From: Geosiphon pyriformis
Taxonomy: Eukaryota > Glomeromycota > Glomeromycetes > Archaeosporales > Geosiphonaceae
Assembly (NCBI GenBank): GCA_016748015.1
Contig: JAAOMT010000766.1
Coordinates: 13,064-77,063 of the forward strand
Length of the DNA: 64,000 nucleotides
Direction: 5' to 3'
Every line of letters begins with the position of its first letter. Within the stretch, counting starts at the first letter, position 1. Under the pieces are notes generated by a model. The model saw nothing but the letters and a program-made list of their open reading frames with translations, ran no database searches and was not told the DNA's origin. The position numbers were made by a program, and so were the translations under genes. This document shows positions 1 to 64,000 of the stretch, piece after piece.

Positions 1-288
1 TATTGATTAATTTGGGTGAACTATTCATAATTTCGGCGACTTTCTATAAATTTCGGCGAATTTCTGTAAATTTCGGCGAATTTTTGAATGTTACAAAGTT
101 CAGGGTATTGTGTAATTTGATCATCCTACTTTCTGTTATACTAATTAGATTATTTTAATTGAATTGTGATATGTGATAATTGATTAAATAATAAATGATA
201 ATTTGAAATGATATTAATATACTAATGAATTATAGGAATTATAAGAGTAATTTTATGCTAATTAATAACTAAAATTCTACTGGTAATA
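1..288 (-). repeat. Family C LTR, inverted, cut by window start
   Basis: This is the reverse complement of about 3394-3703 at the other end of the fragment, with scattered substitutions. It holds three TTCGGCGA units at 20-bp spacing (near 34, 54 and 74) and a fourth, diverged unit near 14. Its inner edge, TGGTAATA at 281-288, corresponds to the LTR terminus TGTTATCA seen at 3394, and reverse transcriptase coding sequence starts directly after it. It is either the end of a minus-strand element or solo LTR inserted into the RT gene, or the product of a self-insertion. Confidence 0.75.
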
Positions 289-1107
289 TTGTCTATCTTG
301 ATGACACTGATATATACTCACCAAGCTTTGAGACTCATCTTATACACCTGCAAGAAGTTTTTCAATGATTACTAAAAGCAGAATTAAAGTTAAATATTGA
401 AAAATGTCACTTTAGAAAAACAAGCTTAATTTTCTTCAGACACATTGTTAGCAAAGATGGAGTCAAACCAAATCCTGGAACAATCAGTGCTGTCAAAAAC
501 TTTCAAACTTCCAGAAATACCACAGAACTATGAAGATTTGTAGAATTAGCCTCTTACTATTGAAAATTTATAAAAGGATTCTCAGAAATTGCCAAACCAC
601 TTAATTATTTTACCAACAAAAATGTACCATACAAATGGACTGAAGAACAACAAAAAGCTTTTGAAACTCTCAAAACAAAATTGACAACAGCCCCAATTCT
701 TGCTTACCCAGACTTCAACAAACAATTCCAATTAGCCACTAATGTTTCACACATAGTATTTGGTGCCATCTTATCACAATTAAATGAAAATGGCCAGAAA
801 CAAGTTATTGCTTATGCCAGCAAAACATTCAAGCCAACAGAACTCAAATATGGCTCAACTGAATTGGAAGCTGCTGCAGTCATTTGGGCTCTCAAATACT
901 TTCAACAATACCTAAAGAATGGAAAAGAATTTGACATAATAACTGACAATATTGGCTTCAAATGGCTTAATAAAAAAAAAAACTGAACAAAGTGCCAAAC
1001 AGTCTCAATAGAATAACTTTCTAGCAGACTACAGATACATTGTACATCACAAACCAGAAAAACTACACACCAATGTTGATAGCTTCTCAAGAATGAGACA
1101 ATATTAA
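289..1107 (+). pseudogene. Gypsy family C pol fragment: RT (C-terminal part) and RNase H
   Basis: The reading frame opens at the RT catalytic box VYLDD (Y-L-D-D at 294-305) and continues through the RT thumb and connection (HIVSKDGVKPNP, FIKGFSEIAKPL, YKWTEEQQKAF) into RNase H from about 681. In RNase H the usual TDAS reads TNVS, the STELEAAAVIWAL helix is kept, and the TDN box follows. Stops in the RT part stand where Arg or another residue is expected (FQ*LLKA, TEL*RFV). The A-run near 970 breaks the frame after LNKKKN. The N-terminal half of RT is missing because the inverted LTR lies there. A dead copy. Confidence 0.85.
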
Positions 1108-1109
1108 TA

Positions 1110-2560
1110 CCAACATCAACACCAACAAAACACCAACAAACTTAACAGTAGAACAAACAACAAAATTAACAACAATAGATCCAGAAAACTACAACAACAT
1201 CAAAAACTATTTGAAGACTCTTACCATGCCAGAAAATTGGTCTCCAAGTGAAAAACATTGATTACAACACCAATCCAAACAATATTTTATACACCACAAC
1301 AAAATCTATTACAAAAATCATAAAAATCCAAACCAACCATTCAGATTAGTATAGGAAAATGAAAAAAAAACAATTCTATACAACATGCACACAGATCTTT
1401 TTTCAGCACACTTGGGAAGAGATGGAACAATTCAAAAAACTTTTGAACATTATTTTTGGTCTCACATGCAAAAAGACATTTGACTATATGTAGAATCTTG
1501 TGATAATTGTCAAAGAAGAGGAGGAACTTGTCCCACAGAACCTTTAAATCCAATCAAAGTTGGACAACCATTTGACAGAGTTGGAATTGATTTAGTCAGA
1601 CCATTACCTATCACAACCCAAGGAAATCATTATATTGCAGTAGCAGTAGATTATCTTACCAAATGGCCTGAAGCTAGAGCCATCCAAAGAGCAGATGCAA
1701 AATCAGTAGCAAATTTCATCTATGAAGACATTATTTGTAGACATAGATGTCCAATTGAACTCTTATCTGATTAAAGAACACATTTTGTGAACAACCCAAT
1801 ACAAGAAATTTGTGAACAATTCAATATCAAAAGATCTCTATTATTGTCTTATCACCCTCAAACAAATGAACGTGTAGAATGGTTCAACAGAACATTGTGT
1901 GAATTGTTGGCCAAAGTCTCAACAGATTTTGACCAGGAATGGGATATTTTTATTCTATCAGTATTACTAGCATACAGAACACTAAAACAAGATACTATGA
2001 AACACACACCATTTGACCTTATTTATGGAAAGACAGCAATATTACCAATTAATTTCACAGTAGAAACATACCTAGTGCAACCAATTAATGAAGAAAACTT
2101 TCAAGAAACACTCCAAAGAAGGTCCTACACTCTTCTCAGTACACTGGAAGGAAAAAAAAAGATAGCAGCAACTCACATTGAACATTCCCAAACTCAACAA
2201 AAAGAAAGACATAACAACAAATTACCACTCATTATCAATGAATTTAAAGTTGGAAATAAAGTTCTCTTACACAGAACTAAGACTGAAAAACAATGGAGTG
2301 GAAAATTTGAAAACAAATGGGATGAACCATTTTATATTTACGAAATTCTAGGCAATGGATCATATAAGTTAAGACTTGATGATAAAATACTAACAAAAGT
2401 TGCACATGGAGACAAATTGAAACACTATCATTCCAGAAACAATTCTGAAACATTAATTCCACAAATTGGTACACATTCCCCTTTAATTAATCCTGAAGAT
2501 ATTCCCCAAAATTTAGAACCAATAATTATAATAAAACAACAACCAAACTTGAACACTTAA
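1110..2560 (+). pseudogene. Gypsy family C integrase
   Basis: The integrase zinc region (AHLGRDGTIQKTF, then CDNCQRR) is followed by the core. The catalytic triad is visible: Asp in GIDLVRP near 1589, Asp in LLSD at 1769-1771, and Glu in NERVEWF at 1877-1879. The last two are 35 residues apart, as expected for DD35E. A GPY/F-like module (KWDEPFYIYEILGNGSYKL) lies near 2310-2370. In-frame stops at the YLV*ENE and LLSD*RTH positions fit CAA or CGA to TAA/TGA changes. From 1787 to 2560 the frame stays open for 257 codons. No chromodomain is recognised after the GPY/F module. Confidence 0.88.
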
Positions 2561-2705
2561 ATTTTACAATAATTCTTTAATAAAAACACAAAGACAAAAA
2601 ATAGTAAATAATTACAAAAAACACTCAAACCCAAAAACAAATAAAAACTCCATATCCAAAAATAATTTTCTTTATTCTCTCTTTTCATAATTAGTCAATT
2701 TTATC

Positions 2706-3382
2706 ATGATTATTCCCCGAAATATTCAACAAATATCCCAAAAATTAATGTTAGCCTTGAAAACACTTCCTGACTTATCCATAACGATTAATAGAAGTCA
2801 AATTAATTACATTTAGAAAGAAACCACAGCTCCAGTAGTAAATTATTTACAGAACTATTACCTCTATAGAAGAAAAACAAGAAGTCACTCTGAAAATAGG
2901 TTACCAAGACTTTTGAAGCAAACACTAGAAGAAAATCTTTTAATTGCCCCTATTGACATTCCACCAAATGCTACAATACAACAAAAACTTCTACTACTTC
3001 TCAATAAACAGAACAATGAACACACCCCTATCTATAAATACTTTCATATTGAAAAGACACTTTATGAATGAAAACTGGAACTTGAAACAACAAATCTCAT
3101 TTCTAAAGCTATACAAAAACAAATTCATAATGAATTCAAAACAGCAGCTGGATCAACAAACACTCACTACAAACTTAGAGCAGCTTTTAGACTCTATGAT
3201 TTGTTTAATACTTGTGAAAATGTTCTACAAAATCCAATACTGTAACCAATGAAAGTCCAATACATTGGCAAACTCACAGAACTGAAATTTTAACAATTTT
3301 CAGACCAGATTACTTCAATTATTTTGGATCACTATTTCAATATCACAGATAGTGTTTGGACTTCGATGGAGCTCAGTCTTGA
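2706..3382 (+). pseudogene. ORF3 downstream of integrase, family C
   Basis: A separate reading frame begins at ATG 2706 (MIIPRNIQQISQKLML) and runs for about 225 codons to the edge of the 3' LTR. It contains four in-frame stops, each explained by one C-to-T or G-to-A change in a Gln or Trp codon. Recognisable blocks are YKYFHIEKTLYE, THYKLRAAFRLYDLF and FSDQITSIILD. In a neighbouring frame the last codons read D-F-D-G-A-Q-S-stop, matching the end of ORF3 in element E1. No transmembrane segments are seen. The product is not recognised; its position resembles env or accessory genes of other retroelements, but nothing supports an envelope. Confidence 0.6.
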
Positions 3383-3393
3383 GGAGGAGATTA
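3381..3393 (+). promoter_or_regulatory. Polypurine tract before family C 3' LTR
   Basis: GAGGAGGAGATTA lies directly before the LTR start TGTTATCAG. A purine run abutting a TG terminus is the expected plus-strand priming site. Confidence 0.65.
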
Positions 3394-3591
3394 TGTTATC
3401 AGTAGAATTTTAGCTATTAATTAACATGAAATTACCCTTATAATTCCTATAATTAATTAGTATATTAATATCATTTCAAATTATCATTTATTATTTAATC
3501 AATTATCACATATCACGATTCAATTAAATAATCTAATTAGTATAACAAAAAGTAGGATGATCAAATTACACAATACCCTGAACTTTGTAAC

Positions 3592-3765
3592 ATTCAAAAA
3601 TTCGCCGAAATTTACAGAAATTCGCTGAAATTTATAAGAAATTCGCCGAAATTTATAGAAATTCGCCGAAATTATGAATAGTTCACCCAAAGTAATTAAT
3701 AGTTCAGCGAAATAACTTGTAGTTCATCAAAATGTATCTTTAGTTCACCAAAATTTGAGCAAAGA
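3592..3765 (+). repeat. Tandem array of TTCGCCGAA-type units, period about 20.3 bp
   Basis: Eight units with TTC cores at 3601, 3621, 3642, 3662, 3682, 3703, 3723 and 3743. The consensus drifts from TTCGCCGAAA to TTCACCAAAA along the array. It lies immediately upstream of the LTR TATA box, so it occupies an enhancer position. Confidence 0.8.
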
Positions 3766-3805
3766 GAAAAAGTGCAAGTTCATAGATTAGTACTACAACA
3801 AGTTG

Positions 3806-3815
3806 TATAAAAAAA
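3806..3815 (+). promoter_or_regulatory. TATA box of family C LTR
   Basis: TATAAAAAAA about 60 bp after the last array unit, inside the LTR, at the place expected for the U3 core promoter. Confidence 0.55.
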
Positions 3816-3883
3816 GAGCTTTTCTCTTCAAAAAAATGTATCTTACTTTAGATTTATCACTTAGAACCATTTCTACACACACA

Positions 3884-4300
3884 AAAAGAAATAAATATCA
3901 AATAATTTGAAAAACCAAATTCTTTAATTATTGCACTTGGAAATCCCCAAAACCCAACTAATGTTTTAAAATTGATTAGCTACCAATTTCAGTAAAACTG
4001 TTAGTGACTTCAGGCCTGGATAGAAAACGTTTCCCTTGACAGAATTCAATTTTTTTTATATTTTTTTTACATTTCTTTTATTTTCTTATTATAATCATTA
4101 GGGTAGTCTACAAACGAGATTCCTGTAGAAGAGTTGACTTTCACAGCAAAATAACTACACATTTTAGTGAGCTTCCAGATGAGCAATTCCTGGGAAAGAG
4201 TTGACATTTACTACAATGTAATTACATAAAGTAACTGGCAAGGAATTGGTCATTCCACTTATAAGCCCAGCAAGTTCAAATTATAGAAGATAATTTGAAA
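3884..4300. other. Non-coding AT-rich spacer with an imperfect duplication
   Basis: No gene seen. A block beginning TTCCTG..AAGAGTTGAC near 4121 recurs near 4186 as an imperfect direct repeat of about 65 bp. This may be the 3' tail of the neighbouring minus-strand LINE. Confidence 0.35.
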
Positions 4301-4559
4301 ATAAATTCAGTTATTGGAGGTTCAACTACTTCTAGAAAACGTGAATTTGCAACCAACAGACATTTACAACATTCAAGAAAAGAGACCAAAAACCTCTGGT
4401 AACACCATATTAAAACTACTACAGAAATTCATACTTATAATGCCATTAACACACCTAGCTTCTTACTTAATGAAATTAACTATATTAAACAAATTTTTAA
4501 TAAAGTAATAAGCATTACCAAAAACAGGTTTGTTTTCAATATTGAAAAAACAACATGAC

Positions 4560-5140
4560 ATTATAAGAAGTAAAAACAAATCTGGAGACAACTGTAATAT
4601 TGACATAGAAATTGACATGTTTGTTTTTAACATTGCCAGAATAACTTTTGATTTTTTTCCATGTAATTAAAATTTTTTTTTTGAAATGACTTAATAAATA
4701 TGCTCTTTTTTAATCCAGCATTTATTGCAAAAATCAGGACCAAACACACTATAACTAAAGTTATACATGTCTAACAAAGCTTGGCTGTTTGTAAACAAAG
4801 TAACCAATTTAGAAACAAGAATACATTTCAAAGCAAAAACAATGGCCTACAACTCCATTAAAGTTAAAAACAACAACCCATTTATTCTAATTCCAACACT
4901 AGTGTTCACATTTGGAAAATAGGCAGCAACATCACTATAAACACTCACTAATCCCAAACTTTTAACAAAGCCATCTATGTAAACAGTTACAGAAACTGGA
5001 CCAGAATTCAATAAACATTCACAAATATAATCAAAGTCACAAAAAAGATTGGCAAGAATGAACAGAAGAGATACTGACCTATTATATAACAAACTATCTT
5101 CACCAATAAACTTGACCAAAAAACCAAACTATATGGGAAC
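4560..5140 (-). pseudogene. LINE 1 RNase H domain
   Basis: A frame of about 90 codons (4847-5119) carries the RNase H blocks VYIDGFVKSLG, LMELQAIVFALK and, just downstream, FTNSQALLDMYN. The last is the expected TDSQ box with Asp replaced by Asn. The stretch before it (5165-5413, ending DMCFTWNTFCK) is the conserved linker between RT and RNase H. Confidence 0.7.
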
Positions 5141-5399
5141 TGGGCCCTTAGGGTCCAGTTTTTTTCATTTACAAAAAGTATTCCATGTAAAACACATGTC
5201 ATAATATTCCAAAAGCTGGTTTACAAACATAATCTTATATCTTTTAAGAGACTTTACCATGCCCAAATAACAATTTAAGCCCAGCACATTCAGAATTGCA
5301 ATATTATTTTCAGCCCAAAAAACATCAAACAGATTATTACTTAAAAACAGATTGCACAAAGCAAAAGCATGTGTTGTACTAGTCAAAAAACAATTTATT

Positions 5400-7270
5400 G
5401 GATTAATTAGCAACCTAACCAGAATTTAAAGAGAGTGCTAGAGCATTCAGCTAGTGACTTGTAGATCTATAGCTCTGTGTTTGAATAAATTGCTAAGAAT
5501 TTCATTAGTATTGGTAAAAATAACCAAACCAGCCAACAGATTCTTAGTTAGCACTTGCTCAAAAGTTCTCAAACTGTACAACTCAGGATAATATAATGTC
5601 TTACTCAAAAAGTTCTTGGACAGATTAGCTTTAAACTTTAACTCTTTTCTTAATATTTTGTCTCATTTCTCATACACACTTTTTGAAACACAACTGAATT
5701 GCAACTTATAGTCAACAATAGACTACACAATAACAAAAACCAAATACAAAAACTGTTTCTTAGTAATGGTCTTTCTCAAAACCACATTCAAAAAAAACTG
5801 AACATCCAAATAAGTCTTAACTAAACTTGGTTTAAACAGGCTATTAGTTAAGAAAAAAATTCCCAAATATTAATAAGATTCACATTTTTTAGCTATAAAG
5901 ATATTAGAACCATTAATTAACAGCAAAGAATTCTTGGCTTCTTGGTTAATAGGAATGGTGACCATTTTGTTTGTATTGATTGAAATATTATTTATTAAAA
6001 AAAATTCACTAGTAATATCCAAAATATATTGTATAGCCACCATACAATTTTTAATCCAAATAATATTATTAATAAAGACACTAGCTGCAAAAAAAAAAAA
6101 CTTTGCCATCTCTGAAATCAACCTTATCAGACTTTGTAAAAAACTTTAAATTCAATCTATAACCACACAATTGCTTATGTTTTTTGATTTTACAAAGCAG
6201 AAAATCATAAAAAATTTTCCATAGCAGTGGTAAAAAGATTTTCTTTTAATCCAAACTATCATAAACAGCATATCTACTAGTAAGTTCAAAGTTTGTCATC
6301 ATTTAATTAGTCCAATCATTATGTATACTTTCAAAAAACATTACAAAATGGGAACACATCTTGATCCTAGCCAAGTTATTCTATAAATAAAATCATCTAA
6401 CTAAGTCATAAGCTTTTTGCATATCCTAGAGAACCAGCCACAGCTCCCTGTCTTTTTTTAATGCATTCTCAATTATTGAACCAATAGCAAAAATCAGAGT
6501 TTGAGTGGACATATTCTTTAAAACTAAAAAATTATCATCATAAAAAACATCAAACTTACTGTAAACCAAAGATATCCTGTCTAAAAAAATCTTAGACAAT
6601 ATTTTTTGGGCTGTTTCAATTAATATTATAGGTCTGGTATTTATAAGAGTCTTTTCTTAATCATGGTTTTGATATTATAGACACCCATGTTTGTTTTTAC
6701 TGTGTAGGCACTGTACTTAACACAAGACACACATTAAAAATATTTAACAAACCACTTAAAAACCAGACATCTCTATGCTTTCAAAGTTTGTTCAGAATAC
6801 CAGAAAGTCCAGCAGTTTTACTATTAAACAATTTCTTAACAACCTAAAAAAACTTATCAAATTTGATATCACACATAATATTCAAAAATACATCATTATT
6901 GACATAGTCTAAAGAAACATATTGATTAAATTATTGGGCAAACAGAGCATTAAGAATCTCATGCTTTCTTGTCTATCTTTTTATAATAATGTTAACTATA
7001 GACTTAACTTTATCAGGTGCCAGGATTAAATCATTATCTACAATTAGATAGTCGAGCACTACTTTCTAAAATGATCACTTCAAAACATTGTTGATTATAT
7101 GTTCTTTATTAAAACAAAAGTTTTCCATGTATTTGTTAATTGCTTTTTTAATAAGAATGTTTTTGGCAATCTTAAATTTATAATACTTGGATTTATGGTA
7201 CTTTTTTCTTATTTTTGACAAATAATATAAAATTCTCTCTATGTTTTTGTCATTGCCAACTATAATGTGC
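5400..7270 (-). pseudogene. LINE 1 reverse transcriptase
   Basis: SKTAGLSGILNKL near 6800 matches the LINE RT block NKAPGPSGI. The catalytic F-V-D-D box is represented by FINNIIWI near 6060, so both aspartates read Asn. Downstream SYQYLGIFF and the AIDLQV block are typical of this LINE family. Many stops. A non-functional copy. Confidence 0.7.
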
Positions 7271-7559
7271 ACTTTGAAAGCCTCTACTTTGTTAATACTA
7301 AACTATATATTAATAAGATAATCAGCTTTTAACTTTTGACTCAAATCCAAATATTTTACTATCTTGGTTACTAACAACTTTAGCTTAAAGAACCTTGATA
7401 ATTGTTTATTCTTAGAACATTCAAACTTGTTAAACCAGAATTTAGAAAACATTTTATTGACAGAGCTTACCACCACCTCTTTAAGAATTTTCCACATAGT
7501 ATTCAAATTTTTATCATCCTTTGCATCATAAAATTCATCCAACTTTTTCAAGAATTTGT

Positions 7560-8420
7560 CCAATAAATGTTTTCTAAAACATGCCTATTTATTGATATTG
7601 GCATCTTTGATTCTAAATTTTTACTTATTTCTATTAGTTTGCTTATAATTACTATTGAGACAAGTATTTAAAAAACCACTTAAACCAACCAAAACCATAA
7701 TAGTTCTGTAATCCATATTAAAGAAACCAGAAATAGAATTAACTCTATGATTGACCATTGCAAATAACAAACTTCTACTTATGAAAATATAATCAATAAC
7801 TTTTTTAGCACTCCTTGAATTGTTCCAAGTAAGAGCTTTACTCAGCAAATGTCTATTAAATAAATTGATCAAATTCAGATCCAAACAGAACTTGAAACTT
7901 GCACTTTTCCTAGATTTATTTTTATTAAAATCTTTACTCAGAATCACAAAAGTGTTGGAGTTAACAGTCTTAGCAATAAAAAAGTTGATTCTTACAGTTT
8001 GACTAAATCTGATTTTAACCAAAGTATCAGTATACAGAACTAAAATTGTGACCAAAAGTTTGCCTTTAAAAAAAAGCCTCACTAAAATAACCTGATCAGG
8101 GCTTCTTTAATCTTAGAAACATAATACATCAGAGAATTGTTCATAATAATGACCACTCCAGCACCAAAAAACTTTTTGTTTAAACCAGATGAAAAAATTT
8201 TTATACTATTAAACTTATTCATAATCTATGGTCTAATATTAGGTCTTAACTTCATTTCTGTAATAATTAAAACCATATTTTCTAAATTTACATGCCAGTA
8301 AATAACATCTTTTTGCTTAGCAAAAACATTGATACTCTAAACATTACATGTAGCAAACTTCTAGATTAAATCACTTATTGAGACAAAGAAGACACCAAAA
8401 AACCTGAGCCAGTACACAAT
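7560..8420 (-). pseudogene. LINE 1 APE-type endonuclease
   Basis: A 153-codon frame (7621-8082) contains the endonuclease/exonuclease/phosphatase blocks: SKDFNKNKSR (expected GDFN), LTWNNSRSAKKVIDYIFIS (the W-x-N-S...ID-Y-I block) and MDYRTIMVLVGL (expected SDH box with His to Tyr). Motif order and spacing fit the C-terminal half of an APE nuclease. Confidence 0.78.
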
Positions 8421-10109
8421 TAATCCAATTTCACCAGAACTAAACTAACAAAAACTTTGAGAGCCACCAATTTCGACTCCAAACTGCCCACCTTGATAGT
8501 CAAAACTTTTGAACTACTTGAATCCAAAGCTAAGACATTAAAGGCAACAAGAAAAAGAGGCAAATACAACAATTTAGAACCATCTAAAACCATATTTAAA
8601 TCCAGATCCAAACCATCAGCCAATAAGATAGCCAAATTGTAAAAGGGAGGAAGAAAAACCAAAGACACTAATTCTATGTTGCTAAGTTTGCACACTAAGC
8701 TAGAAATTTAATCTACTAAAAGCTTCAAAGAGCATTTTAAAGAAGCCAAATAAGCATTTAAAGATGAGTTATCAGCTAAAATAAAAGAAAAATTATCACT
8801 CAAACTTAATGCACCAAAAGGAAGAAAACCAAATTCTGAAGCTGCAAATAAACCATAAAAAAGGGATTCCACTAAGACTACTTGAATCTAAAATTTACCA
8901 CCAAAGGCAGTAAAACAAGAGATAAAAACATTTTTCTTGGCATACAGCTTGGCTAGCTAAAGATAACTCATATCTGATGTAGTTTTTTTAAATAATATTG
9001 AAGACTTAAAAGTAAACACACTTGTTATACTATATTCTAAAGTGAAATGACCAAATTTCTCACACTTTTTATACCAAACCAGATCTATTCTAATCCATAA
9101 GAGTTTTATGTCACCAAAAATTGGCTTCATGTAAAAAACAAACTTTAGCTCTTTGTCAAAATTGAAACCAATCATGACACAGCAAACCCAATTGCCAATA
9201 TTAAGTAAATAATTAATAACACATGTTTTCTCACCTATTTTTTTTTAAAGAGTATTAAGATTATAAACAGTCATTTCTATAGGCAAGATAAACAAAAGTG
9301 CTCTGAACTGATTCTTAAACATTTAAGTACTACAATTTTTCACAGTTATAGTTACACATACTGAGTTTTTTCCAATTAGAAATAACTATTTTGAAACCAA
9401 CTGTTCAGTTTGACCTGATTTAATAAATTCTATCACAGCTTTTTGCCACATACCAATGAATTGAATTTTGATTAACTTAATTTCTCTAAACTTAGATACT
9501 ATAGCAATAATTATTTCTTTAAGCATATTTATAAGAATTTTTTTGATTACTACTGTTCAATCTAAACAGATTTTTTGTCTTTTGAAAAAATATTGGCCCT
9601 CCCAAAACCATTGATTGTTGAGAACAATTTCTTAATAAACTGAGTTTTTGCTGTTGTAGATTTGCTTTCTACCATTGAAATATTAATGTTCAAGACAAAA
9701 GACTTTTTAATTGATACCTCAACTTGAGTTTTTACAATTTTTGGGTTAATTCATTTGTTTTTTAAAAAAATATTAAGAGGAAAAAAGAAAAGTCTATTAT
9801 CTTTATCTATGCCATAATTAATAGAACCCAAAAAAAAACCACACTCCAAACTGATATCTACCCTTCTATTTGTCTTAGAAGTGTTTACTACTAAACCAAG
9901 AAGAGAGCCATTATTGATACCCAAAAACATACCATTATTTTTACTATCACTAGATATATTGTCTTTATCCGAGTATATATCACTGTCAATAATAGGTTTA
10001 ACCAAAAAAATATCTCTTTTATTATCAGAATACTTAATATTACCAACTGAAACTTTTTTTTTCTAAGAAAAAAATCTCTAATAGGGTTTTGCAAAGCACT
10101 CTTAAACAT
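8420..10109 (-). pseudogene. LINE 1 ORF1 (gag-like, degenerate CCHC knuckle)
   Basis: The frame starts near 10109 (ATG after ATATCAAAAAAAAG) and is broken many times. Near 9034-9082 it reads LVWYKKCEKFGHFTLEY, a C-x2-C-x4-H-x4-C knuckle in which the first and last Cys are Tyr. A Ser/Leu-rich stretch at 8420-8695 (KVLTIKVGSLESKLVALKVF) is shared with LINE 2 at 23280-23400. Confidence 0.65.
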
Positions 10110-10894
10110 CTTTTTTTTGATATACTACTATTTAAAGCAGCTACCAGATCCACTACAAAAAGATTATTTGCTTGAAAAATGTTATAAGAAACTAACCAAA
10201 AAAAAATAAAAACAAAAAATTTCTTTTTTAAAAAAACACTTTTTAAGAAATTTGGGAAAAAAGAGAGAAAGAAGTTTTATTATTTTTTTAAAATTATTAT
10301 ATTATAATTAATTAATTTATATTATTTTAAAATTTTTTACTAAATTTTTAAACTGTAACAATGTGTAATTTTTTTATTAACATAAAACTTAAAAGCTAAT
10401 TTTATTAATAAATTGTTATTAATTAATTTTAAATATTTTTAATATTATTAAAATAAGATTTTTGCAAATTTTAAGTAATTTGTATTTGTAATTTCTAATT
10501 TTGTTACTTTTATTAATAGTTTCTAATAATGTTTTTGTTTTTTATAAATTATATCTTATAAAAAACATTAAATATTATAAGTAATTTATTGAGTTTTTTA
10601 ACTTTTTATAATTTATTATTTGAATATAAAATTTTTTAATATAATAATTTTTATAAAAAATTTTTTAAAGGTATTAATAAATAAATTTTTTATATAATAA
10701 ACAAAAATTTAATATAATAATAGATAATACTCAATATTTAATTTTATTAATATAATAACTGATTTATTTTGGTGTTTTTTGCTTTTTTAATATGTATTTT
10801 TAATTTTTTGGCTATATTTTATATTTTTTTGGTGTTTTTTATCAAACAATCTTTGATATTATAATTTTAATGTTTTTTTTAATTAATTAGTAAA

Positions 10895-10937
10895 TACAAA
10901 ACAAAACAAAACAAAACAAAACAAAATAAAACAAAAT
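10895..10937 (+). repeat. (CAAAA)n microsatellite
   Basis: Five near-perfect ACAAA units followed by two interrupted ones. Confidence 0.9.
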
Positions 10938-13900
10938 ATTTTATTAATAGTTATAATTAAGAATTATTGTTTTAATATTATTAATAACATTTAAGTAATA
11001 TTATTAAAATTAATAAAAAGTAATTAAATTTTAATAAAACAAGTATAAATTTATAAAATTTGACTTATAAGAATATAAATAATAATTTTATTTTATAAGT
11101 AATATTATAAATCTATTTAAAAAAAACTGAACTCAATTATATAATTTACAATAAGTTGTAAAACAACAAAAACTAAATATAAAAATTGTTTATTAAAAAT
11201 AGCTTTTTTTGATTTATATTTAATTAAGATTTTTAATTAAATTATATTATTATAATTACACTAATTATTAATTTTTTTTTTGTTATTAATTAATTTTAAT
11301 ATTAATTTTTATAACATATATTAAAAATTTTTACATAAAAAGCTGGTTTTTTATTTATTTATAATAATATTATAATAATTTTTAAAATTTTAAATTATTA
11401 ATTCTTAGACTACAATAAAAATTAAGATAAATTGCTAAAATATTTTACTTTTTTTTTATTTAGTTTTTTTGTAAACTATTTTTGTTAATATTTTTTTATT
11501 CATAACAATAGATTTGGTAAACTTTTTTTTTTAATAATTCAAACATAAAAAACTAATATAATATTTATGTCTTTTATAATATAAACTTATAATATTATTT
11601 TAATTGGCTTAAATAATTAATTACATATAAAAAATACATAAATTATATTTATTTTAAAATCTAGTTTAATTATATTATAGTTGTTAAACCAAATAAATAA
11701 AAAAATTAAATATTATTATATTTAATATTATTTAGTATTAATAAATTAAACAAATTTTTTAAGTATAAATTTAAGTTTTAAATAAAAAATTAATTTATAT
11801 TATTTTGTATTTAAACCAATTAATTTTAAATTTTTAAAATATAAAAAAAATATAAAAAAATATAAAAAAATAATATTAATATTTATTAAAATTTATAATT
11901 TAGCACATATAAGATAAATTTAAAAATATTTAAATAATAATTAAAATACAAAGTATTTAAAATATTAACATAAAAATTATAATCAATTTATATATTAAAA
12001 AAAATAAAAAAGCTGTATTTTTTTATTATTTAAAATAATTGGTAATTTTTTTTATTAATAAAGCACTAATAACTATAAAAACTGTTTAATAATACTTTGT
12101 AAAAATACTTTTTTAAAAAAATAGTAGTTAATTAGTTTTTTATTGTTTTAAACTCATTTTTTTTATTTTTAAACAAAAGTTTTTTTTCAAAATTTCTTTA
12201 AAGTAGTTTATTTAGAATAGTTTTAATATGGTTTTTGTTTTTTTTTAAAAGTCTCAAAATATTTAATAAAAAGCCAATAACCAAATTATTTTTTTTGTTT
12301 TTATTATAGTTGTTTAAATAGCAAAAAACAATGTTAAATATTTTTTTTGCTTTGGTTTTTTTGTTTTTTTTTGGCTTTTTAATTAATTTTGTATTATTAG
12401 TATTAATTATAGTATTTAATATTATTGTAATTATAAATAAAAATATTTTTTATATTTTAAATAACAATAAAAATATGTTAACCAATTTTAATTTAAATTA
12501 GTTTTTAGTTATATTTTTTAATATATTAATTTTTAACCAATTTTTATTGGTTTTAAAAACAAAATAAAACATATTTTTATATATTTTTTTAACCAATTAA
12601 CTTATTAAATTATCTGATTTTAAATATTAGATTAACTAAATAAAAACTGAATTAATTATTTTTTTTTGTTTTTTGGTACTGTTTTTAATAATATTTAAAA
12701 AATAATTACAAATTTTTTGAATAAATAGTTTTTATTTTAGTATTTAATACTATTTTTAAGATTAAACTGGTTTTTGTTAATTTTTTATTAAAGTTACTAT
12801 TTGGTTTTATTAAACTTAAATTTATTTTAAAAGACAATATTAAATTGTTTTATATATATTTTGTTTTTAAAAATTTTTTGGCTATTATTATTAAAATTGT
12901 TATTGATAAATTTGTTTTTTTAATTATATTTGAAATTACAAAGTTTTTTGTAATAATTTTTGCTTTTTTTTTTGTTATAAATGTTTTTTATAATGTTATT
13001 TTAATTAAATTAAAGCTTATAAATTTATAATAATATGTTATTGTTTATTTAAAGACTTTTTTTTTGCTATTGTTATTTTTATTTACTAATCTGTATTAAT
13101 TAAAAAAAACAGCATTAAAATTTTTTTTACTTAATCAAAAAAAGTTATTATTGTAAAAAACAATTTTAAAACCAAATTAATTAATTTTTTTTTGATAATA
13201 CAATCTTTAAAATTAATAATCTGATTTTTTAGATTAATAATTGTATATTTTTTACTTTTTTGATTTTTATTGTTATTAATGTTTTATTATTGTAATTTTT
13301 AATTCTTTGGAAATCTTAAATTTTATAGTTTTAAAAACTGGTATTTTATATAAGTATTATATTTAATAAAAAACTTTTGTATATTATTATTGTTAAATTA
13401 TTTAGCCATAAATTATAAAGTCTCTTATTTCTTTTTTTTAAGTTTGTTTTTAAATTTATTAATAGCTTTAAATATTTTAATTTATTATTTATTGGTATAA
13501 AATTTATGTTAAAGTTTTTGTCTTTTTAACTTTTTTTATTGTTGTGTCTTAGATTATTTTAACTGTTAATTTTGTAATTAATTTTAAATTAAATTTTTGC
13601 AATTTTAAATCTTTAATTTGGGTGTGTTGATTAAATTTATAATTAAGTTAATTAGTTTTTTGGTTATTTTGGTTAATTTTTTTTTGGCTAAAAATATACA
13701 CAAAAATTTTAAGATAAAAAAAAATTTAATATATTATTAAAAATTTTAATTAAAAGTAGAATTTGGTAATATAAACAATAATAATTAAGTAATATTAAAA
13801 TTTTTTTTAAGTAATACAATTATTGAATATTTAATAATATTATTATAAATATATAATTTTAATATTAAGTATAATATTAAAAAAATTAAATTGTTTTAAA

Positions 13901-14099
13901 GTAAATTTGTTTTTAATAGCTAAATTTAAATAGTTTCATAAATAAATTTAATGAATTAAATTTACTTCTAGCTTTTTTTAATTTAATTTAATTTGTATCT
14001 TAATTAATTTAAATAATTAATTAATATAAAAAATACATGATTTATATATAATTTAAAACTTTTAATATTAAATAATAATTAGATTATATTTATTAAAAA

Positions 14100-14650
14100 A
14101 ATAATATATATTATACTAAAAAACCAAATTAAGATTTTATATAAAAAAATTTTTATAAAGAAAATAAAACAAATTTATATTGTTTTTTTAAATAAAAATT
14201 AGTTATAATTATATATTTAAAATAATTTTTTTTTAAAAACATATTACTTATTAAAATTTAAATTAATACATATAAAATATATTCAAAAATAATTAAACAA
14301 CAGCTAAAATTACATAATATTTAAAATATTAACATAAAAATCTACAATCATTTTATGTTATACCAAAAAATTAAACTAAAATTTTCACAAAATGATTTTT
14401 GTAAAAAAGATAAGACAACTTTGTATTGTTTTTTTAAATAATTTTTATGTAATAATCACATTTAAATACTAAACTCAAACCAGTATGTATAAAGTAGGCC
14501 TAAAATATTTAAATAACAGTATTCAAAATATTAGCATAAAAATTTATATTATGCCAAAAAACTAAATTAAAATTTTTTTATATAAGATGGTTTTTGTCAA
14601 AAAAGGTGAAATTTGTATTGTTTTTCTTAAATAGCTTTTATGTAAAAATT
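14100..14650 (+). repeat. Imperfect tandem repeat, unit about 190-250 bp
   Basis: Three copies of a block 'TATRCYAAAAAAYYAAA...ATTTGTATTGTTTTTTTAAATA...' begin near 14112, 14362 and 14548. The last two also share the upstream motif ATTARCATAAAAATYTA. The third copy is the least A/T-degraded. Confidence 0.5.
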
Positions 14651-14879
14651 CTTTACAATTACACATCAGATAAAACAAATGTTGAAAAACAAATAACAGT
14701 TTTAATAAACAATAATCTTAAACACACAAGCTATTTAATCAAATGTTTTATATTAATAATAAAAAATAAAATAATGTGCTTTTTATCAAGCATTGAGTAA
14801 TTTTTGATTGGTTATTATTATGTACATGTATTTAAAAGAGTATTTTAATATCCTTAGAATTCAGAATTATTTGCATAGG

Positions 14880-14965
14880 CAGAATAGAAAGTCTCGAACT
14901 TGGGACCAGCATGCATATAGAGAGTATGCACTTATAGAGTGCACTTATGAAGGTATCACTGTAAT
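14880..14965 (-). other. tRNA-like / SINE-like relic
   Basis: On the minus strand there is a perfect Pol III B-box core GTTCGAGAC, a stem GCATA-CTCTCTA-TATGC with a 7-nt loop, and a GCAC...GTGC stem. The two stems overlap and the acceptor arm does not pair, so this is not a working tRNA gene. A tRNA-derived SINE remnant is the best guess. Confidence 0.3.
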
Positions 14966-15199
14966 CAAATATTTTTACTTTTAAAAGAAAAAATTATTGT
15001 TTTTTTGGGTGAAAATCTTTTCGAGACATTTTGCAATTAATCTTAGCTTTCGACATGGTCGAAAGATTAACCAAAGCAAGAACCATCTCTGTATCTTTAT
15101 TATTCCGAAACTCCAAAGTTCACCGACAAATTTACGGGAATATTAAATATAATGTGGTTTAAAAAACGCTGTTTTCAATAATTCGCTTCAAAATAATTA
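14966..15199. other. 3' flank of FRS1 with a short palindrome
   Basis: GC content rises to gene-island level here. CTTTCGAC-ATG-GTCGAAAG at 15047-15065 is a perfect 8-bp inverted repeat. No coding signal recognised. Confidence 0.4.
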
Positions 15200-17952
15200 T
15201 CAAAGAAATTCTTCTAGGGAGAATTCTAATGCAGAACAAGGATACACTAAGGCATAGTTTTCCAAGACTTTAGGATGGAGGATGCCGAAGCTACCGATTT
15301 TACGGTTTATGGTTGATGACTTACGCAAAAAGATATCGGCGGTACGTTTTGGAAAATAGGTGGGATCTAATTAAATAAAATAAAGACAAGTTTAAGTTAT
15401 CTATTCTTTCTAAATAAAAATTTTCTCAAGCATTTGAGGAATTTCCATGGAGTACTTTCCAAACTATAAAACAACAACTTTTACCATGAAAAAGATGGTA
15501 TGTCTGCCTGATTTCCAATTCTTATAATGTGAAACCATGATAAAAAGGTTACTTTTAAGCTTACCTGATGACTCTCTTATAAAATATCCACTCTCATCAC
15601 CGGAAGGATCAACGAGCTTCTCATGAAGCATGTTTAGCAAAAGATTTAAAAGTCCATGAATTACCTATCAAACAAATAAATTACCATCGTAATTTAAAAT
15701 CACACACAGACCCTTAAAAAAAACACAAACCTCAAACCCAGAAGTCTTGTTACAATAAATCGCGCAAACTTTTCTTTCATTCCTGGCCCGTCGTTCTTGT
15801 GAGTCATCTTTATATACAACATCAGAAACTTCGAATAATTTGATAGGCAATGGATGCTTTTTATTTTCTCTCAAGGTCTTTAATACACCTGGTAAAAGAG
15901 AGGTACGAACAACCTGGTATTCAGCAGTTTTTGGATTTGCTAATTTAACAGCAGAGGTTCCGTTGTCCTCCTTATTAAGATATGCAAAATTTTCATCATG
16001 GGAACACTAGTAGATTTGGTAAAATAAATAATAAGATAAAAACTTAAGTTTAATTTGCATTATGGAAGGGTATTATAAAAGAAATCCGTTTTTACCAAAA
16101 TTAACGGTAAAACCTCCGTCCAACCGGCAAGCGCTAATTCTCTTCTCACCAAATCACAGAGTTTATTTATTGGTAAAGCCTTTCCGACTGTTGCACTGCT
16201 TGGGAAGGTCTTTGGAATGTTATTGAAACCATAAGCTATAGCTACGTCTTCCATTATGTCACAAGCATGTAATATGTCAGCTCTTGTAGGTGGAATCTCA
16301 ACTTTAATTTTTTCTTCTTGATCGGATGAAATAATAGCGGAAAGAGACATGCGGTTCAATAGGGAAATTATTTCTTTTCCAGGGAGATTTAATCCAGTAC
16401 AAGCATTGATATAATTAATATTAGCATCCATTACACGTGGTTTAAGGTCTGGATAAACACGTGACGTTCCATCCGGGTATACAACTTGAACTGGTTCAAC
16501 ACTGGATGATAAGAGAATGATACAATTATTGAAAAAGCATTTATGGATTTTCTCTGCGCTTCATTAAAACTTAACTTACGTGAACTTTTCGCTGCAATAC
16601 ACAGAAAACATTGTAACAATTGTATTCAATACAATATTAGCCTTGGTTAAATCTGTTGCGGTACATTCAATTAACACATCCTTGGTGTTCAAAGTAATTT
16701 TTGATCTATCTCCGTTAATTATGGGAGGTAAGGAGCATATGACATGATTTGCATCATAAATCACTGGGTAGACTGGAAAATCACGAATAATGTGAAGGAA
16801 CTTTCCAAGGTGTTTGTCTGTCTATCGTATTGAATAATAAAAGGAAAAATAGGTTATTATTATCACAATGATATGATTTGATCATGATGAGTGTCTCTTA
16901 CTACATTCCTCATAGAGTTTCATTAATTCCTCTCCATTAAAAGATTTTGTTTGATTTAAAGGTGTGAAACAAATTTCCTTGGGTGGTCGTGCTTCATAAG
17001 AAAAGGGTCCCTTTATGGTGGTGAGATCGTGAGTCCCAATCGCAACGAGGGTACGCTTTCTTTGGAAAGACCAAAATTTTTTAATTAATTCAAAAAAAAA
17101 TACATTGATTGTAACCCGAAAAATACCTGCAGATATTATTATGTAATTTTTCTTGCAAATCGATAAAGTTATTGTAAGACCTTTCGGTGAAGCTAATATT
17201 TCTCAAAATAGCCGCGACTACATACGGTCTGATTTGTGCCATCTTTTTTTTAAAAAACAAAATTTCATGTTCAAAAGAAATTTATCGAAAAATTGAGTTA
17301 AATGCCTTATTAATATATTGATTTCGATCATAAATAAGAGATAACGTACCTCCGATCGAATAAAAATTTTTTCCAGTAGTCCATTTTTGGGCTCAACCAC
17401 ATGATACATGGGTGGTTTCGCTTTTTCTTGGAAAATTAATAAGGCACGAGATATCCCTTCTTGACAAAGAAGATCATATCTGGATAAATCATTTTTGAAG
17501 CAATCAACGAAGATGAGTTTCATATCTACAAAATTCTGGATTTCAGGGCGAAACTATTAAACTAACCTATTAGCGGGTATATCAATCTTCAAAATTGCTC
17601 TATCAGAGGTAGACTCGGCTTTGGCGGCGCCGACTTCTTTACTTAAAATTTCTTTTTCAGACGTCTGACTTAGACAAATTGTAGCGAATTATGATTAAAT
17701 TGCTCAAGTTTTGAAGTGGGATTAGGAAATATTTTAACTCACATCTTCCTCTAGTTCTATTCCGAATTCAAAGCATACTTCACGAAATTCTTCTGTAGCT
17801 TATTAAATGAAAGAGAAAAAAGATTGCATAATAGTGATTAAACCAGTCTTTGGAACAATCACCAGACATTTTAACATGAGACCTCGCTTCTTACAATATT
17901 GTTTTCCAAGTGTTTGAAAAAGTACTTCCTTATCAACATTAACAGTGGGCAT
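15200..17952 (-). CDS. FRS1: Phenylalanyl-tRNA synthetase beta subunit, cytosolic (11 exons)
   Basis: Splicing gives 600 residues, close to other eukaryotic PheRS beta chains. Exons read on the minus strand: 17952-17895, 17798-17743, 17664-17567, 17479-17350, 17242-17127, 17059-16902, 16817-16580, 16501-16096, 16006-15731, 15664-15565 and 15366-15200. All introns are GT...AG and phases agree. The start [19 protein letters not shown] is the conserved N-terminus. The B3/4 (editing/tRNA-contact) region comes first, the B5 domain with [18 protein letters not shown] lies near residues 353-370, and the catalytic-like core ([31 protein letters not shown]) follows, ending EEFL. The protein pairs with the alpha subunit to charge tRNA-Phe. 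No damage seen, in contrast to the repeats around it. A 9-residue insertion-like stretch (RKSSTINRK) lies in exon 11. Confidence 0.95.
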
Positions 17953-18182
17953 GGCTTGCAAAGTTGTGGGTCCTGTATTTACTAATTCGAATCTGTAATT
18001 GATAATTGAACATCTTTAACACTCTTCCTATGATTGGTCAAAGAAATCTTAAAACCTATGAAAAAGTTATAGGCCATTTTTCTTTCTCCCTTTTCTTTAG
18101 TAGTGCTTCTTTGATTTAAGATTTTTTCTTGAGCTCTTTATTTTCATAAGAAATTTAGATCCTTTAGTGATTCCCAGATAAA
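17953..18182. promoter_or_regulatory. Divergent promoter between FRS1 and RPS22
   Basis: Only 230 bp separate the two start codons, so both transcription starts must lie here or in the leaders. A pyrimidine-rich stretch (TTTTTCTTTCTCCCTTTTCTTT near 18076-18100) is visible. No clear TATA box. Confidence 0.6.
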
Positions 18183-19083
18183 ATGGTCAGAGTATCAGTA
18201 TTGGTATGTATATTAGTGGATTGTACCTTTACAAGAAAGACAAAAATGATTTGCTTATTTGGTTTTGTAATCTGTTAATCTGTATATGTTAGAATGACGC
18301 TCTCAATAACATTGTTAATGCCGAGAAGCGAGGCAAGCGTCAAGTACTTATAAGACCCTCCTCGAAGGTAGTCGTCAAGTTTTTACTCGTAATGCAAAAA
18401 CATGGTAACCTATTTTTCATTTATTACATTAAGTAAAAATAAAAAATACAACTTTTGGGATCGAAGTTATAACTGGATGAAAGTCTTTATTCTTTGGTTG
18501 ACTTTTATTTTTTAATGCTTCGATAGATAAAATTATTGCAATGTACTTACACGCCGTGAACTTATTAATTTATGGGCCCGGCGTTTAATATATTGCTACA
18601 CGACGTTCATTTAAACTCAGAAAAAGCCTGATTTAATATTTTTTCTGCCAAATATAGGTTATATTGGCGAATTTGAGGAAATTGATGATCACCGTTCAGG
18701 AAAAATCGTTATTCAACTTAATGGTCGTCTAAATAAGTGTGGTGTCATCTCACCACGATTTAATGTCAAATTGGAAGATGTTGAAAAGTGGGTCAATAAC
18801 TTGTTACCTTCTCGTCAATTTGGATTCTTGGGTTTGTTTTTCCCTTAATTTTATTGAATCCTTTTTTTGGGCAAAATTTTGTTGATAGTCGAGCTCACTG
18901 AATTAATTTCATTGTAATAGTTTTTACCACCAGTTCCGGTATCATTGACCATCACGAAGCCAGAAGAAAACACACCGGCGGAAAAATTCTTGGTGGGTTC
19001 TTGAATACTCCTACCTTTTAAGCTTTACTTTATTTTGCACACCTTTTTAATAATTAACTATATTTATAGGTTATTTCTATTGA
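18183..19083 (+). CDS. RPS22: 40S ribosomal protein S22 / uS8 (rpS15a), 5 exons
   Basis: Exons 18183-18203, 18293-18404, 18658-18831, 18921-18992 and 19070-19083 join to exactly 130 residues, the universal length of eukaryotic uS8. MVRVSVLNDAL opens the protein; [42 protein letters not shown] and the C-terminal [18 protein letters not shown] are diagnostic. The protein binds the central domain of 18S rRNA in the small subunit. The last exon has only 14 nt including the stop. Reading through intron 4 would instead end in ...GGFLNTPTF, which does not match the family, so the short exon is preferred. Intron 2 (18405-18657) is the longest and carries an H/ACA snoRNA fold. Confidence 0.96.
18458..18603 (+). 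ncRNA. Intronic H/ACA snoRNA, snR44-like
   Basis: Hairpin 1: lower stem ATCGAAG/CTTCGAT (18460-18466 with 18518-18524) and upper stem 18475-18485 with 18500-18510, including G-U pairs. Its pocket strands are ATAACT (18469-18474) and TTTAATG (18511-18517). The hinge AGATAA (18525-18530) fits box H. Hairpin 2: lower stem GCAATGTA/TATATTGC (18538-18545 with 18589-18596) and upper stem CGCCG/CGGCG. Its pocket strands are CTTACA (18546-18551) and TTTAA (18584-18588). Box ACA is at 18598-18600. Each upper stem ends 14 nt before its box, the standard spacing. Pocket 1 pairs with 18S CAUUAAA-U-C-AGUUAU (yeast U106). Pocket 2 pairs with 25S UUAAA-U-A-UGUAAG (yeast U1110). Yeast snR44 lies in an RPS22B intron and modifies 18S U106. 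Targets are from remembered rRNA sequences. Confidence 0.85.
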
Positions 19084-19240
19084 AAAACACGTTAAATCTA
19101 GCTTGAATTTATATATTCATTAATATTATTAAAGCACTAGAGTACTTAATATTAAATGGAATTATTATCGTGAACCAGCTATAGTTTATTAAAAGGGAGA
19201 ATTTCTTGCCACGGCACTTAGCTAGGAAATATTGCGCAAT
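19084..19240. other. Convergent 3' ends of RPS22 and CAR2
   Basis: 157 bp between two stop codons on opposite strands. AT-rich, with AATATTATTAAA-type stretches that could serve as polyadenylation signals in either direction. No gene. Confidence 0.5.
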
Positions 19241-21039
19241 TCAATGCGTTTGCAAATCTTCCAAATACCCAGGAATTTCCTCAACCCCCATATTAATTAT
19301 ATCTTCCAAGGCTTGCTCGATAATTTTTACACCTTCCAATAACTCATCTTCACTAATACAAAGAGGTGGAGCCAAACGAATGATATTATTATGGGTTGGC
19401 TTAGCCAATAAACCCCTACTTTTGAGCAGCAAGCATAGCTGCCAGGCGGTTTTCTCAAACTTTGTTTCATCAATAACAATTGCGTTTAATAGACCACGTC
19501 CTCGAACAATTTTCAAAAGAGGTGAGTTAATCTGGCTAAGAGCTGAACGAAACCTTTCTCCAAGAAGTGCAGATTTTTCAACAAGTCCCTCGTCCCTAAT
19601 AACCTCTAGCGCTGCAATGGCAACGGCACAACCCAGTGGATTTCCGCCAAATGTTGAGCCATGTTCTCCGGGTTGAATTGATAACATAATTTCCTTATCA
19701 GCCAAAACAGCTGATACTGGATATACACCACCTGATAAAGCCTTGCCGAGTAGAAGGATGTCAGGACGTACATTTTCATGTTCGCAACAGATCATCTTGC
19801 CCGTACGTCCAAGACCAGTTTGAATTTCATCGGCAATGAACAGAACATTATGTTGTTTGCAAAGGTCGTAACATTTTTTTAAATATCCTTCATCTGGGAT
19901 ATTTATGCTATAAACATGAAATTCAACGAATACGATATAAATTATGAAAGAGCTTTGATTGAGCACGAAATATTACTTCATTATAAGAGAAATAGCCTAC
20001 CCTGCCTCCCCTTGAATGGGTTCGATCAAGAATCCGGCCACATGTTTTCCGTGAGCATTCAGAGCATCTTCTAAATCTTTCACAGAATTGTAGTGTAAGG
20101 TGCCACCACCTGCTGGACAAATTGCTCCGGAATTTGGAAGGTAAGGACCGAACCCTCTTCTTGAATCCGGATCAGTGGACAGGGAGATGATGGCGGTGGT
20201 GCGACCATGAAAATTATTGGTACAACAGAGGATAATACCTTGGTTATCGGGAATGCCTTTCTTCAAATACCCCCATTTACGAGCCAATTTGATCCCGGTT
20301 TCCACTGCCTCCGCACCAGTGTTCATTGGCAGAACCATCTCATATCCAAAGCACTAATAAATGGGAATAAAGAACAAACAAGCTTAAAGAGCTATTACAT
20401 AATATTTGATAATATCGTCAACGTTTGAAAATCGAGAAACTACCCCTGCTGTCTCGAATCCAAGTTAACTTTTGATTTTATTGCATTGTATTATACTATA
20501 ATGTTCATTGTAACCAATTTTACAAAATCTTTTTTAGTATTTAATTTGACCTCAAAATTACCCAATTATATAAAAGGTTGAATTTTGATTTCATTTTCCT
20601 TCAAAACTATATTTACTATTTTTTTTGGATAAAACTGTATTTACCTCAGTTATATATTTAGCATACCTCCCAAAAACCTCATTGTGAAAGGCCCTTGAGC
20701 TTATGCAAAGTTTTTGAGCTTGAGCACATAACTCCCTTACGATCTTTGGGTGACAATGCCCCTGATTGAGGCTGGAATAACCCGAAAGAAAGTCAAGATA
20801 TTTATTTCCTTCAGGATCCCATATATGAACGCCTTGACCTTTGGAGAATACCACGGGAAGAGGATGATAACTAATCAAATCAATATATAAATATATATGC
20901 TGTATATTAGTGTCAAATAATAACAAGTATTTGGCACCACGAATAACTATATTAGAAGGTCTTACTTGTGAGCCCCATGTTTCCTATCCAAATTAATGCA
21001 ATCTTGAGAACTCAAGGGCGTATTATTATTCAAAGCCAT
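19241..21039 (-). CDS. CAR2: Ornithine aminotransferase (4 exons)
   Basis: Exons on the minus strand 21039-20966, 20870-20645, 20353-20001 and 19907-19241 join to 439 residues, the usual size for fungal OAT. It transfers the delta-amino group of ornithine to 2-oxoglutarate, giving glutamate semialdehyde for proline synthesis and arginine catabolism. Class III PLP aminotransferase marks: [18 protein letters not shown] near 110-127, the cofactor Asp in [15 protein letters not shown] (Asp near 244), the Schiff-base lysine in [11 protein letters not shown] (Lys near 273), and [17 protein letters not shown]. The start [18 protein letters not shown] is the first ATG and no targeting peptide is evident, so a cytosolic enzyme is likely. 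All introns are GT...AG. No damage seen. Confidence 0.95.
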
Positions 21040-21560
21040 TTGTAAATTCGAACCGTCAAATTTTTCTGACAAAAATAACGAAGGGAAAAGAGTGAATATA
21101 GTTTCCTCGTGGGAAATTTATGTCGAGTGAAGTTGCCTATTTTATATATATTTAATTCTTTAATTTCTAAAATTGAATGAATAAATAAATAGATAGTTTA
21201 TCCTATATTTGTTTTTCAAATATTAATATCTTTTTTGGCATAAGTTATGTATGTTAAATGAAATTACATGTATTGTAATTAATAGTGTTATATAATTTAA
21301 AATTGCAACTTATTTTTAAATTGTTAATAATTAAAAAAAGATTATTTATATAAATATTTTCTGTTATTTTATTGATTGTGTTTTTTGTTTATAATAAAAT
21401 ATTTACAATTATTAATTGAAAATAAATTATTTATATTTCAATTTTTTTTGTAGTTTAATAATAATAGTAAAAAACTTCTTTTTTTCTTATATTCATATTT
21501 CCCAAAGAGCATACTTTTAAAAAAGAAGTTTTTTGTTTTTATCTTGTTATTTTTTATTAT
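21040..21560. other. Upstream region of CAR2, then AT-rich spacer
   Basis: The first 100 bp upstream of CAR2 keep gene-island composition. From about 21130 the sequence becomes AT-rich and leads into LINE 2. No gene seen. Confidence 0.5.
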
Positions 21561-21611
21561 TATTTCTCAACTCAATAATCTGCTTTCAGTGGTAATATAT
21601 CAAAAAAGAAA

Positions 21612-23435
21612 ATGCCCAAAAGGGTTTTCTCTAGTTCTGCTAAAGGGTCTTTTTCTCAGAAGAAAAAAGTTGTTCTTGGTAATATTAAGCACTTTGGTAA
21701 TAAAAAAAATATAGCACTGGTTAAGTTTAGTTCTGATAGTTTATATTTGAATGCTAATAGTAAGTCTAACAGTAATGAAAACAGTAACATAATAGAATAT
21801 GTCAACAATAGATCTATTCTGGATTCAGTAATTACTATTTTCAAAGCCAAAAAAGTAAATACTGGTGTGATTTAAAGCTTTTTTTTGGCTTCCTCAATTT
21901 TGACATAGATAAAGAAGTCTTGTCTTTCTTTGTTTTCATTAATATTTTTCTAAACAATAGATAGATTAATCTCAAGATTGTTAAGACTCAGTTGAAAGTG
22001 GCAGTTAGGAAATTTTTTGCTTTAAACATTGATCTTTTGGCAGTAAAAGACAAATCAACAACAATAAAAATACAAGTAATCAGGAATTTTTTTTCAGTAA
22101 TCAATAGTTTTAAAAGAGCTACTACTTTCTCAAAATTTGAAGAGATTATTAAATTAATATTTACTTTAAAAATAAGCTTAGAAAAGACCATATTATTGAT
22201 CAGAGAAAAAAACATTATTGTAAACAGCAATTTTAAAAAACAAGAAATCAGATCAAATTAAGTTGTGGTTATCAAAAAAATTCTCATAGATATACTAAAA
22301 AATATGATTATTACTACAGTATTTAAGTTTGAACAAATTAAGTTAATTAAAATACAACTAATTAAGATGTGGCAAAAAGCTATGATAGAATTTGCTAAAT
22401 CAGATTAAGCTGTATATTTAGCATTTAAATAGTTATTTTTAATTAGGAAAAATTCAGTACATGTAACTATAGCTATGGAAAATTGTAATACTTAGATGTT
22501 TAAAAATTACTTTAAGACATTTTTGTTTATCTTACTTATAAGAATAATTGTTTATAATCTTTGAATTTTTTTGGAAAAAGCCAATAGAAAAACTTGTATT
22601 ATTAATTGTTCATTGAATACTCACAATAAGGTTTACTGTATTATAATTGGCTTTAAATCTAATAAAGAATTGGAATCTGCTTTTTATATAAAACCAATTT
22701 TTGGTAATGTAAAACTTTTATAAACTAGATTAAATCTGGTTTGGTGTGATTAATGTGGAAAACTTGGTTATTTTGCTTTAAAATATAATACAACAAATGT
22801 ATTTATTCCTAAGCTTTTAAGGCCAATTTAAAAAAACTAATTCAGATACAAGTCATTTTTAGCTAGCCAAGCTATATGCCAAGAAAAATGTTCTTATCTC
22901 TTGTTCTGCTGTCTTTGGTAGTAAAACTTGGATTCAAGTAGTCTTAATAGCATCTGTATTTTATAATTCATTCTCTGGTTTTGGTTTTCCTCTTTCTAGT
23001 GCCTTAAGTTTTAATAAAAAGTATCATTTCACCTTAATTAATAATCTTTTTCTAAATATCCATTTGGCATTTTTGGAATTTTTCTTAGAGCTTTTGGCAA
23101 ATCAAGTGTTTAGCATAGTACATAAGCTTAACAATGTGAATTTGGTGTCTTTAACTTCTTTTTTTTTTTCTCATGTCTTGGCTAGTTTAATAACTGCTAA
23201 TATGAATTTGAATTTAGATATAGTATTAGATAGTTCAAAGTTTGTGCTTCTGTTTTTCTTTTTGGTTATTGCTGAATTTTTAGTTTTAAGTTTAAGTAGT
23301 TTAAAAGTTTTAACTATTAAGATAGACAGTTTAAAATCAAAATTGGTGGCTTTTGAAATTTTTGTCAATTCTGTTTTGGTAAAATTAGATCAGTTGTATA
23401 CTGGCTCAAATTTTCTGGTATATTCTTCATCTTAA
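21612..23435 (+). pseudogene. LINE 2 ORF1 (gag-like)
   Basis: ATG 21612 starts MPKRVFSSSAKGSFSQKKK, open for 87 codons before the first stop. The ORF1 core follows in broken frames (KVAVRKFFALNIDLLAVK; NIIVNSNFKKQEIRS). Near 22745 the knuckle reads CD*CGKLGYFALKY: the CCHC His and last Cys are both Tyr and a stop sits inside. A 123-codon frame at 23064-23435 carries the Ser/Leu-rich KVLTIKIDSLKSKLVAFEIF stretch shared with LINE 1. Confidence 0.7.
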
Positions 23436-23619
23436 TAAATAATTTTGTCTGAAAGATTACTATATATAATGTTAAGAATATAAACAATTTGGCCAAATAG
23501 GAAGATATAATTAGGTAGTACAAGAATTCTGGCAATTGGGTTTTTTTTCTTATTAAAACCAAGCTAAAAGATCAATCTAGATCTTGAATTAAAGACAAAT
23601 TTCAGAGTGTAAAAGTTTT

Positions 23620-24180
23620 TGTTTCTGAATTGAATATTGGCTATATGAATGCTAAAATAACAATAATGTTAAATGAGTCTTTGACTTGTTATTTGTGCAA
23701 AGTTTTTGAGATTTTGAAATGTTTTATTTTGATATATTTGCTGTTTAATAATAAATACTCTGTTATATTGATTGGTTTATATACTGGTACTTTGGCTAAT
23801 ATGCAGTTTATTCAAGCCAATGAGGTAAACTTTTTTATTATTAAGGCAATCAATTCAAGCTTTTATGTTATATTAAGTAATAATTTCAATGAAAATAGGA
23901 AAAGACACAATGCAAGCTTCAAAAAATACTTTAATCTGAGATTGTACAACTCTTTTTTAAGTGGATCAGCTTCCAAATTCTTGATTTGATGCAATTTCTG
24001 GGGTGTAGAGAAGATTATTAACTACATTTTTGTTAATGAACATTTCTTATCTTTAATAATGATCTAATATGTTAATAGTGTGTTTGAATCTTAGTAATTT
24101 AAATACTATGTAAAAGATTTTAAGAAAGGTAATGGCTAATTTAGCAGATAAAATTCTTTTTAGATACTGCTACAATAAAT
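23620..24180 (+). pseudogene. LINE 2 APE-type endonuclease
   Basis: An open stretch at 23630-23989 starts LNIGYMNAKITIML, the typical N-terminal block, and ends with VILSNNFNENRKRHNASFK, where GDFNEN is expected. The block GVEKIINYIFVNEHFL follows near 24000 after a stop. It matches LINE 1 at 7621-8082. Confidence 0.7.
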
Positions 24181-24279
24181 TTAAGTTCAGAAGAAATGGT
24201 TAATTTTCAAGATTTTATAATTTAGAATTACTTATATTAAAAATAGTAAAGAAAGTAAGTGTAAATAGTAAATCTGGTT

Positions 24280-26000
24280 TTGATTATCTTATGAGAAAAT
24301 GGTCTAATTTAGATAATAGGAAGGCTTTTAATATTGATATTATAATTTGTAACAATAAAAATATAAATAAGGTTCTAAAGCAGCTATTTTTAATTAAAAA
24401 AAAATACAGGAAATTAAAGTATTATGAGTTAAAAACAGCCAAAAATACAGCTATCAGAAAGACAATTAAGAAGTGGATAGACAATTTCAGTTTGAACAAA
24501 AATAATATGATAAAAAATATTTTGGAGTAGTCTTTTTAAAAGATTGTTTTAAATCACTTGGTTATTAAAAATGAATTGGTTTTGAAGCCAGATAAAATTA
24601 AGCTTAAGGTAAATAAGATTATAATAAATTGGATAAGAAAACATAAAATGTTGTCAGTATTTCCTACTGTGTGGTTTTGTTAATATGTGCTTTGAATTAT
24701 GTTGGCAAAGATATTTTCTTTGATATAATAAGTGAGTAAATTAATTCAGGTTATCAGTGACTTGTTTAATAACAAAGCTGCTAATTTGTCTAGTATATTA
24801 AATGAGCTGTAAAAATATTGTGGTAAAATAATGTTAAGATGTCTATTAGATCTGCTAAACTCTTGTTTATCTCTTGAAATGGTTTTTGTTCTTTAAAAGA
24901 AGACATAAGTCTTAATAATTTCCAAGTTATATGAATAAGATGATGTCTTAACAAATATATGATCTATTGCTCTAATTGAAACAGCTAGGAAAATTATTTC
25001 AAAAATTTTGTTTAACCATATTTCATTTGCTTGTTTAGAATATGATGTCCTTTAAAGTGATAATTTTTTTGTCTTGAAAAGTACTTCAATTTAGTTTTCT
25101 GTATTTGCTATTGGCTAATAGTAAAAAATGTATTAAAAAAGGACCAGAAAGTTTGGTTTATTTTTTAAAATATGCAGAAGACATATAATTTAGTCAAATA
25201 ACACCATTTAAAAGCTAGTTTGAGATGTATTAGAATGTATAAAATTTTTTGTCAATATATATATGAGCAGAGTCAACAGAGTAATAACTAATTTTGGTTT
25301 CTTAGATAGTTATAAAGTGCTAAATAATTTGGATCAAGATGAGATGTTTTTACCACTTTTGTGAAGAATTTTTTATGATTCTCTATTATGTAAAATTAAA
25401 AAGCAAGAACAATTATGTGATTACAGAATTAACTCAAACTTTGTGGCAAAAACAAACAAATTAGAAATTAGTAAGAATAGGTCTTTTTTTACAGTAAGTG
25501 CTTTTGTTGATAATATGATTTGAATGGAGAATAATTAGGCTTCAGCACAGCATATTTTAGACATTATTGGTGAGTTTTTCAAAATAAACAATATTTCTAT
25601 TAACAATAATAAGACAGTTATTATTTCTATTAACCAGAAAATTAAAGTGGTATCTTTATACATTTGTGATTAACCTATTTCTATAGCCAAACATAGTAAG
25701 CATTATAAGTATTTAGATATATATCTGTCAACAGAGAATATGTCTAAACCAAGTCTTATTAAAGTATAGTCTGATGTTAAATTTTTTTTGAATTTGGTTT
25801 TTAGAAAAATTTTGTTAAATAAACAGTTTTTATATCTGGTTTTGGCTATTTTACAGCTTATTATCAGTTATTAAACACAATTTAGCTTTATTTCTAAAAT
25901 GATATGCCAAAGATAAAATGTTGTAATAAGAAGGAGACTAAGATTTAAAGCCAATTTTCTTAAGAATTTTTCCAATAAGGCTTTGCATTATTCATTTTTT
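24280..26000 (+). pseudogene. LINE 2 reverse transcriptase
   Basis: The linker frame at 24291-24530 (NKVLKQLFLIKKKYRKLKYYELKTAKN) precedes the RT. The catalytic box reads AFVDNMI near 25500, with the second Asp of F-V-D-D replaced by Asn. KYLDIYL and KQFLYLVLAI follow. Many stops. Confidence 0.72.
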
Positions 26001-26569
26001 TATAGTTTGAAAACATTCAAGCAATTATAGATTAAGAGTAAGATTGCTACACTTATAGTATTTTTTAATTTGTCTGGAATTTTTGAACAGTTGTTTGAAC
26101 ATTGCTTTTTAGACTTACAGATTTTGGAGTGGATTTTAATAAATTTTTTATAGCATTCTGTTAAATTAATTGTCAGTTTTATAAATAACTTTTTTGTTAG
26201 TATGATAAAAATTTTGAAGGATAATAGGTTCTCTTTGGCCAATTGTTTATCTAGTGTATTTCATGGTTTTAGTTATTTTTCTATGTTAATAATTTTGGGG
26301 AATTTTTTTTATTTCAGCATGGTTTGCTTTCTAAAGCATTTTAGTATTGCCTTTAGGAACAGATTGTTAGATAAGTGTGGCTTATTAATAAAATAAAAGA
26401 CTTTTCATTATTAAAAGAGACTAGATCCTAGAAGTCTAGTTTCATTATGGTTAATAAAAGCTTTGGTTTATTTAAATATTTATTATATTAATTTTAGTAG
26501 AATGGTTTTTGGTTCTGGAAGTTTGGATTTTCTGAGCTTAGATGTCTTTTTAGATATTTAAAAATATTT

Positions 26570-27464
26570 GTATGAGTTGTGGGTAGATGTTTTTAATATT
26601 TATACAAATAACTTCTTAAGATAGTTGGGTATATTAGAAGCTATTAGAGAAGTGACAGCCTATTTTTCAGATGTTGAAATGAATATGGGTGTTAAGATTT
26701 ATGGGTTGTTATTTTCTACATTAATTAAATTTCAAGCTGTTGTTTTGGCTTTAAAGTGTGTTTTTTTGGCCTGTTCTGTGGCTGTGCACTTGGACAATTA
26801 AACAGCATTAAATACATGTGTTGTAGAGCTTGTGCTTTGTTAGCCAAATTTTCATAATAAATGCTGGATAAAAAGATGTTATATTACAGATTTAGTAAAA
26901 TTTAAGAATATTTTTGTTAAATAAATAAAGATCAAAAATTATTTAGGAGTTGCTAATAATAAAAAAGCTAATGTTTTTGCATGTAAAGTGATGTATTCTG
27001 GTTTGTTTCTTCTTATAGAGATTTATAAAAAATTTATCATTACTAATAATCAGATTGTATCAAGAAATGCTTGTTGTTTTGTTTGAAATATTTATTGGTC
27101 TATATGTTGTGTTTAATAAGAGACTGGTCTTGGTATTGGGTTTACAAATGAGTTGATAATTATAAACATTAATTGGATTAATACTACTGCAATATAGCAT
27201 CCAGATTTGCATATGTTGGCTGAGTTTACAAACAAAGCTTCTGTCACTTTTTGCACTTATTTAATAAAAGCAGTTTATAGGAGACTGCTGATTGCTGTAA
27301 GAAAAAAATTTTATGACAAGAAGTATCTGAACATATTATGCCTGTCTTGTGGCAATATTAAACTGCCCAATCATGTTTTTACTTGTTTAAAGAAAGCTGA
27401 TATACATGTTAATATTTTGTTGAGTTATATTGTATTATGGAAATCTTTAGTAAATAGTTACTAT
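26570..27464 (+). pseudogene. LINE 2 RNase H and C-terminal Cys/His motif
   Basis: VYTNNFLR*LGILEAI (expected YTDGS), STLIKFQAVVLALK and KNYLGVANNKKANVFA (expected KGHSG..GNE.AD) mark RNase H. After it, CLSCGNIKLPNHVFTC (near 27340-27390) gives a C-x2-C-x7-H-x3-C motif. The frame runs into the LTR at 27465. Confidence 0.7.
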
Positions 27465-28401
27465 TGTTATAGGTAATTATTTGGGATCTGAAAACAAATA
27501 ACAAATCCATAACTTGGTGCTTAATAAGTAATATGGTTGGTAATATCCAAAAGTTTTTGTAATCTAAAGGTTTTATATCTGAAAGTTTTGGTGAAGTTTT
27601 TTGTATAATGAACAGAGATTCACTAGTTGTGTTAGTAGTCTCTCAAAATTACAATTCCATTGAATTTTTTTTTTAGCATAATGACTGATTTATTTTAGTA
27701 GTCATGCTCTTCTGGTAAGCTTATTCATAAATTTTTTAAACTCTATACCCTTTCTTTAGAATCTTTTACTAAACTATCTTTAACATCAGTTATTTAATGC
27801 TTAATCTTTTTTTTATTCAGTTAGTAAATTAACAAATAACAAAAATATAAAAAAATATAAAAAAATATAAAAAAAAATAAACAAAATTAAAGAAAAAAAT
27901 AAAATAAAATAAAAATTAGTCTTTTGTCAATAGCCATAATTAAGAGCTATTAATCTAGTATAGTTAAGTATTGGCAATTATCAATATGAATTTTTGATAA
28001 CAAAAAGATAGATTGTGATAATAATAAATATTTTTATTGATATTTGATGTTTCTATTTCAAGTTATAGAATATTATCATATAAAGAAATAAATATGGAAT
28101 TAAAATTAAAGGTTCTAAACTAAGAATTCTGTCTTTTCTGTTTCTAATACTATTGTTATATATACATAAATTTTATTTTACAAAATTCCTTAAATTCCTT
28201 AATTTTTTAATCAAAAATTTTGGAATTCCTTAAAAAGAATTCTGAAATTCTGAGATTTTGCAATTCCTCATACAGAAATTTTATAATTCTGAAATCCTGC
28301 AATTTTTTTAAGAGGAATTCTAAAATTTCATTTTTACTATGTCTTATTCTGATTGATTAACTGATGTACTAATATATAATTTTTATATTCTATAAGTAAT
28401 A
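27465..28401 (-). repeat. Family A 3' LTR of element E3
   Basis: It starts TGTTATAGG within LINE 2 and ends ...CTATAAGTAATA (expected AACA). It shares GGTGCTTAA, the A-rich AATATAAAAAAA stretch near 27850, TATATATACATAA near 28150 and the GGAATTCC-type repeats with the other family A LTRs. It is more mutated than the LTRs of E1 and E2. Confidence 0.85.
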
Positions 28402-28417
28402 TTATTCTCTCTTTTTT

Positions 28418-28982
28418 AATATTAAGTTCTGTTGAAATCTCCTATATTTCCTAACTTTTTATCTTTAATTAACTCTTGAACTTTTTTTTCAAGAATTATT
28501 TAGGTTATTTTAATCTGTAATTTTTCAAATTAGGCATTGGTAATTTTACCCAATTGGTTGATGGTAACTGTATTTATTGCTAAATTAAGTAATATTGTTG
28601 GTCAATCTTGAAATCCTGCATATAGTCAATATATGGCTTATGTCTGTGTAAACAGATTGTTCTTTCTTACAAATTGTTCAAGTTGTTATAGTATTGTTGT
28701 ATTGAATAACTATTTTGTTTTATCAATGTACAAGTTTTAAATATTCAGGTTTTGTTCCAAGTAATAATAACAAAAATTTCTTAGAAATTGTTGTATTCAC
28801 TAATTCCAAGTTTTTTTCATTAATTCTTAATATAGTACAGCTGTTTCTGGTATTTCTATTAACAATTTTACTTTTGCCATTATCTTGTTTATAGTGTTTT
28901 TCAGTTTTTTATGTATCTTGTATTGGGGTTTTTTTTTATTATCTTTGTACTGAATGATTTGTTGGTTGATTGTGATTTTCAT
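28418..28982 (-). pseudogene. ORF3 of element E3
   Basis: ATG 28982 (MKITINQQIIQY) aligns with the starts in E1 (MEIVINNQTICY) and E2 (MEIIINQQTIRY). The C-terminus reads D-F-N-R-T-stop where E1 has D-F-D-G-A-Q-Y. All four differences are single G-to-A or C-to-T changes. Product unknown. Confidence 0.6.
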
Positions 28983-28989
28983 GTTTTGT

Positions 28990-30698
28990 TGTTAAATTAG
29001 TTAGAATAGTTGTTATGTAAATGAGTAGATGTCATTGGTAATTTTCATCTTTTATTATTGCTTTTGTTGCATATACTATGTTTTTATATATTTTTCTGTT
29101 TGTTCAATTTGATGTGTTTGTATTAATGATTATGATTGGTTCTAGATCTTGTAAAATCTCATCTGGTTGAACTAGTATTTATTGTACTCCCAGTTGTGGA
29201 ATATTATTGGTAAATAATAATGCTGTATTGTAATATGGTTTTAGTTAATTTTCATGTACTGCTTTAGCTAAGATTTTGTTGTTTTATCTTAGCTTATAAG
29301 CTTCATTTCCTAGAATTTCTTTAATATAGAATGATTCATCCCATTTGGCATTGAATTTTTCACTCCATTGTTTTTTTGCTTTGGTATGATATAAGAGTAC
29401 TTTGTCTTTAATCTTGAATTTAACTGGTTTGTCTGATAATTGGTTATCATGTTATTTTTTTTGTTTTTTTTGTGATTTTTGAATGTTTTTCAACATTTTT
29501 ATTAGTTTATATGTTCTTTTTAACAGTGTTTTTTAGAAATTGGTTTCTGTTATTAGTTCTATTAGATATGTATTGATGTTTATCTTAACTGGTAATGTTA
29601 CTGTTCTACTATAAACAAGTTTAAATGATATTGTTTGTGTGATATTCTGCTTTATTGTTCAATAAGTAAATAGTACTAATAATATAAATGAATTCCATTT
29701 GTTCTGGTTTTTTTGGCTGATTTTTGCTATTATTTTACACAATGTTTTGTTGAATCTTTCCACTAACCTATTTGTTTATGAATAATATAATAATAATAAT
29801 AGTTTTTTGATTCTAAATCTTTGACTTAATTCTGTTAATATTCTGTTTACAAAATAAGTTTTTTAATCTGATAATAATTTTTTCAGACATCCATAACAAC
29901 AAATCAAATTTTAGTGAATAAATTTGACTACAGATTCTGCATCTGCTCTTTGTATTGCTTTTATTTTTGGCCATTTTGTGAGATAGTTCATGGCTACTGC
30001 TATATAATAATTTTTTCTGCTAGTTATTATTAATAATCCAACTAAGTTAATTCTAATTTGATCAAATAATTGTTCTACTTTAATTGGTTTTAGTAGTTTA
30101 CTGGGTCTTGTTCTTTCTTTTTTTTAACAAGCATCACAATTTTGAACATATTAAATAATGTCTAAATACATTAATGGCCAATAGTATCTTTTTCTGGTTC
30201 TTTCCATGATTGTTTTTTTATAAAAATGTCCTGCTGTTGAATCTGAATACATATTGAATAGTTTTGTTTTTTTTTCTGGTTTTGTAATGATTCTGAGTGG
30301 GTAATCTAAATATTTTTTGTTCTTTTGGTATAATATATCTTGGTAAATAATAAAATATTTTAATTGTTGTTTTATGTTGTTTTGTTTTTTTTGAGATGAT
30401 TTTTCCTTAAACTATTGAATATTAATATAATGCTAGAGTTATTGATATTTTTGTGTATTTATTTTTTGTTATATTTTTGGGTTAAAATGTTCTTAGTTTT
30501 GTTTCATTTGTAACAAACTGTCAGCATTTCTATTTTTTTTTTCTTTTTTATAATATACTGTATAATTAAATAACAATAGTTTTATTTTTTATTTTGCATA
30601 GCAGTTATCTCCAGATTTTTGCTCTTAAATTGATGTCAATTCTTTGTAATTAGTGTATACATCAAATTTTTAACTCAAATATTTTTTCTATTTGATAA
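28990..30698 (-). pseudogene. E3 integrase and start of RNase H
   Basis: On the minus strand it keeps the same blocks as the E1 integrase: the HPQ.N..VERFNRTL block near 29740-29790, the AYTIKQ segment near 29660 and the zinc region near 30130. The frame is destroyed by stops. RNase H coding continues up to 30698 and resumes at 51546, because E2 is inserted here. Confidence 0.7.
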
Positions 30699-30702
30699 CA
30701 GT

Positions 30703-31477
30703 TGTTACTGGTAATTATTTGGAATCTCAAATCAAATAATAAAACCTGTAACTTGGTGCTCAGAAGTTATTTGTAATGATAGTGTTGGTAATCTGAAGGT
30801 TTGGGTTAAGTTCTTTGTATAATAGACAGAGATTAGTAGTTGTTTTAGTAGCCTTCCAGAATCACAATTCCATCAAATTTTTTTCTCAGCATAGTGGCCA
30901 ATAATCCTCCTGGTAAGCTATCCTCAAATCTATAAGTGTTCTACCCTTGTTTCATGGGTTTTTTACCAGTTCCTATGATGTCTATAACTTAGCGCTTTAA
31001 TCTTTAATCAATTAGTTAACCAAAAAGAAATACAAAAAAAATAAAAGAAAATAAAAGAAGATAAAGAATTTAAACAAAAGCAATTGCAAGTTAGTATCCT
31101 GTCAATAGCCATAATCAAGAGCTATTGTTCCAGTGTAGTTAAGTATTAATTATTATCAACATGAAGTGTTGATAGTAAAGAATGAATTGAAGATAAAAAA
31201 TAATTATTTATTAATTTTTGTGAATAGAAGATTGCTTAGATCAAATCTAAATTAAGAGGTCTTTAATTGAAAGATTCTGTTTTTTCTATTTCTAGCACTA
31301 CTGTTATATATACATAATTGAAATTCCTTAATTCCTCAATTCTTCCCATTAGAAATCCTGAAATTTCTGAAATCCTGCAATTTCTTTGAGAGGAATTTTG
31401 GAATTCCACATTTACTGTGCCTACTTCTGATTGGCTAATTTATATGCTAATATACTTTCTATATTCTATAAGTAACA
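30703..31477 (-). repeat. E2 3' LTR (family A)
   Basis: Bounded by TGTTACTGG and ...AAGTAACA, next to the polypurine tract. It has fewer GAATTCC-type units than the 5' LTR of the same element (about 775 against 871 bp). Confidence 0.87.
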
Positions 31478-31491
31478 TTATTCTTTTCTTT
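31478..31491 (-). promoter_or_regulatory. E2 polypurine tract
   Basis: On the minus strand the run AAAAAGAAAAGAATAA directly precedes the LTR start TGTTAC. The ORF3 stop lies just upstream of it. Confidence 0.6.
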
Positions 31492-32055
31492 TTAATATTG
31501 AGCTCTATCATATTTTCTAACTTTAATTTTCCATCTTTGAGTATTTTTTGAACTTTTTTTTTCAAGTATTATTTGGGTTATCTTGTTCTGTAACTTTTTG
31601 AATTGGGCATTGATTATTTTTCCCATCTGATTAATAGTGATGGTGTTCATTACTGGATTAAGTAAGATTTCTGGTTGGTCTTAAAATCCAGCATGCAATT
31701 GATAGATGGCTCTTGCTTGTGTTGTTAGATTGTTTTTTCCCATAAATTTCTTAAGTTGTTGTAGTATTGTTGTATTGAAGATTCGTTTTGTTTTATCTGT
31801 ATATAAGTTTTGAATATTCAAGTGTTGTTCCAAGTGGAAATAATAAAAGTTTCTTGAAAATTCATGTATCCACCACATCCAAGTTTTTTTAGTCACTTTT
31901 TGATATGTGGTAACACTTGTTGGCTCCTTTATTGCCAATTTTACTTTTAGAATTATTTTATTAACAGTGTTTTCTGTTTTTTTTTGTACTTTGTATTGAG
32001 GTATTTTTCTGGTATCTCTATATCTAATAGTTTGTTAATTGATAATAATTTCCAT
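31492..32055 (-). pseudogene. ORF3 of element E2
   Basis: From ATG 32055 (MEIIINQQTIRYRDTRKIPQ) to the stop near 31492, with two Gln-to-stop changes and one late frameshift. An 85-codon open block (31681-31938) contains NFYYFHLEQHLNIQNLYTDK, aligned with E1 (RKLNIQKLYINKSKRIFNQD) and with family C (KYFHIEKTLYE). NTITINQMGKI and NKITQIILEKK follow. The last codons in the right frame read K-Y-D-R-A-Q-Y-stop. Confidence 0.65.
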
Positions 32056-32059
32056 ATTT

Positions 32060-33640
32060 CATTGTTAGATTAATTGAAAGAGTTGTTGTGCTAGTGAATA
32101 AATATTGTCAGTAATTTACATTTTTTTAATGTCTTTTGTCATGTCTATCATGTCTTTTTATATTCTTTTATTTGTTCAATTTGACGTGTTTGATTCAATA
32201 ATTATTATTGGTTTCAGATTTTGTGAAATCTCATCTGGTTGGATTAATATTTGTTGTACTCCTAATTGTAAAATATTACTAATAGATAATAATACTATAT
32301 GGTAATATGGTTTCAGTCAATCACCATGTGCTGCTTTGGTTAAGATTTTGTTGTTTAACCTCAATTTATAAGCTTTATTTCCAAGAATTTCTTCTATGTG
32401 AAATGGTCTGTTCTATTTGGGGTCAAATTTTCCACTTCATTGTTTTTTCACTTTAGTATAGTGTAGAAGTACTTTGTCTCCAATTTTGAATTCAACTGGT
32501 TTCTCTGATAGTTGGTTATCATGTCTTTTTTTTTGTTTTTTTTGTGACTTCTGGATGTTATCAGCTGTTTTTCACTGTGTGTTTTCTAGTGTCTCCATTA
32601 AGTCATATGTTCTTCTTAACCGTATTCTTTGAAAATTCTCTTCTGTTATTGGTTCTGTTAGGTATGTCTTGACTTCTATCTCAACTGGTAATGTTGCTGT
32701 TCTACCATATACTAATTTAAATAGTGTTGCTTGTATAGTGTCTTGCTTTATTGTCTAATAGGCAAATAATACTGATGGTATAATTAAATCTTATTCATCT
32801 TGGTTTTCTTGGCTGATTTTGGCAATGGCTTTACATAGTGTTCTGTTAAATTTTTTCACTAGCTCATTTGTTTGTGAATAGTATGGTGATGATAATGGTC
32901 TTTTAATCCCAAATCTTTGACTCAATTCTGTCAGTGTTTTATTTACAAAATAAGTTTTTTGATCTGATAGTAGTTCTTTTGAACATCTATGTTGACAGAT
33001 TAAGTCTTAATGGACAAATTCGGCAATGGATTCTGCATCTGCTCTTTGAATGGCTTTTGCTTTTGGCCATTTTGTGAGATAATTCATGGCTACTGCAATA
33101 TATCTGTTGTCTCTGCTGATGATTGTTAATGATCTAACTAAGTCAATTCCAATACAATCAAATGGTTGTCCCACTTTTGATTGGTCTTAATAGTTCACTG
33201 GGTTTTGTTTTACCTCTTCTTTAATAAGCATCATAATTTTGAACATATTAAATAATGTCCAGATATATTGATGGCTAATAGTATTTTTTTCTAATTCTTT
33301 TTATAGTTGCTTCTTTGTAAAAATGTTCTGTTGTTGAGTCTGAGTGCATGTTGAATAATATTGTCTTTTTTTCTAGTTTTGTGATTACTCTAATTGGTTG
33401 ATCTGGGTTTCTTTTGTTCTTCTGGTAAAGTATATTTTGATGGTTGATAAAATATTCTGATTGCTGTTTTATGTTGTTTTGTTCTTTTCGAAATAATTTT
33501 TCCTTGAACAATTGGATATTTATATAATGTTGAAGTTGTTGGTATTTTTGTATATTCATGTTTTGTTATATTTTTGGGTTGAAATGTTTTTAGATTTGTT
33601 TCATTTGCAACAATCTATTAGCATTTTTGTTTTTTTTTCC
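32060..33640 (-). pseudogene. E2 integrase
   Basis: Homologous to the E1 integrase along its length. A 94-codon frame (33275-33559) covers the N-terminal part: NILYQKNKRNPDQPIRVITK then NMHSDSTTEHFYKEAT, the decayed HHCC region. The core and GPY/F-like regions survive only as pieces in three frames. Confidence 0.72.
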
Positions 33641-33649
33641 CTTTTTGTA

Positions 33650-33980
33650 ATGAATTGTATAATTAAATAGTGAAAGTTCTATTTTTTATCTGACATGGCA
33701 ATTGTTTCCAAATTCTTGTTTCTGAATTGAAGTCAATCCTTTGTGATTAGTGTACACATCAAACTTTTGACTCAAGTATTCTTTCCATTTGATAACAGCC
33801 CAATAGATAGCTAAGTGTTCCAGTGCTGGAGTTCTATAGTTCTTTTCTGCTGAACTTAAGCTTCTACTGGCATAAGCTACTGGATGTTTTCTTCCATCTG
33901 GTTCTTTCTGGGATAATACTGCTCCCAATGCTTGACTAGATGTGTCAGTTGTAATTATAAATGGCTTGCTATGATCTGGA
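33650..33980 (-). pseudogene. E2 RNase H
   Basis: GAVLSQKEPDGRKHPVAYAS, APALEHLAIYWAVIKWKEYL-like text and FDVYTNHKGLTSIQ are the RNase H blocks of Ty3/gypsy. The TDHKGL box has Asp replaced by Asn. Open for 80 codons (33686-33928). Confidence 0.82.
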
Positions 33981-34036
33981 TAGATTAGTACTGGAGCTTG
34001 AATAAGCTTTTTTCTTAATGTATCAAAAGCTTCTTG

Positions 34037-35010
34037 TTAAGTTTCTGTCCATTCATATTTAGTGTTCTTTGTTTGGAGTTGGTGTAGTAATTGAGCTATT
34101 TTGGAAAATTTTTTGATAAAGTGATGGTAGTATCCAGCAAATTCCAAGAATGTTCTCAATTCTGTGAGATTATTTGGTACTAGAAAGTTCTTAACAATTT
34201 CAATTTTGTCTGAATCTGTTTTAATTCTGTTTTTGCTTATTACATGTTCCAAAAACTTGAGTTCAGTTTTTCCAAAGAAACATTTGGTTGTATTTAGCTT
34301 TAATCCGACTCTTCTTAATCTTTCAAACACTTGTTGGAGATGATGCAAATGATCATCAAATGTTTTTGAGAACACATTGGTGTTATCCAAGTATATGACT
34401 ACTGATTTCCATAGTAGTCCAGTATAAACAATTTCCATTAGCTGTTGAAATGTGACTGGTGCATTCATCAATTCAAATGGCATGACTTCAAACTCAAAAT
34501 TTCTCTTTTTTGTGGTAAATGCCATTTTTTCTTTGTCAGTTGAATCCATAGTTACTTGTCAATAACTACTATCTAAATTTAATGTTAAGAACCATTTATT
34601 TCTACTGAAAGCATCAAATAATTCCTGAATTTATGGAGTTGGATAACTATTATCACGAGTAACACTGTTAAGTTTTCTATAATCTACACAAAAGTGGATC
34701 TTCTTATTTTTCTTTCAAACTAGTACTACTGATAATGACCATGGACTTATTGATGGCTGAATTAGCCCATTGTCAAGCATTTGATTAATTTCTTGACAAA
34801 TAATTTCATGGCTGGCTGGTGGTATTCTGTATGCCCTTTGTTTAATTGGCATTGCATTTCCAGTCTTGATCTGGTGCTGAATAATATTGGTACAGCCGAA
34901 TTTATTTTTGCTAGCAAAGATGTCATTGAAATTTCTAAGTAACATCTTTAGTTGTATCTGTTGGAGTGGGTTTAGATTCCTCATGTTCATCTGTTTCAAT
35001 TGTTTCAGTT
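34037..35010 (-). pseudogene. E2 reverse transcriptase
   Basis: A 170-codon frame (34037-34549) covers EVMPFELMNAPVTFQQLME, the catalytic box VVIYLDNTNVFSKTF (34382-34393) and the thumb (FLEHVISKNRIKTDSDKIEI). Upstream, QAYRIPPASHEIICQEINQM and GLIQPSISPWSLSVVLV give the fingers. The catalytic box is Y-L-D-N, not Y-L-D-D. Confidence 0.85.
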
Positions 35011-35440
35011 GGAGCAGATAACATTTATTTTGTCTGTAAATGATTTGTGATGTAATGTCTACATATCCACAAAGCTGTGGAAAATTTAAAATGTAGTTTG
35101 GTGGTTGATCCTCAACTTTAATGGTTAAATATCCAATAATAGTTCCTTTTGGTATCTCAATGACATTTCTGGTTGTGTTATAGATAGAAATTTTAATGTT
35201 TTTAGGGCTTTTGATTGATATGTAAAGATTAGTAAGTCTAATTTCTTCTGATTCACAAATGGTGGCTTCTGCTTCAAACAATTGAGCTTGATTCTTTACT
35301 TTTTTTTTTATGGCTAACATATATTGGTCATATGGTGGAATGGAAATTGGTTGATGGGTGGAAATAATTTCTCCCTTGTTAATAATTTTTTCCTCTGCCA
35401 TATTAACTGGTACATCTATTCTACTCATGGATCCAAAACT
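35010..35440 (-). pseudogene. E2 linker domain between dUTPase and RT
   Basis: Part of an open frame 34715-35428: MSRIDVPVNMAEEKIINK follows dUTPase motif 5, then a beta-rich stretch (NIKISIYNTTRNVIEIPKGT, IIGYLTIKVEDQ). The same block is in E1 and E5. No family recognised beyond resemblance to the region after the protease in other gypsy elements. Confidence 0.6.
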
Positions 35441-35911
35441 CTATATCCCTTTAGCAGTAATCCTTAATTTTTCTCTGTTTCTCATTGACACTAACTGAGC
35501 TATTTTCACTAGAAGTAAGAATATTGTCTGTGCTATCTTTTTGTTTGAATTTATAATATATGTCTTTTCTGAGTTATTTTGTAGCATAGTAATAATATTT
35601 CCTATATATCCTGCATCAATTATTCCTTCCCTGATGTTGATTTCCTTTTTGGCTAAGCTACTTCTAAATGTTAATTGCACCATTGTTGTTGCTGGAATTT
35701 TCAATGCTATTTTGAGATCAATACAAGTGTGCAAATGTGGTTCCAATTTGATGGCAACTTTTCCCAGATATTTCAGATCAAATCCTGCATTAGTATCATG
35801 TGTGTGTTTGAGCATAATACCTTTATTATTATTGCTGAACCATCTGAGTTTTTGCTCCTTGGAGAGATTAAGAAGCATGATGTATGTTTCAGAATTTGAA
35901 TTGAAGTTCAA
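35441..35911 (-). pseudogene. E2 dUTPase domain
   Basis: The trimeric dUTPase motifs are visible in order: DTNAGFDLKY (motif 1, from ...HDTDAGFDLR), TFRSSLAKKEI (motif 2), GIIDAGYIGNI (motif 3 with the catalytic Asp and stacking Tyr), KIAQTIFLLL (motif 4) and a glycine-rich motif 5 decayed to FGSMSR after a stop. dUTPase hydrolyses dUTP, limiting uracil in cDNA. 156 codons open. Confidence 0.85.
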
Positions 35912-35929
35912 ATTATTGTTATTTTCATT

Positions 35930-37110
35930 GCTATATTAAGTGGAGCTGGAACTGTTGTTTTCATTATTATTATTGTCAGAGTTTGGATCAGGATCAAAAT
36001 CTGGTTTTGATTCTGATGTGCAGCTGCTAATTGGTTTTTTCTCTTCTGAAATCATGTAGATTATGCATATTAGTGGATTGTAAATGAGATCACACTTATT
36101 ACAATATTGAAAGTCATATAGAATCAAACAGTAGTCACATAATTGAGTGTTGATTTTTTCTAAATATTGCTCCTGCTCTTCTTTTGTAGGTGCTAGCTCT
36201 TAGTAATGTTCATAGAATTGTTCTGGGTCCAAGAGATTTATGACTGGTTCTAAATCCCAGTTGAGTTTTATGGGTTTTGGTGGGTTATTTTTGATCATCT
36301 TTATTTCTTCTGGTAATGCTTCTTCAATTTTGGCAAGAGCTATTTGCCAAATTTTGTTGTCATTGTGTGGACAACTGTTTAAGCATTTGACTGTTTATCT
36401 CTAGGCAGCATCTATGAGCATTCTTTTTCTTATCCAGTCACTTATAAAAATTGTGTACTGACATAATTTATCACATGTTCCTCCTCTCCCAGGAATATTG
36501 TTCCATATTTCTTTATTGAGGAGAGTTTCTCCACAAGCTAAGCATGGCTTATTATTCTATTTTCCTACTTGTTTTGGTCTTTCAAAGCATTCAACAAGGC
36601 ATGGACAACAGTAAAACTTGGTTGCCATTTGGTATTCCTTATTATTGCCATAGCATGTGCCTATTGACAACAATTTCTTGCTACAATTGATGCACTCTAG
36701 TTTTGGTCAACAATAATTAGACAATTGTTGTTGAGTATATGAACAGTGAGTGGTAGTTGGTGTTGGATTTTTTTCCTTTTTTTTCCCTTTTTTTTCATGA
36801 TTGTTTTCTTTTTACTCCCAAGTTGTTAGTTCATTTTGATTGTTGTTGGTTTTCCAAACTTGGTCAGCATTCCAGATAAGTTCTTCCTTTTGTTTTTTTT
36901 TTCTATTGTCATTTTAAGAGAGTATTGGTGGTAGTTTGTTGTGGTTTTCATCAGCCCAGGACACTTGATAAGCTTTCCAAGTAAGTTTCTCTTTTTTTTT
37001 CTCGAATTTAATAAGTAGGGCTAATGGTATGATAAGGAGTTTGAAGTATCTATACATGGCAGATACCTGTGTGTGTTGGCCATTCTGGCTAAGCTGTAGT
37101 TCTTGTATGT
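35930..37110 (-). pseudogene. E2 Cys-rich region between protease and dUTPase
   Basis: A minus-strand stretch with an acidic linker (DFDPDPNSDNNNNENNSS near 35960) and the FQYCNKCDLIYN pair. Further CxxC pairs upstream match the region at 60767-61390 in E5. Strongly mutated. Confidence 0.55.
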
Positions 37111-37723
37111 TTCAATCAAGCATGGCATTTGTTTTGACTAGTTAGTCATTACCAACTAGTGTTTGGTATTGTGTAGCCTCCATTACTAAAACTTTGATTG
37201 GAGTAATAATACTATTTACTTTAAAGAGAAAATTATCAATCTTGCCAATAGGAGTCTTGGTTACTCTATCAGTTATTATTATTCTGGTACTGGCAGTGCA
37301 ATCAATTCGGCAACCTAATTGGTTTATGAATTGTTATGTGATAATGCTGCCTGCTGATCTACTATTAAGAATGAGTTTAATAGTATGCCTATCTACTTTG
37401 GTGTCAGTATACATGGTAGTAATTGGTTTTTTCTTGAGTGCAACTTCACTGAACAAAGAAGTTGATGACAGTTCTTCAATTTCAAAGGAAAATATAGCTG
37501 CAAGTAATTCATCTTTTATAATGGTGGCTGGTGGTATATTGCTGATAAGTGATTTCTGGTTTGTCTCCAAGTTGTTGGATAAAGCATCTTCTGGAGTAAC
37601 CAAGAGACTTAAATAGTTCTGAGAACTTGGGTTTTGAGTATATTTGGTTCCTGAACTCTGCTGTTATGATCCTGACAACTGGTTGGATGAACTGGGAATC
37701 AGTTGGTGAACAACCATTGCTAA
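37110..37723 (-). pseudogene. E2 aspartic protease and end of gag
   Basis: An open frame (37334-37603) contains TTMYTDTKVDRHTIKLILNS, the retroviral-protease core with Asn in place of the catalytic Asp (expected L-I-L-D-S-G). The remainder (LVGNDWL block near 37150) follows after stops. Gag C-terminal sequence lies before it, up to the solo LTR. Confidence 0.7.
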
Positions 37724-38597
37724 TATTACAGATGATTATTTGGGGTCTTAAATCAAATAACAAATCCGTAACTTGGTGCTCAATATCTTAATAATGCTGA
37801 TAAGACTGGTACATTGGTTGTATCTGAAGGTTTTAGAGTTGAGTTCTTTGTATAATAGACAAAGATTTAATAACAACATAGTTGGTGAATTGTTTTCCCA
37901 ATTTCTGTCTTCAACGTGGTGGCTGGTTTATTCTGGCAGTCGTGTTTTTCTGGTAAGCTATTTGTTAATATATATATTCTACTCTTATCTTTGGGTTTTT
38001 TACCAGACTATCCATGATGTCAATAATTCAGTGCTTTAATTCTCAATCAATTAGTACACAATAATAAGATCACAACAAGAAAGAAAATAAAAATAAAGAA
38101 AAAGATAAAGAAATAAGCAAAAGCAATTGCAAGTTAGTATCTCATTAATAGTTATGATCAAGAGTTATTGTACCAGTGTTTTTAAGTATCAATTGCTATC
38201 AACATGAAGTGTTAATAGTGAAGAGTGGATTGAGATAGTGAATAATTATTTATTTAATATTTGTAAATAGAAAGTTGTTTAGATCAAATCTAAACTGAGA
38301 GGTTTCTAACTAAAGAATTCTGTCTTTTCTACTTCTAGTACTACTGTTATATATACATAATTGAGATTTCTCAATTCCTCAATTTTTCACACCAGGAATC
38401 CTGGAATTCCTGGAATCCTGTAATTCTTTTAAGAGGAATCCTGGAATTCTAGAATCCTGCAATTCCTTGTACAAGAATCTTGAAATTTCTGGAATTCTGC
38501 AATTCCTCTAAGAGGAATTCTGGAATTCCACATTTACTGTGCCTACTTCTGATTGGCTAATTTATGCTAATATCCTTCCTATATTCTATGAGTAACA
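37724..38597 (-). repeat. Solo family A LTR inside E2 gag
   Basis: Starts TATTACAG (expected TGTTACAG) and ends GAGTAACA. The flanks are CTAA and TCAA; the uninterrupted homologue near 47730 reads GCCAATC, so both are single C-to-T derivatives of a CCAA duplication. A solo LTR left by LTR-LTR recombination. Confidence 0.85.
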
Positions 38598-40618
38598 TCA
38601 ATCTCCAGTTTTGGATGACTCTTGACCTGGAATTTCTAGATGTTATCTAAGCTGAGTTTGATAGTAGTGTTGAAATTGGTGATTGTTGATATATTACTTG
38701 TGACTGCAGTTGATAAATAACTGGTGCTGCTGGTTGATAGAATAGAGCTTAATATACTGGTGGTTAATAAATTGGTGGCTGCATTACTGGTAGGTAATTC
38801 AATTAATATATTTCTGGATTGGGTTAATATCTTGGAGTTTGAAACCAGCAATCAGAGTTTCAATATTGATTTTCCAATCATTAGTTTTCTATCCTTAATT
38901 TGCAGTCAATTTTTAAATGTCCTTGTTTACCATAGTAGTGGCAAATACATGTCTCTTGTTGCCATTGTTGATTGGTAAAGAATGATGGATGCAATTAATT
39001 TTGGGAACAATTCGCATTTTTTTGATTATTGCATTATTGTGGAAGTTAATAAACTGCTTAATTGTTATCTAAGTATCCCTCTAATTTTTGGTTGATAGAA
39101 TTACTGAATTGTTTCAACTTAGAATCCAATTCAGATGATCTGTTCATTACTAGATTTATGGCTTGAGCATGATTAGCTTTGAGTTCAGCTGCTTCAAAAT
39201 CTCTGGCATTTATAACAGCAGCTTGAAGATCTGCTGAATGCATTGGACATACGCGTTAGAGAATGTTACTGCACAGGCCTCTAATGAATTGATTTAGGAT
39301 TTGTGGCACTGTGAAATAATCAGCCTGTATGGCCTGAATTTAGCACAGATTTCTGTGAAAGCATCCTAAGTAAATAATGACTGCTTTATTTTCTTCTTGT
39401 TTGATGGTGGTGAAAGTGTTTGTCAATCAGTTAATGCTATTATTATTACTGAAATATTGTAGAAATACAAGCTTGAATGCATTGAAATCTTGGAATTTGT
39501 TAACCAAGCTTTGGTACCATGAATTGGCAGTATTCTAGAAAAAATAAGGAATGGCTTGCATGGCTCTAACGTTATCCCATTTATTGGTTGTAATGGCTTT
39601 TTTCATATCATTTAGCCATACTTGGGTGTTATTTTTTTTGCCAGTAAACTTTTTGAGTTTTGCTATTGGAGTGTAAGCCATTTAATTCAAGTTTAGTTGC
39701 TGTGATGGTTGAAATAGTAATTGAATTTGGGGTTGTGACAGTGGCTGTTGTTGTGGAACAACTGGTGATGGGTTGATAATAATTACTGGAAGTAAGTATT
39801 ATTGATTATTAATATTAGGGTTTCGATTGTTTTGATTTTTTTGTTTTTGAAAATTTGGAGTTTCAACTTCCAGATTTTTTAAATTTGGATCTTGCTGAGT
39901 CTGAAAGTTCAGGGTTTCAATGTTTGGATTTTCTGGAATTGGGTTTTGGTAAGTAAATTCTTGATCTTCAGCTTTTTTTTCTTTTTTTTCTTTTGATTCT
40001 GTTACCTCTCATGAATCAGCTGTTCCAAAGTCTGGTTGAAATGGCAGTAATCAGTATCCTAATAGGGTAGTTGATTGTGATTTAAATCCTTCAAAATAAT
40101 TGCCATAGGTCTTTAATAACTCTGCTTTTTTTTGTTTACTTTGAAATAGGAGTTGGCCAAATGTTAATGTCGCATTTGATGTAGACATGCCTATTAATAT
40201 TATGTTGATGATACTTCCAGGTGTATAGTAGTAGGATAGGTTGTTTGGTAACTCAACTTTGGTTTTCTTCCAAGTAGGTGGTTGTATTCTTTGGAATGTG
40301 GCTGCTGGTGTTTGCAGTTTTCCTTTTCCTTTACTGGTATATGTAATTGGGTATCTTTGTTGAGTGTGATATTCAATTTTTTTATTGATTTCTGTGATGA
40401 TGAATGTGAAATTATGGTTTGTTAATAGGCTAGTGTTTTAAATTAATTTGTTGTAAAAGGTTTCTTTTGCTAATTCAATATTTACTGGTGTCTCTAACAG
40501 ATAGACAATTCTCTCATTAACATAGAAATTAAAGGCTGATTCCACTAATATGTGATTGTGGTTTAATTTCAAATGTTGACAGTAGTGTTGAAATAAGGAT
40601 TTCGCAAATTCTAAATGG
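38598..40618 (-). pseudogene. E2 gag
   Basis: Blocks shared with E5 and E1 gag: AADLQAAVINARDFEAAELKAN-type text and NLVMNRSSELDSKLKQFSN (39058-39243), a decayed zinc knuckle near 38930, and the N-terminal YCQHLKLNHNHILVESAF region near 40560. The gag start is separated by the E1 insertion and continues at 50580-50650. Confidence 0.7.
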
Positions 40619-41464
40619 TGTTATAGGTAATTTCTTGGTTGTTGGAGTAAATAACAAACCCATAACTTGGTGCTTAAGGCTGTTGTCAATGATAGAAATC
40701 TGAAGGTGTGTTTATCTGAAGATGTGTTATCTGAAAGTTTTGTTGTGGAGTTTTTTGTATAATGAACAGAAATTTAGTGGTAATAGTTTTATTTGTAGCT
40801 TCCCAAAATCGCAGTTTCATCAATTTTTTTCTCAGCATGATGGCCAGTGTTTCTTCTGGTAAGCTATCTATTAATATATATAATTCTACCCTTATTTCTG
40901 GGTCTTTTACCAGATGCTATATCCTAATGTCAGTACCCTGCATGTGAATCCTCAATAGAGTTAGTAATAACAACAATTAAGACAAAAAAATCAAAGAAAT
41001 AACATAAAGAAATGAGCCAAGGCAATATGCAAATTAGGATCTGTCAATAGCTGTGATCAAGAGCTATTGTTCCAGTGTAGTTAAGTATTAATTGCTATCA
41101 ACATAGAGTGTTGATAGTGAAGAGTGGATTTAGATGGTAAATAATTTATTTGTTCAATATTTGTGAATGAAAGATTTCTAACTAATAGATTCTGCTTTTT
41201 CTACTTCTAATGCTACCACTATATATACATCATTAATGTTCTACAAGATCGCTCACATTTCCAAGTGATGTGCTATAATTTCTTGAGCAATGCTCACATT
41301 GCTGAGTGATGTGCTCTAATTTTCTAATATTGCTCCACATTGCTGAGCAATGTACCATGTTTTCTGACATTGCTCCACATTGCTGAGCAATATGCTCACA
41401 TGCTAAATACTATTCTCTTATTGGTCTGCTATTTTCTATGTCTGTTTTCTTTTTATAAGTACCA
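40619..41464 (-). repeat. E1 3' LTR (family B)
   Basis: TGTTATAGG...GTACCA. It shares its inner half with family A but has a different array: four CACATTGCTGAGCAATGTG-like palindromes at about 41269, 41301, 41338 and 41378, next to TATATATACAT near 41220. Confidence 0.85.
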
Positions 41465-41477
41465 TTATCTTCTTCTT

Positions 41478-42041
41478 TTAATATTGAGCTCCGTCAAAAT
41501 CTTTGTTTTGAATTAATTTTAATATTTTTTTTTCAAGTATTGTTTGTTTGACTCTGTTTTTCACATCTTCTACTTGTGTATTGTTTATTCTTTTCCATTG
41601 GTTAATGGTTATGGTTTCCATGTCAGAGTGTAACAATATTTCTGGATAATTTTGAAATATGTTGTATAGTTAGTATATTGTTTTAACATGTAGTGTTGAA
41701 TTAGTTTTCTTTCCGATAAATTTTTCAATTTGTTGTATTATGTCTTGGTTGAATATTCTCTTGGATTTGTTAATATACAACTTCTGAATATTCAACTTTC
41801 GACCTAACTGATAGTAGCAATATAATATTGGAAGTTGTTCTGTTCATTGCTTCTAATTTTTTTTTGTAAGTTCTTCTGTTGGTGCCATAATAAGTATTTT
41901 CCCAAAAGTGTTCTTCACTTTTTCTATTAAGTTATCTGTCCAGTTTTTATTATTTTTTGGTGGCTGCTAATATGGTGTATTTTTTGTCTTTCTTTTTGTG
42001 TTTCGATAGCAAATTGTTTGATTGTTGATAACAATTTCCAT
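41478..42041 (-). pseudogene. ORF3 of element E1
   Basis: ATG 42041 to stop TAA 41478-41480: 187 codons with four in-frame stops that one transition each would remove. It starts MEIVINNQTICYRNTKRKTK. Conserved blocks: RKLNIQKLYINKSKRIFNQD, IIQQIEKFIGKK, METITINQWKRINN, VKQTILEKK and the end D-F-D-G-A-Q-Y-stop. Lys-rich, no transmembrane segment, mostly helical-looking. It lies between integrase and the polypurine tract. Function unknown; a nucleic-acid-binding accessory protein is only a guess. Confidence 0.68.
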
Positions 42042-42179
42042 ATCTAACTGTTGTTGACTTAATGTCTAGAACAGTTGTTAAGCTATGGTGTGAATGTGAT
42101 CTGGTATTTCCATTTTTCTTGGTTGCTTTTGTCACGTGTATTGTGTTTTTATATCCTCTTTTGGTTGTTCAATTCAATG

Positions 42180-43580
42180 TGTTTGGTTCAATAACTATGA
42201 TTGGTTCCAAATCTTGTAGAATCTCATCTGGTTGAACTATTATTTTTTGTACTCCCAACTGTGGAATGGTATTGGTAGATGATAATGCTATCTGGTGATA
42301 TGGTTTTAGTCAATCACCATGTGCTGCTTTGGCTAAAATTTTGTTGTCCCATCTTAATTTATAAGCTCCATTTCCTAGAATTTTTTCTATGTGAAATGGT
42401 CCGTCCCATTTGGGGTTAAATTTTCCACTCTATTGTTTTTCTGCTTTGGTACAATGTAATAGTACTTTGTTTCCAATCTTGAATTCCACTAGTTTATTTG
42501 ATAGTTGGTTATCATGTCATTTTTTTTGCTTTTCTTGTGCCTTTTGGATATTATCAGCTGTTTTCTGTCGTCTGTTTTCTAGTGTTTTCATTAAGTCATA
42601 TGTTTTTTTCAACAATGTTTCTTGGAAATTATCTTCTGTTATTGGTTCAGCTGGATATGTATTGATCTCTATCTCAACTGGTAATGTTGCTGTTTTACCA
42701 TATACCAATTCAAATGGTATTGTTTGTGTAGTATCTTGCTTTATTGTTCAATAAGCAAATAATACTGATAGTATAAACAAATCCCATTTGTCCTGATTTT
42801 TTTGGCTGATTTTGGCAATTGTTTTATACAGTGTTCTATTAAATCTTTCAACTAAGCCATTCATTTGTGGATGATATAGTGATGATAATGGTCTTTTTAT
42901 TCCAAATCTCTGGCTTAATTTTGCTAATGTTCTGTTCACAAAGTGAGTTTTTTGATCTGATAGTAGTTTTTTTGGACATCTATGTTGACAAATCAAATCT
43001 TAATGAACGAATTTGGCAATGGATTTTGCATCTGCTCTTTGAATGGCTTTTGCTTCTGGCCATTTTGTGAGATAGTCTATGGCTACTGCAATGTATCTGT
43101 TGTCTCTGCTGGTGATTATTAATGATCTAACTAAGTCAATTCTGATACAGTCAAATGGTTGTTTCACTTTAATTGGTCTTAATGGTTTACTGGGTTTTGT
43201 TTCACCTCTTCTCTAACAAACATCACAATTCTGAACATATTAAATGATATCTGAATACATTGATGACCAATAATATCTTTTTCTTGTTCTTTTCATAGTT
43301 GCTTCTTTATGAAAATGTCCTGCTGTTGGATTTGAATGCATGTTGAATAATATTGTCTCTTTTTTTGGTTCTGTAACAACTCTTATTGGTTAATCTGAAT
43401 TTTTTCTGTTTTTTTAGTAAAATATATCTTTATAATTAATAAAATGTTTTGATTGTTGTTTAATATTATTTCACTCAATTTGTGATAATTTTTCCTTGAA
43501 CTGTTGAGTATTTATATAATGTTGTAATTGTTGATATTTTTGTATGTTCATCTTTTGTTATATTTTTGTGTTGAAATGTT
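42180..43580 (-). pseudogene. E1 integrase
   Basis: LLSDQKTHFVNRTL (second catalytic Asp), YHPQMNGLVERFNRTLYK (catalytic Glu) and ELVYGKTATLPVEIEI are clear (42517-42996). The GPY/F-like module KWDGPFHIEKILGNGAYKL lies near 42380. The HHCC region and first Asp are in broken frames above 43050. The stop after AY* replaces Trp or Gln. Confidence 0.85.
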
Positions 43581-43599
43581 TTAGATTTGTCTCATTCAT

Positions 43600-43970
43600 G
43601 ACAAACCATCAGTATTTCCATTGTCTTTTTTCTTTTTATAATGTATAGTGTAAGTATATGATGATAGTGCCATTTTCTATCTTGATTGTCTTCCATCTCC
43701 AAATTTCTGTTTATGAATTGCTGTTAATCTTTTGTGATCTGTGTATACATCAAACTTCTGGCTCAAGTATTTGCTCCATTTTATGACTGCCCAATAAATT
43801 GCTAAGTGTTCTAATTCTGGTGTTCCATAATTTCTTTCAGCTGGAGTTAAACCTTAGCTGGCATATGTGACTGGATGTTCTCTTCCATCTGGTCCTCTCT
43901 GTGATAGTACTGCTCCCAATGCTTGGCCTGATATATCAGTGGTAATAATGAATAGTTTATTGTAATTTGG
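43600..43970 (-). pseudogene. E1 RNase H
   Basis: ALGAVLSQRGPDGREHPVTYA, LEHLAIYWAVIKWSKYL-like text and DVYTDHKRLTAI. Here the TDHK Asp is intact, unlike in E2 and E5. Confidence 0.75.
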
Positions 43971-43989
43971 ATAGATCAGTACTGGAGCT

Positions 43990-45009
43990 TGTATAAGCTT
44001 TCATCTTAGAATATCAAAAGCTTCTTGTTGTGCTTCTGTCCATTTGTATTTCACATTCTTGATTTGGAGATGATTGAGTGATTGGGCTATCTTGGAAAAG
44101 TTTTTGATGAAGTGTTAATAATAGCCTGCAAATCCCAAGAATGACTTTAACTCTGTCATATTGGTTGGTACTGGAAAGTTCTTGACTATCTCTATCTTTT
44201 CTGGATCTGTTTTAATGCCGTCTTTGCTTACTATGTGCTCTAAAAAGTTTAATTCTGTCTTGCCAAAGAAGCACTTATTGGCATTTAACTTTAGCTTTGC
44301 TTGTCATAGCCTTTCAAACACTTGTTGTAGATGATGCAAATGATCATTGAATGTTTTGGAGAACACATTGGTGTTGTCTAAATAAATGACTACTGATTTC
44401 CACAACAAGCCAGTATATACTATTTTTATTAGCCATTGGAATGTGACTGGTGCATTTGTTAAGCTGAATGATATTACTTCAAATTCAAAATTTCCTTCCC
44501 ATGTTGTGAATGCAGTCTTTTCTTTGTTCATTGGATTCATGGCTACTTGCCAATAACTATTATCTAAATCCAATATTAAGAACTATTTGTTTCCCCCAAA
44601 AGCATCAAATAATTCCTAAATTCATGGAGTTGGATAGCTGTTTTCATACGTGACTCTATTAAAGCTTCCTGTAGTCCATGCAAAAATGAATTTTCCTATT
44701 CTTTTTCCAGACAAGTACTACTGGTGATGACCATAAGCTTATTGATAACTGAATTAACCTGTTGTCAAGCATCTGGTTGATTTCTTGACAAATGATCTCA
44801 TGGCTAACAGGTGGTATTCTGTATGCTTGTTGTTTTATTGGCATAGCATCTCCAGTTTTGATTTGGTGTTGGATAATATCAGTTCTGCCGAATTCATTCT
44901 CACTGATGAAGATGTCATTGAACTTATTAAGCAACATCTTCAGCTGCATAAATTGGAGTGGGTCTAGATTTCCCATGTTCATTTGTTCTAATTGTTCTGG
45001 TTGAAGCAA
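43990..45009 (-). pseudogene. E1 reverse transcriptase
   Basis: Fingers: QQAYRIPPVSHEIICQEINQ and SLWSSPVVLVWKKNRKIHF (44659-45009). Palm: MDLDNSYWQVAMNPMNKEKT and VVIYLDNTNVFSKTFNDHL (44304-44573; catalytic box 44373-44384). The second catalytic Asp is Asn. Confidence 0.86.
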
Positions 45010-45025
45010 ATAACATTCATTTTAT

Positions 45026-45835
45026 CTATATATCCATAAAGCTGTGGAAAGTCTGGAACGGGGTTTGGTCTATTTTAGTAGTTGAATGTCCTATGATGGT
45101 TCCTTCTGGTATCTCTATAATCTTTCCAGTGTTGTTGTAAATGGGAATTTTGATGTGGCTATAGTTTTTGGTTGGTATGTGAAGATTAATGAGTTCAATT
45201 TCTCCTAATTCACAACATGCTGCTTCTGCTTCAAAAATCTGGTTCTGATCCTTCACTTTCTTTTCTATGACTACCATATACTGGTCATATGGTGGAATGG
45301 AAATTAGTTGACCAGTGGAAATAATTTCTCTCTTGTCAATAATCTCTTCTTCCACCATATTAACTGGTATATCTACTCTACCCATTGATCCAAATCCCTG
45401 TATCCCTCTAGCTGTGATCCCTAATTCTTCCTTGTTTCTCATTGACACTAACTGAGCTATTTTGACCAGAAACAGGAATATTGCCTGTACTATCTTTTCA
45501 TTTGGCTCTATTACATAGGCCTTTTCTGAATTGTTTTGTAGCATAGCAATGATATTTCTCACATATTCTGCATCAATTATTCTTCCTTTGATGTTGATTC
45601 CTCTTTTTGCTAAACTACTCCTAGATGCTAGTTGAATTATTGTGGTTGCTAAAATTTCCAGTGATATTTTTAAATCAATGCAAATGTGTGAATGTGGTTC
45701 CAATTTAATGGCATTTTTTCCAGAATATCTTAGATCAAACCCTGCATCAGTATCATGCACACACTCTGGCATGATACCTTCATTATTGTCACTGTACCAT
45801 TTTAGTTCCTGCTCCTTGGTGAGGTCAGGGAGCAC
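45026..45835 (-). pseudogene. E1 dUTPase plus linker domain, best-preserved copy
   Basis: 269 codons without a stop. dUTPase motifs: DTDAGFDLRY (1), ASRSSLAKRGI (2), GRIIDAEYVRNI (3; catalytic Asp and Tyr kept, Gly to Arg), EKIVQAIFLFL (4), RGIQGFGSMGR (5). After motif 5 the chain continues into the beta-rich linker (HIKIPIYNNTGKIIEIPEGT) leading to RT. Trimeric dUTPases are 130-150 residues, which fits residues 35-165 here. dUTPase domains occur in some retroviruses and a few LTR elements. Confidence 0.88.
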
Positions 45836-45904
45836 GATATATTGTTCGTAGTTTGAATTGGGGTTTAAATCTGTATTGGAATTATTGTCATTGTTATTGC
45901 TATT

Positions 45905-46680
45905 TTAAACAGAGCTGAAATCATTATTTTTGTCGTCATCATTATTAGGGTTTGAATCAGGATTGAAAATTGATTCTGATTCTAATGTGCAGCTGCTGAT
46001 TGGTTTTTTTTCTTCTAAGATTGTGTAAATCATGTGGATTGGTGAGTTGTAAATAAGGTCACACTTATTACAATATTGAAAGTTACATGGAATTAAACAG
46101 TGGTTACATAGTCGAGTGTTTAGCTGTACTAGCCACTGCTCCTGCTCTTCTTTTGTGAGTGCCAAGTTTTGGTAATACTCATGGAAGTCTTCTAGATTGG
46201 TTTTTATGTCAAGAAAAATGTCTGGATTTGGAATAAGAATGATGTCAACCTGTTTAGGTGAGTTGTTTTTAATTTCCAGAATTTCACTGGGCATGGCTCT
46301 TTGGACTTTGACATTTGCCATTTGCCAGATCTTGTTCTCATCATGTAGGTAGCCATCCAATCAGTTAATTGCTCTATGTCAAGCTGCTGTTATGAGCATG
46401 TTATGACTCACCCCGTCACTGATGAGAATCATGTACTGGCATGAAGTACCACATATTCCTTCTTGACCAGGAATGTTGTTTCACATCCCTTTATCAAGTA
46501 GCTGTTTGCCACAAGTGAGACATGATTTGTTGTTCCACTTGCCTTGGTGCTTTGGATATCTATAGCATTTGTGATAGCATGGTTTGCAGTAATAATGTGT
46601 TTGCATTCAGTGGTTTTCATCTGGTGTGATCCATGCTCCCATGAATGAGAGTTTCTTTTCACAGTCTTTGTATTTAAGTA
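45905..46680 (-). pseudogene. E1 Cys-rich zinc region and acidic linker
   Basis: An open frame 45905-46360 carries LCNHCLIPCNFQYCNKCDLIYN, then an Asp/Asn/Ser-rich tail (NPNNDDDKNNDFSS). Upstream, four more Cys pairs in broken frames correspond to E5. Unlike the gag CCHC knuckle, these are CxxC pairs spaced 10-40 residues apart, suggesting zinc ribbons. Confidence 0.62.
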
Positions 46681-47116
46681 AAATAAATGATGGCTGTAAT
46701 AGTGGCTGGCAAACAGAGTATAAATTTGTCTATTCTTTGGTTGTGTTTTCTATTGGTTTGATTTCTTTAGGTACATTTTTTTCTTTTTCCTTCCCTTTCC
46801 CTTTTTCCTTCCAGCTTATTGTTGGTAGCAACTCACTTTGGTTGTTGTCAGTTCAAGCTTTGATGGTGGTTCCCCAAATATGTTCTTCTCTTTGTTTTCT
46901 TTTTTCATTATTATTGTCATCTCAAAAGAGTATTGGCAGTAGTTTGTTGTAGTCATTGTCAGCCCACAAGGCTTGATAGGCTTCTCAGGTAGGTTTTTCC
47001 TCTTCTTCCTCAAACTTGATGAGTGGTGCTGGTGTGTTGATGGTCTTAAAGTGGCCACACATGGCTGGTACACATGTATGTTGGTCATTTTGGCTAAGTT
47101 GGAGCTCTTGCATTGT

Positions 47117-47450
47117 TCAATCAAGGATGGTGTTTGTCTTAGTGAGCCAGTCATTACCAACTAGTGCTTGGTATTGAGTGGCTTTCATTACCAGAACTTT
47201 GATAGGGACTATGATGTCATTGACTTCAAAAAGAAAGTCGTCAATCTCATCAATAGGAGTTTTGGTTGCTCCATTAGCTGTGATGATTCTTGTGCTGACA
47301 GCTCTGTCAACTCGGTGACCTAATTGATTCATGAGTTATCTGGTGATGATGTTGCCAGCTGATCCACTATTCAGGATTAGTTTGATATACTGACCATCGA
47401 CTTTGGCATCAGTATACATTGTGGTTATTGGTTTGGTGTCCAGAACAGCT
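47117..47450 (-). pseudogene. E1 retroviral-type aspartic protease
   Basis: KLILNSGSAGNIITR then, after one CAA-to-TAA stop, MNQLGHRVDRAVSTRIITAN and the flap-like and C-terminal blocks EIDDFLFEVNDIIVPIKVLV and YQALVGNDWL. The active-site Asp is Asn. About 110 residues, the usual size of one protease subunit. Confidence 0.8.
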
Positions 47451-49761
47451 CCACTAAATAATAGAACTGATGTAATTTCCTCAAGTTCAAATGGAAATAT
47501 GGCAGCAAGTGATTTGTCTTTGGTGCTGGCAGCTGGTGAAATATTACAAGTAAGTGGTTTCTGGTTGGTTTCCTGTTTGCTAGATGCCATGTCTTTTGGG
47601 ATAACCAAAAGACTTAAGTAGTTTTGGGAACTCAGGTTTTGGTTATATCCAGTTTCTAAACTCTGCTGGCATGATCCTGATGGTTGATTTGTTGAACTGG
47701 GGATTGGTTGGTGAACCACTATTGCCAATCTTCAGTTTTGGGTTACTTTGGATCTGGGGTTTTCGGATGTTATTATAGCTGGGTTTTGTAATAGTATTTG
47801 AATTGATTGTTGTGGTTGATAGACTATTTGTGGCTGTGGTTGATATATTATGGATGGCTGTGGTTGATATATTTGAGGTTGATATACCGATGTTTGATAG
47901 ATTGGTAGTGGCGTCATTGGCAGGTAAGTAGATTGATATTGATTTTGATTTGAATAATGATTCAGAATTAGGAACTGACAATTGGGATTCCAATATTGAT
48001 TTCCTGATCATGAATTACTATAAGCATGGCAATCAGCTCTAAGATAACTTTGTTTACTACAGTTGTGGCAAATTCGTGTTTTTTGTTGTCACAGCTGATT
48101 TGTTGATAATAATAGATGCGATTAACTTTGGAAATGATTCATGTTTCCCTGATTATTAAGTCATTGAGAAGGCTGATAAATTGGGTGATTGTCAGCTAAG
48201 TATCCCTCTAATTTCTGATTAATGAAATCACTAAATTGTTTCAGTTTATAATCCAAATTAGATGATCCATTCATTACTAAATTCACAGCTTGAACATGGT
48301 TGGCTTCTAATTTAGCAGCTTCAAAATCTCTAACATGAGTGACTGCAGTAGGAAGGTCTACTGGATGCATTGAACATACTCATTGGAGTATGCTGCTGCA
48401 TAAGTCTCTGATGAACTGATTTAAGATTTGTGGCACTGTAAAGTAATCAGCTTGAATAGCTTAGATTTAGTGCAGATTTCTGTAAAAGCATCCCAAGTAG
48501 GTGGTGACTGCTTCTGTATTCCCTTGTTTTAGGGTGGTAAAACTACTTGCCAGGCAGTTGATGCTGTTATTATCACTAAAATATCTTAGGAATTCTGTTT
48601 TAAATACATTAAAATTTTGGGGATAATTTGTATTGTTCTTGTATCATTCCAATTGTTTGCAGTAATGGCTTTGGCGACATTATTGATCCATGTCTGGGTG
48701 TCATTCTCTTCACTGGTAAACTTCTCAAGTTTTGCGATTGGTGCGATCAGTTGCTGTTGTTGTATTGGTGGTTGAAATGGTTGTTGCGGTTGCTGAACTG
48801 GTTGCTAGATAAGTTGCTGTAGTGGTGGCTATTAAAGGGGTATTTGCTGCTGTTGAATTGGTTTGATAATCGGTTCAATTGGTGGCTAATTGATGACAAT
48901 ATTTGGAGGTAAGTTTTGTTGATTAATTAAGTCAGGATTTCGGTCATTCTGATTTGGTAGAGTTTTGATTTCTGGATTTTCTAGATTTTGATCTTGCTAA
49001 GTCTGAAAATTTGGGGTTTCTATATCCAAGTTCTTAGTAATTGGGTTCTGATAAGTGAATTCTTGATCTTCAGATTTTTCTTCCTCTTCTTCTTCTTGTT
49101 TTTTTTCTGATTTAGTTGATTCCCACAGATCAGTAATTCTGAAGTCTGGTTGAGGTAGTAGTGATCAAACTCCTGATGGCATTGGTAATCTCAATTTGAA
49201 TCCTTCGAAGTACACGCCATATAGTCCTAATAGATTTTTTTTTCTTTGTTTACTTTGGAATAGAAATTGTCCAAATATTGATGTTGCATTTAATGTAGAC
49301 ACACCTGCTAATGCAATATTAATGGTGCTTTCAGGAGTATAATGTTATGATGGATTTGTAGGTGATTCAATTCTGTGTTTTTTCCAAGTGGGTGGTTGGA
49401 TCTGTTAAGGTGTTATTGCCAGTGTTTGTAATTTATTTTTGCCTTTACTGGCATAAGTGATTGGGTATCTTTGTTGTGTGTGATGTTCAATTTCTTTATT
49501 AATCTTAGTGATGATAGATGCGAAATTATAATTTGTTAGTAGGCTGGTATTTTGGATTAATTTATGGTAAAAAGTTTCTCTTGCTGATTTAGTGTTTACT
49601 GGTGTTCCTAACAAATAGGCAATTTTTTTATTAACATAGAAATTGAAGACTGATTCTGCTGATATCTGATTGTGGTTCAATCCCAAGTGTTGACAGTAGT
49701 GTTGAAATAAAAATTTCGCAAATCCTAAATGATTTGCTCCTATACTTTTTGATTCTGCCAC
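47450..49761 (-). pseudogene. E1 gag
   Basis: N-terminal frame 49405-49761 (GTG-AESKSIGANHLGFAKFLF), then the capsid-like part (VDLPTAVTHVRDFEAAKLEA, NLVMNGSSNLDYKLKQFSD). Near 48050 the knuckle reads ICHNCSKQSYLRADC, a CCHC with His to Tyr. A Tyr-Gln-Pro repeat stretch (IYQPQPSIIYQPQPQIVYQ at 47732-47917) joins it to the protease. Confidence 0.78.
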
Positions 49762-50579
49762 TGTTGATGATAGAAATCTGAAGGTGTGTTTATCTGAAGA
49801 TGTGTTATCTGAAGGTTTTGTTGTGGAGTTTTTTGTATAATGGACAGAGATTCAGTGGTAATAGTTTTATCCATAGCTTCCCAAAACCACAGTTTCATTA
49901 ATTTTTTTCTCAGCGTAATGGCCAGTGTTTCTCCTGGTAAGCTATCCATTAATATATATAATTCTACCCTTATTTCTGGGTCTTTTACCAGTGCTATATC
50001 CTGATGTCAGTACCCCGTGCATGAATCCTCAATAGAGTTAGTAATAACAACAATTAAGACAAGAAAATTAAAAAAATAACATAAAAAAATGAGCCAAGGC
50101 AATGTGCAAGTTAGGATCCATCAATAGCCATGATCAAGAGATTGTTCCAGTGTGGTTAAGTATCAATTGCTATCAACATAGAGTGTTGATAGTGAAGAGT
50201 GGATTTGGATGGTAAATAATTTATTTATTCAATATTTGTGAATAGAAGATTTTTAACTAATGAATTCTGCTTTTTCTACTTCTAACACTACTGCTATATA
50301 TATATCATTAATGTTTTACAAGATTGCTCATATTTCCGAGTGATGTGCTATAATTTTTTGAGCAATGCTCATATTGCTGAGCAATATGCTCTAATTTTTT
50401 AACATTGCTTCACATTGCTAAACAATATGCCATGTTTTCTGATATTGCTCCACATTGCTAAACAATGTGCCATGATTTCTGACATTGCTCCACATTGTTG
50501 AGCAATGTGCTCACGTGTTAAATACTATTTTCTCATTGGTCTCCTATTTTCTATGTCTGTTTTCTTTTTATGAGTAACA
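49762..50579 (-). repeat. E1 5' LTR remnant (family B)
   Basis: Matches 40680-41464. Its inner end is deleted: the gag start is followed at once by TGTTGATGATAGAAATC, so the LTR end, spacer and primer site are gone. It has five palindrome units (near 50330, 50362, 50413, 50453 and 50493), one more than the 3' LTR. Confidence 0.82.
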
Positions 50580-50655
50580 ATGGTTTGCTTCTATTCTTTC
50601 TGATTCTGCCACTTTTGGATGGGTGTAATTGGTGCTGGTTTTCTGTAAGATTATA
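50580..50655 (-). pseudogene. E2 gag start and leader
   Basis: The displaced 5' end of the E2 gag. On the minus strand the text CAAAAGTGGCAGAATCAGAAAG continues into the codons interrupted at 40618. Confidence 0.75.
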
Positions 50656-50672
50656 CCTCACAGGAAGCACCA
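50656..50672 (-). promoter_or_regulatory. E2 primer binding site
   Basis: On the minus strand TGGTGCTTCCTGTGAGG, two bases inside the 5' LTR. It would pair with a tRNA ending CCTCACAGGAAGCACCA. AGGAAGCA fits a fungal tRNA-Thr acceptor (tRNA starting GCTTCC), from memory of yeast tRNA-Thr. Confidence 0.75.
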
Positions 50673-50674
50673 AA

Positions 50675-51545
50675 TGTTATTGGTGATTATTTGGGGTTTT
50701 AAATTAAATAATAAAACCTGTAACTTGGTGCTCAGAAGTTATTTGTAATAATAGTGTTGGTAATTTGAAGGTTGTTTGTATCTGAAGGTTTAGGTTGAGT
50801 TCTTTGTATAATAGACAGAAATTTAATAGTTGTTTCAGTAGTCTCCCGGAATTGCAATTCCATCAAATTTTTTTCTCAGCATGGTGGCTGGTAATCCTCT
50901 TGGTAAGTTATTCTCAAATTTATGAGTGTTCTATCTTTGTTTTATGGGTTTTTTACCAGTCCCTATAATGTCTGTAACTTAGTACTTTAATTCTTAATCA
51001 ATTAGTCAACCAAAAAAAATAAAAAAAAAATAAAAAAAAATAAAAAAAAATAAAGAATTTAAACAAAAGCAATTGTAAGTTAGTATTCTGTCAATAGCTG
51101 TAATCAAGAGCTATTGTTCCAGTGTAGTTAAGTATCAATTACTATTAACATGAAGTGTTGATAGTAGAGAATGAATTGAAGATAAAAAATAATTATTTAT
51201 TGATTTTTGTGAATAGAAGATTGCTTAGAACAAATTTAAACTGAGAGATCTCTAACTGAAAGATTCTGTCTTTTCTACTCCTAGCACTACTGTTATATAT
51301 GCATAATTGAGATTCTTCAATTTCTCAATTCTTCTTATCAGGAATTCTGGAATTCTTGGAATTCTGCAATTTCTTTGAGAGGAATCCTGGAATTCTGGAA
51401 TCCTGCAATTTCTTATATAAGAATCCTGAAATTCCTAGAATCTTGCAATTCTTCTGAAAAAAATTCTGGAATTCCACATCTACTGTGCCTACTTCTGATT
51501 GGCTAATTTATATGCTAATATATTTTCTATATTTTATAAGTAACA
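50675..51545 (-). repeat. E2 5' LTR (family A)
   Basis: TGTTATTGG...AAGTAACA. It contains an A-rich AATAAAAAAAAATAAA stretch near 51020, TATATATGCATAA near 51295 and GGAATTC/GGAATCC repeats at 51330-51475, followed by the inverted CCAAT box (GATTGGC) near 51500. Confidence 0.87.
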
Positions 51546-52770
51546 CAGTCCAATAGATAGCCAAATATTTTAGTGTTAAAGTTCTATAATTCTTTTTAGC
51601 TGGACTTAAGCTTTGACTGGCATATGCTATTAGGTGTTTTCTTCTATCTGGTTTTTTTTGTGATAGTACAGCTTTTAATGCTTAACTAGATGCATTGGTA
51701 ATAATAATGAATAGCTTGCTATGATCTAAATAGATTAGTACTGGTACTTAAATAAGCTTTTTTCTCAAGATGTTAAAAGCTTCTTGTTAATTTTCAGTCT
51801 ATTTATATTTCATATTTTTTGCTTAAAGCTGGTAAAATGATTAAGCCAGTTTGGAAAAATTTTGGATAAAACAGTGATAATATTCAGCAAATTCTAAGAA
51901 TGTTCTTAATTCTGTAAAATTTGTTGATACTAAAAAGTTCTTAACTATCTTAATCTTATCTGGATCTATTTTAATGCCATCTTTGCTTATGACATATTCC
52001 AAAAACTTGAGTTCTGTTTTGTCAAAGAAACATTTGTTTGCATTTAATTTTAATTTGGCTTTCTATAGTCTTTTGAATATTTGTTGAAGATAATAGAGAT
52101 GATCATCAAATGTTTTTAAGAATACATTAATGTTATCTAAGTAAACTACTACTAACTTCCATAGTAATCTAGTATAGAAAATTTCCATAAGCCATTGAAA
52201 GGTAGCTAAAGCATTCATTAAGCCAAATAGCATAACATTAAATTTGAAATTCTCTTTTTTGGTTATAAACACTGTCTTTTCTTTGTCTGCTGAATTTATG
52301 GCTACTTGTCAGTAACTACTGTCTAGATCTAATATTGAAAACCATTTTTTTTCTCCAAATGCATCGAATAGTTCTTGAATTTGTGGAGTTAAATAGCTGT
52401 TCTCATAAGTAACACTGTTAAGTTTTCTGTAATTCACACAAAAATAGATTTTTCTATTCTTCTTTTGAACTAATACTATTGATAATGATTATGAACTTAT
52501 TGATGATTGAATTAACTCATTGTCCAATATTCTGTTGATTTTCTGTTGAATGATTTTATGGCTTATTGGTGGTACTTTGTATGCTTTTTGTTTAATTAAC
52601 ATTGTATTTCCAGTTTTAATTTGGTGTTGGATAATATTAGTTCTGCTAAATTCGTTTTTACTGGTAAATATGTTAGTGAAATTGTTGAAAAACATCTTAA
52701 GTTGCATATATTAAAGTGGGTCTAAGTTTTCCAAGTTCATTTGGTCCAATTATTCTGATTGAAACAAATA
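51546..52770 (-). pseudogene. E3 RNase H (rest) and reverse transcriptase
   Basis: Continuation of E3 after the E2 insertion. Palm block NVMLFGLMNALATFQWLMEI and VVVYLDNINVFLKTFDDHL (52063-52272; box 52132-52143); fingers TNIIQHQIKTGNTMLIKQK and AYKVPPISHKI (52489-52707). Y-L-D-N again. Many stops; much more decayed than E1 and E2. Confidence 0.78.
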
Positions 52771-53165
52771 ATATTCTTTTTAGTCATATATAATTTGTAA
52801 TATAATATCAACATATTTACACAATTATAAAAAATCTGGAATAGTGTTTGGTAATTGGTTTTCAACTTTAGTATTCAAGTATTTGATGATAATTCCACTT
52901 GGTATTTTGATGGTATTTTCAGTTGTGTTATAAATAGAAATTTTGATGTGTTTATAGTTCTTAGCTAATATATATAGATTAATGATTTTAATTTTTCTTG
53001 ATTCACAAATAGTTGGTTTTGCTTTAACAATTTAAGACTGGTCCTTTATTTTTCTTTCTATTATTAACATATACTGGTCATATAATAAAATGAAAACTAA
53101 TTGATGGGTAAAGATAATTTCTCTCTTATTAATTGCTTTTTCTTCTATTATATTGACTAGTACAT

Positions 53166-54071
53166 TGTTATTCATAGAATATAGGAAGTATATTAGCATA
53201 TAAATTAGCCAATCAAAAGTAGCCATAGTAAATATGGAATTCCAGAATTCCTCTCAAAGAAATTGCAGGATTCCAAGAATTTCAAAATTCTCATACAATG
53301 AATTGCAGGATTCCAGAATTCCAGGATTCCTTTCAAAGGAATTGCAGAATTCCAGAATTGCAGAATTCCTTTCAAAGAAATTGCAGGATTCCAAAAATTC
53401 CAGAATCCCTGATGGAAAGAATTAAGGAATTGAGGAATCTCAATTATGTATATATAGCAGTAGTGCTAAAAGTAGAAAAGACAGAATCTTTTAGTTAAAA
53501 ATCTCTCAGTTTAGATTTAATTTAAGTGACCTTCTAATTTACAAATATTAATAAATAATTATTTGATATCTCAATCTATTCTCCACTATTAACACTTCAT
53601 GTTGATAGTAATTGATACTTAACCACACTAAAACAATAGCTTTTGATCATGGCTATTGATGGGATACTAACTTGCAATTGCTTTTACTCATTTTTTTATC
53701 TTCCTTTATTTTCTTTTATTTCTTTTTGTTATTTTTTTTTGTTTTTACTAATTGATTAAGAATTAAGTGCTGAGTTACAGATGTTATAAGAACTGGTAAA
53801 AGACCCATGAAACAAGGGTAAAACACTCATAGATTTGAGAATAGCTTATCAGGAGAATTACTGACCATTATGCTGAAAAAAAATTTGATGGAATTGTGAT
53901 TCTGGAAGGCTACTGAAACAATTATTGAATCTCTGTCCATTATACAAAAAACTTAACAACCAAAACCTTTAGATAAACAACACCTTCAGATATTACCAAC
54001 CAAATTATCAATTAAGCACCAAGTTACAGGTTTGTTATTTGATTTGAGACTCCAAATATTCATCTGTAACA
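53166..54071 (+). repeat. Solo family A LTR, plus strand, in E3
   Basis: TGTTATTCATAG...CATCTGTAACA, flanked by ACAT at 53162-53165 and 54072-54075. Removing it restores the E3 text GTACATCTATT, matching E2 near 35410. A GAATTCC/GGATTCC array at 53237-53420 (unit about 39 bp) precedes TATATATAGCAG near 53450. Confidence 0.9.
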
Positions 54072-54560
54072 ACATCTATTTTACCTGTGAATCTGAATTT
54101 ATTTTTCCCTCTGGCTGTAATTCTTAATTTTTTTTTTGTTCTTACTAATATTAATTAAGCTATTTTTATTAGAGGTAAGAATATTGTCTGTGCTATCTTT
54201 TTGTTTGGTTTAATTATATATGGTTTTTTAATTCATTTTGTAGTATTGCAATAATATTTCTTACATATTCTGTGTCAATTATTTCTTTTTTAATGTTAAT
54301 TTTTTTTTCACTAAACTAAATTTAGATGCTAATTGAACTATTGTTGTTGCTAGAATTTCCAGTGCTATTTTCAGATCAATACTAATACATGAATGTGGTT
54401 CTAATTTGATAGCTATTTTTTCTGAATATCTAAGATTAAACCTTATATTAGTATTATGCACATGTTCTGACATAATATCTTTCTTATTATTACTGAACCA
54501 TTTTAGTTTCTGTTCTATTAACAGATTTGGAAGTACAATATATTGTTTGAAGTTATAATC
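54072..54560 (-). pseudogene. E3 dUTPase domain
   Basis: A 144-codon frame (54279-54713) covers HNTNIRFNLRYSEKIAIKLE (motif 1, decayed from DAGFDLR), ALEILATTIVQLASKFSLVK (motif 2) and, below 54290, motif 3 and 4 pieces. Glycines and aspartates are mostly replaced, so it cannot be active. Confidence 0.7.
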
Positions 54561-55318
54561 AGAGTTTGAATTATTATTGTCATTATCATAATAAATAGAA
54601 TTAGAACTGTTGTCGTCATTATTATCAGAGTCTAAATTGAAGTTGAATTTCAATTTCAATTCTGTTATGCACTCATTAATTGATTCTTCCTTCTCAGGAA
54701 TTGAATAAATCATGCATGATAGTAAATTGTAGATGAGATTACAATTATTACAATATTCAAAATTACTAGAAATTAAGCAATATTTATACAGTCTTGTGTT
54801 TAGCTGTTCTAAATACTGGTTTTATTCTTTTTTAGTGAATGTTAGGTCTTAATAGTGTTTGTAAAATTGTTTTGAATCACTTAGAATATCAAGAAATGCA
54901 TTTGTATTGGGAATAAGAACAGTTTTAACTGGTTTTAATAGGTTGTTCTTAATTACTAATATTTTACTAAATAAAACATTTTCAATTTTGGCATTTGCTA
55001 TTTACCAGATTTCATTTTTGTTATGTGGATAATTATTGTTATGAGATGGTTTTCTTGGTATATTTAATTGCCAATATTCTGTTTTAATTACAATCAGTCT
55101 CTCATGAGTTTTTCAATTCTATTTGTGTAATAATATTACTGTTATATTGAAGACTTTCTTTTTAATGTTGTAATATAAGTTATTTTTTAATTCTTGATTG
55201 TTGTATGTATTTATATACTTTTTTTCAGAGATTAAACTAAAATTTACCTACTGTTTGGTGTTTTCTCTAAGACTATTCTTGCAATTATCTAATGTGTTTC
55301 TCTAATCTAAAAACACAG
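54560..55318 (-). pseudogene. E3 acidic linker and Cys-rich region
   Basis: FNFNLDSDNNDDNSSNS-type acidic text (54600-54650) and decayed CxxC region up to the E4 insertion. The rest of E3 (protease, gag, 5' LTR) lies beyond the window. Confidence 0.5.
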
Positions 55319-56043
55319 TATTATTAATAGAAAAAACATACAAGAAAATAGTAGAAAAAACAGATAAACCAATAAGAGAATAATAGCTAACACGTGAGCA
55401 CATTGCTTAACAATATGAGCATTAAAAACAAAAAAGACAGAATCAATACCAAGATCTTCCAGTTAAAACATCTTAGTTAAAATCATCAATATTAATAAAT
55501 AATTATTCACTATCTAAATTATTTTTTTCACTATTAACACTTTATGTTAATAGTATCTAATACTTGATTACACTGGAACAATAGCTCTTGATTACAGCTA
55601 TTAATGAAGACTAACTTTTATTGTCTTGGCTTAATTTCTTTATTTTCTCTTTATTTATTTTTCTTTAGTTTTGTTTCTTTGTTGTTTACTAATTGATTAA
55701 CATGTAAAGGTATTGATGTTAAGATATAGTACTGGTAAAAGACCCAAGAATAAGGGTAGACACTCGAAATTGAGAATAACTTACCAGAAAATTACTGGCT
55801 ATTAAGCTAAGAAAAAAATTGACAGAATATAAATATTCTGGAAAGTAATGAACAAAACAAGCACACCAACTTGAGAGTTGAGAAAACACTAAGAATATCA
55901 CCAAAAGATACATTTATTGAATCTCTGTCTATTATACAAAGAACTCAACCAAAACTTTTAGATAATACTTATTATATCAGCTATTAAGCACCAAGTTATG
56001 AGTTTTTTATTTGATTTGAGACCCCAAATAATCACCTGTAATA
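55319..56043 (+). repeat. E4 5' LTR (family B, shortened array)
   Basis: TATTATTAATAG (expected TGTTACT) to CACCTGTAATA. CACGTGAGCACATTGC near 55392 is the edge of the palindrome array, but most units are deleted: the text jumps to GAGCATTAAAAAC. CCAATAAGAG (CCAAT box) is kept. Confidence 0.8.
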
Positions 56044-56045
56044 TT

Positions 56046-56062
56046 TGGTGCTTTTTGTGAGG
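56046..56062 (+). promoter_or_regulatory. E4 primer binding site
   Basis: TGGTGCTTTTTGTGAGG, two bases after the LTR; same site as in E2 with two C-to-T changes. Confidence 0.75.
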
Positions 56063-56089
56063 TATAATCCAACAGAAAACCAGCACCAA

Positions 56090-56736
56090 CAGTAACCATC
56101 TGAAATAGTAGCAGAATTAGAAAAAATAAGGACAAATCACTTGGGATTTGTAAAATCCTTATTCCAGTATTACAAAAGACATCTTGGATTGACAAATAAT
56201 AATTGGCCAGCAGAATCAGTTTTCAATTGCTATATTCAATAAAAGAATTGTATATTATTTGGGAGACTAAGGAGATCCAAAATCCACTTTTAATAATTTC
56301 TTCAGTAAACTACTTCAAAGCACTACACTGTCACAAAATTATTTATTTGCACCATTAATTACAGAAATAAACAGAGAAATTGAAAAGTACACTAAACAAA
56401 ATTTCTCATCACTTTTGTTGACAAAAAAAAAAGAAAATTGCAAACATCAGCAAAAATCTCAAAGCAAATACAATTACTTACTTGGAAGAAACAAAGAGTT
56501 GATTCATCAATTAATTCATCATATTATTACATACCTAAAAGTACCATCAATATAATATCAACAAGCATGTTCATAGTAAATGCAACAATCTCATTAAACA
56601 GACTCCCATTCCAAAGTAAACAGAAGAAAACAGAGTTATTAGAAACCTATGACAATTATTTTGAGAGATTTAAATCACAATTCCCAATACCATCAGAATT
56701 TTGATTACTATTACCACAACCAGATTTTAAAGCCGC
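56090..56736 (+). pseudogene. E4 gag N-terminal part
   Basis: TNHLGFVKSLFQYYKRHLGL near 56130 matches E5 gag (NHLGFTKSLFQQYSQQLGL). Frames are broken by stops and a deletion. It is cut at 56737 by E5. Confidence 0.7.
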
Positions 56737-57599
56737 TGTTACTCATAGAATATAAGGAGTATATTAGCATATGAATTAGCCAATCAGAAGTAACTGTAGT
56801 AAATGTGGAATTCTAGGATTCCTCTTAAGAGGAATTACAGGATTCCAGGAATTTCAGGATTCTCGTACAAGGAATTGTAAGATTTCAGAATTCCAGAATT
56901 TTTCTCAAAAAGAATTTCAGGATTCTTGGTGTGAAAAATTGAGAAATTGAGGAATCTCAATTTTATATATATAGCAGTAGTATTAGAAGCAGAAAGAAAC
57001 AGAATCTTTTTAGTTAAAGACTTTTCAGTTTAAGATTTAATCTAAGCAACTTTTCAACTCACAAATATCAAATAAATAATTATTCTCACAATTCCAAATC
57101 TACCCTCTACTATCAACACTTTATGTTGATAGTAATTGATACTTAACTACATTGGAACAATAGCTCTTGATCATGGCTATTGACAGGATACTAATATTTA
57201 TTGCCTTGGCTCATTTCTTTTAAATTTTTTTTATTTCTGTTATCTTTTTTGTTTTACTAATCACTTGAAGATTAAGTGCTGAGTTATTGACATCACAGAT
57301 AGCCTGGTAAAAGACCCCAAAAGAAGGGTATAGAAATTGAGAATTTAAGGATAGCTTACCAAAAAGGCATCTCTGCTAAGATTACCAGCCACTATGCTGA
57401 AAAAGAAATTCGATGGAATTGCAATTCTGGGAGACTACTAGAAAAGACAACTATTGAATCTCTGTCCATTATACAAAAGACTCCACAACAAAACCTTCAG
57501 ATAAACAACACCTTCAGATATTACCAACAATACTATCAATTAAGTATCAAGTTACAGATTTGTTATTTAATTTAAGACCCCAAATAATCATCTATAACA
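56737..57599 (+). repeat. E5 5' LTR (family A)
   Basis: TGTTACTCATAG...CATCTATAACA. Order within it: CCAATCAGAAG (CCAAT box near 56779), GGATTCC/GGAATT array 56810-56940, TATA box TATATATATA near 56964, then the conserved inner half. Confidence 0.87.
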
Positions 57600-57601
57600 T
57601 T

Positions 57602-57618
57602 TGATGCTCTCTGTAAGG
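57602..57618 (+). promoter_or_regulatory. E5 primer binding site, mutated
   Basis: TGATGCTCTCTGTAAGG, at the same two-base distance from the LTR as in E2 and E4, with four mismatches to the E2 site. Confidence 0.65.
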
Positions 57619-57639
57619 TATAATTCTACAGAAAACCAG

Positions 57640-59290
57640 CACCAACAACAACTATCCAAAAGTGGCAGAATCAGAAATCATAAGGACAAATCATTTAGGA
57701 TTCACCAAATCTTTATTTCAACAATACAGCCAACAATTGGGCTTAACCAACAACTATTATTCAGCAGAATCTGCTTTCAACTTTTATGTCAATAAAAAGA
57801 TCACAGACTGTCTAAGAGGAACAGTTGACATTGAATCAGCAAGAGAAAACTTCTATACAGAATTATTTCAACATACCAGCTTACCAAAAAATCATAGTTT
57901 CGTATCAACCATCAGGGAAATTAACCAAACCATTGAAAGATACACTCAACAACAATTCTCTATTACCTACACAGACAAAGGCAAAAGAAAGTTACAAACA
58001 CCAGCAATAATGCCTAAAGAAATACAACTATCAACTTGGAAGAAAACAAGAATAGAATCACTAACAAATCCATCATACTACTATACACTAAGAAACACCA
58101 TCAACATCATATTAACAGGTGCATTCACATTAATTATGACATCAACATTCGGACAATTTACATTTCAGAGTAAACAAAGGAAAGAAAATTTTCTAGGACC
58201 ATATGGCATGTATTTTAAAGGATTCAAGTTATGATCACCAACACCATCAGGACTTTAATTCTCACCACTCCAACCAGATTTCAGAACCATGAGTCCTTGG
58301 AAAATAATGAAATTGGAAGGAGAACAAAAAGAAGAGGAAAAAAAATTTAAAGATCAAGAATTTACTTACCAGAACTTGATCTCCAAAAACCCAGAAGTTG
58401 AAACTCCAAGCCTTCAAACTTAGCAACATCTAAACTTAGAAAATCCAGAAATCAAAACTCCGAATATTTAAGCACTGCCAAATTAGGACAATCCAAACTC
58501 TGAGTTAATTATTCAGCAAAACTTATCTTCAGTAATTATTATTGACCAGCCACCAGTTGAACTGATTCAACAACAGCAAATACTATTGCAGCAGCCATTA
58601 CAACAACCACTTCAACTACCACAACAACTAAACACAGATCCAATAGCCTATATTCCAATAGCAAAACTTGAAAAATTTACAGAAGAAGAGAATGACACAC
58701 AAATATGGCTTAATGACATTGAAAAAACCATCACAGCCAACAGATAAAATAACATGAGAGTCCTACAAACCATCTCATATTTCTTACAGGATACTGTTAA
58801 CTTGTGATATCAAAGTTTGGCTGCTAAACTACAAACATTCTAGGAATTTAAAATTGCATTCTTGGGATATTTCAGTAATAATAACAGTATTAATTGCCTA
58901 GCCAACATCTTCACCACCATCAAACAAAAAAAAATGAAGCAGTTACCACTTACTTAGGATGCTTTTATAGAAATCTGTACCAAATTCAGGCCATATAAGC
59001 TGATTATTTTACAGCACCACAAATTCTGAATCAATTTATTAGAGGACTGTGCAGTAGCATCCTCCAATATGTATGCCCAATACATTCAGCAAATTTTCAA
59101 GCCACAGTTACAAATGCTAGAGATTTTGAATTGGCTGAACTCGAAGCAAATTATGTCCAAGCCATAAATCTAGTAATGAATGGATCATCTGAATTGGATT
59201 CTAAATTAAAACAATTCAGTGATTCAATCAATCAGAAATTAGAAGGATACTTAACTGACAATCATGTAATTTATCAATCTCCCCAATGAT
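57640..59290 (+). pseudogene. E5 gag
   Basis: The frame from GTG 57662 (AESEIIRTNHLGFTKSLF) is open for 190 codons to 58234. Later blocks ATNARDFELAELEANYVQAI and NLVMNGSSELDSKLKQFSD (59110-59220) follow after stops. No in-frame ATG was found upstream; E1 and E2 also have GTG at this codon. Confidence 0.75.
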
Positions 59291-59369
59291 GCAACAATCA
59301 AGGAAACTCAAATTGTTCCCCAAAATCAATTGCATCCAGCATTGTCAATCAATTAACCATGACAACAAG

Positions 59370-59440
59370 AAATGCATGTATACTATTATTGTGGTAAACA
59401 AGAACATTTGCAATTTGAATGCCAAAAAAAAATAAGTGAC
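59370..59440 (+). pseudogene. E5 gag zinc knuckle
   Basis: MHVYYYCGKQEHLQFEC: a CCHC knuckle whose first Cys is Tyr; second Cys, His and last Cys are kept. Confidence 0.65.
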
Positions 59441-59539
59441 CTAAGATCAGCTAATCAGTATCAAAACTCCAATTATTAACTACAATCACAAAATTATGTT
59501 AGTAACCAATTACTGGAACAATATCAACTGAATTACCTA

Positions 59540-60370
59540 TCTATAATACAACAGCCAATTTATCAACCACCAGTTTATTAGCCAACAACACCTGTAATTT
59601 ATCAATCACAGTTCCAGCCTATCTATCAGCTGCAGCCTTAAATAATCTATTAACTCCAACAAATTCAAACACCACCACAAAACTTACTTCAAAATAGAAC
59701 CCAAAGGCCAAAACTGATACAACAGAGCTAGAGATCATTAATAGTAGTTCATCAATCAATCCCCAGTTCTTTGACCCAGTCATCAGAATCTCGACAATAA
59801 AATTCGGGCACCAGGTACACCCAAAACCCAAGTCTTCTGGTTACCCCAAAAGATGCCTCACCCAACAACCAGAAATCCAAACAAAAGCAGCCACTTACCA
59901 GCAATATTCTACCAGCAACCATCTCCAACAATGAATTCCTAACAGCTATTTTTCCTTTCAAACTCAAGAAAACCACACCAGTCTCACTATTCAGTAGGGC
60001 TGCTTTTGACACCAAACTAATCACTGTTATGTACACTGACACAAAAGTGGATGGTTATGTCATCAAACTGATCTTAAACAGTAGATCAACTGACAGTATC
60101 ATTACATGACAACTCATGGACCAATTAGGTCGCTGAGTTGATCATGCTGTCAGTGCATACATAATCACTGCTGATAAAGCAACCAAAACTCTAATCAGCA
60201 AGATCAATGATTTTCTAATAAAGGTCAATGGTATCATAGTACCAATTAAAGTATTAGTTATAGAAGCCACCCAATATCAAGCTCTAGTTGGAAATGATTG
60301 GCTGTTTAAAACCAACACAATGCTTGACTGGACCACCCAAGAGTTGCAAATCAGCCAAAATGGCCAACAT
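59540..60370 (+). pseudogene. E5 Tyr-Gln-Pro linker and aspartic protease
   Basis: PIYQPPVY, VIYQSQFQPIYQLQP (linker), then YVIKLILNSRSTDSII near 60055-60105 and NDFLIKVNGIIVPIKVLV and YQALVGNDWL near 60210-60300. The protease Asp is Asn (AAC 60077-60079), as in E1 and E2. Confidence 0.75.
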
Positions 60371-60766
60371 ACGTGAACACCAGCAACGTGTAGTTATTTC
60401 AAGATTACCAATGTGCCAACACCTTTAATAGAACTCGAAAAAGAGATAAGCAAACCTATTTGGGAAGCTTATCAAGTATTGTGAGGTAACAAAGACTACA
60501 ACAAACTATTATCAATACTCTTTTGGAACAACAATGAAAAAAGAACACAAAAGGAAGAACTTACCTGAAATGCAAACCAAATCTGGGAAACTAACAATGG
60601 CTCAGATGAACTGCCAATTTGAAAATAGAAAAAAACCGACAAAGGAAAAAAAAAAAGGAAAAAGGGAGATTTACCCGAAGAAACCACCACCACAGAAGAA
60701 ATAACTAATGGCTGAAAAAAAAAGTACTCATGAGAACCAATAATGGAACCACTATACATACCTCTC

Positions 60767-61395
60767 AAATGCAAAGACTGTGGAAAAAAACTTTCTTTCA
60801 TGAAAGCTTGGGTTGTGTCAGACAAAAATTACTGAATGTAAACCCACTATTACTGCAAGTCATGCCACAAAAAATGGTATAGCTATCCAAAGTAACAAGA
60901 CAAGTAGGACAATAAACCATGTCTTGCTTGTGGAGAACAGTTGCTCAATGAAGGAATGTGGAACAACATTCCTAGTTAAGGAGGAACATGTGACACTTCG
61001 TGCCAATACACAATCCTCATCAGCAACTGGGTAAATTGTAGAACACCTGTTACTGTCACCTGGCACTGAGCAATCTCACACTTAGACAGTTATTTACATG
61101 ACAAAGATGAGATCTGGCAAATAGTAAATGCTAAAATAGAAGGCATCACGTCCAATAAAATACGAGAAATCAAGAACAACCCTCCAGAACCAGTTAAAAT
61201 TGTATTGGTTCCCAATCCAAATGCTTTTTTGGATCTGAAAACAGGCCCAGAAGAATTCCATAAGCATTATCAAAATTTAGCACTTACTAAAGAAAAACAA
61301 GAGCAGCATTTAAAACAATTGAATACTTGATTATGTCAATATTGCTTAATTCCCTATGACTTTTAATATTGTAATGAGTGTGAACTCATTTACAA
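60767..61395 (+). pseudogene. E5 array of Cys pairs (zinc region)
   Basis: Cys pairs in one frame: CKDC (60770), CKSC (60853), CLAC (60920), CDTSC (60989), CQYC (61334) and CNEC (61370). A helical stretch (EEFHKHYQNLALTKEKQEQH) lies between the fourth and fifth. Four stops interrupt it. The spacing suggests paired zinc ribbons rather than retroviral CCHC knuckles. Confidence 0.65.
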
Positions 61396-61408
61396 TTCAC
61401 CAACACGC

Positions 61409-62085
61409 ATGATCTACATGATCCCAGAAGAGGAAGAACCAATCAGCAGCTGCGTATTAGAATTGGAATCAACTTTTAATCCTAATTCAAACTCCAATAA
61501 CAATGATGATAAAAATAATAGTTCCAGTTCCATTCAAAATGGCAATAAAAATTATGATAATTCAGACTCCAATTCAAACCCCGAAACATATATCACACTT
61601 TTTGACCTCTTTAAGGAGCAAGAACTTAAATGGTTCAGTAATAACAATAAAAATATCATGCCAGAATGTGTGCATGATACTGATGCCAGGTTTGATCTAA
61701 GATATCCAGAGTAAGACATCATCAAATTGGAACCACATTTGCACACATGTATTAATCTCAAATTAGCATTAGAAATCTTAGCAACAACAATAGTTTAACT
61801 AGCATCTAGAAGTAGTTTAACAAAAAGGGAAATTAACATTAGAGAAGGAATAATTGATGCAGGATATGTAGGGAATATTATTGCAATGCTACAAAATGAT
61901 TCAAAAAAGACCTATGTTATAGAGCCAAATAAAAAGATAGCACAGGCAATATTCCTGTTTCTGGTGAAAATAGTTCAATTAGTATTAGTGGGAAACAAAG
62001 AAGAATTAGGGATTATGGCTAGAGGAATACAAGGATTTGGATCAACAGATAGAATAGATGTACCAGTTAATATGGCAGAAGAAAA
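61409..62085 (+). pseudogene. E5 dUTPase domain
   Basis: Acidic linker (NPNSNSNNNDDKNNSSSS), then HDTDARFDLRYPE (motif 1), ASRSSLTKREI (2), GIIDAGYVGNI (3), KIAQAIFLFL (4) and RGIQGFGSTDR (5). Two in-frame stops: after RYPE and before LASRSS. Confidence 0.82.
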
Positions 62086-62445
62086 AATTATTAACAAGAG
62101 AGAAATTATCTCCACCCGTCAACCAATTTCCATTCTACCATATGACCAGTACATGGTAGCCATAGAGAGAAAAGTGAAGAATCAGATTCAGATTTTTGAG
62201 GCAGAAGCAACACTTTGTGAATCAGGAGGAATTGGTTTAGTCAACTTATACATACCAGCAAAAAACCACAGTTATATTAAAATCCCCATTTACAACAACA
62301 CAGGAGATATTATCAAGATACCAGCAGAAACCACCATCAGATACTTGACCACAGAAATTGAAGACCAATTTCCAAACACCATTCCAGACTTTTCACAACT
62401 GTGCAAATATGTAGACATTACATTACAAACAATATATGGATGAGA
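62085..62445 (+). pseudogene. E5 linker domain between dUTPase and RT
   Basis: Same beta-rich block as in E1 and E2 (YIKIPIYNNTGDIIKIPAET), open to 62443. Confidence 0.6.
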
Positions 62446-62449
62446 AGAA

Positions 62450-63250
62450 TGTTATCTGCTTTAACCAGAACAGTTGAAACAGATAAACATAGGAAACTTG
62501 GACTCATTTCAACATATTTAGCTCAAGATGTTGTTCAACAACTTTAATGACATCTTTGCCAGCAAAAATGAATTTAGCAGAACTAATATCATCTAACATC
62601 AAATCAAGACTAGAGATACAATGTCAATTAAACAGAGAGCATACAGAGTACCACCAGCTAGCCATGAGATAATTCATTAAAAAATCAATCAGATGCTTGA
62701 CAATGGGCTAATTCAGCCATTAATAAGCCCATGGTCATTACCAGTAGTACTAGTCCATAAGAAAAATGGAAAAATCCACTTTTATGTAGATTACTAAAAA
62801 CTGAATGGAGTAACAAAAAGAGACAGCTACTCAACTCCAAAGATCCAAGAACTTTTTGATGCTTTTGGAGAAAAGAAATGGTTTTTAACATTAAACTTAG
62901 ATAGTGGTTACTGGCAAGTAGCCATAAACTCAGAAGATAAAAAGAAGACAGCTTTTACAACATGAGAAAAAAATTTTGAATTTGAAGTAATGCCATTTGG
63001 CTTGATGAATGCACCAGCAACATTCCAATGGCTAATAGAAATTGTATATACCAGACTACTATGGAAATCAGTAGTCATATACTTGGATAACACCAATGTG
63101 TTCTCAAAAACATTTGATGATCATCTGCATTATTTCTAACAAGTGTTTGAAAGATTAAAAAGAGTTGGATTAAAGCTAAATACAACCAAATGTTTCTTTG
63201 AAAAAACTGAACTCAAGTTTTTGGAACATGTGGTAAGCAAAAACAGAATC
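62450..63250 (+). pseudogene. E5 reverse transcriptase
   Basis: LIQPLISPWSLPVVLVHKKN, KKWFLTLNLDSGYWQVAIN (motif A with Asp), EVMPFGLMNAPATFQWLIE (motif B) and VVIYLDNTNVFSKTFDDHL (box 63080-63091, Y-L-D-N). Four stops. Confidence 0.85.
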
Positions 63251-63878
63251 AAAACAGATTCAGACAAGATTGAGATTGTCAAGAACTTTCTAGTACCAAA
63301 TAATCTCACAGAATTGAGAGCATTCTTGAGATTTGCTGGATACTACTGTCACTTCATCAAAGACTTTTCTAAAATAGCTCAACCACTACACCAGCTCCAA
63401 ACAAAAAACACCAAATATGAATGGACAGAAACCCAGCAAAAAGCTTTTAATACATTAAGAAGAAAGCTTATTCAAGCCCCAGTACTAATCTATCTGGATC
63501 ATAGTAAGCCATTTATAATTACAACTGATGCATTTGGTTAAGCATTGGAAGCAGTATTATCTCAGAAAAAACCCAATGGATGAGAACACCCAGTAGCTTA
63601 TGCCAGTAGAAGCTTAAGTCCAGCTGAAAAGAACTATAGAACTCCAGCACTGGAACACTTAGCTATCTATTGGGCTGTCATCAAGTAGAAAGAATACTTG
63701 AATTAAAAGTTTGAAGTGTACACTAATCACAAGAGATTGACTTCAATTCAGAAGCAAGAATTTGAAGACAATCACCATGTCAAATGGAAAATAGAACTTT
63801 TACCATTCAATTATACAGTACATTATAAAAAAGGAAAAGACAATAGAAATGCTGATGGTTTGTTACAAATGAGACAAA

Positions 63879-63882
<4 letters not shown>
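63250..63882 (+). pseudogene. E5 RT connection and RNase H
   Basis: Open to 63541: FLRFAGYYCHFIKDFSKIAQ, FIITTDAFG (first RNase H Asp kept). Then VAYASRSLSPAEKNYRTPAL, EVYTNHKRLTSIQ and NADGLLQMRQI, with TGG-to-TAG and CAA-to-TAA stops. Confidence 0.83.
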
Positions 63883-63909
<27 letters not shown>

Positions 63910-63964
63910 TAAAACCAAAAAAAAANNNNNNNNNNNNNNNNNNNNAAAAAAAAAATGCTAATGG

Positions 63965-64000
<36 letters not shown>
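63883..64000. other. Assembly scar: poly(A) runs with 20-N gap
   Basis: Long A runs flank N at 63926-63945. TGCTAATGGTTTGTTA at 63956-63971 repeats TGCTGATGGTTTGTTA from 63850-63865 across the gap. The A run starts where the homologous element has only AAAAA. Confidence 0.9.

Follow-up and report, generated by a model that had tools for sequence, protein, structure and literature searches.

A predicted snR44-type H/ACA snoRNA in an RPS22 intron of Geosiphon pyriformis, with pockets matching both known snR44 target sites

Geosiphon pyriformis is a soil fungus of the early-diverging Glomeromycotina. Its RPS22 (uS8) locus, which we analyzed within a 64-kb stretch of DNA (the window; part of contig C84 in a 124.7-Mb assembly), raises the question of whether the second intron of this gene encodes an H/ACA snoRNA and, if so, whether that RNA is snR44 with the two targets it has in yeast or a relative whose 3' hairpin was turned toward a different 25S uridine. 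A preliminary description had proposed the latter, namely an snR44-like H/ACA snoRNA that kept its host gene and its 18S target while the second hairpin was reassigned. Our analysis suggests that the RNA is very probably an snR44 ortholog that would guide 18S U105 and the equivalent of 25S U1056, and that a step of target reassignment is unnecessary.

Five coding exons splice into a frame of 130 aa (MVRVSVL...LGYFY*), which is identical in all letters to the G. pyriformis protein G9A89_001120 (Table 1). The four introns (89, 253, 89 and 77 nt) run from GT to AG in every case, and intron 2 interrupts the coding sequence after nt 133, in phase 1 within codon 45, a position that we take to be that of the yeast RPS22B intron as well. 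A single RPS22 gene was found in the assembly (three exon matches, all at the same locus), and a single copy of intron 2. The spliced reading frame also bears out the earlier placement of the RNA inside this intron. Two neighbouring frames on the reverse strand resemble, on a reading of their translations, phenylalanyl-tRNA synthetase beta (16060-16431) and ornithine aminotransferase (19241-20926).

Table 1. Features of the RPS22 gene and of the snoRNA predicted in its second intron, numbered from the first nucleotide of the 64-kb window.
Feature	Position	Strand	Basis or detail
RPS22 (uS8) gene	18183-19083	+	Spliced reading frame, protein identity
RPS22 coding exons	18183-18203, 18293-18404, 18658-18831, 18921-18992, 19070-19083	+	
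RPS22 intron 2, 253 nt, GT...AG	18405-18657	+	Reading frame, splice-site letters
Predicted snR44-type H/ACA snoRNA, ~146 nt	18458-18603	+	Fold, finder, boxes; both ends predicted
5' hairpin	18460-18524	+	Lower stem 18460-18466/18518-18524, upper stem 18475-18485/18500-18510
5' pocket, 5' guide UUAUAACU	18467-18474	+	Pairs with AGUUAUA(G) of 18S
5' pocket, 3' guide UUUAAUG	18511-18517	+	Pairs with CAUUAAA of 18S
H box AGATAA	18525-18530	+	14 nt past upper stem
3' hairpin	18538-18596	+	Lower stem 18538-18545/18589-18596, upper stem 18552-18556/18579-18583
3' pocket, 5' guide CUUACA	18546-18551	+	Pairs with UGUAAG of fungal 25S
3' pocket, 3' guide UUUAA	18584-18588	+	Pairs with UUAAA of 25S
ACA box	18598-18600	+	14 nt past upper stem, 3 nt from predicted 3' end

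Within the intron, the predicted RNA forms the two pocketed hairpins of the H/ACA class, the pocket of the second being partly closed by extra pairs in the free MFE structure. In the canonical form the lower stems have 7 and 8 pairs and the upper stems 11 and 5, and all 31 of these pairs are standard (four are G-U). The hinge fits ANANNA, the ACA box stands at the usual distance from the predicted 3' end, and both pocket-to-box distances fall within the 14-16 nt of the class. The hairpins, boxes and spacings had been noted before and are confirmed. The fold of the 146-nt RNA has an energy of -41 kcal/mol (z -4.94), compared with -23.8 +/- 3.5 for shuffled versions, 0/200 of which were equally good; the form with an open 3' pocket is about 10 kcal/mol weaker (-30.9, from the 31 stem pairs only, vs -41.0). 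Gaps of 53 and 54 nt separate the predicted ends from the 5' and 3' splice sites, respectively; for Neurospora, the cited passage gives most intronic C/D snoRNAs a distance of 41-60 nt to their 5' splice site (PMC2780460). Between the predicted snoRNA and the 3' splice site there is also an AT-rich hairpin, CAGAAAAAG...TTTTTTCTG (18616-18657, -4.7 kcal/mol), the loop of which contains CTGAT, possibly the branch site.

How often such anatomy arises by chance was estimated with simple H/ACA finder criteria (two pocketed hairpins, ANANNA, ACA), the thresholds of which were set with the candidate in view. Dinucleotide-shuffled versions of intron 2 showed the anatomy in 6 of 4000 cases. Over the whole window the finder returned three loci on the forward strand and four on the reverse, compared with 0.875 loci per strand in 40 shuffled forward strands (0 to 3 each); the window exceeds its own shuffled null for H/ACA anatomy. 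Since anatomy-only loci are not rare in shuffled windows, anatomy alone is weak evidence on a genome-wide scale. The locus in RPS22 intron 2 is the strongest by energy, at -0.288 kcal/nt, the best of the 35 null loci reaching -0.218. The six other finder loci (12380-12561 and 14117-14299 on the forward strand; 27384-27513, 14181-14309, 12098-12266 and 11568-11700 on the reverse) fold weakly, at -0.13 kcal/nt or weaker, like the null loci.

The 5' pocket was compared with the fungus's own 18S rRNA, of which the assembly yielded a single full copy (L008; 1654 bits to RF01960). This copy contains CAUUAAA-U-C-AGUUAUA, with which the 5' (H) hairpin forms 7+7 Watson-Crick pairs and one G-U pair; the 18S site named in the preliminary description is therefore confirmed on the fungus's own rRNA, with better pairing than the 7+6 then claimed. 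The next best site for this pocket on the same 18S, among sites with at least three pairs on each side, offers 6 pairs. When shuffled pockets were run against the own 18S and a 4-kb protist LSU, 0/3000 reached 13 Watson-Crick pairs and 2/3000 reached 12. A genome search with the guide-complement pattern returned four sites, comprising the 18S and three that are not rRNA, with one site for the reversed control.

The matched uridine is nucleotide 105 of the Geosiphon 18S. With the number 106 its surroundings agree with yeast Am100, Psi106 and Psi120, while Am28 fits at 105, and the Geosiphon 18S behaves as if it were one base shorter upstream of this uridine. All four sites are matched, by chance, under the numberings 94 and 87, and the four-site check is not decisive by itself; the assignment to yeast U106 combines how far the uridine lies from the 5' end, the conserved letters CAUUAAAUCAG, which we take to be those at the yeast site, and the Neurospora site number 105. 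The 18S copy (L008 6682-8498, reverse strand; G000:C320) is low in CpG, with an observed/expected ratio of 0.54 compared with 0.83 and 1.02 for two protist 18S sequences, and carries changes of the C-to-T or G-to-A type, for example GCCACGG for GCCGCGG, at positions that are presumably universal. One possibility is that this rDNA copy is in decay or has mutated through methylation.

For the large subunit, a search for rDNA copies in the assembly gave one full copy and four short fragments, and the full unit, the only one found, has a gap of 5000 N after the 5.8S, where the 25S should be. A 25S pattern with up to one mismatch matched the Geosiphon assembly at one site, as did its reversed control; this site (L009 1501-1518, G000:C114:475504) is an exact 18-mer, CTTTAAATATGTAAGAAG, followed by CTCTTGTTTACTT, in AT-rich DNA, and would be either a decayed 25S fragment or a chance match. 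A probe taken to represent yeast 25S, run with no control, gave no match in the assembly, which is uninformative by itself. Two exact 25S patterns had no match in viral contigs, nor did the first in genome contigs, where the second was found at 15 loci. Seven of these were scanned with Rfam and all hold eukaryotic LSU, with a text match near the site in three of the seven. Three of the 15 loci served as LSU in the pocket scans (one in the null) and one for the Rfam LSU consensus.

The fungal 25S letters that we used are those of basidiomycete 28S sequences printed in PMC12287172, in which 4/4 passages contain the site, as they must, given the search word. On these letters every base of the 3' pocket guides (CUUACA / UUUAA) finds its complement in UUAAA-U-A-UGUAAG, with 6+5 Watson-Crick pairs, the wider site reading CUUUAAA-U-A-UGUAAG; the complementarity of the 3' (ACA) hairpin to the 25S U1056 site, and with it the 5+6 pairing proposed earlier, is thus found on fungal 28S text. 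Arithmetically, a full Watson-Crick match is one of 6930 orders of the 11 pocket letters, and 5/3000 shuffled pockets reached 11 pairs somewhere. The Rfam eukaryotic LSU consensus reads UUUAAAUGGGUAAG at the site, which breaks 1/11 guide pairs, and a protist LSU reads UUUAAAUAUGCAAA. On non-fungal LSUs and on the own 18S the pocket finds weaker partners, with up to 9 and 8 pairs, respectively (G-U allowed).

The identity of this 25S uridine bears directly on the claim of reassignment. We compared a stretch containing the site uridine, in letters taken to be those of yeast 25S, with rows of the published yeast modification table (PMC8307265, Table 1). On this assumed yeast stretch, numbering 1056 gives the right base at 22/22 published Psi/Nm positions between 25S 649 and 1133, with 55% (11/20) for the runner-up among 450 numberings; m1A645, omitted from the 22-site test, fits as well. 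On the basidiomycete 28S passages (PMC12287172), the same numbering gives 12/12 sites on three of the four printed sequences. On the fourth it gives 8/12 and ties with 1057, while numbering 1000 has a higher fraction (7/9); this sequence is probably one base longer in helix 38. Along the Rfam LSU consensus the uridine is spaced 76 from the Am1133 site, compared with a published 77 for 1056 and 23 for 1110, and 97 from the Psi960 site, compared with a published 96 for 1056. Numbering 1110 was tried and rejected: it fits at most 2/8 sites on any of the four basidiomycete sequences, and only 5/11 in-range sites fit it, with no shift of up to 25 giving a fit and a wider range leading to 1056.

The preliminary description held that the 3' hairpin had been turned from U1056 to U1110, which in yeast belongs to snR82. 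The sequence match behind it is real, but only the site number it gave speaks for U1110, and we leave it next to no probability, since the letters matched are those around U1056. At the true yeast U1110 site, which we take to be GAGCUU-U-UAGUGG, the 3' guide forms 0/5 pairs and the 5' guide 5/6 (G-U allowed), and the complementarity on both sides that marks an snR82-type U1110 guide is absent. In yeast, snR44 already has U1056 as its second target; hence there is no reassignment, and the claimed target switch is a slip in numbering. The guide assignments given along with it (snR44 for U106 and U1056, snR82 for U1110) agree with the rows of the published table (PMC8307265).

Whether the RNA is snR44 by descent is a separate matter. 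Rfam gave 0 matches at gathering score in the 64-kb window and, in the intron and up to E 10, three hits (E 3.8 to 7.8), none of them to an H/ACA family or to snR44. Rfam presumably contains an snR44 family; this negative comes from the general scan of all families. Sequence homology to yeast snR44 is thus without support from the Rfam search, and at such a distance we did not regard a covariance-model match, absent here, as essential. Two other models were set aside: that of snR43 scored twice below threshold (E 1.8 and 3.2) and also matches in 2/14 control genomes, and that of snR31 gave no match and matches in 5/14 control genomes. The lack of a sequence-level match to Rfam snR44 would fit an H/ACA RNA with both targets that arose in RPS22, or moved into it, independently, and snoRNAs are known to move between genome places, as a passage of PMC8476143 describes. 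Yet the host gene is the one known from yeasts, both targets agree and the hairpins are ordered as in the Neurospora RNA, and we consider such convergence unlikely; both pockets matching snR44 sites, together with the RPS22 host and the Neurospora order, are most simply read as one gene by descent. It is also conceivable, at a very low probability, that the intron is structured by chance or that its structure acts only on RPS22 expression, the pockets being accidental. A hairpin in an RPS22B intron of yeast favours breakdown of the pre-mRNA that carries it via Rnt1p, according to the cited passage of PMC4937481, and H/ACA-like anatomy occurs by chance about 0.9 times per 64-kb strand; against this stand the rarity of the anatomy among shuffled introns and two pockets that hit exactly both snR44 sites. 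Equally improbable is a decayed, non-working snR44 copy with an active gene elsewhere, which has no direct support; on the other side, every stem pair is standard, both pockets match in full, and the intron and RPS22 were each found in one copy.

Under the preferred reading, as an snR44 ortholog, we can propose how the RNA would work. The intron, boxes, stems, spacing, pairing to the own 18S and to the 25S of other fungi, and 25S numbering are direct readings, and the steps from here on follow the H/ACA class by analogy. After splicing, an RNA of ~146 nt would be released from RPS22 intron 2, the debranched intron presumably being trimmed by exonuclease, and would be bound by Cbf5/dyskerin, Nhp2, Nop10 and Gar1. 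Its 5' hairpin would direct the conversion of 18S U105 (yeast U106) to pseudouridine, and its 3' hairpin that of the 25S uridine equivalent to yeast U1056, where the Geosiphon 25S would be expected to read UUAAAUAUGUAAG.

It is likely that snR44, its place in the RPS22 intron, its hairpin order and both of its targets have been kept since the common ancestor of Dikarya and Glomeromycotina. Of the first suggestion, the H/ACA class, the RPS22 host, the likeness to snR44 and the 18S U106 target are supported, and the part concerning a reassigned 3' hairpin falls away. If true, this would be among the deepest fixed sets of guide RNA, host and target in fungi; it would make the arrangement as old as the ancestor of Dikarya and Mucoromycota and would tie a small-subunit protein gene to the modification of both subunits. 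A false claim of target switching is removed, with the opposite, very deep stability, in its place, and Geosiphon gains an annotation, together with two predicted pseudouridines that lend themselves to direct testing. 'The fungal snoRNAome' may already list snR44 in Mucoromycota. Among the snR44 titles that we searched, with the main fungal survey outside that scope, none was on Glomeromycotina, and a search pairing Geosiphon with snoRNA gave one study, on a smut fungus.

The Geosiphon RNA resembles yeast snR44 in its RPS22 host, in its position in an intron inside the coding sequence, as in yeasts, and in the predicted targets 18S U106 and 25S U1056. It differs in its length, ~146 nt compared with ~211 nt for snR44 of Saccharomyces cerevisiae, and in being without a covariance-model match. 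In the passages cited, snR44 guides 18S-106 and 25S-1056 (PMC8307265); its place in yeast is an intron within the coding sequence of RPS22B (PMC9068511), and three Candida species and Lodderomyces have it in introns of their RPS22A ortholog (PMC5033589). It is reported from Saccharomycotina and Pezizomycotina (PMC4937481), appears among the putative intronic snoRNAs of Fusarium, and is also named in PMC9606315, PMC2653536 and PMC4202332. With snR82, which guides 25S U1110, U2349 and U2351, the likeness is one of H/ACA class only, U1110 being unmatched by the Geosiphon RNA. The animal RNAs ACA36, ACA50 and ACA62, as far as their descriptions go, share one pocket for 18S-105, and a chicken RNA listed beside ACA50/62 is unlike the Geosiphon RNA in having 18S-34 as the target of its other pocket and CNOT1 as its host. 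Comparable in length, in lying in an intron and in pocket targets, as described in the cited part of PMC2780460, is Neurospora crassa ACA1, an intronic RNA of 136 nt listed as a homolog of snR44, whose H pocket serves 18S-105 and whose ACA pocket serves 26S-1037. There the interval between the sites of the snR5 and snR44 homologs, 1105-1037, equals the yeast interval 1124-1056, and the hairpins stand in the same order, with the same targets, as in the RNA predicted for Geosiphon.
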